A stretch of DNA of 64,000 bases from Collinsella tanakaei YIT 12063 (lineage in GTDB: Bacteria; Actinomycetota; Coriobacteriia; Coriobacteriales; Coriobacteriaceae). The stretch spans positions 97,426 through 161,425 of the forward strand of contig NZ_JH126471.1 in assembly GCF_000225705.1 (NCBI RefSeq). Reading direction: 5' to 3'. This document shows, in pieces, positions 1 through 64,000 of the stretch. The first letter of the stretch is position 1, and every line of letters starts with the position of its first letter. The notes beneath the pieces were generated by a model. The model saw only the letters and a program-made list of their open reading frames with translations. It was not told the origin of the DNA and made no database searches. A program made the translations under genes and the position numbers.

Positions 1-375
1 CGAAGTGCCAACCGCCGCCTGCAGGACAGGCGCGACGCCATGTCGCAGGCGGGAAAGAGGCCCTGCGTGGCGAACTGCGCGACGGCCCGCGAGATGGCCT
101 GCTGGGTCTGGGCGATAGCGCTCATGGTCCGGTAGCGCCCGCGGCGAGATAGGAGTCCGACCCCGGGGCGCGCCGCGCTCGAGGCCGTTGGGAGGCCATT
201 CCAGTTCCTTTTTCTGGGCAGCGGGGGACCGCCACGCCCGCCACGAGACTGCGATGAAGCCGGAGGCCCCCAGCCGTAGCAACGAAATGCGGTTCCGACC
301 CGCGGATATTAGAGTGCCGAACGTGCGTCGAGCAGACACGCCCTCAAGCGGCGCGTCCCCCGGGTGAAGATAGGT
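1..375. other. GC-rich region upstream of kdp, no convincing gene
   Basis: No gene can be assigned with confidence. An open frame on the minus strand runs off the left edge; its ATG would be at 125 (MSAIAQTQQAIS...), but no Shine-Dalgarno is visible in front of it, and such short open frames are common at this GC content. On the plus strand the stretch from about 150 to 375 contains several GC-rich self-complementary pieces and leads directly into the terminator hairpin at 376-419. It could therefore be the structured 5' leader of the kdp operon. No known riboswitch class could be matched securely. Confidence 0.3.
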
Positions 376-419
376 CGTCCCCGCCCCCCGCGGTAGCTCC
401 CCGGGGGCGGGGACGTTTT
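376..419 (+). terminator. Intrinsic terminator or attenuator ahead of kdpFABC
   Basis: A perfect 13-bp GC-rich stem (376-388 pairs with 403-415) with a 14-nt loop is followed at once by TTTT (416-419). It lies 58 bases before kdpF, on the same strand. It either ends an upstream transcript or, more interestingly, acts as the off-switch of a regulated kdp leader. A TTGACA -35-like hexamer follows at 425-430, but no good -10 sits 16-18 bases beyond it. Confidence 0.75.
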
Positions 420-477
420 GCCACTTGACAATGTTCAACTCATATTAGAAAGCCATCGTGAGTGAAAGGGGCGGTGA

Positions 478-564
478 ATGAACGTTCTCATTCCCATTAT
501 AGGAGTCACCTGCATCGGGCTCCTTATCTATTACATCTATATTCTCATGAGGAGTGATTCTTAA
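478..564 (+). CDS. kdpF: KdpF small membrane subunit of the K+-transporting ATPase
   Basis: This 28-residue ORF begins MNVLIPIIGVT and is almost wholly one hydrophobic helix ending in a short polar tail (MRSDS). Position, size and character match KdpF, the small peptide that stabilises the KdpABC complex in the cytoplasmic membrane. It lies 3 bases upstream of kdpA, and the GAGGAG near its 3' end (about 549-554) provides the ribosome-binding site for kdpA. It is too short for ordinary gene callers, so it is easily missed. The identification rests on context plus the single transmembrane helix. Confidence 0.85.
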   Translation: MNVLIPIIGVTCIGLLIYYIYILMRSDS

Positions 565-567
565 ACC

Positions 568-2391
568 ATGAGCGCTGCAATTCAGTACATCCTGTACTTT
601 GTCGTGCTCGTCGTCCTGGCCATTCCGCTCGGTCGGTTTATGGCCCATGTCATGGACGGTGAGCATACGTTTCTGTCGCCCGTGCTGGATCCGGTGGAGC
701 GCGGCATCTATCGCCTCCTGCGTATCGACGCCAAGGAGCAGATGGGCTGGAAGCGCTATCTGGTGAGCGTCCTCGCCTTCTCGGGTATCGGGCTCGTGGT
801 GCTCATCGCGCTCCAGATGCTCCAGGCTGTCCTGCCGGGCAACCCGCAGCACCTGCCGGGCGTGTCGTGGGACCTGTCGTTCAACACGGCGGCCTCCTTC
901 ATCACCAATACCAACTGGCAGTCCTACTCCGGTGAGACCACCCTGTCCTACCTCGTGCAGTTCATGGGCCTCACCGTGCAGAACTTCGTTTCAGCCGGTA
1001 CCGGCATCGCGGTCATGTTCGCTCTGATCCGCGGTTTCCGTCAGGTCAAGGAGCAGGGTCTGGGTTCCTTCTGGGTCGACCTCACCCGTACCGTCCTGTA
1101 CGTGCTCATCCCGCTGAACCTCGTGTTCGGCATCTGCCTGGCTGCCGGCGGCGTCATCTCCAACTTCCAGCCGGCTCAGAAGGCCGAGCTCGTCGAGCCC
1201 GTTGCCGTTCAGCCCAATGCAGACGGCGGCTGGAGCGTTATCGACGGCGCCCAGATCGAGGGCGACACCGTCAAGGTCGACGGCAAGGTTGTCGAGGACG
1301 CGCGCGTGGTCACCGAGCAGTTCCTGCCCCAGGGCCCCGCTGCGTCTCAGGTTGCCATCAAGCAGTCCGGCACCAACGGCGGCGGCTTCTTCGGCGTGAA
1401 CTCCGCCCATCCGTATGAGAACCCCAACGCCTTCACCAACATCATCGAGATGACCAGCCTGCTGCTGATCCCGGCCGCCTGCTGCTTCACCTTCGGTATC
1501 GGCGTCAAGAACACCAAGCAGGGCAAGGCCATCTTTGCCGCCATGTTCATCCTGCTGGTGATCTTCACCGGCGTCATCGCCGTCAACGAGCATGCGGGCA
1601 CCCCGCAGCTGGCCGATAGCGGCGCGGTCAATATCGAGATGACCGACGGCCAGGCCGGCGGCAACATGGAGGGCAAGGAGAGCCGCTTCGGCATCGCCAC
1701 CTCCTCCACGTGGTCGGCTTACACCACCGCCGCTTCCAACGGCTCGGTTAACTCCATGCACGACTCTTACACCCCGCTGGGCGGTTTTGTCCAGATGCTC
1801 CAGATGGCTTTGGGCGAGGTCGTCTTCGGCGGCGTGGGCTGCGGCCTGTACGGCATGATCGGCTTTGCCATCCTCACGGTGTTCATCGCCGGCCTCATGG
1901 TCGGACGCACGCCTGAGTTCCTGGGCAAGAAGATCGAGCCGGGCGAGATGCGCTGGGCAGTTGTCCTGTGCCTGGCAACTCCGTTTGCCATTCTGGTGTG
2001 CTCTGCCATCGCCTGCATGGTGCCCGGTCTTGCCGACCAGCTCAACAATGGCGGCGCGCACGGCTTCTCCGAGGTGCTGTATGCCTTCATCTCATGCGGC
2101 GGCAACAACGGCTCGGCGTTTGCAGGCATGAACTGCAACATTCCCTGGATCAACGTCATGCTCGGCCTCGAGATGTTGTTCGCCCGTTTCATGCCCATCG
2201 TCGGTACGCTGGCCATCGCCGGCTCGCTGGCCAAGAAGGGTAAGGTCGCCGAGAGCGCCGGTACCCTGTCTACCACCAACGGCATGTTCGTATTCCTGCT
2301 CGTGTTCATCGTTCTGCTGATCGGTGCCCTGAGCTTCTTCCCGGCCCTGGCGCTTGGCCCCGTTGCCGAGTTCTTCCAGATGATTGCGTAA
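568..2391 (+). CDS. kdpA: KdpA, K+-binding subunit of the high-affinity K+ ATPase
   Basis: KdpA is the channel-like membrane subunit that selects and conducts K+ in the KdpFABC pump. The 607-residue product has many hydrophobic segments and family signatures, including [17 protein letters not shown] around residues 257-275 and a second Gly-Asn loop ([12 protein letters not shown]) near residue 510. It is about 50 residues longer than the E. coli protein; the extra length is mainly a polar, Asp/Val-rich insertion at about residues 210-250 and another near 345-375, both probably extracytoplasmic. It is the second gene of a tight kdpFABC operon, with 16 bases to kdpB. No kdpD/kdpE sensor pair follows, so regulation must come from elsewhere, possibly from the leader upstream. 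Confidence 0.97.
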
Positions 2392-2407
2392 AGGAGGGCG
2401 CAGATTT

Positions 2408-4462
2408 ATGGCTATGCAAAAAGACATGATGGGCCGCGCGGTCCGCGACTCGTTTGCCAAGCTGGATCCTCGCGTCCAGATTCAAAACCCGGTCATGTTC
2501 CTGGTGTGGCTTTCCGCCGTCATGACCTCCGTCCTGGCCGTCGCTTCCATCTTCGGTGTGCAGGACGCGGGTGTGCCCACCTACTATGTGGTCGCCATCG
2601 CGGTCATCCTGTGGCTCACCGATCTGTTCTCGAACTTCGCCGAGGCGCTTGCCGAGGGCCGCGGTAAGGCTCAGGCCGATTCCCTGCGTGCGGCCAAGAA
2701 GGATGTCGAGGCCCATCGCATCGAGTCCGTTGAGGACAAGGAGCACTTCACCGTCGTGCCCGGCACCGAGCTCACGCGCGGCGACCTGGTGGTCGTGCGC
2801 GCCGGCGAGCAGATTCCCGGCGACGGCGACGTCATCGAGGGAGCTGCCTCCGTTGATGAGTCCGCCATCACCGGCGAGTCCGCGCCCGTGGTCCGCGAGG
2901 CTGGCGGCGACCGCTCTGCCGTTACCGGCGGTACCACGGTGCTGTCCGACTGGATCATTGTCAAGATCTCCAGCGAGCCCGGCCAGAGCTTCCTGGACAA
3001 GATGATCGCGATGGTCGAGGGCGCCGCGCGCAAGAAGACGCCCAACGAGATCGCCCTGGAAATCTTCCTGGTGGCCCTCTCCATCGTCTTTATCTTGGTC
3101 ACGCTGGCCCTCTATTGTTACTCCTGCTTCTCGGCCGGCCTTAACGACATGGTCAATCCCACGTCCGTGACCACGCTCGTGGCGCTGCTCGTGTGCCTGG
3201 CTCCCACTACCATCGGCGCGCTGCTGTCCGCCATCGGCATCGCCGGCATGAGCCGTCTGAACGAGGCCAACGTGCTGGCCATGTCCGGCCGCGCCATCGA
3301 GGCCGCCGGCGACGTCGACATCCTCATGCTCGACAAGACCGGCACCATCACCCTGGGCAACCGCCAGGCTTCCGAGTTCATCCCGGTCGACGGCGTCGAT
3401 CCCGCGGAGCTGGCCGATGCCGCCCAGCTCTCCTCGCTGGCCGACGAGACGCCCGAGGGCCGTTCCATCGTCGTGCTCGCCAAGGAGCAGTTCGGCCTGC
3501 GCGGCCGCACACTCGAGGACAAGGGCATGGAGTTCATCCCGTTCACCGCGGCAACGCGCATGTCGGGCGTGAACTACGAGGGCAATGAGATTCGCAAGGG
3601 CGCTGCCGATTCCGTGCGCGCCTACGTGGAGGCAGCCGGCGGCGTGTTCTCCCAGGAGTGCGACGAGGTCGTCGAGCGCATCGCCAAGGCCGGCGGCACC
3701 CCGCTGGTCGTGACCAAGAACTGCCGCGTGCTGGGTGTTGTGTACCTCAAGGACATCATCAAGTCCGGCGTTAAGGAGAAGTTCGCCGACCTGCGCAAGA
3801 TGGGCATCAAGACCATCATGGTGACGGGCGACAACCCGCTCACGGCGGCTGCCATCGCGGCCGAGGCGGGCGTGGACGACTTCCTAGCCGAGGCTACCCC
3901 CGAGGGCAAGCTCGAGAAGATCCGCGAGTTCCAGCGCGAGGGCCATCTGGTCGCCATGACCGGCGACGGCACCAACGACGCGCCCGCTCTGGCCCAGGCC
4001 GACGTGGCCGTGGCCATGAACACGGGCACCCAGGCTGCCAAGGAGGCCGGCAACATGGTCGACCTCGACTCCAGCCCCACCAAGCTCATCGATATCGTGC
4101 GTATTGGCAAGCAGCTGCTCATGACCCGCGGTTCGCTCACGACCTTCTCGGTGGCCAACGACGTGGCGAAGTACTTCGCTATCATCCCGGCCCTGTTCTC
4201 GCCGATCTACCCGGGCCTTGGCGCGCTCAACATCCTCGGTTTGGTAAGCCCGCTGTCCGCGGTTCTTTCGGCCATCATCTATAACGCGCTCGTTATTATC
4301 GCGCTGATCCCGGCCGCCCTCAAGGGTGTCAAGTGCCGCGAGGTCCCGTCCGGACAGCTACTGACCCACAATCTGCTCGTGTGGGGCCTGGGCGGCATCG
4401 TTGCCCCGTTCGTATTCATCAAGCTCATCGACATGCTGCTCGCGTTCTGCGGCATTATGTAA
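2408..4462 (+). CDS. kdpB: KdpB, P-type ATPase catalytic subunit
   Basis: KdpB hydrolyses ATP to drive K+ import. The sequence shows the P-type phosphorylation motif DKTGTIT at about residues 308-314, the actuator TGES motif near residue 155, and the hinge motif TGDGTNDAP near residue 515. Seven or so hydrophobic segments flank these domains. The 684-residue length is usual for KdpB. The chosen ATG at 2408 has AAAGGAGGG at 2390-2398; an in-frame start 24 bases earlier would overlap the end of kdpA and has no such site. The N-terminus ([19 protein letters not shown]) aligns naturally with other KdpB proteins. Confidence 0.97.
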
Positions 4463-4474
4463 GCGGAGGTTTGT

Positions 4475-5065
4475 ATGTTCAAAGGTGTTGCATCGCGCGC
4501 ACTGGGCGTGTTCGCGCTGTTTACCGTTGTCTGCGGCCTGGGCTACACGCTCGTCGTGACCGGCATCGCACAGGTCGCCTTCCCGTATCAGGCGAACGGT
4601 TCGCTCATCAAGGTCGACGACAAGATCGTGGGCTCCGAGCTCATCGGCCAGAACTTCGAGGATGAGGACCACATGTGGGGCCGCATCCAGAACGTGTCGG
4701 TGGTCGAGGACGAGAACGGTGAGCTCATGGCTTACTCCGCTCCGTCCAATCTGTCTCCCGCAAGTGAGGAGTATCAGGAGCTCGTGGATGCGCGCGTCGA
4801 GAAGATTCGCGCCGCGAACCCCGATGCCGACATGGATGCGGTCCCGGTGGACCTGGTGACCTGCTCCGGTTCCGGCCTCGATCCCGAGATCTCTCCGGAT
4901 GCGGCCGAGTATCAGGTTCCGCGCCTGGCCAAGGCTACCGGCAAGAGCGAGGACGAGGTGCGCGATATCATCGCAAAATGCTCCAAGGGCCGTCTCCTGG
5001 GCGTTTTCGGCGAGCCTACCGTTAACGTCCTAAAGGTCAATCTCATGCTCGACGGCAAGCTGTAA
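4475..5065 (+). CDS. kdpC: KdpC, accessory subunit of the K+ ATPase
   Basis: KdpC is a single-span membrane protein that stabilises the KdpFABC complex. This 196-residue product has one N-terminal transmembrane helix (about residues 8-30), the typical GS.LIGQ.F segment near residue 52 (here GSELIGQNFEDEDHMWGR) and a C-terminal DPEISP..A..QVPR.A motif, which is the KdpC hallmark. The start has GCGGAGG seven bases upstream, and the gene lies 12 bases after kdpB. A terminator follows. It is the last gene of the operon. Confidence 0.96.
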   Translation: MFKGVASRALGVFALFTVVCGLGYTLVVTGIAQVAFPYQANGSLIKVDDKIVGSELIGQNFEDEDHMWGRIQNVSVVEDENGELMAYSAPSNLSPASEEYQELVDARVEKIRAANPDADMDAVPVDLVTCSGSGLDPEISPDAAEYQVPRLAKATGKSEDEVRDIIAKCSKGRLLGVFGEPTVNVLKVNLMLDGKL

Positions 5066-5088
5066 TCGGTATTTCGTGGATGATTCTT

Positions 5089-5135
5089 TAAGGAGCTCGG
5101 TTTGGATTGATCCCAGCCGGGCTCCTTACATTTTC
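5089..5135 (+). terminator. Terminator of the kdp operon
   Basis: AAGGAGCTCGG (5089-5099 region) pairs with CCGGGCTCCTT, with one G-T pair, around a 14-base loop, and is followed by ACATTTTCG. It sits 24 bases after kdpC. Confidence 0.7.
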
Positions 5136-5242
5136 GTTAGTCCTCTGTAAGGTGAATCGATGGCTGCGGCGGGCGGTATTTCAGACAATGGTTGCCAGGT
5201 AAACAACGATGCAAGCGTATCGATAGGTAAAGGATGGCCGCC

Positions 5243-6613
5243 ATGGGTCTGTATCTCAAGCTCGCGTTTGGCAACGTGCGGAGAAGCGCGCGCGACTACT
5301 CGGTCTATTTCGCCACACTTGGCTTTGCCGCGTGCCTGCTCTATTCCTTTGTAGCGTCTTCCGACTACCTCAACCGGCTCGACCTCTCGCCCGACCAGAC
5401 GAGCGTGGTGGCGAGCTCCGGCGATATCCTGCAGGCGTTTTCGATCTTCACCGTGTTTGTGTTTTTGTTCTTGGTGCGCTATGCCAACCGCTTTTTGCTG
5501 CGTCGCCGCAGCCGCGAGTTCGCATTGTACAAACTTGTGGGCATGGATCGCGGCGCCGTGTCATGCGTGCTTGTGATGGAGACCGCCTGCGTGGGCGTGC
5601 TAGCGCTTGCGCTGGGAGTGCTGCTGGGCGTGGCGCTGTCGCCGGCCTTCGGGGCCATCACCGCGTTTGTGTTTGATGTGCCCTGGCGACCCATGGTGGC
5701 GTTCTCGTCCCAATCCGCCGTATGGACAAGCGGGTGCTTTGCTGCGGTGTTTGCGCTCAACGCATTTGACGGCGCGCGCAACATAGGCAGGCGCCCCTTG
5801 ATCCAGCTGATCGCTGCCGAGCGCGCGCCGGAGGTCGCCTCTACGGGAGGGCGCCTGGCTCGTGGCGTGCAGGTTGCGGTGGCGGCGGTGCTGCTCGCCG
5901 TGGTGTGGGGCGCGTGCGTGTTTCAGCCCGTCTACTTCATCGCCTTCATCATCCCCATGGGGTTTGCGGCATGCTTCGCAACCGCGCTGGTGGCGCGCAT
6001 CGTCGTAACGGGCTGGGCCGCCCGCGCCCGCAGCCGCACGGAGCGGTACTGGTGGGGCCTGCGCGCGTTCACCGTGCGGCAGGTGGAGTCCCGCGTGGCA
6101 AGCTCGTCTATGGCGCTTGCCTGCGTGTGCGTGCTCATCGCGGTTTCCGTGTGCATGATGGTGGCGGGCTTTGCCTTCAGCGTGGGCATGCGCACCCCGG
6201 AGCTTGTCTCCCAAGGGCTTGCGGCTTCCATGGCGCCCATTGGATTCATCGGTATCTTTTACGGATCCGTCTTTTTGCTGAGCGCCGTGGCGGTGCTCTC
6301 GCTGCAGCAGCTTTCCGGTGCGGCGGATGCCCGCCATGCGTACGCCTCGCTTGCAAAGCTTGGATGCGAGCGTGCTGACATGGCCCTGTCCGTACGCAAG
6401 CAGGTGCTGCTCTACTTTGCCGCCCCGTTTGCGGGGGCGATGGTGCACGACATGTTCGGTCTGTTTTTGGTGGCGTTTCTTGCGTTCGCGCTGGGTACAA
6501 GCGGCTTTTTCGCCATCACGGGCGGCGTGTTGCTGTTCACGGCCGCGCTGCTTGCGGTCTATGGCGTGCTGACGTCGCTTGCGGTGGAGCGCCTATGCCT
6601 CGCGGACGCGTAG
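5243..6613 (+). CDS. FtsX/BceB-type ABC transporter permease without visible ATPase partner
   Basis: The 456-residue product begins MGLYLKLAFGNVRRSARDYSVYF, the typical N-terminus of MacB/BceB-like permeases (FtsX fold), and carries about eight hydrophobic helices. These proteins normally work with a cytoplasmic ABC ATPase encoded next door, in peptide-antibiotic resistance or signalling; no such ATPase lies upstream or downstream. It is also shorter than BceB (about 650 residues) and seems to lack the large extracellular domain. ATG 5243 was preferred to 5234 because AAAGG at 5229-5233 would directly abut the earlier codon. The 3' end overlaps the convergent permease gene by 21 bases. It could be the remnant of a transporter operon or use an ATPase encoded elsewhere. 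Confidence 0.75.
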   Translation: MGLYLKLAFGNVRRSARDYSVYFATLGFAACLLYSFVASSDYLNRLDLSPDQTSVVASSGDILQAFSIFTVFVFLFLVRYANRFLLRRRSREFALYKLVGMDRGAVSCVLVMETACVGVLALALGVLLGVALSPAFGAITAFVFDVPWRPMVAFSSQSAVWTSGCFAAVFALNAFDGARNIGRRPLIQLIAAERAPEVASTGGRLARGVQVAVAAVLLAVVWGACVFQPVYFIAFIIPMGFAACFATALVARIVVTGWAARARSRTERYWWGLRAFTVRQVESRVASSSMALACVCVLIAVSVCMMVAGFAFSVGMRTPELVSQGLAASMAPIGFIGIFYGSVFLLSAVAVLSLQQLSGAADARHAYASLAKLGCERADMALSVRKQVLLYFAAPFAGAMVHDMFGLFLVAFLAFALGTSGFFAITGGVLLFTAALLAVYGVLTSLAVERLCLADA

Positions 6614-7789
6614 GCGCGCGGCGACAAGTCCGGCAGAGGTTATTGCCGCCGCTAATAGGACGATGATGCCCAGGCTGCTCGCTACGGTTGCGAGTACATC
6701 AAGAGTGATGGCTGGCGCTCCCAGCGCCTCCGTGATGGCGTTGTACATCCAGTAGGTGGGGGTAAAGCGCGCCGTCGCCTGCACGCCGGGACCCATGAGC
6801 GACAACGGAACCCACGCTCCACCCAAGAACGACATGACCATGCCGCCCAAATTTGCGATGGCGTTGAGCGCGTCCTCTTGAAAGCCGCATTGCGCAAGGG
6901 TGTAGGCAAGCGAAAGCGGAACCAGGGCGAATGTCGCAAACGAGATCAAAGCGAGTGCGAGTTGCGGTAAAGTCTGCGAGACCAGGGGCGCGGCCCCTGA
7001 GGCTACAACGCCAACCACGGCGACCCACACGCACACCGCTAGGGCGAGCACGCCGCAGCCGGCGATGCTGCCCAGTCCCAGGCGCCAGGTACTCATGGGG
7101 GACGAGAGCTGGCGGCGGCGGACGTCGGGTGCGTTGAGCGTAGCCAGCACCACTCCTGCGACCACAATGATGGATGAGGTTATGGTATAGGAGCTAAAGG
7201 TTAGGTAGAACGCAAGTCGCGACGCTGCGGCGTTGCCGGGGGTTGTTTCGAGTACCTGCACGGACGGCTCGACGCTGCTGCTTTGCGCAACTGCGCCGAC
7301 AATGCTGTCCGCATCAAGCGCGGGCTCCAACGCGGCTTGTGCGGCGGCCAGGGACGCCCAGCGGATCGCACGCTGGGATGCCAGCGCCGCGGCTTGCATG
7401 TTTGACCCGGCGGCCATGTTGAGCTGCGGCGGGTCCCGGCCTGCATGCGCCGCGTCAATAAGCTGGTCGCCAAATCCCTCGGGGATTATAAGGACTATGT
7501 CCGCCTGGTCTTTTGCTAAAACGTCTTGCAGCGCGGTGGGTTCATCGTCCACGTCTACAAGCTCATCCGTTGTTTCAAGGGCGGCGCGAAGCGCGCGTGA
7601 AATGGGCGAGCCGTCGCGGTCGACCAGCACGATGGCGGCCTGAGAAGACGCGGATGAGGGCACGGGGGCTTGCGCGGTGCCTACCTCTCCCATAAGCAGG
7701 ACTCCCATTGCGGAGAGAAAGCCGATGTAGATGGCGAGGTAGAGCGGGTGGCGCAGCGCGATGATGATTGCTCGCTTACAGATGTTCAT
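6593..7789 (-). CDS. ABC-2 type exporter permease
   Basis: The 398-residue protein has the YhgE/DrrB-like ABC-2 layout: one N-terminal transmembrane helix (IALRHPLYLAIYIGFLSAMGVLL), a roughly 150-residue extracytoplasmic domain (about residues 35-185), then five hydrophobic helices to the C-terminus. It is probably one half of a heterodimeric export channel. Its start overlaps the end of the upstream permease gene by 14 bases, so the ATPase and two permeases form one minus-strand operon (9937 to 6593). Substrate unknown; lipids, peptides or drugs are typical for the family. Confidence 0.85.
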   Translation of the reverse strand: MNICKRAIIIALRHPLYLAIYIGFLSAMGVLLMGEVGTAQAPVPSSASSQAAIVLVDRDGSPISRALRAALETTDELVDVDDEPTALQDVLAKDQADIVLIIPEGFGDQLIDAAHAGRDPPQLNMAAGSNMQAAALASQRAIRWASLAAAQAALEPALDADSIVGAVAQSSSVEPSVQVLETTPGNAAASRLAFYLTFSSYTITSSIIVVAGVVLATLNAPDVRRRQLSSPMSTWRLGLGSIAGCGVLALAVCVWVAVVGVVASGAAPLVSQTLPQLALALISFATFALVPLSLAYTLAQCGFQEDALNAIANLGGMVMSFLGGAWVPLSLMGPGVQATARFTPTYWMYNAITEALGAPAITLDVLATVASSLGIIVLLAAAITSAGLVAARLRVREA

Positions 7790-8956
7790 GGGTGTACCTC
7801 CTCATGAAGGCGGCGGAGATCGCAAGGAAGACGGCGGCCATCGTCGTTCCGGCGGCTATGCGCAGGGCGAACGGCGCGAGCGCATCGTAGTAGTAGACGC
7901 TGTAGAACAAATCGCGTACAAGGCAAACCGGATTGATCCAGGTAGCAGCGGGGAAAGCTTTGGCTACCGAGTCGGCTAGCTCCATGGTGGGCTGACCGTA
8001 GAGGCCCGCAAACAGCGAGAGCAGGCACGTGACGGCCGTGAGGAGACCGCGGCGGGAGTCTGATCCCATGCGACCGGGGAGCGAGCCCACCAGTGCGCCC
8101 AGGCCGCAAGAAAGCAGGCTGGCGACGGCGATTCCTATAAGGCAGAGCGGCTCGCGTCCAGCGAAGTCGATGTGCGCGGTAAGGCAGATATAGCCAAAGG
8201 CGATTGCGAGGAAAGCGGTCGACACAACCCAGCAGCCGGCGATGGTGGGGATGAGCAAGCGCATTCGGCTGGTGCCCGACACGGCGCGCCGCGCGCCCTC
8301 TGCAGAAGCGGTGGGCTGCAGGCGCCACACGCTTTGCTCTGCGAGCTGGGCGGCGAAGATGGAGGCCATGCCCAGCAGGGCATAGTAGAAGCGCACCATG
8401 GCGTCCGGTTGGGCGCGCGTGAGCGACGCCTGGGCGACGTCGACGGTTTGGGAGAGCGCGGCTTCTACTGCGGATGCGTCGCCAGGGTGGCGGGGTTGTT
8501 TTGGGCTACGTTTGCAACCAGGCTTTGGTTTTGCAGGTAGCTGGTAAGGATGGACTCCAGGATGGCGCGGTTGATGCTATGGGACGAGTTACCGCTTGAG
8601 TCTGTCGGGGCGAGGACAAGCAAGGGTTCTCCATTTGACTGGATCGAGAAGGCCCCGTCTGCCATGCCATCTTTCACCAAAGATCGGGCATCTTTGGTTG
8701 AGTTGACGGGGATGGCGCGCAGCAGGGGCTCGTCCTGCGTCGCGAGTGCGTCGATAACTTGGGAGAAGGGCGAGGCGCGCCATGCGTCATCGTCCAGAAC
8801 CGCTACATCGATGGCCTCGACGGACTCTTGGGCGCGCAGCGGCTCGAACATGAAGTTGAACACGGTGGCGAGGACGATGGGGAAGACGAGCGTCCACACC
8901 ACGGCGCTGGGCGTGTGCAGCAGCGTGCGAACGGTTGTTGTAAAGGTGGTCCACAT
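7776..8956 (-). pseudogene. ABC-2 type exporter permease interrupted by a frameshift
   Basis: Two adjacent minus-strand open frames form one permease like its neighbour. The first part (8956 to 8465, 163 residues, starting MWTTFTTTVRTLLHTP) holds the N-terminal helix and extracytoplasmic domain and ends ...NNPATLATHPQ-stop. The second (continuing in another frame, ...ASAVEAALSQTVDVAQASL...MVRFYYALLGMASIF) holds the membrane helices to 7776. The frames meet between about 8467 and 8500, so a single-base indel explains the break. Repaired, the product would be about 393 residues, matching its 398-residue neighbour. Without it the exporter may be non-functional, unless this is an assembly error. 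Confidence 0.8.
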
Positions 8957-8968
8957 GGGCGTTTCTCC

Positions 8969-9937
8969 TTAATCGCGCAGCTCGCGACCGGTGATCTCGA
9001 GGAAGACGTCGTTGAGGGTGGGCGGTGCGCATGTGATGCGCCCCATGCGGACGTTGCCTGCGCGCAGCGCCGCCAGAACGTCGGTGAGGTTGTGCTCGCT
9101 GGCTTCGCATGAGACGGCGAGCAGGTTGTCGGTGAGCGCGACGTCGATGACGTGGGGGAGCGCCCGCAGGCGGTCGAGCTCTCGTTTGTCGATGGACGAT
9201 GCGGCAGCTTCTCGCGTTCCCGATGCCGTCTGGAGTTCCACCACGATGCGTTCGCCAGTTTTAATGGAGCGCTTGAGTTCATCGCACGTGCCCTGAGCCA
9301 ACGCGCGCCCATGGTCCATGATCATGACGCGGTCGCAGATCTGCTCGACCTCCTCCATATAGTGGCTGGTATACACAACCGTCGCGCCTTCTGAGCGCAG
9401 TCGTTGGATGCCGGTGAGAACGGCGTTGCGGCTCTGCGGGTCCACGGCCACCGTGGGTTCGTCGAAGAAGATAAGCTCCGGTTTGTGGGCGATGCCGCAG
9501 GCGATGTTGAGACGTCGTAAAAGACCGCCAGAGAGCTTTCCGGGGCGAAACGCCGCGAATTCTTCCAGGCCAACAAACTCGATCGCCTCGTCCACCAACG
9601 TGCGGCGGCGCGTGCGGTCGCTTACGTAGAGCGAGCAGAAGTAATCGATGTTCTCGTGGACGGTGAGCTCGTTGATGACGGCGACCTGCTGCGGCACGAC
9701 GCCGATACGGCGTTTGAGGTCGTAGCGCGCAGGGTCCATGGGTTCGCCGAACAGCCGGATGGTGCCGCGGTCATACGTGAGCAGCGCGAGCATGCAGTTG
9801 ATGCTGGTGGTTTTGCCCGACCCGTTGGGGCCCAGCAAGCCAAAGATCTCGCCTTGGGTTACGTGTAGATTGAAGTGGTCGAGGGCAAGTAGGTCGTCAT
9901 AGCGCTTGACAAGATTCTCTACGGCGATGATATCCAT
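8969..9937 (-). CDS. ABC-2 type exporter ATP-binding protein
   Basis: This 322-residue ATPase powers the two downstream permeases. It has Walker A GPNGSGKTT near residue 36, a Q-loop (VVPQQ) near 85, the ABC signature LSGGLLRRL near 137, Walker B LIFFDEP near 157 and the switch His in YTSHYMEE near 190. A C-terminal extension of about 90 residues follows, as in DrrA-like drug and antibiotic exporters. GGAGG lies just before the start. The gene is first in the operon and is divergent from the LuxR-type regulator, with about 65 bases between the start codons. Confidence 0.92.
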   Translation of the reverse strand: MDIIAVENLVKRYDDLLALDHFNLHVTQGEIFGLLGPNGSGKTTSINCMLALLTYDRGTIRLFGEPMDPARYDLKRRIGVVPQQVAVINELTVHENIDYFCSLYVSDRTRRRTLVDEAIEFVGLEEFAAFRPGKLSGGLLRRLNIACGIAHKPELIFFDEPTVAVDPQSRNAVLTGIQRLRSEGATVVYTSHYMEEVEQICDRVMIMDHGRALAQGTCDELKRSIKTGERIVVELQTASGTREAAASSIDKRELDRLRALPHVIDVALTDNLLAVSCEASEHNLTDVLAALRAGNVRMGRITCAPPTLNDVFLEITGRELRD

Positions 9938-10003
9938 GGATCCTCCGTATGGTCTCGCTGTCGATTGGTTCGCTGGCCCTTATGCTGCCTGAGGAGCGGG
10001 AAT

Positions 10004-10885
10004 GTGGATAGTGACAATTGTCACGACCGCGTTTTGCTACCATACAAACCCATGGAGAGGATAGTTGACATAACGGTTGTGTATGCGTGCTGCGTGCTGT
10101 CGATGCTGCTTGCGCTGTGCTGTCCCGCTGCGACGTCGGCGGTTCTTGCGCTGTACGGCGGGTTGACGGGGTTGGCGTCCGTTGCCTGTTTTCTGGTATC
10201 TGTCATTTGCGTTTTGGGATGCGAATGGTCCGGCTGTGGCTGGCGCGCAGTCCTGCCCGCTGCGTATTGCGTGATCGCTGTGGCTGTGCCCGCCGGCGTC
10301 TTCTTTGTGCCCGCTGCGCTCTATGAGCTCATGCGGTCTGTGCATGAACCTTTGCCGTGGAAGGTTGCCCCTGCCGCTGCTCTTTTCCCCGCCGTCGCAT
10401 TGGCGGCGCGTGGCGGGGTGGCGCCCGCATTGCTGCTGGTTGTTGCGGTAGCGGCTCTTGCGGCGCTTCTATCCATGCGAACCTGCGCGCTTACGGCCCA
10501 GCGCGACCTGACACGACGTACGCGCGACGATCTTGTTGAGCGCGAGCTTTGCGTGCGTGACGCTTTGGCGGCGGTGCGGGCGGCGCCCGGTGGCCCTGGC
10601 GTGACGGACGAGGGGGCCGCTGCAGGTGCTGGCGCCATTGCGGGCGCGTCTGCTGCCGCCGCCGCGGAGCCCGACGCCCGTCCGCGCGAGTTTGAATGCT
10701 TGACGGAGCGCGAATACGAGATTGTTCGCCTGGTGGCCGAAGGGCTCGACAACCACGAGATCGCAGCGGAAGCGTTTATCAGCGAAGGTACGGTGCGAAA
10801 CCGGATTAGCTCGGTGCTTTCCAAGACCGGCTACAAGAATAGGACGCAGCTCGCGGTCGCTTGGTGGCGCTCGCGTTCGTTGTAG
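10004..10885 (+). CDS. Membrane-anchored LuxR/NarL-type transcriptional regulator
   Basis: The C-terminal 65 residues (LTEREYEIVRLVAEGLDNHEIAAEAF..., about residues 230-293) are a canonical GerE/NarL helix-turn-helix. The N-terminal part has about five hydrophobic helices (residues 25-160), then a charged helical stretch and an Ala/Gly-rich linker. There is no receiver, kinase or ligand-binding domain that I recognise. It therefore looks like a one-component regulator with a membrane sensor tied directly to the DNA-binding domain. GTG 10004 has GAGGAG seven bases upstream; ATG 10052 (giving MERIVDITVVYACC) lacks a Shine-Dalgarno but would suit a leaderless mRNA. Divergent placement suggests it controls the adjacent ABC exporter. 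Confidence 0.8.
   Translation: MDSDNCHDRVLLPYKPMERIVDITVVYACCVLSMLLALCCPAATSAVLALYGGLTGLASVACFLVSVICVLGCEWSGCGWRAVLPAAYCVIAVAVPAGVFFVPAALYELMRSVHEPLPWKVAPAAALFPAVALAARGGVAPALLLVVAVAALAALLSMRTCALTAQRDLTRRTRDDLVERELCVRDALAAVRAAPGGPGVTDEGAAAGAGAIAGASAAAAAEPDARPREFECLTEREYEIVRLVAEGLDNHEIAAEAFISEGTVRNRISSVLSKTGYKNRTQLAVAWWRSRSL
10011..10024. promoter_or_regulatory. 14-bp perfect palindrome at the LuxR/ABC divergent junction
   Basis: GTGACAATTGTCAC is a perfect 14-bp palindrome lying between the ABC exporter operon (minus strand) and the body of the LuxR-type gene (plus strand). It lies just inside the LuxR gene if GTG 10004 is the start, or upstream of it if ATG 10052 is used. Its TTGTCA half could double as a -35 element. 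The position suits an operator that controls the regulator or both directions. Confidence 0.5.
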
Positions 10886-10931
10886 CGAGTCCTTTGCCCC
10901 GTTGATCAGCGCGCCTTTCGCCCGCCCGCCG

Positions 10932-11456
10932 CTATAGCTCCTTTTTAAAGAACACGTCCATCGTGGTGTGGGGGCTTCCCGGCAGCGGTCTATCGTCTTC
11001 AGCGTAGTCCAGCGCGCGGTACAGGGCGATGGCCGCCATAAGGTCATGATGGGTTTCCAGGTAGAGCGTGCTAAAACCGGCGCGGCGCGCAAAGTCTTCG
11101 ACCGCGAGGGTGAGCGCGGTCGCGATGCCGCGTCGCTGCGCTTCGGGCGCCACGTAGAGCTTCTGCAGCTCCGCCGTGCCCGTCGCGCCGGCGACCGGTG
11201 ACGCGCCCGCGCCGCCCACCACGGTTCCATCCAGTTCGGCGATAAAGTAGGCGCGATGCGGCGAGGCCAAGTAGTACCTGCTTAGGTTGTCGAGTTCGGG
11301 ATCGAAATACGCCGTGCCCGGTCGGTCAAGACCGCATACCTCGAGGTTGTGCCGGATGATGCGTGCGATCGCCACGTCGTCGCGCGCCTCGATCGCACGG
11401 ATAACCAGGCGCTCGTTTTGCTTATCGCGCTCGTCTTGCAATCGTTGCTCCCCCAT
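10932..11456 (-). CDS. GNAT family N-acetyltransferase
   Basis: The 174-residue product has the GNAT fold signatures: a central LQKLYVAPEAQRRGIATALTLAVEDFARRAG (about residues 98-128), where the Q/RxxGxA loop binds acetyl-CoA, and a C-terminal LYLETHHDLMAAIALYRALDY strand-helix. The acceptor cannot be predicted. A TTG at 11441, closely behind GGGGGAG, is an alternative start. It begins 6 bases after the stop of the alkyltransferase gene, so the two are probably cotranscribed. Confidence 0.88.
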   Translation of the reverse strand: MGEQRLQDERDKQNERLVIRAIEARDDVAIARIIRHNLEVCGLDRPGTAYFDPELDNLSRYYLASPHRAYFIAELDGTVVGGAGASPVAGATGTAELQKLYVAPEAQRRGIATALTLAVEDFARRAGFSTLYLETHHDLMAAIALYRALDYAEDDRPLPGSPHTTMDVFFKKEL

Positions 11457-11462
11457 ATCCGC

Positions 11463-11795
11463 CTACTCAATCCCTGCGGGCCAGCGGTTGGCGGACAGGT
11501 CCACGCGGCCGTCTGCAAGAAAGCTCACGCCTTCTGCTTCCAGCAGTTCGCGCTGCGCTTCCGGGCCGCCAAAGGCGAAGCCGGGGGCGAGGCGACCGTC
11601 CGCGAAGACGATGCGATGACAGGGGATGATACCAGGGCGGGGGTTTACATGCAGGGCATAGCCCACGTAGCGTGCGCGGCGGGGCTCGCCAACCAGCTTG
11701 GCTATCTGCCCATATGTGGCGACCATGCCTTCCGGCACCTGCTCGACCATCTGGTAGACTCGCTCGAAGAATCCCTCTTTTGCTGTCGGTTCCAT
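11463..11795 (-). CDS. MGMT-family alkyltransferase (DNA-binding domain only, active-site Cys present)
   Basis: The 110-residue protein corresponds to the C-terminal domain of O6-alkylguanine-DNA alkyltransferases: a winged-helix segment (VPEGMVATYGQIAKLVG) with the recognition helix, then IIPCHRIV with the alkyl-acceptor Cys near residue 60. Alkyltransferase-like (ATL) proteins of the same size usually replace this Cys by Trp; here it is kept, so direct methyl transfer from DNA is possible. The N-terminal domain of Ogt/Ada is absent. It heads a two-gene unit with the acetyltransferase. Confidence 0.88.
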   Translation of the reverse strand: MEPTAKEGFFERVYQMVEQVPEGMVATYGQIAKLVGEPRRARYVGYALHVNPRPGIIPCHRIVFADGRLAPGFAFGGPEAQRELLEAEGVSFLADGRVDLSANRWPAGIE

Positions 11796-11933
11796 ATATC
11801 TCCCTGCGATGAAGATGGTTTTGCGGCTAAGTGTATCGCATCGCGGCGGCCGGGCGGTGGGGAGACCCCGCCCGTCAGCGTTCTCTACGCTTGGTAGAGC
11901 GGGGGGCGGTTGCCAAGCGGCATGTTGCCATGT

Positions 11934-11949
11934 AGTATCGTTCGATACT
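11934..11949. promoter_or_regulatory. Inverted repeat AGTATCG-TT-CGATACT upstream of the MFS exporter
   Basis: Two perfect 7-base arms separated by TT lie 46 bases before the leader peptide. They are in the likely promoter region and could be an operator for a dimeric repressor; no regulator gene is adjacent. Confidence 0.4.
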
Positions 11950-11995
11950 CACGACTGCTGTAGTCTTTCATATTTTGGGAAAGGGGAGCGTCACC

Positions 11996-12025
11996 ATGCT
12001 TGCTTCCATGAGGATTTGGCTCTAG
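11996..12025 (+). CDS. Leader peptide MLASMRIWL upstream of the Mef-like exporter
   Basis: A nine-residue ORF with a strong Shine-Dalgarno (AAAGGGGAG, 11980-11988, seven bases upstream) ends 65 bases before the exporter gene. Its Ala-Ser-Met-Arg core resembles the leader peptides of macrolide-inducible genes, such as the mef(A) leader (MTASMRLR) and the ErmD leader (MTHSMRLR...), in which the ribosome stalls at the Met-Arg-Leu-Arg region when macrolide is bound. Here the residues after Arg are Ile-Trp-Leu rather than Leu-Arg, so stalling is likely but not certain. A 7-bp hairpin starts four bases after its stop codon. Confidence 0.65.
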   Translation: MLASMRIWL

Positions 12026-12028
12026 CCA

Positions 12029-12046
12029 CGGTCGCGTGAGCGACCG
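12029..12046 (+). promoter_or_regulatory. Hairpin between the leader peptide and the exporter
   Basis: CGGTCGC (12029-12035) pairs with GCGACCG (12040-12046) over a GTGA tetraloop. A third copy of GGTCGC follows at 12046-12051. The hairpin starts right after the leader stop codon, where a stalled ribosome would disturb it. There is no clear T-run after it, so transcriptional termination is not obvious; translation control or Rho-dependent attenuation are alternatives. Confidence 0.5.
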
Positions 12047-12090
12047 GTCGCATTGCATTTCAACCGATCGCATCAAAAGGAAAAATCAAT

Positions 12091-13335
12091 ATGCATAAGA
12101 ATGATCGCTCTTCTTGGAAGCGTTCCGTTGCCCTTGTCTGGCTGGGAGAGGCGTTTTCAGTTCTTACCAGCTCCGTGTTGCAGATGGGGCTTATCTGGCA
12201 CGTCACGCTGACTACAGGCTCCGCTGGCGCCCTGTCGTTGGTGAGCCTCGCGGGCTTTCTGCCCATGGCGGTGCTCGGGGTGTTTGCCGGAACCATCGTC
12301 GACCGATCGTCGATCAAGCGGTTGATGATAGGCGCCGACCTCTTCATTGCGGGTGTGAGCTGCACGCTTGCGTTTGGATCGGCGGCGGGCGGTCTTCCCG
12401 TGTGGGCCGTCGCCGCGGTGGTGTTCGTCCGCGCCCTTGGCACCACGCTGCACACGCCGGCGTTCAACGCGTTGACGCCCATGCTCGCTCCGCCGGAGAT
12501 GCTGGGCCGTCTTGCCGGCATCCAGCAGTTCATGCAATCCGGCAGCTATATCTTGGGAAACGCCATCGCGGCGGTTCTCTATCCCATGTTCGGTCTTACC
12601 GCCATGGTCGCGCTCGACGTCGCCGGCGCGGTGATCGCGAGCGTCGCCGTGGCTATATCGGGCGTGGAGACGCCGCGCGTCCACCGAGAGCAGGTGGATC
12701 AAGCGGGAGCCGGGGCGCTGCGCGGGTTCATGCGGGATACCGTCCAGGGCTATCGGGAGCTCAGGCGCCACGCCGGCTTGTTCGCCATGCTGTGGATAGG
12801 CTTCGCGTTCTCCGTACTGTTCAGTCCCATTTCCGCCTTGTTCCCGCTTATGACGTTCGAGCATTTCGGCGGCACCACTATGCAGTCAGCCGCTACCGAG
12901 ATCGTCTTCTCGCTGGGCATGATCGCCTCCAGCGCGTGGATAGGCGCCACGGGAGGTTTCAAGCATCAGGGCGTTTCCTGCGTGCTGGCGATCGCCCTGT
13001 TTGGCGTCACGACGCTCGCCTCGGGCTTGCTGCCGGCATCGGACTTCGCCCTGTTCCTGGCGTTTACGTTCGCTATGGGGGTATCGTCCCCGTTGTATAG
13101 CAGCCCGCAGATGGCGCTTATGCAGCGCAAGGTCGATCCGGATTGCTTGGGACGAGTTTTTGGCCTGTACGGCGCGGTATGTAGCTGGGCCATGCCCGTG
13201 GGCCTCATCTTCTCAACTTTGTTCGCCGACTCAATCGGCGTGACGCGCTGTTTTGTTTTGGTGGGTGTGGCCATGATCGTCCTGGCGGCGCTTTCCTGGT
13301 CCATCAAGAGCGTTCGAACCATCGATCAGCATTAA
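12091..13335 (+). CDS. Mef-like MFS macrolide/drug efflux transporter
   Basis: The 414-residue, 12-helix MFS protein resembles streptococcal Mef(A) along its length: SSWKRSVALVWLGEAFSVLTSSVLQMGLIWHVTLTTGSAGALSLVSLAGFLP at the N-terminus, the loop GTIVDRSSIKRLMIGADLFIAG, FVRALGTTLHTPAFNALTPML, and a C-terminal LGRVFGLYGAVCSWAMPVGLIFSTLFADSIGV. Mef proteins export 14- and 15-membered macrolides with the proton gradient. AAAAGGA lies before the ATG. The gene start and leader are more AT-rich than the surroundings, which hints at acquisition. A bidirectional terminator follows. Substrate is inferred by family only; the usual partner msr(D) is absent. Confidence 0.85.
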   Translation: MHKNDRSSWKRSVALVWLGEAFSVLTSSVLQMGLIWHVTLTTGSAGALSLVSLAGFLPMAVLGVFAGTIVDRSSIKRLMIGADLFIAGVSCTLAFGSAAGGLPVWAVAAVVFVRALGTTLHTPAFNALTPMLAPPEMLGRLAGIQQFMQSGSYILGNAIAAVLYPMFGLTAMVALDVAGAVIASVAVAISGVETPRVHREQVDQAGAGALRGFMRDTVQGYRELRRHAGLFAMLWIGFAFSVLFSPISALFPLMTFEHFGGTTMQSAATEIVFSLGMIASSAWIGATGGFKHQGVSCVLAIALFGVTTLASGLLPASDFALFLAFTFAMGVSSPLYSSPQMALMQRKVDPDCLGRVFGLYGAVCSWAMPVGLIFSTLFADSIGVTRCFVLVGVAMIVLAALSWSIKSVRTIDQH

Positions 13336-13359
13336 GTTATGGCTGCTCCGTAAACGCAG

Positions 13360-13396
13360 AAAAGACCCCGCCACGTTGTATGTGACGGGGTCTTTT
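13360..13396. terminator. Bidirectional terminator after the MFS exporter
   Basis: AAAAGACCCCG (13360-13370) pairs with CGGGGTCTTTT (13386-13396). T-runs on both strands allow it to end the MFS transcript on the plus strand and the candidate small RNA on the minus strand. Confidence 0.85.
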
Positions 13397-13492
13397 CCGA
13401 GGTACACCATTGGAATTGCCCAGAGGGGAGGGAGGCAATCCTTCTGACAGGACCCCTAATTTCATCGCCTGCGGGGTGGTTCCTGTCGTTGA
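13361..13492 (-). ncRNA. Candidate structured small RNA
   Basis: Read on the minus strand, a TATAGT-like -10 (about 13499-13504) is followed by two stems and a terminator. Stem 1 pairs GACAGG with CCTGTC and, inside it, ACCCC with GGGGT. Stem 2 pairs GGATTGCC with GGCAATTCC around a pyrimidine-rich loop. The last hairpin is the terminator at 13360-13396. No ORF with a Shine-Dalgarno is present. The unit is about 130 nt and is bracketed by convergent genes. It did not match any RNA family I could recall in detail; the Collinsella-1 motif would be one comparison. Confidence 0.4.
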
Positions 13493-13527
13493 GTTAACTA
13501 TAGTAAACAGTTAGCTATAGGTAACTG
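13493..13527. promoter_or_regulatory. Tandem near-palindromes centred on CTATAG
   Basis: GTTAACTATAGTAAAC (13493-13508) and CAGTTAGCTATAGGTAAC (13508-13525, with TG following) are both near-palindromes with the same CTATAG core, spaced 17 bp centre to centre. A further GTTAAC half-site lies at 13558-13563. They sit at the 5' end of the candidate small RNA and may be its promoter plus a twin operator. Confidence 0.45.
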
Positions 13528-13637
13528 GAAAAGATGCCCCTCACATTCTCTCCATAAGTTAACTAAGGCTTACAAGTCGCTCATTCATTCCAAGTGCCGC
13601 TGTAACAGGTCGGTTCCACCGCGACGGGTCGGTAAGG

Positions 13638-14480
13638 CTAGAGTGCGGACGAGGGCTCCAAGTATTTCTCGACTAGTTCCTCGAAGGCACCGTCGTCGCC
13701 GGTGGATTCGAGTACGGCGTCGCAGTAGGGGTGGACATCGTCCGTGACGTTGGCCACGCCCACGCCCAGTCCCGCGGCCTTGATCATAGCGAGGTCGTTG
13801 GCGGAGTCTCCCACGCCGATCACCTGGTCCATGGGGATGCCCAGCATCTCGGCGAGCTTCTTTAGGCCGTAACCCTTGTCGATGCCGGCGGGCATGAACT
13901 CAAGGTAGCGTTTGGACGAGAACGTGATCTCGACGCCCAAGCGCTGCGCCATGGGTTCAAGCTCGTGTCCAAGCTGCTGCAGGCCCTCAAAGTCGGGATC
14001 CATAAAGATGAGCTTGACTATGTCGCGGCCGTCCAGGAAGGAGAGGTCCGTATGGTCGGCGCTGGAGAAATGCGTGACGCCGGAGATCTTCTCAAGATAG
14101 GTGCGCTCCGCCTCCGGCGCGTCGCACACGAAAACATGCCCGTCCGCCACGTTGACGTGCATGCACTTACCCAGCTCGCAGCCAAGGGCGTAGAGCTCCT
14201 CGGCGCATGCGCGGCCGATGCCGCAGCTGGTAAGGGGCTTGGGGTCGCCCACGCGGTTGATGAAGCCGCCGTTGTACGAGATAACGTAGCTGCCTTCGAG
14301 CAGCGCTGGGTCAAGGTGGGCGAAGTTATCCATGATGGAGGAGTACCACCTGCCGCTGGACGGAACAAAGAGCACGCCCAGTTCTTTCATGCGCTGCATC
14401 GCGCGGATGTTTGCCTCGGGAATCTGGTGGTCGTGGTCCAAGAAGGTCTCGTCCATATCAGTTGCTACCAGCTTGTACAT
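13638..14480 (-). CDS. Cof-type HAD-superfamily phosphatase
   Basis: The 280-residue protein starts MYKLVATDMDETFLDHDHQIP, with the HAD motif DxDxT (the two Asp are nucleophile and acid/base), and ends with the metal-binding VIGVGDSANDLAMIKAAG motif (about residues 215-232). The large cap domain between them is of the Cof/YidA type, so a sugar phosphate or similar small phosphate is the likely substrate. ATG 14480 is chosen because AAAGGGGGAAG lies just upstream and because the first beta-strand starts there; a longer frame to 14522 adds only Gly/Arg-rich residues. Confidence 0.9.
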   Translation of the reverse strand: MYKLVATDMDETFLDHDHQIPEANIRAMQRMKELGVLFVPSSGRWYSSIMDNFAHLDPALLEGSYVISYNGGFINRVGDPKPLTSCGIGRACAEELYALGCELGKCMHVNVADGHVFVCDAPEAERTYLEKISGVTHFSSADHTDLSFLDGRDIVKLIFMDPDFEGLQQLGHELEPMAQRLGVEITFSSKRYLEFMPAGIDKGYGLKKLAEMLGIPMDQVIGVGDSANDLAMIKAAGLGVGVANVTDDVHPYCDAVLESTGDDGAFEELVEKYLEPSSAL

Positions 14481-14555
14481 GCTTCCCCCTTTACCTGCGC
14501 GCCCCGCGCGTCCAAAACACAAGCTGCCGCGTGTGGCCGTACGTTCTCAATCTAG

Positions 14556-14593
14556 CAGAAACCCGTCCGCCTACCGGGTGCGAGACGGACGGG
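14556..14593 (-). terminator. Terminator of trpS
   Basis: CCCGTCCG (14562-14569) pairs with CGGACGGG (14586-14593); read on the minus strand the stem is followed by TTTC. It sits 46 bases after the trpS stop codon. Confidence 0.6.
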
Positions 14594-14639
14594 CTTGTAA
14601 AGTTAGGAACAATATGGCGGGCGCTGGCTAGCGAGGGCG

Positions 14640-15689
14640 CTAGTACACCATGCCCATGGCCTGCTGCACCTCTGCGAGCGTGGCCTCGGCGATCTGGTTG
14701 GCGCGGCGGTTGCCCTCATGCAGCACGTCCTTGACGTAGCCCATGTCGCGGGCGAGTTCCTCGCGGCGAGCGCGGATGGGGGCGAAGTACTCGTTCACGC
14801 TCTCGGTGACGTACTTCTTGAGCTGGCCGGAGCCACCCATGCCGATTTCCTCCGCGATTTCGGTCTCCGTGCGGCCGGTGCAGATGGCGGCGGTGGAGAG
14901 CAGGCCGGATACGCCGGGACGCGCCTCGGGGTCGAAGGTGATCATGCGCTCGCCGTCGGTCTGGCTCTTCTTGATGCGCTTGGCGGTTTCCTCCGCGGTC
15001 ATGGAGATGTTGATGGCGTTGCCGTAGGACTTGCTCATCTTGCGGCCGTCGAGGCCGGGCAGCAGCGGCGTGTCGGACAGCAGCGCGTCGACCTCGGGGA
15101 ACACCTTGCCGTAGCGGTTGTTGAACTTGCGGGCGATGGTGCGGGTGAGCTCGATATGCGGCAGCTGGTCGCGGCCGACGGGGACCACGTTGCCCTTGCA
15201 GAACAGGATGTCGCATGCCTGGTGCACGGGATAGGTGAGCAGAAGGCCAGTGAGCTCGTGGCCGGACGCTTCCATCTCCGCCTTGACGGTGGGGTTGCGC
15301 TGCAGCAGCGCTTCGGAGACCAGCGAGAGGAACGGCAGCATGAGCTGGTTGCACGCGGGCACGGCGGAGTGCGTGTAGATCATGGTCTTATCGGGGTCCA
15401 GGCCGCATGCCAGGTAGTCGAGAACCATGTTGTAGACGTTGTCCTGGATGTTGTCGGTGGAGTCGCGGTCGGTTATGACCTGGTAGTCGGCGATGAGCAC
15501 GTTGGTGTGCACGCCCATGTCCTGAAGCTCCACACGGCTCTTGAGCGTGCCGAAATAGTGGCCCAGGTGCAGGCGACCGGTGGGGCGGTCGCCGGTGAGC
15601 ATGGTGTACTTCTCGGGGTGCAGCGGCAGGTCGGCGCGGATCTGGTTGCTGCGCTCCAGGCTGACTTCGTAGCTGAGCTCGTTGGGCAT
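14640..15689 (-). CDS. trpS: Tryptophanyl-tRNA synthetase
   Basis: TrpRS charges tRNA-Trp. The 349-residue class I synthetase has the HIGH-type motif LHLGHYFG near residue 40 and KMSKSYG near residue 206, with GDRPTGRLHLGH typical of the TrpRS N-terminus. The start has AAAAAAGGAG upstream. The gene is followed by a terminator and preceded, 120 bases away, by the WecA/TagO-type gene on the same strand. No T-box leader is visible. Confidence 0.95.
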   Translation of the reverse strand: MPNELSYEVSLERSNQIRADLPLHPEKYTMLTGDRPTGRLHLGHYFGTLKSRVELQDMGVHTNVLIADYQVITDRDSTDNIQDNVYNMVLDYLACGLDPDKTMIYTHSAVPACNQLMLPFLSLVSEALLQRNPTVKAEMEASGHELTGLLLTYPVHQACDILFCKGNVVPVGRDQLPHIELTRTIARKFNNRYGKVFPEVDALLSDTPLLPGLDGRKMSKSYGNAINISMTAEETAKRIKKSQTDGERMITFDPEARPGVSGLLSTAAICTGRTETEIAEEIGMGGSGQLKKYVTESVNEYFAPIRARREELARDMGYVKDVLHEGNRRANQIAEATLAEVQQAMGMVY

Positions 15690-15808
15690 GGCGGTCTCCT
15701 TTTTTGTCTTGTTGCGGCCATGGGGCCTGCATGGGCATTCGATCGGGCGGGTGCGAACCCGGTTTCTCGGCGCTTTGCGTCGGGTCGTCGGATGCGGCGC
15801 CGCAGGGA

Positions 15809-17053
15809 TTAGCGCTTGGTCTTGCTGTGCGGGGTTGGGGCGGCGCCGGGTTTGCGCGGCTTGAGCTTGGCGATGCGCTCCTGGTGTTGGCGGCGCTCCG
15901 CCCTGACCTCGTCCGCAAACGCCTCGTCGTCCGGCGTGACGATCTCATCCTTCTTGGTCTTGGGGTTGTAATGATGACGCAAGACGGGCTCGAAGAGATG
16001 GAGCCTAAACGCGAAGGCGGCGGAGAGGGCGAGGAGTACCAGGAAGATGACGAAGCGCCAGAAGACCTCTACTTGGTTGATGGCGGCCGCGCCCAGGTTG
16101 AGCAGGATGCACCACAGGTAGATGAGAAGCACCGCTTGCCGTTGGTCGTATCCTCCCTGGATGAGGCGGTGGTGGATATGGCCCTTGTCCGCCTGTCCGA
16201 TGCTCACGTGCGCGCGCATGCGGCGGATGATGGCGGAGAAGGTGTCGATGATGGGCACGCCCGCCACGATGAGCGGGATGATGAGCGAGGTGAGCGCTGC
16301 GGTGCGCGATACGTTGAGCAGCGAGATGGAGCCCAGAGCGAAGCCAAGCAGCAAAGATCCGGAATCGCCAAGGAAGATCTTGGCGGGGTGGAAATTGTAG
16401 CGAAGGAAGGCGATGCACGAGCCGATAAGCGCGGCGGAGATGGCGGCAGCGTCGCCACGTCCCGCTAGGATGGCGAAGGAGAACATGGAACAGCCCGCGA
16501 TGGCGGAGATGCCGGTGGCGAGACCGTCCAGGCCGTCGATGAGGTTGATGATATTGGTATAGGCCACCAGATAGATGATGGTGATTGGGTAGGCGAAAAA
16601 GCCCAGGGAGATTTCCCCGCCCGCTTCGAACGGGTTGACGATGGCATGGATGAGCAGGCCACTGGAGGCGGCGAGCATGGCGGCGATAACCTGGCCTGCG
16701 AGCTTTGCTTTGGGCGAGAGCTGAAGTACATCGTCCAGCGCGCCCGTGGCGACGATGGTCAGAAAAGAAAGGCCCAGCATGGGGTAGTTGATATCCATGC
16801 TGGGATGGGGGACCAACGCGGAAGGCCAGCCCCAGTTGAGGGTGCCGAAGATCTGCAGCGCGCACGCGACGATAAGGCCGGCGAACACGGCGAGTCCGCC
16901 CATGCGCGGGGTGGGCACGGTGTTGACGCGGCGCTTGGACGGGTAGTCCACGGCGTCGAGCTTGATGGCAATCTTCTTGACGACGGGCGTCAGCACATAG
17001 GTGGTGGCGAAAGCCGCGAGCGCCAAACAGATGTAGGGAAGCAGAGACTCCAC
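15809..17053 (-). CDS. WecA/TagO-type undecaprenyl-phosphate glycosyl-1-phosphate transferase
   Basis: This polytopic membrane enzyme (414 residues, about 11 helices) belongs to the MraY/WecA family, which transfers a sugar 1-phosphate from a UDP-sugar to undecaprenyl phosphate at the inner face of the membrane, the first step in making wall polymers. Visible motifs are DYPSKRRVN.VPTPRMGG near residue 37, NIINLIDGLDGLATG near 165 (the DGLDG motif), LGDSGSLLLGFALG near 225 and the cytosolic loop ADKGHIHHRL near 300 (HIHHR motif of WecA/TagO types). That loop argues against MraY. The C-terminal 50 residues are charged and disordered. Confidence 0.9.
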   Translation of the reverse strand: MESLLPYICLALAAFATTYVLTPVVKKIAIKLDAVDYPSKRRVNTVPTPRMGGLAVFAGLIVACALQIFGTLNWGWPSALVPHPSMDINYPMLGLSFLTIVATGALDDVLQLSPKAKLAGQVIAAMLAASSGLLIHAIVNPFEAGGEISLGFFAYPITIIYLVAYTNIINLIDGLDGLATGISAIAGCSMFSFAILAGRGDAAAISAALIGSCIAFLRYNFHPAKIFLGDSGSLLLGFALGSISLLNVSRTAALTSLIIPLIVAGVPIIDTFSAIIRRMRAHVSIGQADKGHIHHRLIQGGYDQRQAVLLIYLWCILLNLGAAAINQVEVFWRFVIFLVLLALSAAFAFRLHLFEPVLRHHYNPKTKKDEIVTPDDEAFADEVRAERRQHQERIAKLKPRKPGAAPTPHSKTKR

Positions 17054-17222
17054 GTGAATACCGCTTATCGTAGATATGTACAGAATCTCACTTATGATAG
17101 CCGAGATGCGACGACTAAAGGGGGCGGGCGGCTCGACAACACCGTCATAGCAAAAGTGCGCGCTAGTCGGTGGGATGGATGTGCGATGGGGTGCGCTCCG
17201 CTCAAGTTTTCAACTTTTCTCA

Positions 17223-17250
17223 TTGACAGATGCCCAGAGTTGTTTAGAAT
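17223..17250 (+). promoter_or_regulatory. Promoter of tRNA-Ala
   Basis: TTGACA (17223-17228) and TAGAAT (17245-17250) are separated by 16 bases and lie 14 bases before the mature tRNA 5' end, as expected for a strong stable-RNA promoter. Confidence 0.75.
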
Positions 17251-17263
17251 AGTCACTTGTCTT

Positions 17264-17336
17264 GGGGACGTAGCTCAGTTGGGAGAGCGCTGCCGTCGCA
17301 TGGCAGAGGCCGAGGGTTCGACTCCCTTCGTCTCCA
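17264..17336 (+). tRNA. tRNA-Ala (anticodon CGC)
   Basis: A full cloverleaf can be drawn: acceptor GGGGACG/CGTCTCC, D-arm AGCTCAGTTGGGAGAGC, anticodon stem CTGCC/GGCAG with loop GTCGCAT (anticodon CGC, reading GCG), T-arm GAGGGTTCGACTCCC. The 3' CCA is not encoded exactly (ACCCA follows). Confidence 0.9.
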
Positions 17337-17349
17337 CCCATTGACTTGG

Positions 17350-17381
17350 AAAGAGGATCTCAAAAGAGGTCCTCTTTTTTT
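17350..17381 (+). terminator. Terminator after tRNA-Ala
   Basis: AAAGAGGA (17350-17357) pairs with TCCTCTTT (17370-17377) and runs into a T8 tract. Confidence 0.85.
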
Positions 17382-17432
17382 CATTTTGCGCCCGCAATCG
17401 CTGCGGCGGTCTTGCCGCCCATGCCCGTTATT

Positions 17433-17545
17433 CATGTTCGATATAACGCTATCTGCGGAAAAGCCATAATCGTATTCATGCAAAAACAGGGCTGGAAAAC
17501 CGTCCCCCTTTGGGATGGCAGCTGAGCGCCGCGAAGTGTTTATCG
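17433..17545 (+). repeat. Degenerate dispersed repeat, copy 1 (next to tRNA-Ala)
   Basis: This stretch resembles the one at 47741-47860 downstream of the tRNA-Lys genes. Shared blocks include GATATA, CAAAAAC.GGG..GGAAAACCG, and GGGATGG followed by TGAGCGCC-like sequence. In one frame both read K-N-x-x-G-K-P-x-x-F-G-M-x-x-E-x-x-E-V, so the repeat may derive from a coding sequence. In this copy the frame continues only briefly. Confidence 0.55.
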
Positions 17546-17553
17546 CTTTCGCG

Positions 17554-20199
17554 TTATGCCAGGTAGCGGCCGGTCGTGCTTTTAGGGCAGGCCGCGATGC
17601 TCGCCGGCGTGCCGCACGCGACGATGCGACCGCCCTCCTCGCCGCCGCCGGGACCCATGTCGACAACGTAGTCGGCGTGGCGGATGACGTCCAGGTCATG
17701 CTCGATGACAATCACCGTCGCGCCCCGGGTCACCAGTCGGTCGAATACGCCTAGCAGCACCTGCACGTCCAAGGGGTGCAGGCCTATGGTGGGCTCGTCG
17801 AACACAAAGACGCTGCCCTGCTGGTCTCGCTTCATCTCGCTGGCGAGTTTTAGGCGCTGGGCCTCGCCGCCGGACAGCGACGGCGTCGCCTCGCCCAGTG
17901 TGAGATACCCCAGCCCCAGATCATGGAGCATCCTCAGCTTGTCGTGCGTGCGCTTAAGGTCGCCGGTCACTTCCAGCGCCTCGTCTACGCTCATCGCCAT
18001 GAGGTCCGGGATCGATAGCTCGGTTTGGTGGCCGCCGCAGGCGCGCTTGATGGATTCGGCTCGCGATGCGTAGCGGGTTCCGTGGCACTCCGGGCATGTG
18101 ACCTCGACGTCGGGTAAGAACTGGACGTCGAGCGAGATTGAGCCCGTGCCATCGCATGCGGGGCAGCGCAGCGAACCGGTGTTGTACGAGAAATCGCCCG
18201 CCTTAAGGCCGGCATCGCGCGCGGCGTCGCATTTGGAAAACGCGCGGCGCAGCTCGTCGTGAACACCCGTGTAGGTCGCAACGGTGGAGCGGACGTTGAT
18301 TCCGATGGGCGAGGCGTCGATAAGGTTGACCTTGGTCACGTTCTCGGCGTCGACCCATGCGACGTGCGCCGGCATGGCGGTGTCGGGCGCCATGGAGGTT
18401 TCGGTGGACGAGGTACCCTTGCCGCGGCGCCCCGCATCATCGCGACCGCGTTGCGCGCAGAGCGCCTGCAGCGCCGGTACCAGGGTCTCGAGCACCAACG
18501 TGGTTTTGCCGGAACCGGATACGCCGGTAACCGCGACGAGCCTGCCGCAGGGGATGTCGATCTCGAGGGGCTTGACTGCATGGAGGCCGTGCGAGCTCAA
18601 GCGGATGCGACCCAAATCGAACATCTCGTCTTGGTCTACGCGCGGGCCGTCCGCGCGGGATCCAAGTGCCGTCGCAGCGTCGTCGTCGGCTCCTGCGTGT
18701 GCGGCTGCGGCGCTTTCTCGTCCTAGCTCGCCGGCAAGAAACGGCGCGATAACGGACTGCTGGTTTGCGACCACCTGCTCAACGTCGCCTTGGGCGATGA
18801 CGTAGCCGCCGCCCGAGCCCGCCACGGGGCCCATCTCTACCAGATGGTCTGCATGCGTCAGCAACTGCACGTCATGGTCGACCATCACCACGGAGTTTCC
18901 GTCCGCAATCAGGTCGCGCATCACGCCAAGCAAGCCGTCTATGTTTGAGGGATGCAGGCCAATCGATGGTTCGTCGAGCACGTAGAGCACGCCTGTGGTG
19001 CGGTTTCTCACCGCGCGCGCAAGCTGGACGCGCTGGCGCTCGCCTGTAGACAGGGTGGAGCCCGCTCGGTCCAGCGAGAGGTACCCAAGCCCTAGATCAA
19101 GCAGCCGGCGCGCGCCGCCAAGAACGGCATCGCAGATGCTCTCCGCCATGGGGCGCATGCCCTCTGGCAGGGCGGTGGGTACGCCGCGGACCCAGTCGCA
19201 TAGCTCCCTTAGGGTCATCTGGCACGCCTGCGCAAGGTCTATGCCCCGCACGCGGGGCGAGCGCGCGGCGGGCGATAAGCGGGTGCCGCCGCAGTCCGGG
19301 CACGGCCCTTGGGTAAGGAAGCGCGCCAGGCGCTTCAGCCCCTTCTCGTCCTTAACCTTGGCTAGGGCGTTTTCAACCGTGTAGACGGCGTTGTAATAGG
19401 TGAAGTCAAGCTCGGCGAAGTCGTTGCCCTTCTTGGCTTTGTAGAGAATGTGGCGCTTCTCCGCCGGCCCGTCAAAAACGATATCGCGCTCGCGTTGGGT
19501 GAGTTCGCAAAACGGCACGTCGGTGCGCACGCCCATCTCGCGGGCGACCTGCTTCATGAGGTCCCACATAAGCGAACCCCAAGGCAGCACCGCGCCCTGG
19601 TCTATGCTCAGCGACTCGTCGGGTACCAGGGCGGCGCGGTTCACGGTGCGCACCTCGCCCGTGCCCTGGCAGGTGGGGCAGGCGCCGCCGGAGTTGAATG
19701 AGAGGTCCTCTGCCGCGGGACCAAAAAAGCTGTGGCCGCATGCAGGGCAGGTCAAGGGTTGCTCGGCTGCGACGGCAAGGCTGGGTTCGCAGCGCGCGCC
19801 GCAGGCGGGGCACACGTGCGATCCCACGCGCGAGAACAACAGGCGCAGGCCGTTCAAAAGCTCGGACATGGTGCCAAAGGTGCTGCGCGGGCCTGGAATG
19901 GCCGGGCGCTGGTGCAGGGCGAGCGCCGCGGGAACGTAGAGCACCTGGTCCACATCCGCGCGTCCCGCCTGCGTAATGCGCCGCCTGGTGTAGGCGGAAA
20001 GCGCCTCAAGGTAGCGTCGCGACCCTTCTGCGTACAAAACGCCCAGAGCAAGTGAGCTTTTGCCTGATCCCGAGACGCCGGCGATGGCCACCAGCCGTCC
20101 CAAGGGGATGTCGATATCTACGTTTTTAAGGTTGTGGACGCGCGCCCCGCGCACTTCGATATGGTCGGGTGCAAACGCGTGGCTGCCCGCATTCATCAT
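17554..20199 (-). CDS. UvrA paralogue (excinuclease-like ABC ATPase)
   Basis: The 881-residue protein has the doubled UvrA architecture: Walker A GVSGSGKSSL near residue 42, a zinc-binding CPACG...CPACG pair near 130-160, a first ABC signature (LSTGERQRV) near 390, then a second Walker A GVSGSGKTTLV near 555, CPACDGTG...CPECHGT near 680-710, LSGGEAQRL near 780 and Walker B VFDEPTIGL near 805. It is shorter than housekeeping UvrA (about 940) and stands alone without uvrB or uvrC. Such paralogues are linked to DNA-damaging or intercalating drug tolerance in some actinobacteria. The ATG at 20199 has GGGAG upstream; the GTG at 20217 does not. Confidence 0.9.
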   Translation of the reverse strand: MMNAGSHAFAPDHIEVRGARVHNLKNVDIDIPLGRLVAIAGVSGSGKSSLALGVLYAEGSRRYLEALSAYTRRRITQAGRADVDQVLYVPAALALHQRPAIPGPRSTFGTMSELLNGLRLLFSRVGSHVCPACGARCEPSLAVAAEQPLTCPACGHSFFGPAAEDLSFNSGGACPTCQGTGEVRTVNRAALVPDESLSIDQGAVLPWGSLMWDLMKQVAREMGVRTDVPFCELTQRERDIVFDGPAEKRHILYKAKKGNDFAELDFTYYNAVYTVENALAKVKDEKGLKRLARFLTQGPCPDCGGTRLSPAARSPRVRGIDLAQACQMTLRELCDWVRGVPTALPEGMRPMAESICDAVLGGARRLLDLGLGYLSLDRAGSTLSTGERQRVQLARAVRNRTTGVLYVLDEPSIGLHPSNIDGLLGVMRDLIADGNSVVMVDHDVQLLTHADHLVEMGPVAGSGGGYVIAQGDVEQVVANQQSVIAPFLAGELGRESAAAAHAGADDDAATALGSRADGPRVDQDEMFDLGRIRLSSHGLHAVKPLEIDIPCGRLVAVTGVSGSGKTTLVLETLVPALQALCAQRGRDDAGRRGKGTSSTETSMAPDTAMPAHVAWVDAENVTKVNLIDASPIGINVRSTVATYTGVHDELRRAFSKCDAARDAGLKAGDFSYNTGSLRCPACDGTGSISLDVQFLPDVEVTCPECHGTRYASRAESIKRACGGHQTELSIPDLMAMSVDEALEVTGDLKRTHDKLRMLHDLGLGYLTLGEATPSLSGGEAQRLKLASEMKRDQQGSVFVFDEPTIGLHPLDVQVLLGVFDRLVTRGATVIVIEHDLDVIRHADYVVDMGPGGGEEGGRIVACGTPASIAACPKSTTGRYLA

Positions 20200-20787
20200 G
20201 GTCAAAGCTCCCGTCACGGGCTGGACTCATGGTCTAGAGACAAGAAGACCGCCCCCCGCATTGCTAAAATGAACCCACCTCTCAGAAGGTGGGCGCCCTC
20301 ATCGTACTCTCCAGCTTCCTTAACAACGAAGGATATCTGTAACAGCAACGACTGTGTGGGCTCCCTAGAAAAACGCGACGGTTCACCCAGTTGCTCCGCG
20401 GGGGGCGGAATACCTATATCTTAGGTCCGCGTACTTTCATTACTAGTCTTGACTTGTAGAAATCGGTATCGGATTATTGAAGCACGCGCCTATTTTTACT
20501 CTGACAAGAATCTATCAAGAGAATATTCTCGTTCTTAACACCGCAGGTAGAAGCGTTGTTTATGATGCGCCGTCAGGTTTTATCCGTCGCCGGCAACGCG
20601 ATCTCCCCTTATCTTCCTCGAGGGCGCGGCCATGGGCTGCAAGATCCGTGGGGTCGCCCCGCCGCCCGCCGCCCAATACGCGCCGTTCAGGATGAACCGC
20701 GCATGAAGAAACGGTTTAGAGGCGGTTTCACGTGGACGAGGATATCTGCGAGCCATCTTCGGTCGCAATTCCTCGCATTCATTTATG
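20200..20787. other. 588-bp intergenic region, no gene supported
   Basis: Short ORFs here have no Shine-Dalgarno or recognisable product. Two hairpins are visible: CCCACCT/AGGTGGG at about 20274-20293 and GCGGA..ACCTA/TAGGTCCGC at about 20405-20431. GAGAATATTCTC at 20519-20530 is a perfect 12-bp palindrome. Composition falls toward AT in the middle (20440-20560), so it may be a decayed insert. Confidence 0.4.
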
Positions 20788-20820
20788 TGAACGTTGTTCA
20801 ATCTTGATGAACTCTGTTCA
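20788..20820. promoter_or_regulatory. Twin TGAAC-N3-GTTCA operators
   Basis: TGAACGTTGTTCA (20788-20800) and TGAACTCTGTTCA (20808-20820) are two 13-bp palindromes with identical arms, 20 bp apart centre to centre (about two helical turns). The second overlaps the -35 element of the promoter at 20817-20845. They are well placed for cooperative repression of the downstream DUF2871 gene. Confidence 0.7.
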
Positions 20821-20845
20821 TATTCCGCAAATCAATCGATATAGT
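20817..20845 (+). promoter_or_regulatory. Promoter of the DUF2871 gene
   Basis: TTCATA (20817-20822) and TATAGT (20840-20845) are spaced by exactly 17 bases, 72 bases before the start codon. Confidence 0.6.
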
Positions 20846-20916
20846 TGGCTATACGGTATTCGGTGCCCGCGGGTGCCGGAGGCGTTTTGCCGTTTACGCG
20901 CTAGGTTAGGAGAACC

Positions 20917-21333
20917 ATGAAAAAGTACGCCAACGCCGCGATCGTCTATTCGTTCCTCGCTTTGGCGGGAGGCGTGTTCTATCGCGAGTTCACCAAGTTC
21001 AACGGGTTTGAGGGCGCGACCTCGCTGGGGTTCGTCCATCCGCATTACCTCATGCTGGGCGTCTTCTTCTTTTTGGCGTTGATCGTCTTCGATAAGCTCT
21101 TCAACGTTTCGCAGCGCTTGGGCAAGCTCCTTGTCGGCTACCAGGTCGGCCTCAACCTCAGCGTAATCATGATGTTGGTTCGCGGTGTGCTGCAGGTTCT
21201 GGGTACCCCGCTTTCTTCCGGCGCCAACGCCGCCATCTCCGGTATCGCGGGTATAGGTCACATCATTTTAGGCGTCAGCCTGGTTATGATCCTGTTCAAG
21301 ATCAAATCCGCCGTCATGCAGGAGGGCAGGTAA
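20917..21333 (+). CDS. DUF2871-family membrane protein
   Basis: The 138-residue protein has four hydrophobic helices and conserved-looking His/Phe-rich loops (GFVHPHYLMLGVFFFLALIVFDKL and GIGHIILGVSLVMILFKI). I recognise it as DUF2871, whose function is not known. GTTAGGAG precedes the ATG. It stands alone between a regulated promoter and the radical SAM gene. The paired His residues inside membrane segments could bind heme or metal, but this is only a guess. Confidence 0.75.
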   Translation: MKKYANAAIVYSFLALAGGVFYREFTKFNGFEGATSLGFVHPHYLMLGVFFFLALIVFDKLFNVSQRLGKLLVGYQVGLNLSVIMMLVRGVLQVLGTPLSSGANAAISGIAGIGHIILGVSLVMILFKIKSAVMQEGR

Positions 21334-21564
21334 TCGGTCTCTAGTGCATCGCCCCTCGCGATTCGCTCGACTCGCAGCTGGAGTACAATTCCATAGCAAG
21401 CCGTAGCCGGCGCGCCCGCATCCTGGCAGGCGCGCCGTTTTGCAACCAGCCTCCGGGGCGGGCAGCGCTTGCGCGAATCGCTCCCGTCGCGCGCAGGAAT
21501 AAAGAAACCGGGGCGCGACCGTGCCCAAAAAGAACCCGAAAGCCCGTTGAAATGGGGATCAACA

Positions 21565-22524
21565 ATGCATACGCTGTTAACGCCTGACGCCCTGGATGCC
21601 TGCGATCTCTGCCCGCGATGCTGCCGGGCAGCCCGCGCGAAGGGCGCTCGCGGCGTCTGCGGCGCGGACTCCACGCTCAAGATCGCCCGCGCGGCGCTGC
21701 ACATGTGGGAGGAGCCTCCCATTTCCGGTGAGGTGGGCTCGGGCACCATCTTCTTCAGCGGATGCCCGCTCAAGTGCATCTACTGCCAAAACCACCAGAT
21801 CTCTACCGGGGGTTTCGGCATCGAGGTCTCTCCGGAGCGACTGGTTGATATCATGCTCGAGCTGCAAGACCAAGGCGCCCTCAACATCAATCTGGTGACG
21901 GCGACGCACTATGCTCATCTGCTGCCCGCTGCGATCACCGCGGCGCGCCAGCGCGGCCTCAAGATCCCGATCGTCTACAACACCAGCGGCTACGAGCGCG
22001 TGCAGGCGGTCGCAGAGCTTGCCGGATTGGTAGACGTGTGGCTTACCGATTTCAAATACGCCGACGTCGCGCTCGCGCGCAGCCTTTCCCACGTGCCGGA
22101 TTACCCGGACGTCGCGGCCGCCGCGCTCGCCCAGATGGTCTCGCAAATCAACGCTGCCGGTGGCGAGCTGCTGGCGCAAGACGGCCATATGCTGCGCGGC
22201 ATCATCGTCCGTCATCTGGTGCTGCCCGGTCATGCGGAGGATTCCTGCCGCGTGCTCGACCGCATCTGGGAGGTCGCCGGCGACGTGCCCATCTCCGTCA
22301 TGAACCAGTACACGCCCAACCAGCGCATGCGCGACCAAGGCGGCGACCTTGCACGCGCGGTTTTGGACGAGGAGTACGAGATGGTGCTCGACCATGCAGA
22401 CGACCTCGGCTTCACCACCATGTTTTGGCAGGAGGGCGGCGCCGTGGATGAGAGCTTCACCCCGCCGTTCGACACCACCGGCGTGCTCGAGTCCGCCGCT
22501 ATCTCGAATGGGCACATCGGCTAG
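21565..22524 (+). CDS. PflX-like radical SAM protein
   Basis: The 319-residue protein has the radical SAM cluster motif CPLKCIYC near residues 70-77 (CxxxCxxC, binding a 4Fe-4S cluster that cleaves S-adenosylmethionine) and an additional N-terminal Cys set CDLCPRCC...GVCG at about residues 13-35, which may hold another cluster. This architecture matches the PflX/COG1313 group, related to pyruvate-formate-lyase activase but of unknown substrate. ATG 21565 is preferred to the longer frame because the conserved Cys region begins immediately after it. No glycyl-radical enzyme lies nearby. Confidence 0.85.
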   Translation: MHTLLTPDALDACDLCPRCCRAARAKGARGVCGADSTLKIARAALHMWEEPPISGEVGSGTIFFSGCPLKCIYCQNHQISTGGFGIEVSPERLVDIMLELQDQGALNINLVTATHYAHLLPAAITAARQRGLKIPIVYNTSGYERVQAVAELAGLVDVWLTDFKYADVALARSLSHVPDYPDVAAAALAQMVSQINAAGGELLAQDGHMLRGIIVRHLVLPGHAEDSCRVLDRIWEVAGDVPISVMNQYTPNQRMRDQGGDLARAVLDEEYEMVLDHADDLGFTTMFWQEGGAVDESFTPPFDTTGVLESAAISNGHIG

Positions 22525-22685
22525 GTGCGCGCGTTGCCGAACACTGCCGCGAGGGCGGCCAGGGCTGTCCCGCCTGCGCCCTGTCCCACGTCGTACGGAG
22601 CCCTGCCAAACGGGTATACTTTTCAAGATTGACTTCACCCAACTCCGGCGCCCCTTGGCGTCGACGCATCAAGGAGGTCGGCTTC

Positions 22686-23072
22686 ATGACCGATCAGAAC
22701 ACCCCGCTTTCGGATGAGGAGCGCGCAGAGCTCGAGGCGCTCCGTGCCGAGAAGGCGCGCTGCGAGGAAGAAGAGCGCGCCCGCAAAGAGCGTGCCGAAC
22801 TCGAAGCCCTTCGCGCCGAGCAGGCGGCAGCGGACGCCCCTGCGTCGCAGAAGCCCGCCGCCGCCCCCAAACCTCGCCGCGCGCCTGCGCCTCAGGAGCC
22901 CGCCATCGATCCGGAGAACCTTACCTTTGGTCAAAAGATGGTCATGACCAAGGACGAGGTTGACGAGGACGGCGTGCCGCCCATGCCCCCGGCGCAGAAG
23001 CTCATCATCGCCGTCGGCGTGGTGTTGCTTATCGTTGCGGGCTTCTGGCTCGTAAAGAACAACCTGCATTAG
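22686..23072 (+). CDS. Small tail-anchored membrane protein with coiled coil
   Basis: The function is unknown. The 128-residue product has an N-terminal charged coiled-coil segment with two repeats of ERAELEALRAE (about residues 11-50), an Ala/Pro-rich linker, a conserved-looking middle (ENLTFGQKMVMTKDEVDEDGVPPMPPAQK) and one C-terminal transmembrane helix followed by VKNNLH. AAGGAGG precedes the ATG at an ideal distance. It lies between the radical SAM gene and pncB, with a terminator behind it. Topology suggests a cytoplasmic coiled coil tethered to the membrane. Confidence 0.75.
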   Translation: MTDQNTPLSDEERAELEALRAEKARCEEEERARKERAELEALRAEQAAADAPASQKPAAAPKPRRAPAPQEPAIDPENLTFGQKMVMTKDEVDEDGVPPMPPAQKLIIAVGVVLLIVAGFWLVKNNLH

Positions 23073-23080
23073 GCTTTTTC

Positions 23081-23116
23081 GCCGCCGTCGACGCACCAAA
23101 TCGCCGGCGGCATTTC
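23081..23116 (+). terminator. Terminator after the coiled-coil protein
   Basis: GCCGCCG (23081-23087) pairs with CGGCGGC (23105-23111), followed by ATTTCTC. Confidence 0.5.
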
Positions 23117-23208
23117 TCTATCCATCGCTTCAAGGGCGAATTCGACTCGGTCTTCCGCGCCTTCCGCGACGGGGGACCGCGCGCGAATCGCCGCAATAGG
23201 AGGACACT

Positions 23209-24726
23209 ATGGCGCTTACCGACATCGCCCGTCCCACCGACGTTTCCATGCTTACCGACCTCTACGAGCTCACCATGGCCCAGGGCCTATGGGAGAACGG
23301 CAAGCTCGAGGAGCAGGGCTGCTTCACCGCGTTCTACCGCGATCGCCCCTTTGGCAACGCGTTCGCCGTCATGTGCGGTACCGCGGAGCTGCCGGAACTG
23401 GTCGAGAATCTGCGTTTCACGGACGAGGACATCGACTACCTGTCCTCCCTGTCCGCACCCGGCGGCGGCAAGATGTTCAACCCGGATTTCCTCGAGTTCC
23501 TGCGCGGGTTCCGCATGCACGTCGACATCGATGCGGTGCCCGAGGGTGAGCTGGTCTTTCCGCGAGAACCCATGGTGCGCGTGACGGGCTCCGCCCTTGA
23601 GTGCCAGCTGCTCGAGACCGCGCTGCTCAACACCATCAACTTTCAGACGCTGGTCGCCACCAAGACCGCCCGCGTGGTCCAGGCGGCAAAGGGCCGTCCC
23701 GTCGCCGAGTTCGGCCTGCGCCGTGCCCAGGGCCCCGATGGCGGGCTCGCCGTGGCGCGCGCCAGCTACGTCGCGGGCTGCGCTTCCACGTCCAACGTGC
23801 TGGCGGGCCGTCGCTACGGCATCCCGGTCTTCGGCACCCACGCCCACAGCTGGGTCATGAGCTTCGATACCGAGCTCGAGGCCTTCCGTGCGTTCGCCCG
23901 CTCCATGCCAAAGAACTGCACGCTGCTCATCGACACCTATGACGTGCGCGAAGGCGTGGAGAACGCCATCATCGTCGCCAAGGAAATGGAGGCGCGCGGT
24001 GACCGGCTCGCTGCCATCCGCATCGATTCTGGCGACCTCGCCAAGCTTTCCAGCTATGTGCGCTCCCGATTCGACGCGGATGGGCTCGGCTACGTCAAGA
24101 TCTCCGTGTCCAATGATTTGGACGAGTACACCATCCAGTCCCTCATCGACCAGGGTGCTCCCATTGATTCCTTCGGCGTCGGCACCAAGCTCGCCACGTG
24201 CTATGACCAGCCCGCGCTCGGTGGCGTTTACAAGCTCGCCGCCCGCCGCACATCCTCTTCTGACGCCTGGACGCCCGTGGTCAAGCTCTCTGAGCAGCCC
24301 TACAAGCGAACCATTCCTGGAATCCAGCAGGTTAGGCGCTATATGGATACATCGGGCTCTCCGGTGTGCGACATGATTGTGGACGAGGCCTTCTTGGAAG
24401 GGGAGGGCGACCAGTGCGGCACCACCCTGGTCGCGGTTAACGACGCTGCCTTGGTTACCGACGTGTCCGGGTTTGATTACCGCGAGCTTCTCGTCCCGTG
24501 CGTGCGCGATGGCCGTGCGGTGGCTCCGCGAGAGGACCTCTCCGTCGCGCGCGAGCGTTGCACCGCGGCAATCGGGTCCCTCGACCCTGCATACAAGCGC
24601 TTTCTCTATCCGCAGTCCTACGTGGTCGGCATGGAATCCGGTTTGGCCCACGTTCGTGACGAGCTCGTTCGCGAACGCATGAGCGAGGTCGCCAGCTCCC
24701 TGCCATGGAAGACCACCAAGTTCTAA
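23209..24726 (+). CDS. pncB: Nicotinate phosphoribosyltransferase
   Basis: This enzyme makes nicotinate mononucleotide from nicotinate, PRPP and ATP, the entry to NAD via the Preiss-Handler salvage path. The 505-residue protein begins with the family motif LLTDLYELTMAQG-like (here MLTDLYELTMAQGLWENG), has EFGLRRAQGPDGG near residue 165, GTHAHSWVMSF near 206 and the phosphate-binding IRIDSGDLAKLS near 265, followed by SFGVGTKLATC. GGAGG precedes the ATG. Its last 60 bases plus 18 bases of flank are duplicated at 25300-25377, after the DUF4160/DUF2442 pair. Confidence 0.95.
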   Translation: MALTDIARPTDVSMLTDLYELTMAQGLWENGKLEEQGCFTAFYRDRPFGNAFAVMCGTAELPELVENLRFTDEDIDYLSSLSAPGGGKMFNPDFLEFLRGFRMHVDIDAVPEGELVFPREPMVRVTGSALECQLLETALLNTINFQTLVATKTARVVQAAKGRPVAEFGLRRAQGPDGGLAVARASYVAGCASTSNVLAGRRYGIPVFGTHAHSWVMSFDTELEAFRAFARSMPKNCTLLIDTYDVREGVENAIIVAKEMEARGDRLAAIRIDSGDLAKLSSYVRSRFDADGLGYVKISVSNDLDEYTIQSLIDQGAPIDSFGVGTKLATCYDQPALGGVYKLAARRTSSSDAWTPVVKLSEQPYKRTIPGIQQVRRYMDTSGSPVCDMIVDEAFLEGEGDQCGTTLVAVNDAALVTDVSGFDYRELLVPCVRDGRAVAPREDLSVARERCTAAIGSLDPAYKRFLYPQSYVVGMESGLAHVRDELVRERMSEVASSLPWKTTKF

Positions 24727-24740
24727 CAGCGCACCGGCGT
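24663..24740 (+). repeat. Direct repeat A: 3' end of pncB
   Basis: This 78-bp stretch covers the last 20 codons of pncB plus 14 bases of flank. It matches 25300-25377 at 70 of 78 positions. The pair brackets a DUF4160/DUF2442 islet of lower GC. Confidence 0.9.
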
Positions 24741-24768
24741 TTATCGATCGGTGCTTGGAGGCGGTGCC

Positions 24769-25034
24769 ATGCCGGCATTAAGTTTGTTTTTTGAATCATT
24801 GTCTACATGTATAGAGAATTGGGCGGAAAACACAATCTGCCTCATATCCATGCGATTTACTCAGGTGATGAGGTGGTTGTCGATTTGGAGGGTAACGTCC
24901 TGGAGAGGGCGATTCCAAGGAATAAAACGAGGCTACTACTTGCTTGGATTGAAATATATCGTGAAGAGCTAGAGGCAAATTGGGCTTTGCTGAGTGCGGG
25001 AGAGCAATTCTTTAAAATTGATCCGTTGCGTTAG
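24769..25034 (+). pseudogene. DUF4160 gene with an N-terminal frameshift
   Basis: From codon 13 onward the frame reads MYRELGGKHNLPHIHAIYSGDEVVVDLEGNVLERAIP..., a typical DUF4160 protein (about 75 residues from 24807). The family usually starts MPxxSxFFGIxIYMY; here ATG 24769, with GGAGG upstream, encodes MPALSLFFES in a different frame. Restoring one G after the T6 tract (near 24793) joins the two as MPALSLFFGIIVYMYRELGG. It is therefore broken by a one-base deletion, or is read from the internal ATG 24807 as a shortened protein. It pairs with the DUF2442 gene 11 bases downstream; such pairs often sit in accessory DNA and resemble small toxin-antitoxin-like modules, though the function is unproven. 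Confidence 0.75.
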
Positions 25035-25044
25035 GTGGTGTCTA

Positions 25045-25290
25045 ATGTCGATTCCAAGGTTATTGAAAGTGACGCCTCGCGAGGATCGTTCTCTTGTCCT
25101 TGAGTACGACTCCGGCGAGCGCAAGGTTTTCGATGTTAATCCTTATATCTCAGGTTCTTGGTATGGCGAGCTTGGTGAGATTCCTTACTTCAATACTGTA
25201 TCTGTTGTTTCCGGGGGAAGCGGTATCGCTTGGCCTCACGGCCAAGACATCGCGCCTCATGATTTATATGAATTGAGCGTCTCGTGTTGA
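25045..25290 (+). CDS. DUF2442-family protein
   Basis: The 81-residue protein (MSIPRLLKVTPREDRSLVLEYDSGERKVFDVNPYI...) has the DUF2442 pattern: a beta-rich start with F(D/N)V.P, then a middle strand and the W.(N/H)G.DIAP..LYE ending (here WPHGQDIAPHDLYELS). The function is unknown; the partner is the DUF4160 gene just upstream. Codon use and GC are lower than in the neighbours, which fits imported DNA. It ends 9 bases before the second copy of the pncB 3' end. Confidence 0.8.
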   Translation: MSIPRLLKVTPREDRSLVLEYDSGERKVFDVNPYISGSWYGELGEIPYFNTVSVVSGGSGIAWPHGQDIAPHDLYELSVSC

Positions 25291-25299
25291 CGCGCATCC

Positions 25300-25377
25300 G
25301 CTCGTCCGCGAGCGCATGAGCCAGGCCGCCAGCTCCCTGCCATGGAAGACCGCCAAGTTCTAACACCGCGCCGGCAT
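25300..25377 (+). repeat. Direct repeat B: displaced pncB 3' end
   Basis: This copy encodes LVRERMSQAASSLPWKTAKF-stop, against LVRERMSEVASSLPWKTTKF-stop in the intact gene. Eight mismatches over 78 bp suggest that the two copies came from different strains rather than a recent local duplication. Confidence 0.9.
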
Positions 25378-25471
25378 ATGTCCGCGCGTCCTGCGCTATG
25401 ATGGGCTGACGAATTATCCGCGCGCCGTCGCACCCTCGCGGCGGCGCGCCTGCATGTTGTCGAGGTGTTCC

Positions 25472-26596
25472 ATGTCAGTCCAGCGCAAAACCATGGTCGT
25501 CAAGATCGGTTCCTCCACCCTGGTTGGGGAAGACCGCCAGATTCGTCGCGATTTCATCGCGGACCTTGCCCGCCAGGCGGCAGAGCTTCGCAATCTGGGA
25601 TGGAACCTCGTCGTTGTGAGCTCCGGCGCCATCGCGTGCGGCGCGCCCAAGCTCGGCTTCGCTAAAAAGCCCGCCGACATGCCGAGCCTGCAGGCGTGCG
25701 CCTCTGTTGGCCAGTGCATCCTTTCGGCCGTGTACGACGAGGAATTCCGCGCCGCAAGCCTGCTCACCTCCCTTGTGCTGCTCACCCGGCACGATACCGC
25801 CTGCAGGTCTTCCTATCTTCATGCTCGCGACGCCCTCACGCGTCTGGTGGAACTTGGCGTTGTTCCCGTGGTGAACGAGAACGACACCACCACCGTCGAT
25901 GAGATCAAGTTTGGCGATAACGACACGCTCGCCGCCTTGGTGAGCTGCCTGGTGTCTGCCGATCTCTGCGTCACCCTGTCTGATATCGACGGCCTGTATA
26001 CCGCCAACCCGTCGCTTGATCCCACCGCGCAGTTCATCCCGCGCGTCACCAAAATCGACGCCGCCATCATCGGGTCGGCGGGAGACTCCACTACATCGGT
26101 GGGTACCGGCGGCATGATCACCAAGATCCGTGCGAGCCGAATCCTCATGACGGCGGGCATCGCAAGCGTCATCTGCAGCGGCGCCGAGGAGAACGCGCTT
26201 GTGCGTCTTGCCTCGGGCGAGTCCGTCGGAACGCTTTTCGTTCCCCCTGCGGACCGCTTGGAGATCGCCCCCCGTAAGCTTTGGATTGCCCTGGGCGACT
26301 CCGCGCACGGGTCGGTGACGGTGGACGATGGCGCGGCTGCGGCGGTTGTGCAGCGCGGCAGCTCGCTTCTGCCCGTCGGCATCACCGCCGTCGAAGGTTC
26401 GTTCTCTACGGGCGACGTGCTCGATATCCGAGATCGCGACGGCTTCGTGATCGCTCGCGGTCGTGCGGAGGCGGGTTCGGACGAGCTCGAGCTGGCGCGC
26501 GGCCGTCGTCAAGACGAAATCGCCGGCAACCATCTTCTGGCCGCGCTCTCCGGCAAACCCGCCATCCATCGCGACCAGATGATCGTTTTCGCTTAA
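25472..26596 (+). CDS. proB: Glutamate 5-kinase
   Basis: ProB phosphorylates glutamate in the first step of proline synthesis. The 374-residue protein starts MSVQRKTMVVKIGSSTLV; the amino-acid kinase domain shows VVSSGAIACG near residue 52, VNENDTTTVDEIKFGDNDTLAALV near 135-160 and TGGMITKI near 210. The C-terminal 110 residues form a PUA domain. ATG 25472 follows CGAGG; an upstream ATG at 25454 would add six residues without a better site. proA lies 1.6 kb away, separated by an opposite-strand peptidase gene. Confidence 0.95.
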   Translation: MSVQRKTMVVKIGSSTLVGEDRQIRRDFIADLARQAAELRNLGWNLVVVSSGAIACGAPKLGFAKKPADMPSLQACASVGQCILSAVYDEEFRAASLLTSLVLLTRHDTACRSSYLHARDALTRLVELGVVPVVNENDTTTVDEIKFGDNDTLAALVSCLVSADLCVTLSDIDGLYTANPSLDPTAQFIPRVTKIDAAIIGSAGDSTTSVGTGGMITKIRASRILMTAGIASVICSGAEENALVRLASGESVGTLFVPPADRLEIAPRKLWIALGDSAHGSVTVDDGAAAAVVQRGSSLLPVGITAVEGSFSTGDVLDIRDRDGFVIARGRAEAGSDELELARGRRQDEIAGNHLLAALSGKPAIHRDQMIVFA

Positions 26597-26630
26597 CGCG
26601 GGTTGGTCTCTATCAAAAAGTAAGTTGCAT

Positions 26631-28049
26631 TCAGCGCGCTAGGTGGCCCATCTGGCGCGCTTCTTCATAAAGGTGCTGAAAAACGCTGGTGCCCGCGCGC
26701 AGCCCGTCGTGCTCAAACTCATTGGTGACCCAAGGACGGGCGTTGCCGACGCGAGAAAGGGTGTCGAGCTGCAATCCAGAGTCCACATACATGTCATCGA
26801 AATAGACCGCGGCGTAAACAGGGGTTTCGTTGGCGACAAGGCGCGCGGGGTCGTAGACCGCATCGAATTCCGTATCCCGCATCAGCTCATCCATCGCAGC
26901 GGCGAACGGCTTGAGCTCCGGGCACTCTTCGAACATCCAGGGGAACGCCGCTTCTCCCGTGAATAGAAGCGGGCGGGCGAGCGTGTCGAATTCGGGTCGA
27001 TGGGCCTTCTCGGCCGCTGCCGCCCAATTGATGGGCGCGCACGTTCCGCTGGCGTAGATGAATTCCTGCAGCGTCCAGTACAAGGGGTTGGCGCAGGTGT
27101 TGGTGCGTTCGAGCACGCTCATCAAGAAACCCTCTGAAAGTTCGGGCGCGTCCATGCCCAAGACGCTTCCATCAAGATCCTCGAATGCATGGTCGAAAAG
27201 CCAGTGCATACGCTCAAAACTGGGCTTCATGCCAAAGTCGCTGCCCAGAAGCTGCAGGCGCTCAACGGTAAGAGGGCTGCCGTCCGGCAACGTCACATCG
27301 CCGCTCTCAAGATAGTTCGCGACAGCCGTCACCCGCTCGACGTCGTCCGGGTAGCGGCGATAGTACGCTTCGGTTTTGGCCTGCATGCGCGGGAAGGTGT
27401 GGGCGTAGACCTCGGCGGCGGTGCCGGGAACGTGAGGGATGCCTCCGCATACAAAGCTCTGTTGAATCGCGCCGGGGAACAGCGACAGGTAGCTTAGGGT
27501 TATAAAGCCGCCGTAGCTTTGCCCCAGCGTGGTCCAAGGCCTTCCACCAAATTGCGTGAGGCGTAGATACTCGAAGTCGCGGACGATGGAGCTGGCGAGC
27601 ATGCGCTTCAAGAGGTCTGCCTGGGCGCGAGATGCGCTTGCGCCGGCTTCTGCGGCGGCCTGCCCGATGCGAGCGATCCCCCGTCCGCTTATACGCGAGC
27701 TGCGGCCGCATCCGCGCTGGTCCGGAAGGATTACGCGGTAGTGTTTCACGGCCTCTCCAAGCCAGGCGGGATCGGTATCGCTACCGGGACGCGGGCTCTC
27801 TCCGCCGGGGCCTCCTTGGAAGAAGACGAGAAGCGGTAGGTCATCGTCCAAATTCTCGGGAGAGCAAGCGATGCGGTAGAACAGCTTGATGCTCTCGGGC
27901 GCGCCTGGAATAGGGGAGGGCATGGCGCCGCGGCGCATGGTGCTGCCCAGCGCGAGCAGCGCGGGTTCCAGACCGCGCCAGTCAAGGGGGACGTCGATGG
28001 AATGGTCTTCGATATAGAGGCCGGGAACGTAGTAGCTTGCGAGTTTCAT
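26631..28049 (-). CDS. Prolyl-aminopeptidase-like alpha/beta hydrolase (S33)
   Basis: The 472-residue protein shows an alpha/beta-hydrolase core: oxyanion motif FFQGGPGGESPRP near residue 75, the DQRGCGRSS loop near 105, and the nucleophile elbow GQSYGG near 165 (catalytic Ser). HGGPG-type and DQRG motifs are hallmarks of the S33 family, which removes N-terminal proline from peptides. Its position between proB and proA on the other strand suits a role in proline supply. ATG 28049 is preceded by GGGAGG. A TATACT -10 lies about 54 bases upstream, near an inverted repeat at 28121-28138. Confidence 0.87.
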   Translation of the reverse strand: MKLASYYVPGLYIEDHSIDVPLDWRGLEPALLALGSTMRRGAMPSPIPGAPESIKLFYRIACSPENLDDDLPLLVFFQGGPGGESPRPGSDTDPAWLGEAVKHYRVILPDQRGCGRSSRISGRGIARIGQAAAEAGASASRAQADLLKRMLASSIVRDFEYLRLTQFGGRPWTTLGQSYGGFITLSYLSLFPGAIQQSFVCGGIPHVPGTAAEVYAHTFPRMQAKTEAYYRRYPDDVERVTAVANYLESGDVTLPDGSPLTVERLQLLGSDFGMKPSFERMHWLFDHAFEDLDGSVLGMDAPELSEGFLMSVLERTNTCANPLYWTLQEFIYASGTCAPINWAAAAEKAHRPEFDTLARPLLFTGEAAFPWMFEECPELKPFAAAMDELMRDTEFDAVYDPARLVANETPVYAAVYFDDMYVDSGLQLDTLSRVGNARPWVTNEFEHDGLRAGTSVFQHLYEEARQMGHLAR

Positions 28050-28120
28050 GGTGCCTCCCTGGTGCCTGCGATTTGGGCAGCGGCGTTTATCGCGTCCAGT
28101 ATACCCCTTTTCCAAAAAGA

Positions 28121-28138
28121 ATAGAACACACGTTCTAT
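28121..28138. promoter_or_regulatory. Inverted repeat ATAGAAC-N4-GTTCTAT between the peptidase and proA
   Basis: Two perfect 7-base arms flank ACAC. The inner GAAC-N4-GTTC matches the LexA (SOS) box of Gram-positive bacteria. It lies upstream of the TATACT -10 of the minus-strand peptidase and about 100 bases before proA, so it may control one or both genes. Confidence 0.5.
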
Positions 28139-28238
28139 ATTTATGTTAGAATCAATGGCGATCGATGGTGAGGGGAGCTATCGCCAGACCGCTTTCGAGT
28201 ACTATGGAGTGGTGCTAAATCTGCGAGAGGAGCCACCT

Positions 28239-29507
28239 ATGGCCGATAATATCGCTGCCTATGTAGAAAACCTGGCACAGGCCGCAAAAGCCGCGTCGCG
28301 TCCGCTGGGATTCGCGTCCGATGAGCAGCGCGTAGCCGCCGTTCGAGGTATGGCGACCGCTCTGCGCCGCAACGCCGATGCCATCATTGCCGCCAATGCC
28401 CTCGATATGGACGCCGCCCGCGCCGCGGGCACCAGCGAGGGCCTGCTCGACCGCCTGCTGCTTACTCCGGAGCGCATCGAGGGGATGGCGCGGGGCCTGG
28501 AGTCTCTAGCGATCCTGCCCGATCCGGTGGGCCGCGTCCTTGAGGAGCGCACCATCGACTGCGGGCTCAACCTGCAGAAGGTGAGCGTGCCGCTGGGCCT
28601 TGTCGCCATGGTGTACGAGGCGCGACCAAACGTCACCTCTGACGCCGCGGGCATCTGCATCCGTACGGGTAACGCCTGCATTCTTCGCGGCGGCTCCATC
28701 GCCCAGAACTCCTGCGTGGCCATCGCCCACGTGCTGGCGGATGCCGTACAGGACGCCGGGCTGCCCCGCGACGCCGTCAGCATCATCGAGACCACCGATC
28801 GCGCGGCCACGGACGTGCTCATGGGCCTGCGCGGCACGGTGGACGTTCTCATTCCGCGCGGCGGCGCCGGTCTTATTCGCCACTGCGTGGAGAACGCCTA
28901 TGTTCCGGTGATCGAGACCGGTACGGGTAATTGCCACATCTACGTGCATGAATCCGCGGACTTTGATAAGGCGCGCGCCATAGTGATGAATTCCAAGACC
29001 CAGCGCGTGGGCGTGTGCAATGCTTGCGAGTCGCTGTTGGTGGACGAGAGGATCGCCGACGCGTTCTTGCCGCAGATGCTGGTCGAGCTGGATGCCGCCG
29101 GCGTTTTGGTTCATGGCGACGAGCGCACCCGCGACCTTGCGGACATCATGGACTTTGTTGACGCGACGGAAGAGGATTGGGGCCGCGAGTACCTGGCGCT
29201 CGAGATCAGCGTCAAGGTGGTGGCGGACGAGGACGAGGCCATCGCGCACATAGGCCGCTACGGCACCGGTCACTCGGAGGCGATCGTCGCGGAGGACGAG
29301 CAGGCGTGCGAGCGATTCTTGCGCGAGGTCGATGCCAGCGCCGTGTACGCCAACGCGTCCACCCGCTTTACCGATGGCGGAGAGTTTGGCCTGGGCGCGG
29401 AGATTGGTATCTCCACCCAGAAGCTGCACGCGCGCGGGCCGTTTGCCGCCGAGGCTCTGACAACGTATAAGTACGTCGTCCGCGGCGAGGGACAGGTTCG
29501 TCCGTAG
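28239..29507 (+). CDS. proA: Gamma-glutamyl phosphate reductase
   Basis: ProA reduces glutamyl 5-phosphate to the semialdehyde with NADPH, the second step of proline synthesis. The 422-residue aldehyde-dehydrogenase-fold protein has the YEARPNVTSDAAG motif near residue 125, RGG..LI near 205 and the catalytic Cys in KTQRVGVCNACESLLV near 258. ATG 28239 has GAGAGGAG upstream; a longer frame from 28143 has no homologous sequence and lacks such a site. A terminator follows. Confidence 0.95.
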   Translation: MADNIAAYVENLAQAAKAASRPLGFASDEQRVAAVRGMATALRRNADAIIAANALDMDAARAAGTSEGLLDRLLLTPERIEGMARGLESLAILPDPVGRVLEERTIDCGLNLQKVSVPLGLVAMVYEARPNVTSDAAGICIRTGNACILRGGSIAQNSCVAIAHVLADAVQDAGLPRDAVSIIETTDRAATDVLMGLRGTVDVLIPRGGAGLIRHCVENAYVPVIETGTGNCHIYVHESADFDKARAIVMNSKTQRVGVCNACESLLVDERIADAFLPQMLVELDAAGVLVHGDERTRDLADIMDFVDATEEDWGREYLALEISVKVVADEDEAIAHIGRYGTGHSEAIVAEDEQACERFLREVDASAVYANASTRFTDGGEFGLGAEIGISTQKLHARGPFAAEALTTYKYVVRGEGQVRP

Positions 29508-29560
29508 GGCGATAGCGGTTACGGTTCCTCGGTCCAACGCGAATGAATGCAAGCGAACGA

Positions 29561-29608
29561 AAACGCCGGTCGGCATCCGCGTTCACGCGCGTAGCCGATC
29601 GGCGTTTA
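29561..29608 (+). terminator. Terminator of proA
   Basis: A 13-bp stem with one G-T pair (29561-29573 with 29595-29607) ends in TTT. Confidence 0.7.
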
Positions 29609-29654
29609 TCGGCCTTGTTCGTCTAATCGCTTTGCGCATGCGTTAATCGAACTG

Positions 29655-30165
29655 TTACAGGGCATAAAGCTGCTCTGGTTCATATGCCGGAGCGCCTTCT
29701 TCGAACGAGGCAATACATGCCTCTTCGTTGCGCAGCCAGATTTCTTCAAAGTCTGGGACGGAAAAGATGCGGTAGGAGCGCGTTAGCTCGCTTCCGTCCT
29801 CGAATGTCGCCGTGATTTCCAGGGTTCTCGAGGAGAGCTCGATAGCGGCGGACAGCTCGACTTCGAGAATCAGGTTATCCCATGCCTCCCCAGTAGGGGT
29901 TCCCTGGTTCTCAGCGTCGTGCAACTTGTTTTTACACCGCCGCTGCGATACGTAGGGCGCTTCGCCGTGTCTTACCGGGCGCTTCGTCGCTCGTTGCATG
30001 CATGCGCTCGCTCGCGACAGCCCGTTCAAGCAGGGCACGAGAGGCTTCATCGATTCCAATGGATTTTATAGCATCGATATAGCCGTCCATGGCAATCCAG
30101 GCTGGGTGGTTCATTACAGTTTCCAGCGCGGAATCCACGGAGTCCTTGTCCATAAGCGCAGGCAT
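29655..30165 (-). pseudogene. Frameshifted gene, possibly anti-sigma-factor-like
   Basis: Two frames join into one product of about 170 residues. The first (from ATG 30165) reads MPALMDKDSVDSALETVMNHPAW...SALRIAAAV and stops at 29932; the second continues KNKLHDAENQGTPTGEAWDNLILEVELSAAIEL...YEPEQLYAL to 29655. Removing one T in GTGTAAAAAC (near 29934) restores a continuous frame. I do not recognise the family securely. The arrangement, directly behind remains of an ECF sigma factor, suggests an anti-sigma-like regulator. It is probably non-functional here. Confidence 0.55.
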
Positions 30166-30484
30166 CTCCTCGCGCGGTTCGACTCTGCGCCGCTATGCTT
30201 GGCGATGCGGGTTCACGCTGATGTCGTGCGTGGCGCGTGGCAACCACGCCTTGAGATGCTCGTCATCATGGAAGCGCGCCTGGCTTTTGAGCAGTTTGAT
30301 ATACTTATTTTTGGGCGATATCCTTGGCGTTGGCCATGTTGCGCGTACGGGCGAGGGCCAGCCTAATGACGGGGGCGTGGTGCCGCGCGATCGCGTGTTC
30401 CATAAAGGCTTCCGACTACAGCGCCCGTCCTGCCGTGGAATTGACTGGCGAGCTGTTGGCTCCGTCTGATTTGCATGCTTTCAC
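30166..30484 (-). pseudogene. Remnant of an ECF sigma factor
   Basis: After GAGGAGGTGG, a GTG at 30484 opens a frame reading VKACKSDGANSSPVNS...GRAL-stop-SEAFMEHAIARHHAPVIRLALARTRNMANAKDIAQK. After a one-base shift it continues KYIKLLKSQARFHDDEHLKAWLPRATTSA, the sigma region 2 pattern (DxxQxxYIKLL...DDEHLKAWL.R). At least one nonsense codon, one frameshift and a further stop interrupt it, and region 4 is missing. It is a clear pseudogene, running straight into the anti-sigma-like remnant. Confidence 0.65.
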
Positions 30485-30546
30485 TATGCTCTCCACCTCC
30501 TCACCCTATACACGCCTTGCGCGCATATAGAGGTTACACGTGGATT

Positions 30547-30583
30547 GAAAAAGCGCCGATCCGAGTGAAACCGGATCGGCGCG
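30547..30583 (-). terminator. Terminator of the HD-domain gene
   Basis: GCGCCGATCCG (30553-30563) pairs with CGGATCGGCGC (30572-30582); the minus strand continues with TTTTTC. Confidence 0.9.
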
Positions 30584-30613
30584 GGATGGATGCAGCTTGA
30601 GTAGGGGGAGGGG

Positions 30614-31222
30614 CTACTCGTCCGCGTCCTTACCAAAGGTGTCGCGGTCGGGGGCGAAGCTCTGCATGGCCTCGATGGTGCGGGCGAAGACCTCGTCCAG
30701 CTCCCAGCCCAGCATCTCGGCGCCCTGGCGGATCACGTCGCGCGACACGCCGGCGGCGAAGCGCTTGTCCTTGAACTTCTTCTTGAGCGACTTGACGTTG
30801 AAGTCCATGACGCTCTTGGACGGGCGCATGATCACGGCGGCGCCGATAAGACCGGTGAGCTCCTCGGTAGCGAAGAGGATCTTCTCCATCATGAGCTCGG
30901 GCTTGGGCAGGTCGGTGTTGTAGTCGCTGGTGTGGCTCTGGATGGCGCGGACCAGTTCGGGCGTGCCGCCGGCCTCTTCGATCAATGGGGTGGCGTAGAG
31001 GGTGTGCATGGCGGGCTCGTCGTCATGTTCCTCCCAGTCCAGGTCGTGCAGCAGGCCCACGATGCCCCAGAATTCCTCGTTTTCCGGGTCGTATTCGCGG
31101 GCGAAGTAGCGCATGGTCTGCTCGACCGTCTCGGCGTGCTCGATGTGGAACGGGTCGTGGTTGTGGGCGCTCAGCAGCTCGAAGGCTGCCTCGCGCGCCA
31201 TGCCGGCGTTCAGGGTTGACAT
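30614..31222 (-). CDS. HD-domain phosphohydrolase
   Basis: The 202-residue protein carries the HD metal-binding pattern: His in HNHDPFHIEHAETVE near residue 21-30, the LLHDLDWEEHDD motif (the HD doublet) near residue 58 and further His near 73 and 95. Such proteins hydrolyse nucleotides or other phosphoesters with a divalent metal; the substrate is unknown. The gene is monocistronic with a strong terminator behind it. Confidence 0.85.
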   Translation of the reverse strand: MSTLNAGMAREAAFELLSAHNHDPFHIEHAETVEQTMRYFAREYDPENEEFWGIVGLLHDLDWEEHDDEPAMHTLYATPLIEEAGGTPELVRAIQSHTSDYNTDLPKPELMMEKILFATEELTGLIGAAVIMRPSKSVMDFNVKSLKKKFKDKRFAAGVSRDVIRQGAEMLGWELDEVFARTIEAMQSFAPDRDTFGKDADE

Positions 31223-31833
31223 GGATGTGCTCCCTCCAAAACATTTGAGGCGGGCACCGCGGTGGCGATGCGTGCGTATGTGTCTGTACTATAGCACGGG
31301 CATCTATGTGGCCGATGATGCCCGCGCGCGTGCCGGGCAGGCGGAGTTTTTTTGGACCGCATCGTGCCGCGCCGGCAAGGTTCCGAGAGCGAGAATCCTT
31401 GATGCGATACATGAAAAGATATGCTCATGGGAAATGCTGCCACTCCGCGTTAGTTGTAACGGACTGCCCTTGTCTATTAGCAAAACGCGGGTATGGCAGC
31501 TTTGTGAATGGAAGCGCAATAAGCTCATAATACGGTCTATTAACTGGCAAATGAATAAAATCAAGGCATTTCCGTTTACCGAGCTCCAGCGTCCGTATGT
31601 CGAGTAAGGGTTCATTTCCGTAGCGTGTGAACTGATGATACAGGTGCCAAGATATTAAAGACCACTTCCTTTCGAATGCCGCTATTCGCATGTTTCGACG
31701 GCGCAGTTTCAAGGCCGCGTATCTTACTGCTGCGATATGGCGACTCCAAAGGATGCGGGTCGCGCCTCCAAGGGGGAATGCCCATGGCATCTAGCCCAAT
31801 CCCTATTGGTAACTCGCAATGAAAGGAGTCGCG
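31223..31833. other. About 600-bp AT-richer intergenic region
   Basis: A minus-strand open frame (31790 to 31425, 121 codons) has no Shine-Dalgarno and no family I recognise; part of it (about 31470-31620) is distinctly AT-rich compared with the flanks. The last 30 bases form the ribosome-binding region of the next gene. It may be decayed accessory DNA. Confidence 0.35.
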
Positions 31834-34800
31834 GTGATCGCTAGGAAGAATGCAGTCGTCGCAACTACCGCCGGGCTTGCGCTGGCGCTTGCCCTGTCCG
31901 GATGCGCTGGGGGAACCGTCCCGACGGTCTCGTTCCAAAACGTGACGGAGGGCGTGGACGAGTCCGCTCCCGACGTCATCTCCATGACCGACGCCCGCAC
32001 GTTCGAGGCGACCGTGCCGGTGGATGGGAAATCCGCAGACGACCTAACCGGGCTTATCGAGGACGGCAAGGTTGTCTGGACGCTTAGCCGTGAAGAGGGG
32101 ATCCGCGACGCGAAGGAGTATCCCGCTCAGTTCCTGGGAGGGGAGCTCTCCGAATGGAAGACGGTGACCACTGAGATTCAGCCGAAGACTGAGTTCTTCA
32201 CCGACATCAAGAACGAGCCGGTGGAGATCGATGGCAAGACCGGTCTTAAGCTCACGTTCGATACGGAGCTGTTCTACGGCTACGACGGCTTCGACGGCCG
32301 CGAGGGCGAGCTCATGAACGACACGCTGCTCGACTATACGGGCACCTATGAGCTGAGCTGCACGATCGATGGCAAGGACGCGGGCTCGACCGAAGTCGAC
32401 TTCCGTCCCTACGATTCGTACCGTACGCAGGAGGAGGTCGACGCCGAGCTGCCGGAGCTTGTGAAGCAGGCGAAGGAGAACGGCCTGTTCGCCAAGATCG
32501 AGAAGATCGGCGAATCCGCTCGCGGCCGCGACATCAACGCGGTGTTTGTCGCGAAATCAGAAAAGGACCTCGATGCCTACCTCGAGCTCGCCGACAAGAT
32601 GGAGGCTGAGCCGGCGGAGCTGCAAAAGCAGATCGAGGCTGGTGACCTTGAATATAAGGTCCCCGTTGTCTACAGCAACATCCACTCCGACGAGATCATC
32701 GGCACGGACAGCGTCATGGAGTTCCTGCGCCTGCTCGTCGCCAACGAGCCCGTCGATTACCGCACGGTCGAGAGCCTGACCGACCTTGGCAAGGAGACGC
32801 TCGTTCGCGAGATGGAGGAGGACGGCACCGTTTGGTCCGAGCTTATCAAGGACCAGGCGACCGGTGTGGGCTATATCCAGGGTGACGGCGCGAAGAATCC
32901 CACCGATACGGAGGAGAACCCGCACCACACCGTCGATATGACGGACGAGGAGTTCAAGGGCTACTACAACGTCGATGACCGCACGTTCGACGTCGAGAAG
33001 GCTTTGGACGATATGTTCTTCATCTTGGTTCCCACCGAGAATCCCGATGGTCGCGCCGACACCCTGCGCACCGGCGGTAACGGCTTCGACCTCAACCGCG
33101 ACAACACCTACCAGACCCAGCCCGAGACCCAGGCGATGACTTCGATGATCGCCAAGTGGAACCCTATCTCGCTGCACGAGATCCACGGCTACTACACCCA
33201 GTACCAGGTCGAGCCCTGCTCGCCTACACATGACCCCAATAACGAGTACGACCTGTTCATCGACACGGCGATGGCGCAGGGCGAAGCGTTCGCCGCGGCG
33301 TCTATCTCCAATAACGAGACCATCAACGCCGTGCAGATCCCCATGCGCGATTACCTCGCCCGCGAGGAGGACGGAAGTCTCAATTGGTATCCGTTCGACG
33401 ACATGTCCTCCAGCTACACCCCGCAGTACGCGATGCTCCACGGCACCAACGCCTACACGGTCGAGCTGCCTTACGGGCACGAGGACGCCGTGGTCGCCAC
33501 CAAGTACGGCTTCATCGGCAACGCCGAGTTCGTATCCGAGAACAAGGACCAGATGTTCCTCAACTTGCTTGAGCGCTACGAGCGCGGCATCGAGAACATC
33601 GACCCCGAAGAGATGCGCCCCTACTACGTGGACCAGCACGATGTTCCCGGTGCCGAGGCGGACGTGTTCCGTCCCCGCTACAAGGAGAACAACAACTTCT
33701 TCCCCGAGTACTACGTGATCCCCACCGGCGCCGGCGTGCAGCAGGACCGTGCCGCCGTCAACGAGATGGTCGAGTATCTGCTACGCAACGACGTCAAGGT
33801 CAAGCAGCTCTCTGAGGACTTCAAGGCGGGCGAGAAGGCATATGCCAAGGGCGACCTGGTGGTCGACATGCACCAGGCCAAGCGCAACATGGCCAATGCC
33901 GCCCTTTACAAGAACATGGTCATCAGCGGCTGGGACTCCCTGTATTCCGAGCCCGTCACCAACTTCCCGGACCAGCGCGGCTTCGATATGGACATCATCA
34001 CCACACCCGGCGCCTTCGCCGACGCGAAGCTCGACGAGGTCTCCGAGGGTATCGAGCTCAAGACCTTCGTCGACGGAGAGGGTGACGCCGTTCGCATCGA
34101 GAACAGCGGCGTCGAGCCCATCCGCGCCGTCAACGCCCTGCTGGGCGATGGCAAGAACGTCGGCTTGGTGACCGAAGGCGAGTTCGCGGGCGACTACGTG
34201 GTCTCCGCTTCCGATTTCGAGTCCATCCAGGATTCCTATGTCCTCGACGCCCATAAGACCGGTGACGTTCCTGTCGCCAAGACCATCAAGAAGGACATCA
34301 AGGTCTACATCCCCGGAGCCGAACCCGAGTTCTTGTTGGATAACGACGGCAACGAGGTTGGAGTCAGCAACTACATCAACCGCCTCAATACCGATTACAA
34401 CTGGGATCACTTCGCGCTTGGCAAGCAGATGGGCTTCACGGTCGTCGACAACGCAAAAGACGCTGATATCATCGTCGGCAACCAGTGGCTCTCCGAGGAC
34501 GAGGTCGCTGCCGTCGTCGCCGGCAAACCCTATGTCGGCTACACCCTGGGGGCGCTGGAGTCCGTCGAGCAGATGGGAATAGGCCTTGAGTATAACGACG
34601 ACGCCGATCTCATGTACGACGCCCTGACCACCGTCACGTATCCCGAGGCGAGCATCGTCACCGCTACGTATGCGGGGGAGGGCGACAACCTGGTGTACGC
34701 ATATGGCGGCAGCTTCATCACCGCGGTGCCCGAGGGCGCCAAGGTCATCATGAAGACCACGGCGGACGACCCCGTCGAGGGCTTCATGAGCGATGAGCAT

Positions 34801-34968
34801 ATCGCCAAGTACAAGGACTCCATCCAGGCGTTCGATTACACCGAGGGCGGATTTAACATGACCGTCTTCGCGAACACGCTGACCAATAAGGCGCATCAGC
34901 AGGACGATTACCGCTTCCTGAGCGCAGCGCTTTACAGCAAGCTTCTCGGCGAGGACTTTAAGCTCTAG
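31834..34968 (+). CDS. Large M14 zinc-carboxypeptidase lipoprotein
   Basis: The 1044-residue protein begins MIARKNAVVATTAGLALALALSGCAGG, a lipoprotein signal with lipobox LSGC, so it is exported and anchored to the membrane by Cys. A peptidase M14 core lies at about residues 190-580: zinc ligands in NIHSDEIIG, substrate-binding NPDGR and FDLNRDN, a third ligand in SLHEIHGYY and the catalytic region AYTVELPYGHEDA. The C-terminal half (about 620-1044) is acidic and of unknown fold. The GTG at 31834 is chosen because AAAGGAG (31822-31828) precedes it by five bases; the ATG at 31819 lacks one. It probably trims peptides or wall peptides outside the cell. Confidence 0.87.
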   Translation: MIARKNAVVATTAGLALALALSGCAGGTVPTVSFQNVTEGVDESAPDVISMTDARTFEATVPVDGKSADDLTGLIEDGKVVWTLSREEGIRDAKEYPAQFLGGELSEWKTVTTEIQPKTEFFTDIKNEPVEIDGKTGLKLTFDTELFYGYDGFDGREGELMNDTLLDYTGTYELSCTIDGKDAGSTEVDFRPYDSYRTQEEVDAELPELVKQAKENGLFAKIEKIGESARGRDINAVFVAKSEKDLDAYLELADKMEAEPAELQKQIEAGDLEYKVPVVYSNIHSDEIIGTDSVMEFLRLLVANEPVDYRTVESLTDLGKETLVREMEEDGTVWSELIKDQATGVGYIQGDGAKNPTDTEENPHHTVDMTDEEFKGYYNVDDRTFDVEKALDDMFFILVPTENPDGRADTLRTGGNGFDLNRDNTYQTQPETQAMTSMIAKWNPISLHEIHGYYTQYQVEPCSPTHDPNNEYDLFIDTAMAQGEAFAAASISNNETINAVQIPMRDYLAREEDGSLNWYPFDDMSSSYTPQYAMLHGTNAYTVELPYGHEDAVVATKYGFIGNAEFVSENKDQMFLNLLERYERGIENIDPEEMRPYYVDQHDVPGAEADVFRPRYKENNNFFPEYYVIPTGAGVQQDRAAVNEMVEYLLRNDVKVKQLSEDFKAGEKAYAKGDLVVDMHQAKRNMANAALYKNMVISGWDSLYSEPVTNFPDQRGFDMDIITTPGAFADAKLDEVSEGIELKTFVDGEGDAVRIENSGVEPIRAVNALLGDGKNVGLVTEGEFAGDYVVSASDFESIQDSYVLDAHKTGDVPVAKTIKKDIKVYIPGAEPEFLLDNDGNEVGVSNYINRLNTDYNWDHFALGKQMGFTVVDNAKDADIIVGNQWLSEDEVAAVVAGKPYVGYTLGALESVEQMGIGLEYNDDADLMYDALTTVTYPEASIVTATYAGEGDNLVYAYGGSFITAVPEGAKVIMKTTADDPVEGFMSDEHIAKYKDSIQAFDYTEGGFNMTVFANTLTNKAHQQDDYRFLSAALYSKLLGEDFKL

Positions 34969-35041
34969 GCTTCGTTTGCCTCCTTGCCTTGTATCCGCTC
35001 CTGGGTTGGCTGCGAACATGCACACGCCGACGCTGGGTACG

Positions 35042-35086
35042 GGCGCCCTCTCGGTCTTCTATCGGGCCGAGAGGGCGCCTATTTCG
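35042..35086 (+). terminator. Terminator of the M14 peptidase gene
   Basis: A perfect 13-bp stem (35042-35054 with 35067-35079) is followed by TATTTCGTT. Confidence 0.75.
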
Positions 35087-35230
35087 TTCAAACCCCCGAG
35101 GGGTGGGCGGTTCGGGGCGCGTTCTCGTCCAGGGCCTCCGTGCGAGCACGTATCCCAGATAAGCTGCGCCCCAAGACAAGGTTGTCCGCAAGCTCGGTTA
35201 TGGATTGCGCGCCAGTCTATAGAATATGCG

Positions 35231-35719
35231 CTAGTTAAAGCTGGGGTCGATTTGCGCGAGGCGCTCCTCGATGTCGTCCTCGGTGCATTCAAGCGCCACG
35301 GCAAGCTCCTCCAGGGCACGGCGGTGGGCTTCTTTGAGCACGCGCGTGTAATAGCTGCTGGGCTTTTTATCCTGCGCCTCTGCATCGCGGATGCGCTGGC
35401 GCATGGTCTTTGCGACGCGAATGGTCTGCGGCGCCCCATATTTGAGCTGTTTCTTAAAGTAGGTCTCCTCAAGCGAGCTGTTGCGCTCCGTAAAGGGGTC
35501 GACTTCAATCTCGTCGTAATCGTCCAAAAGACGTTCCGCAACTTCGCGAGAGATGCAGGTGTGCAGGCGATCTTGCTGCGCAACCGGGTACATCATGCGC
35601 GTTTTGGCGTGACCGTGCTTTGCTTCCAGGATGATCATGGGGGAGGGCGCGTCTTCATAGCCCATTACGGTGCAGACGCCCTGTCCCGGGTGGATAATGT
35701 GCTCGCCGATACTAAACAT
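35231..35719 (-). CDS. CarD/CdnL-family transcription regulator
   Basis: The 162-residue protein begins MFSIGEHIIHPGQGVCTVMGYED, the Tudor-like RNA-polymerase-interacting domain shared by CarD, CdnL and Mfd, and ends with a helical C-terminal domain. CarD-like proteins bind the polymerase beta subunit and stabilise open promoter complexes. The start at 35719 was chosen because GGAGAAG precedes it and the conserved domain begins there; a longer frame to 35758 adds 13 unlikely residues. It is monocistronic. Confidence 0.88.
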   Translation of the reverse strand: MFSIGEHIIHPGQGVCTVMGYEDAPSPMIILEAKHGHAKTRMMYPVAQQDRLHTCISREVAERLLDDYDEIEVDPFTERNSSLEETYFKKQLKYGAPQTIRVAKTMRQRIRDAEAQDKKPSSYYTRVLKEAHRRALEELAVALECTEDDIEERLAQIDPSFN

Positions 35720-36082
35720 GCTCTTCTCCATCACTCGTATCTCTGCTATGCTAAACAATTTTGCGACTTCCTAATCATAGCATGCGCATTTGAATATGGA
35801 CTTGAAGTCTCCATAAAACCATCCCCGTACGCTGCGTGTTTTACATAATTGGCTAATATGTGAAAAGAAAAGCCGCTGGTAGAAGGCAAGGTATGTTTTC
35901 TGGTCCAAACGCCGGACGATATGTATGACATTGAGCGCGGTATGCTGATTCGCCGATGTTTTGTCAGCGGACACATATATAAGCTACCAGCAAATACAGC
36001 AGTATGTTAAAGTACCAAGCACATCCATGCATGTGCCCCGCGAGACCAACATTTCGGGGCGGGAATTTGAGGAGGATCATTT
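35720..36082. other. Intergenic region between the CarD-like gene and argS
   Basis: About 360 bp of AT-rich sequence with no supported ORF. A short GCCCCG/CGGGGC hairpin (about 36034-36060) lies just before argS, near its ribosome-binding site (GAGGAGG). No T-box is seen. Confidence 0.4.
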
Positions 36083-37936
36083 ATGCCAGAGAAGATTGAA
36101 GAGCTGGTGCGCGCTGCGCTCGCCGCTGCCCAGGAAGCCGGCGATCTGCCCGCGTTCGACCTGGAGGATTGCGGCCTGGAGCGACCGGCTGACACTTCTC
36201 ACGGCGAGTGGACCTCCACCTGTGCCCTTAAGTCGGCCAAGCTCGCCCACTGCGCCCCCAAGAAGATCGCCGACGCCATCGCGGCCAACATGCCCGCCGA
36301 CGCCTCCATCGCTAAGGTAGAGGTCGCCGGCCCGGGCTTCATCAACTTCTACCTCAACGCCGCGGCGAACAACGCCGTCCTGGCAGAGGCCCGCGCCAAG
36401 GGCATGGACTTCGCTAAGTCCAACGTCGGCGGTGGTCTCAAGACGCAGGTCGAGTTCGTTTCCGCCAACCCCGTCGGCCCCATGCACGTGGGTCACGGCC
36501 GCTGGGCAGCTCTGGGCGATTCGCTTTGCCGCGTGATGAGCCACGCCGGCTATGACATCCAGCGCGAGTTCTACATCAACGACCACGGCTCTCAGATGGA
36601 CGTCTTTGGCAACTCCATCTCTTATCGCTACATGCAGCTGGTCGAGATCATGGAGAAGCAGGGCATCGACATCGACGCCGCGCGCGACTTCCTTGCCAAG
36701 GACCGCGACAACTACGTTCAGGACGAGGCCGACGAGCACCTGGACAGCCATCCCTACATGGACGCCTTCACCCAGGGCCTGGGCGGCAACGCCTACGGCG
36801 GCACCTACATCATCGACGAGGCCGCTGCCTTCTATAAGAAGGACGGCGACAAGTGGGCCCACGCCACGGATGAGGAGCGCATGCTCTACTTCCGCGAGGA
36901 GGGCTACGCCAAGATGGTGGAGAACATGCGCCAGCTGTGCCATGACGTCCGCTGCGACTTCGACAAGTGGTTCTCCGAGCGCACCGTCTACATCAAGGAC
37001 ACCGAGGGCCCCAACGCCGGCACCTCCGCGGTAGACCGCGCCTTCGCCAAGCTCGATGAGATGGGCTATCTCTACAACAAGGACGGCGCTCTGTGGTTCC
37101 GCTCCACCGACCTGGGCGATGACAAGGACCGCGTCCTGGTCAAGGCCAACGGCGAGTACACCTACTTCGCTTCGGACGTCGCCTACCACTGGGATAAGTT
37201 CCAGCGCGTCGACCACGTCATCGACATCTGGGGCTGCGACCACCACGGCTACATCAACCGTGTCCGCTGCGTCTGCGACGCTTTGGGCTACCCCGGCAAG
37301 TTCGAGGTCCTGCTGGGCCAGTTTGTCAACCTGCTGCGCAACGGTCACCCCATCCGCATGTCCAAGCGCAAGGGCACCATGGTCACCTTCCAGGAGCTCG
37401 TGGACGAGGTCGGCGCCGACGCCACCCGCTACACGCTGATCTCCCGCTCTTCCAACCAGGCCATCGACTTCGATATCGAGGCCGTTAAGGAGAAGAGCCA
37501 GAACAACCCGGTGTACTACGTGCAGTACGCCCACGCCCGCATCTGCTCCATCCTGCGCAAGGCCGCCGGCGTCACGCCGGAGCAGGCTGCCGAGATGGGC
37601 ATGGACGCCGTGGCCGCCCAGGCTATCGGCGAGAACGTGGACTACGCGCTGCTGACCGATCCCACCGAGCTTGCGCTCTCCCGTAAGATCTCCGAGCTCG
37701 AGGACCTTATCGCCAGCTGCGCCCGCGACCGCGCGCCGTTCCGCCTCACCCACTTCGCAGAGGAGCTGGCCGGCGGCTTCCACAGCTTCTACCAGGCCTG
37801 CCAGGTGCTGCCTAGCGAGGGTCGCCCGGTCGACGCCGAGCTGTCCCGCGCCCGCCTTGCCGCATGCGATGCTGTTCGCAACGTGCTGGCGCTCACCCTC
37901 TCGCTCATCGGCGTTTCCGCGCCCGAGCAGATGTAG
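36083..37936 (+). CDS. argS: Arginyl-tRNA synthetase
   Basis: ArgRS charges tRNA-Arg. The 617-residue class I enzyme has an N-terminal domain with GPGFINFYL near residue 88, the HIGH motif SANPVGPMHVGHGRW near 127-140, the KMSKS-like IRMSKRKGTMV near 428, and an anticodon-binding helical C-terminus (PVYYVQYAHARICSI, typical of ArgRS). GAGGAGG precedes the ATG. A terminator follows 50 bases on. Confidence 0.96.
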   Translation: MPEKIEELVRAALAAAQEAGDLPAFDLEDCGLERPADTSHGEWTSTCALKSAKLAHCAPKKIADAIAANMPADASIAKVEVAGPGFINFYLNAAANNAVLAEARAKGMDFAKSNVGGGLKTQVEFVSANPVGPMHVGHGRWAALGDSLCRVMSHAGYDIQREFYINDHGSQMDVFGNSISYRYMQLVEIMEKQGIDIDAARDFLAKDRDNYVQDEADEHLDSHPYMDAFTQGLGGNAYGGTYIIDEAAAFYKKDGDKWAHATDEERMLYFREEGYAKMVENMRQLCHDVRCDFDKWFSERTVYIKDTEGPNAGTSAVDRAFAKLDEMGYLYNKDGALWFRSTDLGDDKDRVLVKANGEYTYFASDVAYHWDKFQRVDHVIDIWGCDHHGYINRVRCVCDALGYPGKFEVLLGQFVNLLRNGHPIRMSKRKGTMVTFQELVDEVGADATRYTLISRSSNQAIDFDIEAVKEKSQNNPVYYVQYAHARICSILRKAAGVTPEQAAEMGMDAVAAQAIGENVDYALLTDPTELALSRKISELEDLIASCARDRAPFRLTHFAEELAGGFHSFYQACQVLPSEGRPVDAELSRARLAACDAVRNVLALTLSLIGVSAPEQM

Positions 37937-37986
37937 TTCACGAGGCGGCGGCAACGTGCGCCAGTTTTCACAATCCGTGATGTTTG

Positions 37987-38014
37987 GAGCCCTCGCCCGC
38001 GCGGGGGCTCTTTT
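37987..38014 (+). terminator. Terminator of argS
   Basis: GAGCCC (37987-37992) and GGGCTC (38005-38010) enclose a GC-rich loop and are followed by TTTTC. Confidence 0.75.
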
Positions 38015-38294
38015 CATGCCTACTTAGATGCGTCGCGACGCGTCCGGCAACCTAATCCAATTAAGAATTTCAGCCTGGCCGGGGTGTAGACCATAAAAAG
38101 CTGTGCCGTTTGTCCAATGCGTTTGTAATACGTGAATGCGCTTTAAGCGACATGTGCTACACTCAGGGTCGTTACGTGCAAGCTGCATGGCGGCGGCACT
38201 ATTGAACATCCCTTTCCTTATAGCGTGGAAGCGCATGCGCGACCCCATGTGGGCAACTTGTCGTATATCGCGACGCGACATAGGAGGTTTCATC

Positions 38295-38975
38295 ATGAAG
38301 TTCTTCATCGATACCGCCAATTTGGATGAGATTGCAGAAGCGAAGAGCTGGGGCTGCCTTGCCGGCGTCACCACCAATCCCTCGCTGTACGCAAAGACAG
38401 GCGGCAAACTCGCGGATTTTGAATCCCATATGCTCAAGATCGCCGAGCTTTGCGAAGGGCTTCCCGTTTCCGCCGAGTCTACTGCAGCCACGGCGGACGG
38501 CATGGTCGAGGAGGGTTTGCGCCTGGCCGCGCTCGCTTCCAACATTGTCATCAAGCTGCCGGTTTGCGAGGCGGGCCTGGAGGCGTGCCGCAAGCTTGCG
38601 GACAAAGGCGTGCGCGTCAACATGACGCTGGTGTTCTCCGCCCCGCAGGCGCTGCTGGCCGCTAACGCCGGCGCGCGCTACATCAGCCCGTTTATCGGGC
38701 GGTTCGACGATATCTCCGAAGACGGCGTTGCCCAGCTTGCAGATGTTGTTACCTGCATTGGTAACTATGACTGGAGCGGCAAGAACGTCGACGATAAGGT
38801 CGAGATCATCGCCGCGTCCGTACGCACGCCAAACCATGTTACCCAGGCTGCCCTTATGGGCGCCGATATAGCAACGGTGCCCCTTGGGACGCTGAAAAAA
38901 TGCCTCAGGCATCCCCTGACGGATAGGGGAATCGCTTCTTTTGAGGCTGACTGGAAGAAAGTTGAGCAGGCATAG
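38295..38975 (+). CDS. fsa: Fructose-6-phosphate aldolase / short transaldolase
   Basis: The 226-residue TIM-barrel protein starts MKFFIDTANLDEIAEAKSWGCLAGVTTNPSLYAK, typical of the short transaldolase/FSA group. The Schiff-base Lys lies in NIVIKLPVCEAGLEA near residue 86, and the phosphate-binding ISPFIGRFDD follows near 134. It either cleaves fructose 6-phosphate or moves dihydroxyacetone units in the pentose phosphate path; sequence cannot fully decide. ATAGGAGG precedes the ATG. Its stop overlaps the rho start (TAGTG), so the two are translationally coupled. Confidence 0.92.
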   Translation: MKFFIDTANLDEIAEAKSWGCLAGVTTNPSLYAKTGGKLADFESHMLKIAELCEGLPVSAESTAATADGMVEEGLRLAALASNIVIKLPVCEAGLEACRKLADKGVRVNMTLVFSAPQALLAANAGARYISPFIGRFDDISEDGVAQLADVVTCIGNYDWSGKNVDDKVEIIAASVRTPNHVTQAALMGADIATVPLGTLKKCLRHPLTDRGIASFEADWKKVEQA

Positions 38976-41527
38976 TGTCAGACGATAACAAGACCGAGTT
39001 CGTGGAGGCGTCCGCAGCACCGTCCAGCCAGGTTGAAACTCGCCAGCAGGTTGAGGCCCCCGCGCCCGCGTCGGCTCGTGTGGCGGAGATGAAGCCCGCT
39101 GGGGATGCGGCACCCGCAGAGAAACCCGCGCCCGCAATGAAGCCCGCGGCGGCAGAGCGCCCTGCATCCGCAGCGCAGCCGGTAGATGAAAAGCCCGCTG
39201 CCGAGAAGCCCACGCGCAAGCCCAGGGCGACTCGTTCCAAAGCCGCTAAGAAGGACGAGGGCGATGCTGCGGTTTCCGATTCCGCAACTCCTAAGGCGGA
39301 CGATGCGCCGCAGGCGGCAGAGGAAGCTCCAAAGCCCCGTCGCCGTGGCCGCAAGCCCAAAGCGGTAGAGGAGCAGGTGGAGCAGGCGCCCAAGCCGCGC
39401 CGCGGTCGCAAGCCCAAGGCCGCCAACAAGGCGGAGGCCGCCCCAGAGCAGGCCCCGTCTGCAGAGGTTGCGCAGGCCCGCGCCCTTGCCCAGATTTCCC
39501 AAGCGTCTGTGGTACGCCGCCAGCGCCGTATGGAGGAGCGCGCCGCAGAGATGCTCGCATCCGCCGGTTCCCCTGATAGCGACGCTGCGCCTACCCAGTT
39601 TGACGCCGCATCGCTGATCGATCCCGCACTGAGGCCGCACCGCCGCGGCCGCAAGCCCAAGGCATATATCGAGGCCGAGCGCGCCGCCGCTGCGGCCCTG
39701 GCAGCCGCGAAGCTCGCCTCGCAGGGGGACGCCCCCGCCCGTGAGACCCAGGACCAGCCCGCGCAGGCCCCGCTCAAAGAGGCATCCGCCTTCGAACCCG
39801 TTTCCGCTGACGCAGAGAAGGCGTCTGCTGAATCCGAGAAGAAATCCGATAACCGCCCCGGTCGCGCCCGCCGCGCGGCTTCCAAGGCAAAGCTCCAGGC
39901 AGATGAGGCCAAGGATGAGAAGCCCGTGGACGCTGCCCCGGTAGAGGCGCCAGCGGCGCCGGAGCCCTCTCAGGGCGAAGATGATGCCGCCAAGGACGAG
40001 AAGCCGGCAGCTCTTACCGAAGAGCAGCCGCAGGGCCGCCAATCTCGCCGCTCCCACTCCACGCGCGCGCGTGATCGCCAGCAGGGCGAGGAGGGCTCGG
40101 AGCAGCGCTTCGATCGACCCCAGCGCAACGACCGCAACGATCGCGGCGACCGCAATGACCGTAACGGCAACGACCGTGCCGATCGCAACGACAAGCGAAA
40201 TAACAAGCAGAACCGCAAGCAGCGCAACAATCGCTTCAACGGTCCCGTGGAGCCCAGCGTCTCTCGCGAAGAGCTTGCCGCCTGCAAGGTCGCCGAGCTG
40301 CGCGAGAAGGCCAAGGAGCTCAACATCGACTACGTCGGCAAGAAGAAAGCCGAGCTGGTCGAAGAGGTCTACGCAGCCACCGCCCGCGCCGAGGGCTTCC
40401 GCGATATAGAGGGTATCCTGGACATCACCAATGAGGGCTTTGGCTACATTCGCGCCCACGGCTACATGCCCAGCCGCGATGACGCCTTTGTTCCCGCCAA
40501 CATGATTCGCGCTGCCGGCCTTCGCTGCGGCGACGTGATCGCCGGCACCCTGCGCCCCTCGCGCGCTAACGACAAGTTCCCCGGCCTGGCCAAGATTCGC
40601 AGCATCAACGGCCGCGATCCGGAGGAGATGAGGCATCGTCCAAAGTTTGCGGACCTCACGCCCATCTATCCCAACGAGCCCCTCAAGATGGAGCATGGCA
40701 AGGAGTCCATCACCGGCCGCGCCATCGACATCGTGGCTCCGGTTGGCAAGGGCCAGCGCGGCCTCATCGTCTCGCCGCCCAAGGCTGGTAAGACCACAAT
40801 CTTGAAGAAGATCTGCCAGTCCATCGCCACCAACAATCCCGAGGTGCACCTGATCTGCCTGCTGGTGGACGAGCGCCCCGAAGAGGTCACGGACATGCAG
40901 CGCTCCATCCGCGGCGACGTGGTCGCCTCTACGTTCGACATGCCGGCGGACAACCACACCCGCGTGTCCGAACTGGTCATCGAGCGCGCCAAGCGCATTG
41001 TCGAGATGGGTGGCGACGTAGTGGTGGTGCTTGACTCCATCACCCGCCTTGCGCGCGCGTACAACCTGGCCGCCCCCGCATCTGGCCGCATTCTGTCCGG
41101 CGGCGTGGACTCCGCGGCGCTGTACCCGCCCAAGCGCTTTTTGGGTGCCGCCCGCAACATCGAGAACGGCGGCTCGCTCACCATCTTGGCATCCGCGCTG
41201 GTCGATACCGGCTCTAAGATGGACGAGGTCATCTTCGAGGAGTTCAAGGGCACCGGCAACATGGAACTCAAGCTCGACCGCGACCTGGCCGACCGTCGAA
41301 TCTTCCCGGCTATCGATCCCGTCCAGTCCGGTACCCGCAACGAGGATCTGCTTATCGACAAGAACATCCAGCCGTTTGTTTGGGGTATTCGCAGGATCCT
41401 GGCGAATATGAACAACACCGAGCGTGCGGCGGCGTCGTTCATCAAGGGTCTCAAGGGCACCAACAGCAACGAGGAATTCCTCATCCGCTCCGCGAAGAAG
41501 GCGGCGGATCACTCGGACGCCATGTAG
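38975..41527 (+). CDS. rho: Transcription termination factor Rho with a long disordered N-terminal tail
   Basis: Rho is the hexameric RNA helicase that ends transcripts. The C-terminal 420 residues are canonical: SAP-like Rho N-domain (SREELAACKVAELREKAKEL, near 430), RNA-binding cold-shock fold (EGILDITNEGFGYIR near 480), Walker A PPKAGKTTILKKI near 605, and the DSITRLARAYN segment near 688. The first 425 residues are a disordered extension with three R/G-R-K-P-K repeats (two RRGRKPK and one RRGRKPK-like, near 125, 140 and 225) resembling AT-hooks, and an R/N/D-rich tract near 380-420. The whole is 850 residues, twice E. coli Rho. It starts with GTG overlapping the fsa stop by one base. Confidence 0.95.
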   Translation: MSDDNKTEFVEASAAPSSQVETRQQVEAPAPASARVAEMKPAGDAAPAEKPAPAMKPAAAERPASAAQPVDEKPAAEKPTRKPRATRSKAAKKDEGDAAVSDSATPKADDAPQAAEEAPKPRRRGRKPKAVEEQVEQAPKPRRGRKPKAANKAEAAPEQAPSAEVAQARALAQISQASVVRRQRRMEERAAEMLASAGSPDSDAAPTQFDAASLIDPALRPHRRGRKPKAYIEAERAAAAALAAAKLASQGDAPARETQDQPAQAPLKEASAFEPVSADAEKASAESEKKSDNRPGRARRAASKAKLQADEAKDEKPVDAAPVEAPAAPEPSQGEDDAAKDEKPAALTEEQPQGRQSRRSHSTRARDRQQGEEGSEQRFDRPQRNDRNDRGDRNDRNGNDRADRNDKRNNKQNRKQRNNRFNGPVEPSVSREELAACKVAELREKAKELNIDYVGKKKAELVEEVYAATARAEGFRDIEGILDITNEGFGYIRAHGYMPSRDDAFVPANMIRAAGLRCGDVIAGTLRPSRANDKFPGLAKIRSINGRDPEEMRHRPKFADLTPIYPNEPLKMEHGKESITGRAIDIVAPVGKGQRGLIVSPPKAGKTTILKKICQSIATNNPEVHLICLLVDERPEEVTDMQRSIRGDVVASTFDMPADNHTRVSELVIERAKRIVEMGGDVVVVLDSITRLARAYNLAAPASGRILSGGVDSAALYPPKRFLGAARNIENGGSLTILASALVDTGSKMDEVIFEEFKGTGNMELKLDRDLADRRIFPAIDPVQSGTRNEDLLIDKNIQPFVWGIRRILANMNNTERAAASFIKGLKGTNSNEEFLIRSAKKAADHSDAM

Positions 41528-41559
41528 CCGCGGCGTATCCTCGTCCTTATTAACAAATA

Positions 41560-41606
41560 GCCGGCAGGCGCTTCCTACTTAAGGATTCGCCTGCCGGCCT
41601 TTTTTC
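41560..41606 (+). terminator. Terminator of fsa-rho
   Basis: GCCGGCAGGCG (41560-41570) pairs with CGCCTGCCGGC (41588-41598), followed by a run of eight pyrimidines (CTTTTTT). Confidence 0.9.
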
Positions 41607-41617
41607 TATAGGGCCCC

Positions 41618-42394
41618 TTATAGAGCCCCTATGGCCCGCTCGATCTTGAGGGCGAGCTTATAGGGGACGACGCGCGAGGCGGCGTAGAGCGCTTTCATGT
41701 CGGCGGCGGGAATGCACAGGCTTTTGCCCAGCCGCGCGCTGCGCAGGGCCGCCTTGACCACGTGATCGGGCTTTTCGAACCCTATGACGGTCATCTTCTT
41801 GGCGGTGCGCTTGTCGCCGGGAGAGCTGAGAAACTCCGTATCCATGAACTTGGGGCACACGGCGGTGACGTGAATGTCCACATCGCCCAGCTCCGCGTCA
41901 AGCGAGCGCGAGACGTCCAGGATAAACCGCTTTGCCGCAGAGTATACGGCCAGGCGCGGCTGGGGGATGAAGGATGCCACGCTGGCGATGTTGATGATCC
42001 TGGAGCCGGCGCTCATAAACGGCAGCGCGCGGTACATCATCTCGATGGGCGCGCGGACCAGCAGTTCTATCATGCGCGGCGTGTCATCGCGCTTCTGCAG
42101 CGCCATATCGCCAAAAACGCCAAAGCCCGCGTTGTTGACCAGCAGCGTCACCCGGGCGTCTTTGGTCTCCGCCAGCGCCCCCTCGACCAGATCGAATGAG
42201 AGGGGGTCGGTGAGGTCCAGGCAAAACGGGCGCACGGGCGTTCCGGTGGTCCTTACCAAAGCCTCCAGGCGCTCCGCGCGGCGCGCGATGACCCAGATCT
42301 CGTCCACTTTGTCGCATTCGCCTTGGTCTATATGACGGGCAAATTCTCTACCAAGACCCGAGGACGCCCCCGTGACAATCGCGATTTTTGGCAT
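41618..42394 (-). CDS. Short-chain dehydrogenase/reductase
   Basis: The 258-residue Rossmann protein begins MPKIAIVTGASSGLGREFA (TGxxxGxG cofactor motif), has NNAGFG near residue 90, the catalytic Ser in NIASVASF near 142 and YSAAKRF near 156 (YxxxK). The substrate is unknown; the C-terminal region resembles the broad SDR group that includes DltE-like and ketoreductase proteins. GGAGG precedes the start at 42394. Confidence 0.9.
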   Translation of the reverse strand: MPKIAIVTGASSGLGREFARHIDQGECDKVDEIWVIARRAERLEALVRTTGTPVRPFCLDLTDPLSFDLVEGALAETKDARVTLLVNNAGFGVFGDMALQKRDDTPRMIELLVRAPIEMMYRALPFMSAGSRIINIASVASFIPQPRLAVYSAAKRFILDVSRSLDAELGDVDIHVTAVCPKFMDTEFLSSPGDKRTAKKMTVIGFEKPDHVVKAALRSARLGKSLCIPAADMKALYAASRVVPYKLALKIERAIGAL

Positions 42395-42703
42395 CGATTC
42401 CTCCTTTGCAGGCTTACTCGCATACCTAGGTTTCTTCCCCGTTGAGCCGCGTTGCAACCACGCGGTCGCCGTATGCCGCAAATCAGTGTAGCGTTACCAA
42501 GTATTCTTGCTTTAAACAGCGGATTCTCGCATAATACGTGTAATGTTCGCGACGGAAAACGCAGATGAATCAAACCACTATCCGTTGCTTGGATGAATGG
42601 TCCAACACAACCGTTCTTTGTGATCCCCGCGAGCGTGCACGCACAGATACGCTTTCGCCCCCTGGGCGGCAGCGCCAACTATTCGCAGCATGAGGAGACG
42701 GTC

Positions 42704-44068
42704 ATGGCTTCCAAACAGCATGGACACCGCGCAATCGCCGTGGGTATTTCCGGTGGCATAGGCCTCGCCGTGCCGCTTCTTGCCCATGTCGCCACGCAGT
42801 CCTCGCCTGAGGCCCAGGCGACCGTGGCCTCCTTAAGCATCCCCTTTGCACTGGGGTCGTTTGCGGGGGTGGGGGCCTACGTGCTCTCGAGCTCGCTGTT
42901 CGACATGATGGATCGCCGCGACGCCGAGCGCGCCGCCGAATATGCTTCTGTCGCCGCTGCCGTCCAAGCCGACGCTCCCGCTGCCGCGCAGGGCGCCTTT
43001 GTGCAGGAATCCGGCAACGTGGCGCCGTTCGCCGCGGGCGAGTGCGCGCCTGCCGCCGTCACCACGTCATTTGAGGCGGATATCGAGCGCTTCTTTGGCC
43101 GTCACGGCAAGCCCGACGATGTCCCCGTGATCGCGCGCGCCGCCGACGCCATGTCCGAGGCCCAGGCGTGGGAGGAAATCGACTCCATGCTCTCGGATAG
43201 CTCGCCTGTTAGCTGCGATCCGCTGCAGTCCAAGGACATTTACCAGATCGCGCTCGAGGAGCTCGCCCGCTCAGGCGCTACCGGTGTGGTCGGCAAGGCC
43301 TCCGCGGCCCCTGCCGGAGCATCTGCCGCATCCGCTGCCGAAGCCGCCGCGGCTGCCAGCGACGCCTCCGTCCCCGCGGACGCTACAGCCACCTTCATGG
43401 CGATAGCCGCATCGTGCGAGAACGTTACCGAGTCTCTTTCCAAAGATCGCTTGGACGAGATCGCCTCGCGCGAGGCCGCCGTGGGCTCTCTCGACATCAT
43501 GGTCGCAGAAGAGGACATGCCCGCCGTGGCGCCCGTGGCGCAGCCGGCGCAGCCCGTAACGGTCGCTCCGCAGGCGGGCGCTGCCGTGCAGGCAACCTCG
43601 CTGATCGATCTTGATTTGGACGAGCCCTCCGGCTTTGTATTCCAGCCCGCTCAGGCAGGCCCCGTCGCCGTTGCCGCAGATGCCGCATATTCCGCAGATG
43701 CCGTAGCGGACGTGGCTGCAGAGCCCGTCGCCCCCGCGGCGTCCTCGTCCACGGACAGCGAATCCCAGACCGTCGAGGTCCCCATGGTCGATTATTCCGG
43801 TCATGAGGAGATGTGGGCGGAGGCCCTGGCGATTCTGGAAGAGCCCGCCGCGCCCGCGGCGCCCATGGGGGCGCACTTCGCTCCGCGCGTCGCCGCCGTC
43901 AACGAGGGACGCCGCGCCACCGCCGTGCATTCCCACGTCAACCAGCTTCTGGACCAAGAGCTCAACCACATCGAGTCGCAAAGCATGCGTCATACCAGCC
44001 GCGAGTTCCTGCGCGTTATCCAGGGCGGCACCGCCGCCATGCCGCGCCTGCAGGCGGAGGAGGCGTAG
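42704..44068 (+). CDS. Ala-rich membrane protein of unknown function
   Basis: The 454-residue product has two N-terminal hydrophobic helices (about residues 8-60), then a long Ala/Pro/Glu-rich region of low complexity up to residue 370, and a helical C-terminus (VNQLLDQELNHIESQSMRHTSREFLRVIQGG) that looks conserved. I do not recognise the family. GAGGAG precedes the ATG at 42704. It lies 7 bases before the VanZ-like gene, with which it is probably cotranscribed. The structure (membrane anchor, flexible linker, terminal helix) suggests a scaffolding or cell-envelope role. Confidence 0.7.
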   Translation: MASKQHGHRAIAVGISGGIGLAVPLLAHVATQSSPEAQATVASLSIPFALGSFAGVGAYVLSSSLFDMMDRRDAERAAEYASVAAAVQADAPAAAQGAFVQESGNVAPFAAGECAPAAVTTSFEADIERFFGRHGKPDDVPVIARAADAMSEAQAWEEIDSMLSDSSPVSCDPLQSKDIYQIALEELARSGATGVVGKASAAPAGASAASAAEAAAAASDASVPADATATFMAIAASCENVTESLSKDRLDEIASREAAVGSLDIMVAEEDMPAVAPVAQPAQPVTVAPQAGAAVQATSLIDLDLDEPSGFVFQPAQAGPVAVAADAAYSADAVADVAAEPVAPAASSSTDSESQTVEVPMVDYSGHEEMWAEALAILEEPAAPAAPMGAHFAPRVAAVNEGRRATAVHSHVNQLLDQELNHIESQSMRHTSREFLRVIQGGTAAMPRLQAEEA

Positions 44069-44074
44069 GCTCCC

Positions 44075-44536
44075 ATGCAGAGGCTGCGGTCTTCCATATC
44101 GATTCCCTGGCTGGCGGCTTCCGTCGTCATCGTCCTCGCCATATGGTGCAATTCCATGGTTCCGGGATCCGACAGCTCGGAGATCAGCCATGGCGTGCTC
44201 GCCATGGTCCAAGGCTTCCTCGTCGACCTCGGTCTGCCCGCAAGTTGGGTCAGCAACTTCATCATCCGCAAGATGGCGCACTTCACCGAGTACGCGGCGC
44301 TGGGCGTTTCCGTGTCCGTCGCGCTTGATCGCCATGCGCATCTGGACTGCGCCCGCGTGCTTACCATTGCCTCCACCGTGCTGATCGCGGCTTCTTTGGA
44401 CGAGGTCATCCAGCTCTTTGTTCCGGGCCGCTGCGGCCAGGTGGCAGACGTGCTCCTCGATTGTATGGGCGCTATAACGGGCGTCGCCGCGAGCTCTTTT
44501 GTAAGGCGCAGGATAGCAAAGCGCTCTATAAGCTAA
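44075..44536 (+). CDS. VanZ-like family membrane protein
   Basis: The 153-residue protein has four or so hydrophobic helices and the VanZ hallmarks: W.NSMVPGSDSS.SHG near residue 24, RKMAHFTEYAALG near 64 and SLDEVIQLFVPGRCGQVADVLLDCMG near 108. VanZ-like proteins are small membrane proteins linked to glycopeptide tolerance in one case and otherwise of unknown function. It follows the Ala-rich membrane protein directly. Confidence 0.87.
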   Translation: MQRLRSSISIPWLAASVVIVLAIWCNSMVPGSDSSEISHGVLAMVQGFLVDLGLPASWVSNFIIRKMAHFTEYAALGVSVSVALDRHAHLDCARVLTIASTVLIAASLDEVIQLFVPGRCGQVADVLLDCMGAITGVAASSFVRRRIAKRSIS

Positions 44537-44590
44537 CCTATGTTCCCACGGCTTCTCCAGCCTTGTATCATGGTGCAGAAGTATATCCTG

Positions 44591-44622
44591 TACCTGATTA
44601 TGCATGTGCTTCTAATCAGGTA
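44591..44622. promoter_or_regulatory. Inverted repeat TACCTGATTA-N12-TAATCAGGTA upstream of cydAB
   Basis: Two perfect 10-base arms with a 12-base spacer lie about 80 bases before cydA. The repeat can serve as an operator for a redox regulator or as an RNA hairpin; it does not match the Rex or FNR consensus exactly. Confidence 0.55.
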
Positions 44623-44703
44623 TCATTACACGCTGTGCATCGTACGGGAAGCGGCTGTCCAGATGGCAGAATCCACGTGGTCCCGTCGGAATAAAGGGAG
44701 GGG

Positions 44704-46110
44704 ATGTACGTGGACGCAGCTAGCTTGGCGAGAATGCAATTCGCATTTACCGCGCTGTATCACTACCTGTTCGTTCCGTTGTCCATTGGTCTCGGACTCA
44801 TCGTGGCCATCATGACTACCAAGGCGTACAAAAGCCATGATGCCCATGACGAGGCCCGGGCGCAGTTTTGGACCAGGCTGTTCACCATGACGTTTGCCGT
44901 GGGCGTCGCAACCGGCATCACCATGGAGTTCTCGTTTGGCACCAACTGGGCGGGCTACTCGCGTTTTGTGGGCGACATCTTTGGCGCGCCGCTTGCAGCC
45001 GAAGCCCTGTTCGCCTTCTTCCTCGAGTCGGTCTTTTTGGGCGTGCTGCTGTTTGGCCGCTCGCGCGTGTCGCGTCGCTTCTACATGGTCAGCTCCTGGC
45101 TGGTGTGGTTTGGCTCCATGCTCAGCTCGCTGTGGATCATCATCGCCAACTCCTGGATGCAGACGCCCGCGGGCTACAAGGTGGTCGATTCCTACAACGG
45201 CAGCAAAGCAGTGCTCACCGACTTCTTTGCCGCCGCGCTCAACCACACCACCCTGCAGCGCTTCTTCCATACCGTCATCGCCCTGCTGATCCTGGGCGCC
45301 TTTGTGTGCATCGCCGTGGGAGCCTTCTACCTGTGGAAAAAGCGCGATCAGCGCTCCGCCCACATCTTTATCCGCGTGGGCACCATCGTGGGCGTGGTGA
45401 CCGCCCTGCTCATGCTGCCCGCCGCCCACGCCCAGGCGCTCGCCGTCGCGCGCACGCAGCCCAGCAAGCTCGCCGCCATGGAGGGCCAGTATGAGGAGGG
45501 CCCCGTTGCCCTGTCCCTCTTTGGTTGGGTGGACGAGGAGAAGCAGGAGACCTACGCGCTCTCCATTCCCGGCGGCACCTCCTTCTTGGCGGACCAGAGC
45601 TTCGAGACCGAGTACCCCGGCCTCAACGACTTCGCCGAGGACGAGCGTCCCGAGTTTGTAAACGCCATCTTCCAGTCTTACCACGCCATGGTCGCGCTGT
45701 TCGGCGTTATCTGCATCACGCTGATCCTGTCGTTCCTCATCGTCCGCGGCAAGCTGGCCGGCAAGCGCTGGCCGCTGGTCATCCTCATGCTGGCGTGGCT
45801 CGCCCCGTACCTGGCCATCGAGTTTGGCTGGATCACCGCAGAGCTCGGTCGTCAGCCGTGGATTGTCTTTGGCGAGCTCAAGACGGTCGACGCGGCATCG
45901 GCATCCGTCGACTCCACGCAGCTCATGATTACCATGGGCCTGTTTGTTGTTGTCTACCTGGTTGTGTTCGCAGGCTGGGTGCGCATGGTCGCCAAGACCA
46001 TCAAGGCCGGCCCGGATGCGTTCTTGGCTACCAACGGGGACGAGGATTCCTCGTCCGCATCGCTGTCCTTTGCCGCCGATACGGCTACTGCAGAAGGGGA
46101 GGTGGAGTAG
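44704..46110 (+). CDS. cydA: Cytochrome bd oxidase subunit I
   Basis: CydA carries the hemes of the bd quinol oxidase, which reduces O2 to water at low oxygen. The 468-residue protein begins MYVDAASLARMQFAFTALYHYLFVPLSIGL, with a heme-ligand His in ALYHYLF. The GWITAELGRQPW motif near residue 375 is the second hallmark. The Q-loop region is short, as in Gram-positive bd oxidases. AAAGGGAGGGG precedes the ATG. cydB follows without a gap. No cydC/cydD assembly ABC genes are nearby. Confidence 0.95.
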   Translation: MYVDAASLARMQFAFTALYHYLFVPLSIGLGLIVAIMTTKAYKSHDAHDEARAQFWTRLFTMTFAVGVATGITMEFSFGTNWAGYSRFVGDIFGAPLAAEALFAFFLESVFLGVLLFGRSRVSRRFYMVSSWLVWFGSMLSSLWIIIANSWMQTPAGYKVVDSYNGSKAVLTDFFAAALNHTTLQRFFHTVIALLILGAFVCIAVGAFYLWKKRDQRSAHIFIRVGTIVGVVTALLMLPAAHAQALAVARTQPSKLAAMEGQYEEGPVALSLFGWVDEEKQETYALSIPGGTSFLADQSFETEYPGLNDFAEDERPEFVNAIFQSYHAMVALFGVICITLILSFLIVRGKLAGKRWPLVILMLAWLAPYLAIEFGWITAELGRQPWIVFGELKTVDAASASVDSTQLMITMGLFVVVYLVVFAGWVRMVAKTIKAGPDAFLATNGDEDSSSASLSFAADTATAEGEVE

Positions 46111-47139
46111 ATGACCGCTTTGGGAATCCTGTGGTTTGTCCTTATCGCCGTGCTGATCTGCGGCTACTTTGTTCTGGACGGCTTTGACTTGGGAGCCGGC
46201 GTGCTCTATCCGTTCTTGGCCCGCGATGAGCGCGACCGCGCCGTGGTCCGCCGCGCCATCGGCCCGGTGTGGGATGGTAACGAGGTCTGGCTGCTCACCG
46301 CGGGCGGCGCGCTGTTCGCCGCGTTCGCCCCAGCCTACGCCACCAGCTTCTCCGGTTTTTATCTGGCTATCATGTTGGTTCTCTTTGGCCTCATCGTCCG
46401 CGCCACCGCGCTTGAGTTCCGCGCGCATGACCCGGCTTGGGCCAAGCTGTGGGACGCGCTGTTCTTTGTCGCCAGCCTTTTGCCCGCGTTGCTGTTTGGC
46501 GTCGCGGTGGGCAACGTTGTCCAGGGTCTGCCCCTGAACGCAGCCGGCGACTACACTGGCACCTTCTTTGACCTGCTGAGCCCGTTCGCCCTTTCCTGCG
46601 GCGTGTTGGGCCTGGTGCACATGCTGGTGCAGGGGAGCTCCTGGATCGCCCTGAAGGCGCCCCAGGGCAGCGACCTCAAGGCCCGCGCCACCGTCCTTCG
46701 CGGACGCCTGGCGATCGCCGACCTGGTTGTCTTTGCGCTGGTTGGCCTGCAGTTCATGATGGTGGTTGCGCCCAATAGCGCCGCCGGCATCACCGCCAAC
46801 ACGGTGTCCTCTGTGTTCGCCCTGGTCTTTGTGGCCTCGCTGGCGGCCGTTGTCGCCTGCAAGGGTACCTGCCGCAAGGCAGACGTCGCCCGCCACGTGC
46901 TGGTGAGCCTGGGCTGCGTGGGTCTGGTGGGCATGTTTGCCGCCTCTCTGTTCCCCAACCTTATCCCTGCGACCGCGCCGGCGTTCTCCATCACCATCGC
47001 CAACGCCGCCTCGAGCGACCTTACGCTGATCGCCATGACCGTCATCGCCTGCATTGGCGTTCCGCTGGTGCTGGTGTATCACGTGATCTCTTACCGCATC
47101 TTTAGCGGTAGCCTGGATGATTCCGACCTTACCTACTAG
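46111..47139 (+). CDS. cydB: Cytochrome bd oxidase subunit II
   Basis: CydB (342 residues, eight or so helices) begins MTALGILWFVLIAVLICGYFVLDGFDLGAGVL, the highly conserved N-terminal helix with GFDLG, followed by GPVWDGNEVWLLTAGGALFAAFAPAYA, the family signature. It has no spacing after cydA, so the two subunits are translated together. A terminator lies 70 bases on. Confidence 0.95.
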   Translation: MTALGILWFVLIAVLICGYFVLDGFDLGAGVLYPFLARDERDRAVVRRAIGPVWDGNEVWLLTAGGALFAAFAPAYATSFSGFYLAIMLVLFGLIVRATALEFRAHDPAWAKLWDALFFVASLLPALLFGVAVGNVVQGLPLNAAGDYTGTFFDLLSPFALSCGVLGLVHMLVQGSSWIALKAPQGSDLKARATVLRGRLAIADLVVFALVGLQFMMVVAPNSAAGITANTVSSVFALVFVASLAAVVACKGTCRKADVARHVLVSLGCVGLVGMFAASLFPNLIPATAPAFSITIANAASSDLTLIAMTVIACIGVPLVLVYHVISYRIFSGSLDDSDLTY

Positions 47140-47207
47140 GAAGGGATGGCGCGCCTCTTTGGCGCCCCCATAGTCTTTCCGGCTTTCACGCGGATAAGAT
47201 TGTTTTT

Positions 47208-47245
47208 GAAAGCGCCTTGTCAGGATGACGGGGCGCTTTCTTATT
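47208..47245 (+). terminator. Terminator of cydAB
   Basis: GAAAGCGCC (47208-47216) pairs with GGCGCTTTC (47232-47240), followed by TTATT. Confidence 0.75.
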
Positions 47246-47332
47246 GATAGGGGATAGGTGCGGTGAGCTGCGATGATGACTGCCGGGTTGTGAAGAGCAT
47301 CCACATGAATAAAAATCTTTTCAAATTGGGTA

Positions 47333-47361
47333 TTGCACGCGCCGCGATTCCGTTGCATAAT
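47333..47361 (+). promoter_or_regulatory. Promoter of the tRNA-His/Lys cluster
   Basis: TTGCAC (47333-47338) and CATAAT (47356-47361) are spaced by 17 bases, 30 bases before tRNA-His. Confidence 0.6.
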
Positions 47362-47390
47362 AGCCTAGCGCTTCGCGCGAGTGAAGACAT

Positions 47391-47468
47391 GGTGGGTGTA
47401 GCTCAGTTGGCTAGAGCGACGGGTTGTGGTCCCGTAGGTCGAGGGTTCGAGTCCCTTTACCCACCCCA
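47391..47468 (+). tRNA. tRNA-His (anticodon GTG)
   Basis: The acceptor GTGGGTG pairs with TACCCAC, with an extra G at position -1 as usual for tRNA-His; the anticodon loop contains TTGTGGT (GTG). The T-arm is GAGGGTTCGAGTCCC and CCA is encoded. Confidence 0.93.
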
Positions 47469-47491
47469 CGCTTCACCTTGAAGACATAGTT

Positions 47492-47568
47492 GGACCGTTA
47501 GCTCAGCTGGCTAGAGCAGGGGACTCTTAATCCCAAGGTCCAGGGTTCGAATCCCTGACGGTCCACCA
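47492..47568 (+). tRNA. tRNA-Lys (anticodon CTT), copy 1
   Basis: Acceptor GGACCGT/ACGGTCC, anticodon loop CTCTTAA (CTT), T-arm CAGGGTTCGAATCCCTG, encoded CCA. Confidence 0.95.
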
Positions 47569-47596
47569 TCCTCTTCACGCGTTGCCTAACATAGTT

Positions 47597-47673
47597 GGAC
47601 CGTTAGCTCAGCTGGCTAGAGCAGGGGACTCTTAATCCCAAGGTCCAGGGTTCGAATCCCTGACGGTCCACCA
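47597..47673 (+). tRNA. tRNA-Lys (anticodon CTT), copy 2
   Basis: Identical over all 77 bases to the copy at 47492, and both are preceded by ACATAGTT, so the unit arose by a recent tandem duplication. Confidence 0.95.
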
Positions 47674-47684
47674 TCTGATTTCTC

Positions 47685-47708
47685 AACTCTCGCAATGGGA
47701 GTTTTTTA
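47685..47708 (+). terminator. Terminator of the tRNA cluster
   Basis: AACTCTC (47685-47691) pairs with GGGAGTT (47697-47703) and is followed by TTTTT. Confidence 0.8.
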
Positions 47709-47740
47709 TTATAGATTTACTTATGATCCAATTTACGCCA

Positions 47741-47860
47741 GGGATTGCCGATATACATTCGGATCCTCCGCTAACTGCGATTTCCACCCGTTGTATCCAG
47801 ACAAAAACGAGGGCGGAAAACCGACCCGCTTCGGGATGGTCAATGAGTGCCACGAGGTGG
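47741..47860 (+). repeat. Degenerate dispersed repeat, copy 2 (next to tRNA-Lys)
   Basis: Resembles 17433-17545. The core GGTCAATGAGTGCCACGAGG (47838-47857) recurs, with one base changed, inverted at 48087-48106. One frame reads KNEGGKPTRFGMVNECHEVG. Confidence 0.6.
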
Positions 47861-48293
47861 GTAAGCTGGGCCATGAAGTGGGCTGTGTGGAGGGGCGTTG
47901 AGGCGCAAGACAGCCCCAAGCGAGTCCTCAGGTGGCTTATAGCAACTGCACAGAGTGTTGTTGCGCCGTGTGAGATGGCTACAACTCGCTTAAATTCGAT
48001 ATATAACCTACGCATGTAATGAATAAGCGGCTACGTTTCGGTCTAAATATGCTCCCCGTAGAGCGTGTATAAAAATCCGATCCCCGCCTCGTGGCGCTCA
48101 TTGACCACACTGAAGGCGAGCGACTTGGTTTTAAGGCGGGGGGGTGGGGTGCAACGAGGCCGCTGAGGCCGCTCTGCGCCTTTAGATGCGTCTTGGGGCG
48201 GACGCCGAGCGGGGGCGCCCACCCACAATGGTGCCTTCTTCATAGCGCTTACGCCCTTTCATGGGCATAGGGATATCCTCTTGGCGTCCGGCG
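47861..48293. other. Intergenic region with an inverted third repeat copy
   Basis: No supported gene. A third, partial copy of the repeat lies on the minus strand at 48087-48140 (core at 48087-48106; translated VNERHEAG). Short ORFs across it lack a Shine-Dalgarno. The stretch probably consists of repeat debris between the tRNA cluster and the flavoprotein gene. Confidence 0.45.
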
Positions 48294-49940
48294 CTACCCA
48301 ATCGTCACGTTGAGCGTGTTGCGCCTACCCGTCAAGAACGCGCGCGACGGGTGGGCCAGCGCGGGATCCTCTTGCGGGTAGTCCGCTCGCGCGTGCGACC
48401 CGCGGCTTTCGCTGCGCTCCCGCATCGCTTCGACCATGGCGCGGGCCAGCAACAGCTGGTTGTTCAGGCGATGGTAGAGCATGGCGCTGCGGTTCGCCGA
48501 ATCGTTTGCCTGCGAGGGCTTCACGGCGATATCGCGAACGGTCTCCTCAAGCTCGACGATCTGTTCAAGCGCGGCATCAAGGCTGTCTTCCGTACGGCGA
48601 ATCATGCAATGCTCGCTCATTAGGCGGTGCAGCTCTCCGGTGATCTTGGTGGCGTTGTACATCTCGATCGCTCGCGTTTGCACGGGAACCTTCAACGGCG
48701 TTTCCGTGCCGCCCATACTTGCGTCAACGTCGCTCGAAGCGGAGGCGACGCGAGCGTATTTCGCCGCGGCCCTGCCTGCAGCCCTGCCAAAGACCACGCC
48801 GTTTGCGCTTGAGAGCCCGCCAATGCGGTCGGCGCCGTGCATGCCTCCCGTTGCCTCGCCGCATGCGTACAGGCCTTCCACGCCCGTTTCGCCGCGGCTA
48901 TTGATGCGAATGCCACCGTTGGAGGCGTGAGCGTATATGCCCAACCGCAGCGGAGTATCCGGTTTGACGCCAAACTCATCTTTAAGCCAGCTGCTAAAGG
49001 TTTGGACAAATTCGGGCACGCTGTCTTTGGGGTAGTTCATGGTGACGGGCCAGCCGTCCTCGCCGGCGGAGTCTATGGCAAAGTCAACGGCGCGCGACGC
49101 GAGCCTGCTGGTAAAGGGGCCGTAGCCAGAGCGCATCTCAAGCAGGTCGGCCGTTGAGTGGCGCGCGCGGTCTAACGACTCGTGAGGAACGGCGTAGCGA
49201 AACGTCTTCTCGTTGAAGATGACGCCGCGGGCGGGCGAGAGCAGTCCCGGCATCATCTGCATGAACTCGATATTTATAAACGTGCATCCGTGTTTTAGGG
49301 CGATGCCTTGGACGGACCCCAGCACGTCCCTTGACGTCAGCGTGCGGCCAAACAGCCCGCTGGTGCCGCCGGTCGCCAGGATCACGGCTCGCGCGCCCAC
49401 GGCGGCGAAGCGCTTGGTAGCGGTGTTGAGGAACAGCGCGCCCGCAAGCCGGTCGCCTCTATCCATAAGGTCAACAAGCTCATGGCGCTCGAGTAGATCG
49501 ATGCCAAAGCGATCGATCGCGCTTGTAAACGCGTCTTGCATAGATTGGCGGGTAAGGCCGCGCCATTGGCGGTGCTTATGGTCAAAGCAGGGGATAAAGG
49601 CCTTCTGGGACGCAGCGTCTGTGGACGAGGGCTCCATCAGCTCTACGCCCACCTCTTCTTGCAGCCACGCCAGCGCCGGGCGGATGCCATGGGCGAATGC
49701 ATCGACCAGCGAGGGTACGACCACGCCGCACCCTACGCGCTTGATGGTGTCTGCAAGGTCGGCGGCGTCTTCATCGTCCACGGGTGCGATAAGGCCCAGG
49801 CCCCAGGTTCCCGGATAGAAGCTCGAACCGGAGAACAGCTTGCCCGCGCTGGCAAGGGCCACCTGCGCGCCCGTCTGCGCCGCGCTCACGGCGGCGGAGA
49901 GCCCCGCGATGCCCGTTCCAATTACAAGTACGTCGTACAT
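48294..49940 (-). CDS. FAD-dependent oxidoreductase, fumarate reductase / L-aspartate oxidase family
   Basis: The 548-residue flavoprotein begins MYDVLVIGTGIAGLSAAVSAAQTGAQVAL (GxGxxG dinucleotide fold), has the family loop GGTSGLFGRT near 190, and ends with an FAD-binding RIGGLSSANGVVFGRAAGRAAAKYA near 370 (typical of Sdh/Frd/NadB flavoproteins) and a helical C-terminus. It lacks an obvious signal peptide or flavin-transferase motif. No nadA, nadC or frdB lies nearby, so a role in NAD synthesis or fumarate respiration cannot be chosen. Confidence 0.85.
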   Translation of the reverse strand: MYDVLVIGTGIAGLSAAVSAAQTGAQVALASAGKLFSGSSFYPGTWGLGLIAPVDDEDAADLADTIKRVGCGVVVPSLVDAFAHGIRPALAWLQEEVGVELMEPSSTDAASQKAFIPCFDHKHRQWRGLTRQSMQDAFTSAIDRFGIDLLERHELVDLMDRGDRLAGALFLNTATKRFAAVGARAVILATGGTSGLFGRTLTSRDVLGSVQGIALKHGCTFINIEFMQMMPGLLSPARGVIFNEKTFRYAVPHESLDRARHSTADLLEMRSGYGPFTSRLASRAVDFAIDSAGEDGWPVTMNYPKDSVPEFVQTFSSWLKDEFGVKPDTPLRLGIYAHASNGGIRINSRGETGVEGLYACGEATGGMHGADRIGGLSSANGVVFGRAAGRAAAKYARVASASSDVDASMGGTETPLKVPVQTRAIEMYNATKITGELHRLMSEHCMIRRTEDSLDAALEQIVELEETVRDIAVKPSQANDSANRSAMLYHRLNNQLLLARAMVEAMRERSESRGSHARADYPQEDPALAHPSRAFLTGRRNTLNVTIG

Positions 49941-50003
49941 AGCGCCCCGCTTGATATCGATAGGTTAATCCCGTCCAGTATAGGGGAGGGCGCATGGGCT
50001 CTA

Positions 50004-50013
50004 TAAACGTTTA
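50004..50013. promoter_or_regulatory. Palindrome TAAACGTTTA upstream of the flavoprotein gene
   Basis: A perfect 10-bp palindrome with an AACGTT core, as in LacI/GalR and catabolite-control operators, lies about 65 bases before the minus-strand flavoprotein start, close to a TATACT-like -10. Confidence 0.35.
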
Positions 50014-50071
50014 CGTAGACGGTGGCTGAGGACGGTGGGTGTTATTGCTCACGCGGCAGGGCGGGGCGAAG

Positions 50072-50530
50072 CTATTCTATTTTTCGAATGGGAACATAGA
50101 GGTGGCAACGGGTTGTCGCTGGGTCAATATACTCATGGACTGCGCCGGCAAGTGGAATGCCTTCAGCGCGCAAATGAGCAATCGCTTGATCGAATGCCCC
50201 TTCTTTATTGGCGACAACAAGGTACTCGAAGCTCGGTATAGTCCATTTGGTCCAACCGAGAGGAGCTTCGGCCTCGTCTTCGCATTCGATCCCAGCTAAG
50301 TAGAGACCTTCGCTAAAGTTGTCTTCCCATGGTAGATACGAATGGGTGTGGTCCGACATCGCTCCCCATATTCCAACCAAGCTGTCATCCTCGGCTCTTT
50401 TCGCCAGGTGTTTTATTTCTGCAAAGTGGCCGTTAGCTTCATTCCACAGGCGCTGAATGAAGCCCTCGCCATCCAAGGTCGAACCCTCTTTTCCAATAAC
50501 GCTGAAACTGCTCTTGATAAGACGAATCAT
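50072..50530 (-). CDS. GyrI-like / AraC effector-binding-domain protein
   Basis: The 152-residue protein begins MIRLIKSSFSVIGKEGST and contains the small-molecule-binding core of the Bacterial transcription-activator effector-binding (GyrI-like) fold: W.E......I......(V)GIWGAMSD near 60, GLYLAGIE near 85, and a C-terminal W.IP...YLVV segment near 105. Proteins of this size bind hydrophobic compounds or act as gyrase inhibitors; here no DNA-binding domain is attached. The start at 50530 is preceded by GGAG. Function unknown. Confidence 0.72.
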   Translation of the reverse strand: MIRLIKSSFSVIGKEGSTLDGEGFIQRLWNEANGHFAEIKHLAKRAEDDSLVGIWGAMSDHTHSYLPWEDNFSEGLYLAGIECEDEAEAPLGWTKWTIPSFEYLVVANKEGAFDQAIAHLRAEGIPLAGAVHEYIDPATTRCHLYVPIRKIE

Positions 50531-50605
50531 AGACGGTGCTCCAAGGATGGCGATTTGATTTGGGAAGGAAGGCCAACAATCTGCGGTCATTCCAAACGGA
50601 CGAGG

Positions 50606-51592
50606 TTAGAGTTCGGTTGCACAGACGCCCTTGTCCATGGAAACGATGTTGGCAACGCCCTGCTCGATCATGCTATCGACATCAACATCGGTGTAGAAAG
50701 CGATGTGATTGGTGAGCAGCACGTTTGGGAACTGGCGAAGGTAGGCCATCTTGCGATTTACCAGGATGTCGTTCATGCGGTTCTCATGGTAAATGCCGGC
50801 TTCGTCCTCGAATACGTCCATGGCGAGCGCGCCGATCTTCTCGCGCTCGATACCGTCGATCAACGCATCGGTATCCATAAGTTCTCCGCGGCTCACATTG
50901 ATGAGCACGACGCCGTCACGCATTTTCGAGATCGCTTCCGCATCGATGATGTTGCGCGTGCTGTCCATAAGCGGCATGTGCACGGTGATAAGGTCACTTT
51001 GCTCAATGAGGGTGTTGACGTCCGCGTATGATATTCCACGCGAAATGAGGTCGGCATTGGGGAAGGGGTCATAAGCGAGGATCTTGCACCCAAATCCTGA
51101 GAGGTTGTCGATTACGGCGCGGCCTATGCGCCCAGTGCCCATCACGCCCACGGTAAGGGTTCGCAGCTCGCGGCCGAGCAGGCCCTCAAGCGAGTAGTCG
51201 TTTACGTGTTGGCGCCAAAGGGCGGGCTTGCATTTGCGCAGCGACATGAGCATGAGCATGACGGCGAACTCTGCCACGCCGTAGGGCGGGTAGGTGGTGT
51301 TGCATACATGGATGCCCATTCGATGGGCGGCATCGATATCGATGTGGTTGTAGCCGATGCAACGCGAGGAAAGCAGCTTTACCCCCAGCTCGCCCATGCG
51401 CGTGATAAGCTCGGCGGGCAAGATGGACTTGTTGTTGATGACGACGGCCTCGTAGCCGGCGACGCTCTCGATGTTGTCTTCCGAGAGAATGTCGGGAATG
51501 GCATCGATGGTATAGCTTTCGGGCAGAGCGGCGACTGCGCGCTCGTAGGCTTGCCTCTCATCGCCTCGCAGCTCGAACAATTTAATCTTCAA
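50606..51592 (-). CDS. D-lactate dehydrogenase / D-2-hydroxyacid dehydrogenase
   Basis: The 328-residue protein belongs to the D-isomer-specific 2-hydroxyacid dehydrogenases. Motifs: NAD-binding VGVMGTGRIGRAV near residue 148, the Arg/Glu active-site segments SRGELMD near 235 and the catalytic His in LLTNHIAFYT near 296. It most resembles fermentative LdhD, reducing pyruvate to D-lactate. The start is TTG 51592, with AAAGGA seven bases upstream; longer readings to 51727 have no support. It is divergent from the PRD regulator gene. Confidence 0.87.
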   Translation of the reverse strand: MKIKLFELRGDERQAYERAVAALPESYTIDAIPDILSEDNIESVAGYEAVVINNKSILPAELITRMGELGVKLLSSRCIGYNHIDIDAAHRMGIHVCNTTYPPYGVAEFAVMLMLMSLRKCKPALWRQHVNDYSLEGLLGRELRTLTVGVMGTGRIGRAVIDNLSGFGCKILAYDPFPNADLISRGISYADVNTLIEQSDLITVHMPLMDSTRNIIDAEAISKMRDGVVLINVSRGELMDTDALIDGIEREKIGALAMDVFEDEAGIYHENRMNDILVNRKMAYLRQFPNVLLTNHIAFYTDVDVDSMIEQGVANIVSMDKGVCATEL

Positions 51593-51731
51593 GGCTGATT
51601 CCTTTCTATGGAGAGTGTTGCTGGGCGCATAGCGCGACGGTCTAGTGACGCGGTGACACCGATTTGTTACAAGCATGATGGTACGTCCGAACATCATCTT
51701 TCGTATGGGTATACTTGCGAAATCCAAACGC

Positions 51732-51760
51732 GAGTCTTTCCCCTATGTGGTGAAAGACTC
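51732..51760. promoter_or_regulatory. Inverted repeat GAGTCTTTC-N11-GAAAGACTC before the PRD regulator
   Basis: Perfect 9-base arms with an 11-base spacer lie 62 bases before the regulator start codon, behind a TATACT -10 (51710-51715 region). It may be an operator for the regulator itself or a hairpin in its leader. Confidence 0.45.
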
Positions 51761-51822
51761 GGCGTAGCTTGCTACATCTCACTGCTTTAGCATGAAATTC
51801 GTAACGGAGAAGGAGGTGCCCT

Positions 51823-53747
51823 TTGGCTGTTGATCGCAAACGGGGGATTGTTCGCATCTTGTCGGATCGGACATCCTGGGTCACCGCCTCCGCGCTTGCA
51901 CAGGAAATGGGGTGCTCGTCCAGAACTATCAAGACTGACATCATGCGCTTGAATTCTATGCATGAGGGATTGATCGAAAGCGGCCCAAAGGGCTATCGCC
52001 TTGCCGATTCTGCAGCATCTTCTCGTATCCTGTCTAATGTTAGCCCCGAGGTCCCTCAGACGGCTGAGGCGCGAAAGCGCTACATATTGTTTGAACTTCT
52101 CATGCGCCATCGTGAGCTCTCTTGCGCGGACCTGGCCGAATCCCTCTACATTTCGCTCGCGACGCTCGACAACGAGCTTGTTGCCATCAAGCGCGAGTTA
52201 CCGATTACGGTTTGTCGCTGCGGTCACGAGGCGGGTCTATCCATGTGGAAGGTAGTGCACGGGGCGAACGTAAAATGGTTGCTCAGTTGATCTTTGATGA
52301 GACAAAGGATTATTTCTCTCAATTTGAAATGATCAACGGGTATTTTCCTGGAATTGACTTGAGGACTCTTCGTGGCCAGATCGATGCGAGTTTAAAATCT
52401 CGCGGTTTCTATATCAACGATTACGCCCTCTCGAATCTGATCATCCATATCGCTATTTTTGTGGAGCGCACGCTCAATGGTTTCGATCCTGCCCCCTTGG
52501 CGGTCAAGCGTAGCCCGCATTCTGAAAGCAGCTCTGACGTTGCGCTTTCACGCGAACTGGAGCAGTCCGTTGAAGAGATATGCGCGGCAATCGAGAGCGA
52601 TTACGATGTTGTCGTTGCCGAGAGCGACCGCGAAGCAGTGTACGTGATGCTTTCCGTGAATCTGATTCATACTGGTGGAAATGTTTTGGATGACCCGGAG
52701 CATAAAAAGGCGTTTGAAGTTCTGGAGGTAATAGCGCGACGAGTGCGCGATGTGTTCTCGCTTGATTTTTCCGATCATGATTTCATGCTTCGTTTTTCTC
52801 TCCATTTGGCCAATTTGTTCTCTCGCGCGGCGCTGAACATGCAGCTGCGTAATCCTCAACTGGGAGATATTAAGAACGGGCAGCCGTTTATCTATGACGT
52901 GGCGGTGTTTGTGGCCGATGTCATTCGTAGCGAGACGGGGTTTGAGATTAACGAGGACGAGATTGCGTACATCGCACTGCATGTTGGGTGCCTGATTGAA
53001 GAGCAGCGCACAAGCGCGAACAAGCTCCATGCCTTACTCGTGTGCGCCCAGCACAACGTGAATGGTGCCGAACGTATCGAGGCGTTTTCTCGTGAGGTCG
53101 AGCGCTCCCTAGTTATCGATGCGGTCGCGTCATCGATTGAGGATGTTGATTCTCTTGATCGTTACGATCTCGTTGTGTCAACGTTTCCAATTTCGGGATA
53201 TACCTCCGTGCCGGTTGTCCAGATTTCTTCGTTCTTGGGCAGTCGTGATGCGCGTGCTATTGAAGAGCGCGCCGATGCTATTCGTCGAACACGCGAGCGC
53301 GAAGAGCTCAATCGCGATATGCGCACCTTCTTTCGTCAGGAGTTTTTCTCCATTGAGCCTGATGTTGCAAATTGGCGTGAGGCGATTGACTTGATGGGAG
53401 GCCGTCTGGTTGATGAGGGCTATGCGTTTGATGACTTTTGCGAGCGTTTGCTAGAGCGCGAAGAGATGTCTTCGAGCGCGTACTGTGATATTGCGCTACC
53501 GCATCCGGTGGATATGGATGCTAGGCGCACGGCGGTTTCGGTTGCTTTGTTCCCTCGGGGCTTATCGTGGCAGGGAAGAACCGTGCATGCGGTTCTCATG
53601 CTGGCCATCAAACGAGATGACCGCGCGTTTTTCTCCGAGCTGTTCAACCATATAGCCGTAGTTCTCACCATTCCTGGCGCCATGCGATCTATCTCTCGGG
53701 CGACCACTTACCAGCAGTTCTTGGACGCTATGCTTTCTTACCTGTAA
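51823..53747 (+). pseudogene. LicR/MtlR-type PRD regulator broken by a frameshift
   Basis: The intact protein would have about 640 residues: N-terminal HTH domains (MAVDRKRGIVRILSDRTSWVTASALAQEMGCSSRTIKTDI, then a second HTH), two PTS-regulation domains (PRD) with His in INDYALSNLIIHIAIFVERT and EDEIAYIALHVGC, an EIIB-like segment, and a C-terminal EIIA-like domain with the phosphorylatable His in DIALPHP. TTG 51823 has AAGGAGG upstream. The first frame ends at 52290 (...KRELPITVCRCG...WLLS); the second, open from 52122, is correct from about 52200 on (TDYGLSLRSRGGSIHVEG). A one-base indel near 52200 explains this. It probably activated the nearby PTS locus. Confidence 0.85.
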
Positions 53748-53823
53748 TCTCGCTTGCACCGCATGTCTTTAATAATGGCCTGCGGCGCATTGCGTTGATA
53801 TGAAGATTCAGCTTTTGTACTGT

Positions 53824-53862
53824 AAAAAAGAGCGACACCCGGGAGCGGACTCTCGGGCGCCG
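53824..53862 (-). terminator. Terminator of the patB/malY-like gene
   Basis: On the minus strand CCCGAGAG pairs with CTCCCGGG and the stem is followed by CTTTTTT, about 32 bases after the stop codon. Confidence 0.65.
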
Positions 53863-53893
53863 AACTGGGGGCTTCTTGCGGTGCGTGGTCGTG

Positions 53894-55084
53894 CTATCGC
53901 ACAAGCTGATGCGCTTCCATGCGAAGGAGCGCCTCGGATGATAGTGCACGAGGACAACCGAGGTTGAGGCGGATGAACTGACTGCCGTTATCTACGTAGA
54001 ACGTGCCGTCGCCAACAATGACGCCCGCTTCTCGCGCCATGTGCTCGCACAGCTCGGTGGCGGTGGCGCCCGTTCCAGAGATATTCACCCAGGGTAGGTA
54101 GGATGCTTGCATATGCATGAGCTCCCAGCCCTTCATGCGGCTTTCAATGAAATCGGCGGTTTGCTTGTAGCTCTCGCGTAAGTAATCGGTGATGGCGTCA
54201 AGCCATTCCTCGCCTTCGTTGTAGGCTGCGATGATTGCGGCGCACCCAAAGGTATTGGGCGAGGTGATGGAATTCATCTCCAAGCGATGGCGGAAAACGT
54301 CGCGAACGCGCGCTGAAGGAATCATGGAGTAGGAGGTCTTGAGGCCGCCGAGGTTGAATCCCTTGTTGGGCGAGGTGAGCACGATGAGGTTGTCGAGGTA
54401 GCGGTCGGGAAGCTGCAGGGCGGAATGAAAATCACCGCTCATAATATGCTCGCAGTGCACCTCGTCCACAACCAGTAAGCAATTGTTTTTATAGCAGATC
54501 TCTGCGACGCGCTCGATTTCCTCAAGAGTCCAGATACGTCCGCCGGGATTGTGCGGGGAGCAGAACAGGTGAATGCGAGGATGGAAGCGCTGCATCTGTT
54601 CTTCAAACAGGTCAAAATCAATGTAGTAGGTGCGGTCTTGGTAGATAAGCGGATTTGAGATAATGCGGAATCCGTTATTGTGGGCGGCGTAGCCAAACGG
54701 GTCATATACCGGCGTGTTGAGAATCACGCAGTCATTCGGTTGGCAAAACGCTTGGTACAAGTAGTGAATGGTGGGGACGGTACCGTATGCGAGCGTGATC
54801 CAATCTCGCTCTACATCAACGTTATGGCGCCTGTGCTGCCAGGACATAACGGCGCTATAGAATCCGTCATGGGCATAGCCGTAGCCATACGCCCCGTTCT
54901 CTGCAACTTCGACAAGGGCTTTGCGAACGGCGGGCGCAGCGGGGAAGTCCATGTCGGCGATCCACATGGGAATATAGTCCTCTTTTGCATACGGGAACTT
55001 TTGCTGGATGATTTCTCGATCCCATTTGCGTGCATGATCGAGCGATCGATCGGCCATGACATCGAAGTTAAACTTCGCAGACAT
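53894..55084 (-). CDS. patB: PatB/MalY-type C-S lyase (PLP aminotransferase fold)
   Basis: The 396-residue fold-type I PLP enzyme has the MalY/PatB hallmarks: PMWIADMDFPAAPAVRKAL near residue 34, YGTVPTIHYL near 93, SPHNPGGR near 172, and the PLP-binding Lys in TSPNKGFNLGGLKTS near 238. The family cleaves C-S bonds of cystathionine or Cys conjugates and may transaminate. The start at 55084 has AAAGGGG upstream. It is divergent from the M42 peptidase gene across a 280-bp region carrying repeated sequences. Relatives of MalY lie next to PTS genes in E. coli too. Confidence 0.88.
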   Translation of the reverse strand: MSAKFNFDVMADRSLDHARKWDREIIQQKFPYAKEDYIPMWIADMDFPAAPAVRKALVEVAENGAYGYGYAHDGFYSAVMSWQHRRHNVDVERDWITLAYGTVPTIHYLYQAFCQPNDCVILNTPVYDPFGYAAHNNGFRIISNPLIYQDRTYYIDFDLFEEQMQRFHPRIHLFCSPHNPGGRIWTLEEIERVAEICYKNNCLLVVDEVHCEHIMSGDFHSALQLPDRYLDNLIVLTSPNKGFNLGGLKTSYSMIPSARVRDVFRHRLEMNSITSPNTFGCAAIIAAYNEGEEWLDAITDYLRESYKQTADFIESRMKGWELMHMQASYLPWVNISGTGATATELCEHMAREAGVIVGDGTFYVDNGSQFIRLNLGCPRALSSEALLRMEAHQLVR

Positions 55085-55185
55085 GCGAACCCCTTTCACA
55101 ATGAACGTGAGATATGCCCCGCGCGCGATTTGCGCTCGAGCATCAGCGTTTCCATTATCCCGTGCTGGGTTTTTCATTCCATCCC

Positions 55186-55249
55186 TGCACCTTTCACTCC
55201 AGGGGTGAAGCCATGGGGGATGTTCGGCTTTGCACCGCAAGGGTGAAGC
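55186..55249. promoter_or_regulatory. Direct repeats TGCACC...GGGTGAAGC between patB and the M42 peptidase gene
   Basis: TGCACC followed by GGGTGAAGC occurs twice, at 55186-55211 and 55231-55249, with different spacers. The first also contains a near-palindrome, TTCACTCC-A-GGGGTGAA (55193-55209). The position suits shared operators for the two divergent units; the PRD regulator upstream is the obvious candidate. Confidence 0.5.
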
Positions 55250-55364
55250 GGTGGATAAAGCATTTCCCCGCTTTGCCGCATACACTGCAAATTGAACAGC
55301 CGCACTCGGCACACGGGGCCTGATCCCTAGAGCCGCGGTCACAACGCATGATGGAAGGAGCATC

Positions 55365-56414
55365 GTGAACGAAGGACTTATTACCCGCCTGAGCAATGCT
55401 GACGCGGTGGCATGCCGCGAGACGGAGGTGCGGGCGGTAATGCACGAGGAGCTCGATGACATTGCCGATGCCGTTGAGTACGACAAGCTCGGCAGCATTA
55501 TGTTCAAGAGCGCTGGCACCGAGGAGAACCCGGTTCGTGTTCTGTTTACCGGTCATATGGACGAGGCCGGTTTCATGGTTCGCTATATCTCGGATATCGG
55601 TATGGTGCACGTTATTGGTGTGGGCGGCCCTCGCAAGAACAGCGTCGAGAGCCAAATCGTTCGCATCAAAACGCGTTCTGGCAAGAAGGTGCGCGGCGTC
55701 CTGTTCGCCAAGCGCGCCGACCTTGAGAGCCAGCCGGGTGATATGTATATCGATTTTGGCTGCGAGACGGCAGAAGAGGTTGCTGAGCTTGGCATCCAGA
55801 TTGGTGACTGGGGCACGTTTGACGCCGATTGCGAGCTCAAGCCCGTGGGCGATATCCTGCTTGGGAAGGCATTTGATGATCGCGCCGGCGTATACGTGGT
55901 AACTGAGGCCATGAAGCGCCTTGCGGGCACCCCGCATGCTGCGGAGCTGTGGTTTGCCGGCTCTTCGAGCGAAGAGGTTGGCTGCCGCGGCGCGGCAACT
56001 GCCGCTGCACATCTCGACGCGGATATTGTCATTCCGGTTGACATCGCCAATGCTCCCGAGTTTACCCGCAATTGGGAAAACCAGCGCAAGTGCGGCCACG
56101 GCCCCATGATCGTTCATTACGACCGCATGCACGTGCCCAACGAGAAGATGCTCCACCACATCATCGACCTTGCTGAGAAGAACAACATCCCCTTCCAGCG
56201 CGACATCTTCAAGGGCGGCGGTACGGATGCCGGCACCGCGCACCTGGTCGGCGATGGAAAGCTCGCCACCGTTATCGGCGTGCCCGTGCGTTATTGCCAC
56301 GGATCTTGGTCCGTTATGCGCGGCGGCGATCTCGATGCCGCAGTCGACCTTGTGTGCGCCATCGCTACGTCGATCGATCGCGCTACATACGAGGAGCTTA
56401 AGAGCTTCGACTAG
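55365..56414 (+). CDS. M42-family aminopeptidase
   Basis: The 349-residue cytosolic metallopeptidase has the M42 pattern: zinc ligands in LFTGHMDEAGF near residue 65, FDDRAGVY near 170 (bridging Asp), SSSEEVGCRG near 205 (Glu pair) and DIANAPEF near 230, with the C-terminal His in PVRYCHGSWSVM near 312. Related enzymes YpdE and FrvX in E. coli also sit in PTS loci. The GTG start has AAGGAG seven bases upstream. It heads a plus-strand run of PTS and peptidase genes. Confidence 0.9.
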   Translation: MNEGLITRLSNADAVACRETEVRAVMHEELDDIADAVEYDKLGSIMFKSAGTEENPVRVLFTGHMDEAGFMVRYISDIGMVHVIGVGGPRKNSVESQIVRIKTRSGKKVRGVLFAKRADLESQPGDMYIDFGCETAEEVAELGIQIGDWGTFDADCELKPVGDILLGKAFDDRAGVYVVTEAMKRLAGTPHAAELWFAGSSSEEVGCRGAATAAAHLDADIVIPVDIANAPEFTRNWENQRKCGHGPMIVHYDRMHVPNEKMLHHIIDLAEKNNIPFQRDIFKGGGTDAGTAHLVGDGKLATVIGVPVRYCHGSWSVMRGGDLDAAVDLVCAIATSIDRATYEELKSFD

Positions 56415-56426
56415 CCCCCTTAAAGG

Positions 56427-56453
56427 CCCTGGGGGTTGCGTCGACCCCCAGGG
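56427..56453 (+). promoter_or_regulatory. Strong hairpin between the M42 gene and the PTS genes
   Basis: A perfect 10-bp stem (56427-56436 with 56444-56453) with a 7-base loop lies just after the M42 stop codon. No T-run follows, so it may be an mRNA-stabilising or processing hairpin rather than a terminator. Confidence 0.6.
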
Positions 56454-56499
56454 TCACTTCTTACCGTACGTATCCACGCAGCAAGGAAGGAACTGTCCC

Positions 56500-56826
56500 G
56501 TGGAAATTAACGAGCAGCAGATTATGACCATCATCGGTGCGGCTGGCGCCAGCAAGGCCAAGGCTTTTGGCGCCCTGGCTAAGGTCCGCGAGCATGATTA
56601 CGAGGGCGCCCGCGCCATGCTGGTAGAGGCGAAGGAGGCTGATCTCCAGGCGCATCAGGTACAGACCGAGATCATTACCGCGGCACTGTCGGGTTCGGAT
56701 GACTCTGGTGCAAATCTGCTCATGGTCCATGCTCAGGACCACTATATGACCTCCCAGCTCGCGCGCGATCTCATCGCGGAGATAGTCAATATCTTCGAGG
56801 CACGCGACGCAGAGCAGGATAAATAG
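56500..56826 (+). CDS. PTS EIIA component, Lac/cellobiose family
   Basis: The 108-residue helical protein has the lactose/cellobiose EIIA pattern; it ends with LLMVHAQDHYMTSQLARDLIAEI, in which the His of VHAQDH carries the phosphoryl group from HPr. The GTG at 56500 has AAGGAAGG upstream; the longer frame overlaps the M42 gene and is not used. It is the first PTS subunit of the operon. Confidence 0.9.
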   Translation: MEINEQQIMTIIGAAGASKAKAFGALAKVREHDYEGARAMLVEAKEADLQAHQVQTEIITAALSGSDDSGANLLMVHAQDHYMTSQLARDLIAEIVNIFEARDAEQDK

Positions 56827-56858
56827 GCAATCACGCCATACGTAGGAAGGAATCGATC

Positions 56859-57215
56859 ATGGCGAAAATGGACATCGTACTGTGCTGCGCAGGCGGCTTC
56901 TCCACCACGATGCTGATGGATCGCATCAAGCAGACCATTCACGAGAGCAAGGCTCTTAACGACGACGACTTCACCCTGAAGGCTATTGCCGCCGACTTCC
57001 TCGACCAAGAGGTCGACCATATGGATGCACTCATCATGGGTCCCCAGGTTGCGCATAAGCTGGAGTCCATCAAGCCTCTCATCGAGCCGCGTCACATCCC
57101 CTATGTGATCGTTGACCAGGATACGTACGGCAAGATGGATGGCGCAACCGTCCTCAAGCAGCTTCTTATTGCAAAGAGGAAGGCCGACATGGCCCGCGAG
57201 GCTGCTGGCGAATAG
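56859..57215 (+). CDS. PTS EIIB component, Lac/cellobiose family
   Basis: The 118-residue protein begins MAKMDIVLCCAGGFSTTMLMDRI; the CxxGxxST loop near residues 9-16 binds the phosphoryl group on Cys, as in EIIB-Cel. AGGAAGG precedes the ATG. It passes phosphate from EIIA to the incoming sugar. Confidence 0.9.
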   Translation: MAKMDIVLCCAGGFSTTMLMDRIKQTIHESKALNDDDFTLKAIAADFLDQEVDHMDALIMGPQVAHKLESIKPLIEPRHIPYVIVDQDTYGKMDGATVLKQLLIAKRKADMAREAAGE

Positions 57216-57252
57216 GACCATCTTGGCATACAACTCCTAGAAAGGAAGATGA

Positions 57253-58605
57253 ATGGAAGACACCACCAAGAAGGTGGGAGCATTCGATAAATTCGAAGAC
57301 CTCCTTAACCGCTACCTCGGCCCGATCGCCGAGAAGATGGATAAGCAGCGCCACTTGAGCGCGGTCAAAAAGGCCATGGTTGCTATGACTCCGCTGCTGC
57401 TTATTGGTTCGTTCTGCCTTATTCCCTCCGCTATCCCCAACATGATTGGAGAGAGCAATCCTCTGTCCGTCTGGATTGTGGCCAACACGTCCTACTTCGA
57501 CCTTGCCTACACCGTGTCTATGGGTCTCATGTCCGTGTTCGTAGCCGTTGTCGCTGCGTACCACCTCGCAAAGTCCTATGACCTCGATATTCCTGGCTCT
57601 CTGTGCATGGCGCTTGTGGCATTCCTGCTTCTCGGCATGGAAATGGACGAGGCGGGCGGAATTTCTTTGTCTGCGCTCGGCTCCAAGGGCCTGTTTGTAG
57701 CCATGTTCGCTTCACTTGTTGCCGTTGAGCTTTATCGCTGGTGCAAGAAGCGCAACTTCACTATCAAGATGCCTGATTCTGTTCCGGATTTTATCTCGAG
57801 CTCCTTTGAGATCATCCCGGTAACCATCATCGTCATCGGTGTGTTCCTCGCTATCCGCATCGTGTGCCAAGGCGTATTCGGCGTCATGCCCAACCAGATC
57901 TTCACCAATCTGCTTGCCCCGCTCATCGGCTCCATGGACAGCCCGCTTGCGGTAACGTTCTACCATACGCTGCGCTGCTTCATCTTCTTCTTCGGCATCC
58001 ATCCTTCGGTGCTCTCACCGATTGTCCAGCCTATCGCTACTCAGTTCCTGGCCGAGAATATCGAGGCGGTTCAGGCCGGTGGCGTTGCTACCCACATTTT
58101 CACCCCTGGTCCCATGTCTGCATTCGGCGGCTTCACCGGCCTGGGCGTGACCATGGGCGTCGTTATTTGGTACATGTTCTCCAAGTCCAAGGTCCAGCGC
58201 GAGATTGGCAAGATCGCATTCATTCCCTCGCTGTTCGGCGTGAACGAGCCCATCCTGTTCGGCGCTCCCATCGTCTTGAATCCTATCATGTTCATCCCCT
58301 TCGTTCTGTTCGGCGGCATCCTGTCTTCCATCCCGTTCTGGTTTATGAGCTGGGGTTGGCTTGACTGCTCTACGTTCACCCCTCCGTATGTGGGCGTGTT
58401 CCTTGAGGGCTTCCTCACTAACATGGACTGGCGCTCCATCGTCGCCAACATCGTTCAGCTGGTCGCGGCGCTCATTGTGTACTACCCCTTCTGCAAGGTT
58501 GCCGAGAAGCGCGCCCTTGAGGAAGAGGCTCGCATCGAGAGCGAAAAGTCCGCGTTCTCCGCTGAGGACGAGGCAATCCTCGACGACCTCGGTCTCGACT
58601 TCTAG
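57253..58605 (+). CDS. PTS EIIC component, Lac/cellobiose family
   Basis: The 450-residue membrane protein has about ten hydrophobic helices, the N-terminal LLNRYLGPIAEKMDKQRHLSAVKKAMVAMTPLLLIGS pattern and the substrate-site loop SLFGVNEPILFGAPIVLNPIMFIPF near residue 325, both typical of CelB-type EIIC. Such permeases carry beta-glucosides, chitobiose, lactose or modified sugars. No 6-phospho-glycosidase lies in the locus. AAAGGAAG precedes the ATG. Confidence 0.92.
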   Translation: MEDTTKKVGAFDKFEDLLNRYLGPIAEKMDKQRHLSAVKKAMVAMTPLLLIGSFCLIPSAIPNMIGESNPLSVWIVANTSYFDLAYTVSMGLMSVFVAVVAAYHLAKSYDLDIPGSLCMALVAFLLLGMEMDEAGGISLSALGSKGLFVAMFASLVAVELYRWCKKRNFTIKMPDSVPDFISSSFEIIPVTIIVIGVFLAIRIVCQGVFGVMPNQIFTNLLAPLIGSMDSPLAVTFYHTLRCFIFFFGIHPSVLSPIVQPIATQFLAENIEAVQAGGVATHIFTPGPMSAFGGFTGLGVTMGVVIWYMFSKSKVQREIGKIAFIPSLFGVNEPILFGAPIVLNPIMFIPFVLFGGILSSIPFWFMSWGWLDCSTFTPPYVGVFLEGFLTNMDWRSIVANIVQLVAALIVYYPFCKVAEKRALEEEARIESEKSAFSAEDEAILDDLGLDF

Positions 58606-58680
58606 TTGTTATCGCGGTTTTGAACCACTTGATGCCCGGCGGACCTCGTGCCCGCCGGGCGTGTTTGAAAGGTGACAGAC

Positions 58681-59754
58681 ATGAATGCTCGTGTTGAGTC
58701 GGTTCGTGCTTTAATGGACGAGCGCGGACTCGATGCCCTTCTTATCAAGGGCAAGACTCTTAAGCGGTATTTGGGAACGGTGACTGGAAGCGGTTGCAAG
58801 GTGCTTATCACCCGCGCCGGGGGTTACCTCATCATGGATGGCCGCTATGTGAACGAGGCTGCAGACATCGAGCACGACCTCGAGTTTCGCGTACACGAGC
58901 AGGGCGTGAGTTACCTTGGAGAGCTTGCTATCCTCATAGGGGAGTGCGACATCCATCGTCTGGGTGCCGAGGCTTCCCAGGTGCTTGTGAGCGAGTACCA
59001 GAAGCTGTGCGATCTTGATGTTGAGCCCGTGCTGCTTGATGGCGAGCTCGCACGCATGCGCATTATCAAGGACGAGTATGAGATTGCTGCGGTTCAGCAT
59101 GCCGTCGATGTTGCGGACGATGTATATGCCAAGGTGCTCGAGCATTTGCATATCGGCATGACCGAATATGAAATCTCCGCGCTCGTGCATTACTACTCCA
59201 TCGCGGCGGGCGCAGAGGCGATGAGTTTCGATACGATTGTTGCTACCGGAGAGCGCAGCGCGCTGCCCCATGGTCGTCCGACGATGCGCACGGTGAACGA
59301 GGGCGAGCCTATTCTCATTGATTTTGGTGTGCAGATCAATGGGTACCAATCTGATATGACAAGGGTCTGCTTCATCGGGCAGCCTTCTTCGCAGATGGTG
59401 AAGGTGTACGACACGGTATTGGCAGCTCACTTGGCCGGTATCGAGGCGATTCGCGAGGGGGTTGTCGCTCGCGATGTGGACGCTGCGGCTCGTAAGGTTA
59501 TTGCTGATGCGGGTTATGGCGCGTATTTCACCCATGGATTGGGACACGGAATAGGCATGGGCGGCGATCTTCCGCTTCTTAATACCAGTGGCGACATCGT
59601 TCTTCGAAACGGCATGATTATGTCGTGTGAACCGGGTGTTTATTTGCCTGGAGTGGGCGACGTGCGTATTGAGGACGATGTACTGCTGAGGGACGGAGTC
59701 GCCGTTCCGCTCAACCATACGCCCAAGCAGCTGCGTATTCTTGAGGTTCGATAG
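58681..59754 (+). CDS. Xaa-Pro aminopeptidase/dipeptidase (M24)
   Basis: The 357-residue pita-bread metallopeptidase has the five M24 ligands: DFGVQINGYQSDMTR (two Asp near residue 217 and 228), HGLGHGIG near 289, SCEPGVY near 320 and RIEDDVLL near 335. It removes an N-terminal residue preceding proline or splits X-Pro dipeptides. GAAAGG lies at the right distance for ATG 58681. It follows the EIIC gene in the same orientation; in E. coli the M24 protein YpdF accompanies the M42 protein YpdE near PTS genes. Confidence 0.9.
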   Translation: MNARVESVRALMDERGLDALLIKGKTLKRYLGTVTGSGCKVLITRAGGYLIMDGRYVNEAADIEHDLEFRVHEQGVSYLGELAILIGECDIHRLGAEASQVLVSEYQKLCDLDVEPVLLDGELARMRIIKDEYEIAAVQHAVDVADDVYAKVLEHLHIGMTEYEISALVHYYSIAAGAEAMSFDTIVATGERSALPHGRPTMRTVNEGEPILIDFGVQINGYQSDMTRVCFIGQPSSQMVKVYDTVLAAHLAGIEAIREGVVARDVDAAARKVIADAGYGAYFTHGLGHGIGMGGDLPLLNTSGDIVLRNGMIMSCEPGVYLPGVGDVRIEDDVLLRDGVAVPLNHTPKQLRILEVR

Positions 59755-59755
59755 C

Positions 59756-60442
59756 ATGGGTAAGAAGAAGAGCAAGAAGATGCGTTCGCACGTGCAGATA
59801 GGCGAAGCGGCGGCGCTGGAGATGCCGTTGGCATCTCCAGTGAAGGCGAAGACGCCGGCCTCCGCCTTGGTGGTCCCCGCGCCCCCTCTTTCACGTCTTT
59901 ATGCATATGCGATCGATTGGGCTGTTGGCGGCGTGGTATCCGGTTTCCCTGCAGTTTTGCTATATGCTGCGGTCACCCGTCGCAACGACATGTTCTCGAA
60001 TCTCTACATCTTCGAGGCGCTTGGGTATCCTTGGGCCGTCGGGGTGGTGGCGGGTACGCTTTGCATCCTTGCAGCCATTCTGTACTTTGTGGTGGTCCCA
60101 CTTCGCGTGTGGCCGGGGCAGACGCTGGGAAAGCGCATCGCTCATATTAAAGTGCTGCGCGAGGACGGTACGGCTGCAGGTCCTTTGTGCCTGGTTATTC
60201 GCCAGGTGCTTGTAGGATTTCTTCTTGAAGGATCAGGATTTGTGGTTGCCCGCTATATTCGCGAGATGGCGGTTCTGGCTACTCGTGTCGATGTGAACTA
60301 TTACTGGGAGATTGCCGGTATGGTCATCACCTTGATCTCGGGCATACTTGCACTCGTCCTTCCTTCGCGTCGCGCCTTGCACGACTATCTTGCGCGAACG
60401 CGCGTAGTTCCAGCAGAGGGCCATCCTCTGTATAGGGGCTAG
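59756..60442 (+). CDS. RDD-family membrane protein
   Basis: The 228-residue protein has the RDD features: RLYAYAIDWAVGG near residue 44, GKRIAHIKVL after the third helix, and several further hydrophobic segments. Its cytosolic N-terminus is Lys-rich. It starts one base after the M24 stop codon, so it belongs to the same operon. The RDD family is thought to be membrane transport- or envelope-related; no function can be given. Confidence 0.8.
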   Translation: MGKKKSKKMRSHVQIGEAAALEMPLASPVKAKTPASALVVPAPPLSRLYAYAIDWAVGGVVSGFPAVLLYAAVTRRNDMFSNLYIFEALGYPWAVGVVAGTLCILAAILYFVVVPLRVWPGQTLGKRIAHIKVLREDGTAAGPLCLVIRQVLVGFLLEGSGFVVARYIREMAVLATRVDVNYYWEIAGMVITLISGILALVLPSRRALHDYLARTRVVPAEGHPLYRG

Positions 60443-60516
60443 TGAACTACTTAACACTACGGTGAACGTGTTTATCGGGTGTTGCAGCACAACGCTTGAG
60501 ATTAAAGGAGATTAGC

Positions 60517-60789
60517 ATGATTACTAAGTCGACCACTGTTGTAAATCCCACCGGGCTTCACGCTCGTCCCGCCGCCGTGCTCGCAACAAAAGCCGGCGAA
60601 TTCTCTTCGAAGGTTGAAATCAAGAATCTTAGTAAGGATTCAGATTACAAAGATGCCTCTTCAATGCTGTCCATCATGATGCTTGGAATTACTCAGGGCA
60701 CCGAGGTCGAGATACGTGCCGAAGGCGAGGATGAGACTGAGGCGGTTAACACCTTAGTAGAGCTTATCGATTCCGGATTTGGTGAGTAG
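60517..60789 (+). CDS. ptsH: HPr phosphocarrier protein
   Basis: The 90-residue protein has NPTGLHARPAAVLATKA, in which His-15-type residue accepts phosphate from EI, and DASSML at the Ser-46 regulatory position (HPr kinase target). AAAGGAG precedes ATG 60517. It lies at the end of the PTS-peptidase locus and probably feeds the EIIA of this operon; ptsI is not in the window. Confidence 0.92.
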   Translation: MITKSTTVVNPTGLHARPAAVLATKAGEFSSKVEIKNLSKDSDYKDASSMLSIMMLGITQGTEVEIRAEGEDETEAVNTLVELIDSGFGE

Positions 60790-60836
60790 GTTTTTCGCAA
60801 AGGCGCGAGACGCTTTATAACACCAGCTAACTCTCT

Positions 60837-60873
60837 AAAAAGGCCATCGCTTGCATGGGCGATGGCCTTTTTC
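60837..60873 (+). terminator. Terminator of the PTS locus
   Basis: AAAAAGGCCATCGC pairs with GCGATGGCCTTTTT; strong on both strands. Confidence 0.9.
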
Positions 60874-60886
60874 GACCCATAAGAAA

Positions 60887-60913
60887 AGCCGCCACCCGAA
60901 ACGGGTGACGGCT
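60887..60913 (-). terminator. Terminator of the GGGtGRT operon
   Basis: AGCCGCCACCCG (60887-60898) pairs with CGGGTGACGGCT (60902-60913) with one mismatch; on the minus strand TTTTC follows. Confidence 0.8.
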
Positions 60914-60947
60914 CTCAAGACGTCTATCGCAGGCGATAGGGGGTGTC

Positions 60948-61952
60948 TTAGTTGTTCAGAGCGGCGTTGACGGCAACGGCGCAGGCGACGGTGGCACCGA
61001 CCATGGGGTTGTTGCCCATGCCGATGAGGCCCATCATGTCGACGTGCGCGGGAACCGAGGAGGAACCGGCGAACTGGGCGTCGGAGTGCATGCGGCCCAT
61101 GGTGTCGGTCATGCCGTAGGAGGCAGGGCCGGCGCCCATGTTGTCCGGGTGCAGGGTGCGGCCGGTACCGCCACCAGAGGCGACGGAGAAGTACTTCTTG
61201 CCAGCCTCCAGGCGCTCCTTCTTGTAGGTGCCAGCGGTGGGGTGCTGGAAGCGCGTGGGGTTGGTGGAGTTACCGGTGATGGAGATGTCGACGTTTTCGT
61301 GCCACATGATGGCAACGCCCTCGCGGACGTCGTCGGCGCCGTAGCAGTTGACGGCGGCACGGGGACCATCGGAGTAGGGGATGGTCTCGACAATCTTCAG
61401 CTCGCCCGTGAAGTAGTCGAACTGGGTCTTCACATAGGTGAAGCCGTTGATGCGGGCGATGATCTGGGCGGCGTCCTTGCCCAGGCCGTTGAGGATGACG
61501 CGCAGGGGCTTCTGACGGGCCTTGTTGGCGTTCAGAGCCAGCTTGATGGCGCCCTCGGCGGCGGCGAAGGACTCGTGGCCGGCCAGGAATGCGAAGCACT
61601 CGGTGTCGTCGGACAGCAGCATGGCGCCCAGGTTGCCGTGGCCCAGACCAACCTTGCGGTCCTCGGCGACGGAGCCCGGAACGGTGAAGGCCTGGATGCC
61701 CTCGCCGATGACGGAAGCGGCCTCAGAAGCGGTCTTCACGCCGCGCTTGAGGGCCAGGGCGCAGCCCAGGGTGTAGGCCCACTCGGCGTTCTGGAACGCG
61801 ATGGACTGGGTGTCGTGAACGATCTCGCGAGCGTTGACGCCCTTGTCGAGGCAGATCTGCTCGGCTTCCTCGAGGGAGGCGATGCCGTTCTCTGCGAGGC
61901 AGGCGTTGATCTTCTCAACGCGGCGCTCGTAACCTTCGAAAGTAACAGCCAT
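60948..61952 (-). CDS. GGGtGRT protein
   Basis: The 334-residue protein contains the motif VASGGGTGRTLHPDN near residue 263, which names the GGGtGRT family, and conserved runs such as GLGHGNLGAMLLS near 105 and MWHENVDISITGNSTNPTRF near 220. The biochemical function is not known. It is the second gene of a two-gene unit with an Fe-S scaffold-like protein, 18 bases downstream of it, an arrangement that recurs in anaerobes and suggests a joint role in cofactor handling. Confidence 0.88.
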   Translation of the reverse strand: MAVTFEGYERRVEKINACLAENGIASLEEAEQICLDKGVNAREIVHDTQSIAFQNAEWAYTLGCALALKRGVKTASEAASVIGEGIQAFTVPGSVAEDRKVGLGHGNLGAMLLSDDTECFAFLAGHESFAAAEGAIKLALNANKARQKPLRVILNGLGKDAAQIIARINGFTYVKTQFDYFTGELKIVETIPYSDGPRAAVNCYGADDVREGVAIMWHENVDISITGNSTNPTRFQHPTAGTYKKERLEAGKKYFSVASGGGTGRTLHPDNMGAGPASYGMTDTMGRMHSDAQFAGSSSVPAHVDMMGLIGMGNNPMVGATVACAVAVNAALNN

Positions 61953-61970
61953 TCTTATATCCCTCCCTTT

Positions 61971-62705
61971 CTACTCGTGAACCGGGAACACGTTGGCGAC
62001 GGTGTGAGTCTCCTCGTCGGTACGAGGATCGATGTACTTGGCGGCGTTCTCCCACTGGCCGTAGTGACCCATGGCGCCGGCGATGGCCTCCTCGGGGGTC
62101 TTGCCGGCCTTGAGGGCGTCGGTGAACTTGCCAAGGTTCATGAACTCGAACGCGATGATCTCGTTCTTGTCGTTCAGAGCCATGCGGGTAACGTAGCCCT
62201 GGGCCAGCTCGAGGTAGCGAGCGCCCTTGGCCTTGGTGCCGAACATGGTGCCGACCTGGGAGCGAAGGCCCTTGCCAAGGTCGTCAAGGGAGGCGCCGAC
62301 CGGCAGGCCGCCCTCGGAGAACGCGGTCTGGCTGCGGCCGTACACGATCTGCAGGAAGATCTCGCGCATAGCCACGTTGATGGCGTCGCAGACAAGGTCG
62401 GTGTTGAGAGCCTCGAGGATGGTCTTGCCGGGGAGAATCTCGGAAGCCATGGCGGCGGAGTGGGTCATGCCGGAGCAGCCGATGGTCTCGACCAGAGCCT
62501 CCTCGATGATGCCCTCCTTGACGTTGAGCGTGAGCTTGCACGCGCCCTGCTGGGGAGCGCACCAACCCACACCGTGCGTGAGGCCGGAGATGTCAGAGAT
62601 CTCCTTGGCCTGAACCCACTTGCCCTCCTCGGGAATGGGTGCGGGGCCGTGGTATGCGCCCTTGGCGACGGGGCACATGTTCTCCACTTCAGATGAGTAC
62701 TGCAT
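61971..62705 (-). CDS. NifU-like Fe-S cluster scaffold protein
   Basis: The 244-residue protein (MQYSSEVENMCPVAKGAYHGP...) contains the NifU-N-like core: GLTHGVGWCAPQQGACKLTLNV with Cys near residue 47 and 54, and EALVETIGCSGMTHSAAMASEILPGKTILEAL near 68-100 with the third Cys. These are the Cys that hold a transient Fe-S cluster in scaffold proteins. AGGAGAGG precedes the start; the longer frame to 62810 is not used. It heads the operon with the GGGtGRT protein. Confidence 0.82.
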   Translation of the reverse strand: MQYSSEVENMCPVAKGAYHGPAPIPEEGKWVQAKEISDISGLTHGVGWCAPQQGACKLTLNVKEGIIEEALVETIGCSGMTHSAAMASEILPGKTILEALNTDLVCDAINVAMREIFLQIVYGRSQTAFSEGGLPVGASLDDLGKGLRSQVGTMFGTKAKGARYLELAQGYVTRMALNDKNEIIAFEFMNLGKFTDALKAGKTPEEAIAGAMGHYGQWENAAKYIDPRTDEETHTVANVFPVHE

Positions 62706-63015
62706 GCCTCTCCTCTCTGTTGTAGTAACACGACATGCAAGACTTATTTTAGCGCGAAATGCACCTTGCCATTTCGGTGAACGGTCGAGTTTTTTCGGAT
62801 GCGGCGGCACTTATAGTATTTGGACGAGTTTTTGGTTGGATTCCCGTCGCGTTTCAGCGGGTCTCGGGCGAGTCGCTGCAGGCTACGGCGGGCGGCAGCG
62901 GACTTTCGGTAGGAGGCTGCGGGCGGCCGCAGGCGGGCGGAAGGCTGCCCGCGGTCTGGGTTTTGGACGATGAAATTGTTGCGGCGGCGTGAACGCGGCA
63001 TCGCCGGCGGCGACC
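62706..63015. other. 310-bp intergenic region
   Basis: No supported gene. It lies between the start of the Fe-S scaffold gene and the 3' end of the betaine-type permease, and must contain the promoter of the former; the AT-rich part near 62735-62760 is the best place for it. Confidence 0.35.
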
Positions 63016-63654
63016 CTAGCCCTCTATATGCAACCGCTTCTCGCAGGCGCGCGCCGCGGCGCTCAGGCCGGCGTCGAAAGCGAGGGCGAGCGCCGCGCAG
63101 CAGATGGTTCCTCCCAGGATCTTATCGATGTTCATGGTGCGAAGTCCGCTGAAGAGCACGGCTCCCAGGCCGCCGGCGTTGATGGCGGCCGCGACGGTGG
63201 CTATGCCCACGGTCGATACGCAGGCAAGGCGCAGGCCCGCGAGAACGGCGGGCATCGCCAGCGGCAGGCTCACCGTCAGCAGCACCTGGGCCTCGCTCAT
63301 GCCCATGCCGCGGGCCGCTTCCAGCACGGAGGCGTCCACGCCGCGAAGGCCCTCCAGGGCGTTTCGCACCAGCATGAATTGGTTGTAGGCTACCATCACT
63401 ATGACGGCGGTGGTGAATCCCAGGCCGGTCCACGGGATGAGCAGCGCGAACAGCGCCAGCGAGGGGATGGAGTAGAACGCGCCCATAAGCTCCACGGCGG
63501 CGTCGCCCAGGCGCTTGAACTTAAGGCAGGCCAGGGTGAGGACGCAGGCCAGGGCGCAGGAGGCGATCATGGTGACGCCCAATAGCTGCAGGTGTTGGGC
63601 GCAGGCGCGCATAAAAAGGTCCGCGTGGCTTGCCATATAGGAGAAGACGCCCAT
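63016..63654 (-). CDS. Glycine betaine/choline-type ABC importer permease
   Basis: The 212-residue protein has five or six helices and the ABC importer EAA motif (GVDASVLEAARGMGMSEAQVLLTVSLPLAMPAVLAGLRLA, near residues 105-145), matching OpuBB/OpuCB-type permeases. The upstream gene encodes the matching ATPase. Compatible-solute uptake (betaine, choline, carnitine) is the usual role. A second permease and a binding protein are expected beyond the window or elsewhere. Confidence 0.87.
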   Translation of the reverse strand: MGVFSYMASHADLFMRACAQHLQLLGVTMIASCALACVLTLACLKFKRLGDAAVELMGAFYSIPSLALFALLIPWTGLGFTTAVIVMVAYNQFMLVRNALEGLRGVDASVLEAARGMGMSEAQVLLTVSLPLAMPAVLAGLRLACVSTVGIATVAAAINAGGLGAVLFSGLRTMNIDKILGGTICCAALALAFDAGLSAAARACEKRLHIEG

Positions 63655-63656
63655 CG

Positions 63657-64000
63657 CTATCGCCCCTCCTGCGATGCCTTGGGGGCGGCGTCGCGCCCCG
63701 TCGGAGCCAAGAAGCCCTGCGTGGCCAGCAGCTCGCGCACAAAGGGCGTGGCGGGGCGGGCGGCCAGCTCGTCCGGAGAAGCGAACTGCTGCACGCGTCC
63801 GGCGTCCACCACCAAGATCTTGGTGGCGAGCTTCATGGCCTCGGCCACATCATGCGTCACAAAGATAAACGTCTTGCCGCTACCGCGGTGGATGTGCAGC
63901 AGCTCGTCTTGCAGGCTGGCGCGGGTAAGGGCGTCGATGGCTCCAAAGGGCTCGTCCAGCAGCATGATCCGCGGCTCGGCGGCAAGGGCGCGCACCAGGC
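63657..64000 (-). CDS. Betaine-type ABC importer ATPase, C-terminal part (runs off the window)
   Basis: Only the last 114 or so codons are inside the window. They show the Walker B IMLLDEPFGAIDALTR, the switch His in FVTHDVAEAMKLA and a C-terminal tail with LAARPATPFVRELLATQG, as in OpuCA/ProV-like ATPases. Two bases separate it from the permease gene. The Walker A motif lies beyond 64000. Confidence 0.9.
   Translation of the reverse strand, partial: LVRALAAEPRIMLLDEPFGAIDALTRASLQDELLHIHRGSGKTFIFVTHDVAEAMKLATKILVVDAGRVQQFASPDELAARPATPFVRELLATQGFLAPTGRDAAPKASQEGR

Follow-up and report, generated by a model that had tools for sequence, protein, structure and literature searches.

The short open reading frame MLASMRIWL, located ahead of a Mef-like exporter gene in Collinsella tanakaei YIT 12063, is likely to be a regulatory leader of the MefAL/ErmDL kind, in which ribosome arrest by a cladinose-bearing macrolide would turn on the exporter and ketolides would not act as inducers. 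If this reading is true, a natural and conserved leader using the +X(W) arrest motif would show that evolution exploits a motif defined in libraries, and the locus would provide a natural test of the model of cladinose/ketolide discrimination derived from ErmDL. The analysis also pointed to resistance of the mef/msr type in abundant gut actinobacteria, responsive to macrolides and in part mobile, in genes which are missed by the curated Mef models and, narrowly, by the curated Msr model.

Leader, hairpin and exporter gene

The window, that is, the whole stretch of 64,000 nucleotides which was analysed, carried the promoter, leader, hairpin and exporter parts located below on its plus strand. 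The leader ORF MLASMRIWL was read from the sequence at 11996-12025 (ATG CTT GCT TCC ATG AGG ATT TGG CTC TAG) and was kept in the orthologous loci. Its ATG lay 7 nt downstream of the end of the Shine-Dalgarno sequence AAAGGGGAG (11980-11988), which was almost unchanged across six orthologous loci. Three bases past the leader stop began a perfect 7-bp hairpin (CGGTCGC-GTGA-GCGACCG, 12029-12046), the local fold of which reached -14.4 kcal/mol (z -2.8, equalled by 2/200 shuffles) and the sequence of which occurred once in the window. Its 5' arm is segment 1 (CGGTCGC, 12029-12035), and its 3' arm (GCGACCG, 12040-12046), identical in six loci, belongs to segment 2 (12037-12048). The structure of the 150-nt leader region as a whole was no stronger than that of shuffles (z -0.85), and nothing above any family's threshold was returned by Rfam over 11780-12250.

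A spacer of 65 nt (12026-12090), including the exporter Shine-Dalgarno region AAAGGAA (12076-12082) recognised from the sequence, separated the leader stop from the ATG of the MFS gene (12091-13335, 414 aa). The best curated match of this gene was the NCBIfam model of the Mef(A) macrolide exporter (NF000245), full-length at 352.5 bits, which is about half of the cut-off of 675 bits, and an alignment with the phi1207.3 Mef(A) gave 42-43% identity across 99% of its length; macrolide efflux by the window protein is putative. The arrangement described in the first-pass annotation, a leader with a Shine-Dalgarno sequence, a 7-bp hairpin and a Mef(A)-like MFS gene 65 nt on, was confirmed from the sequence and the profile match. 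No Msr-like ABC-F protein was detected in the window's own genome at E <= 1e-60.

Transcription is predicted to begin at about 11945, upstream of the leader, from a promoter TTGCCA-17-TAGTAT (11910-11938) proposed by the promoter scan, in which one was found versus 0.5 expected in shuffles. The relatives had their -10 at the same place as the window (TAGAAT, TATAAT, TACAAT and TATAAT) with a weak -35, and the scan did not return them. A palindrome GTATCGTTCGATAC near the predicted -10 showed no conservation in relatives and was set aside. The hexamer CTCACG at the predicted 5' end of the transcript (window about 11945-11951) was invariant in 6/6 orthologous loci, and it is complementary to CGTGAG of the hairpin (12034-12039; window and five orthologous loci), a possible third pairing.

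Conservation and history of the locus

MLASMRIWL and the hairpin were identical in five other Collinsella genomes, including C. intestinalis, C. phocaeensis and C. provencensis, in which the orthologous exporter behind the leader was 72-74% identical to the window gene. A degenerate leader pattern was matched in 6/399 genomes of the order, each time at this ortholog, and the reversed control gave 0 matches; conservation in related genomes, the check named when the leader was first pointed out, had a positive outcome. As a positive control, the same procedure on phi1207.3 returned the experimentally studied leader MTASMRLR at -311 of mef(A). Over the 53-nt block that begins with the leader ATG and ends shortly beyond the hairpin, the window differed by 0 changes from four relatives and by 1 change from the fifth (L003), and the leader Shine-Dalgarno, start, frame, stop and also the wobble positions were all conserved. 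The exporter gene of the window and its relatives shared 72% nucleotide identity and 46-52% identity at four-fold sites. Because the block showed 0-1 changes while the gene was 72% identical, both peptide and RNA of the leader block are judged to be jointly under strong purifying selection. The pattern M-x4-R-x-W with a Shine-Dalgarno sequence occurred in the window's own genome at about control level (7 vs 5), which means that the motif by itself is not specific, and therefore it is conservation that carries the case for the leader. A loose MxA[ST]MR pattern gave chance-like matches only among 201 genomes and was dropped, and no window leader DNA was found in viral contigs.

Within the window's clade, the locus L008 had lost SMRIW, its leader being MLAF or a GTG-started VPIPMLAF (L008 1370-1432), and it retained the hairpin stem, after which came a U-tract. 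Read from its sequence, this locus shows that the arrest motif has been lost in nature inside the clade.

Import of the gene had been proposed from an AT-rich leader and gene start. The first part of this observation held for the intergenic stretch ahead of the gene (51% GC), but the 3' intergenic stretch was likewise AT-rich (47-52%) and the gene body had 60-70% GC. The argument for import from AT-richness was rejected on the composition of both flanks, and also because other Collinsella have the ortholog close to these ogt/HAD genes as well. In several relatives, the ogt, GNAT or HAD genes likewise lay a few kilobases or less from the ortholog, with the order changed. The neighbourhood of the exporter rearranges, since C. 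provencensis (G019) contained, beside the full copy, a second mef-like copy that is partial and adjoins an ogt fragment (contig C3 1701581-1702432, L058). Locus L031 has an N at the partial-copy junction in G019, so an assembly join is possible there.

Putative arrest site and proposed switch

The window leader contained Ala3-Ser4-Met5-Arg6, and Arg6-Ile7-Trp8 was present in 6/6 loci. A Ser-Met-Arg leader ahead of a Mef-like gene, as originally proposed, was borne out, and the replacement of Leu-Arg by Ile-Trp was likewise seen; the resulting R-I-(W) is the known erythromycin arrest motif +X(W), obtained by inverse toeprinting of random libraries in vitro (PMC6238534). The +X(+) motif of the MefAL/ErmDL type was absent in the window leader, with +X(W) in its place, and no natural leader using +X(W) was found in the literature searched. 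In ErmDL, arrest by erythromycin needs Ser4 (only Ala or Gly is tolerated) and Met5, and Arg8 can be replaced by almost anything; arrest by telithromycin requires Arg6 and Arg8 and is abolished by Arg8 to Trp, and these data concern L7 and R8W singly, not I7 paired with W8 (PMC8298421). The first reading had gone no further than a drug specificity that may differ. That suggestion can now be put as a definite prediction, since R-I-(W) belongs to +X(W) and the change of Arg8 to Trp in ErmDL abolishes telithromycin arrest: induction by cladinose macrolides is predicted, and the ketolides telithromycin and solithromycin are not expected to act as inducers, given an A-site residue that is Trp rather than Arg or Lys. 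The leader probably senses macrolides, working like MefAL and ErmDL without their +X(+) motif.

In the proposed switch, a cladinose-bearing macrolide would sit in the ribosomal exit tunnel during translation of the leader. Judging by published toeprinting, the erythromycin-bound ribosome would arrest when Ile7 occupies the P site and Trp8 the A site, with Ser4-Met5-Arg6 at the drug. The arrested ribosome would then reach segment 1 of the hairpin and free segment 2, which could pair with segment 3 (ACCGATCGCATCA, 12063-12075), and this 2:3 pairing would raise the expression of the exporter via transcriptional read-through or an opened translation start. With the usual ribosome footprint, Ile7 in the P site would mean that segment 1 is covered over no more than its first one or two bases. 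Segment 3 was conserved beside a diverged spacer and could serve segment 2 as an anti-attenuator partner. Folding with segment 1 free gave the hairpin 1:2, and when segment 1 was masked, segment 2 paired with segment 3, just before the exporter Shine-Dalgarno. Both pairings were conserved; the 2:3 energy was reached by 10-20% of shuffles (p about 0.1-0.2; 2-8% in group B, a second set of loci described below), and no covariation was found in the 2:3 pairing. No intrinsic terminator was found in the window, the hairpin being without a U-tract, and intrinsic terminators were present in the homologous loci L008 and L065. The leaders of L008 and group B look like transcriptional attenuators, and an attenuator is plausible for the leader and hairpin of the window. 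In the MFE fold, codons of the leader also paired at long range with codons near the start of the MFS gene; this pairing shifted its register between orthologs and was not used.

Other leaders, alternative readings and known systems

Group B comprised a Mef-like gene about 50% identical to the window exporter, found as 94-100% identical copies in 14 genera from three families of Coriobacteriales. The GTG-started leader VVGLFRTWMSA, with Arg6-Thr7-Trp8, was present in all 18 group B loci read. The one locus scanned showed a promoter TTGACA-18-TAATAT and a hairpin of terminator-like form with TGTTTTTC behind it, and an Msr-like ABC-F gene (677.6 bits versus the curated Msr cut-off of 680) came next after the mef-like gene in the one locus that was read completely. 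A 3.3-kb stretch with the mef-like and msr-like genes of this mobile mef-msr(D)-like operon was common to six loci (L096 6513-9764; L095, L097-L100), an ORF near the operon resembled a relaxase when its sequence was read (NCBIfam gave no match), and group B leader DNA was met in one viral contig. R6-x-W8 would either have arisen twice or have been lost several times, because group B fell within the chromosomal homologs (group D) in the tree, a leader of this type being seen in no group D member, with the window's clade apart. The group B leader, unrelated to that of the window, probably had an independent origin. It is a tentative view, which we hold to be slightly less probable than its contrary, that Coriobacteriia evolved Arg6-x-Trp8 exporter leaders at least twice independently, as a cladinose-specific code which would ignore ketolides and report macrolide chemistry, one of them carried among gut Coriobacteriia on a mobile mef-msr unit.

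More distant Mef-like exporters (31-36% identical) from other families of the order had different short leaders with a Shine-Dalgarno sequence, placed 190-305 nt ahead of the exporter gene: MAGQIY, MAGYYFL, MAGRRCR, MAGRLFR, MAGMLLL (twice), MHHAFL and MFQLYL (L120, L122-L127, L038). The MAG-type and other leaders of these exporters may constitute another drug-sensing class. A LuxR-type (GerE) HTH protein was encoded close to the window exporter (window 9965-10885), and in some group D loci that lack a leader (L084, L087, L092), HTH-like reading frames ended immediately before the mef-like gene; such proteins are a possible alternative regulator.

Drugs such as chloramphenicol that act at the peptidyl transferase center (PTC) are context-specific inhibitors, and the leader could be an arrest sensor with Ala3-Ser4 and not R6-I7-W8 as the site, responding to a different drug of the tunnel or the PTC, such as chloramphenicol, linezolid, lincosamides or streptogramins, or to more than one drug. 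The substrate of the exporter is putative, and leaders sensing several drug classes are described in PMC12121999. We nevertheless consider this unlikely: Ser4-Met5-Arg6 is the signature of MefAL and ErmDL, the window exporter is Mef-like, and the independent R6-x-W8 leader stands ahead of mef and msr, a pair of macrolide genes in known systems. The conservation of nucleotides beyond the amino acids, wobble positions included, with the hairpin in the same block, could also mean that the element works through its RNA structure, by way of stability or of Rho-dependent or protein-bound control, and that the ORF is incidental. This is quite improbable given that the Shine-Dalgarno, start, frame and stop are all maintained, that the peptide holds the residues required for erythromycin arrest and that an independent leader reuses R6-x-W8. 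A tryptophan attenuator, in which scarce charged tRNA-Trp would stall the ribosome at codon 8, would suit the Trp codon near the end of both the window and group B leaders, but it is very hard to credit with a single Trp codon, a drug exporter in place of a gene of Trp metabolism, and the conserved Ser4-Met5-Arg6 left unexplained.

Several points count against the macrolide-arrest reading favored here: the +X(+) motif is absent, the hairpin has no U-tract, 10-20% of shuffles reach the 2:3 energy, the arrested ribosome would barely extend into segment 1, and L008 keeps the hairpin after losing SMRIW. The leader can be compared with three known systems. Arg6-Ile7-(Trp8) of the window fits the +X(W) library motif exactly; that motif was defined in vitro, whereas the window has a conserved natural leader (PMC6238534). 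Compared to the ErmDL/ErmKL leader MTHSMRLRFPTLNQ, Ser4-Met5-Arg6 stand at the same positions and the predicted P-site codon is likewise codon 7, but the window has Trp8 for Arg8 and would regulate an exporter, not a methyltransferase (PMC8298421). The leader MefAL/Mef(E)L, MTASMRLR, of the mef/msr(D) elements (PMC4335068, PMC10314930) shares with the window a short ORF led by a Shine-Dalgarno sequence before a Mef gene, an identical Ala3-Ser4-Met5-Arg6 and a hairpin following the leader. Differently, the window has Ile7-Trp8-Leu9 versus Leu7-Arg8 and a spacer of 65 nt versus about 290 nt, and it carries neither a U-tract terminator nor a downstream msr(D).
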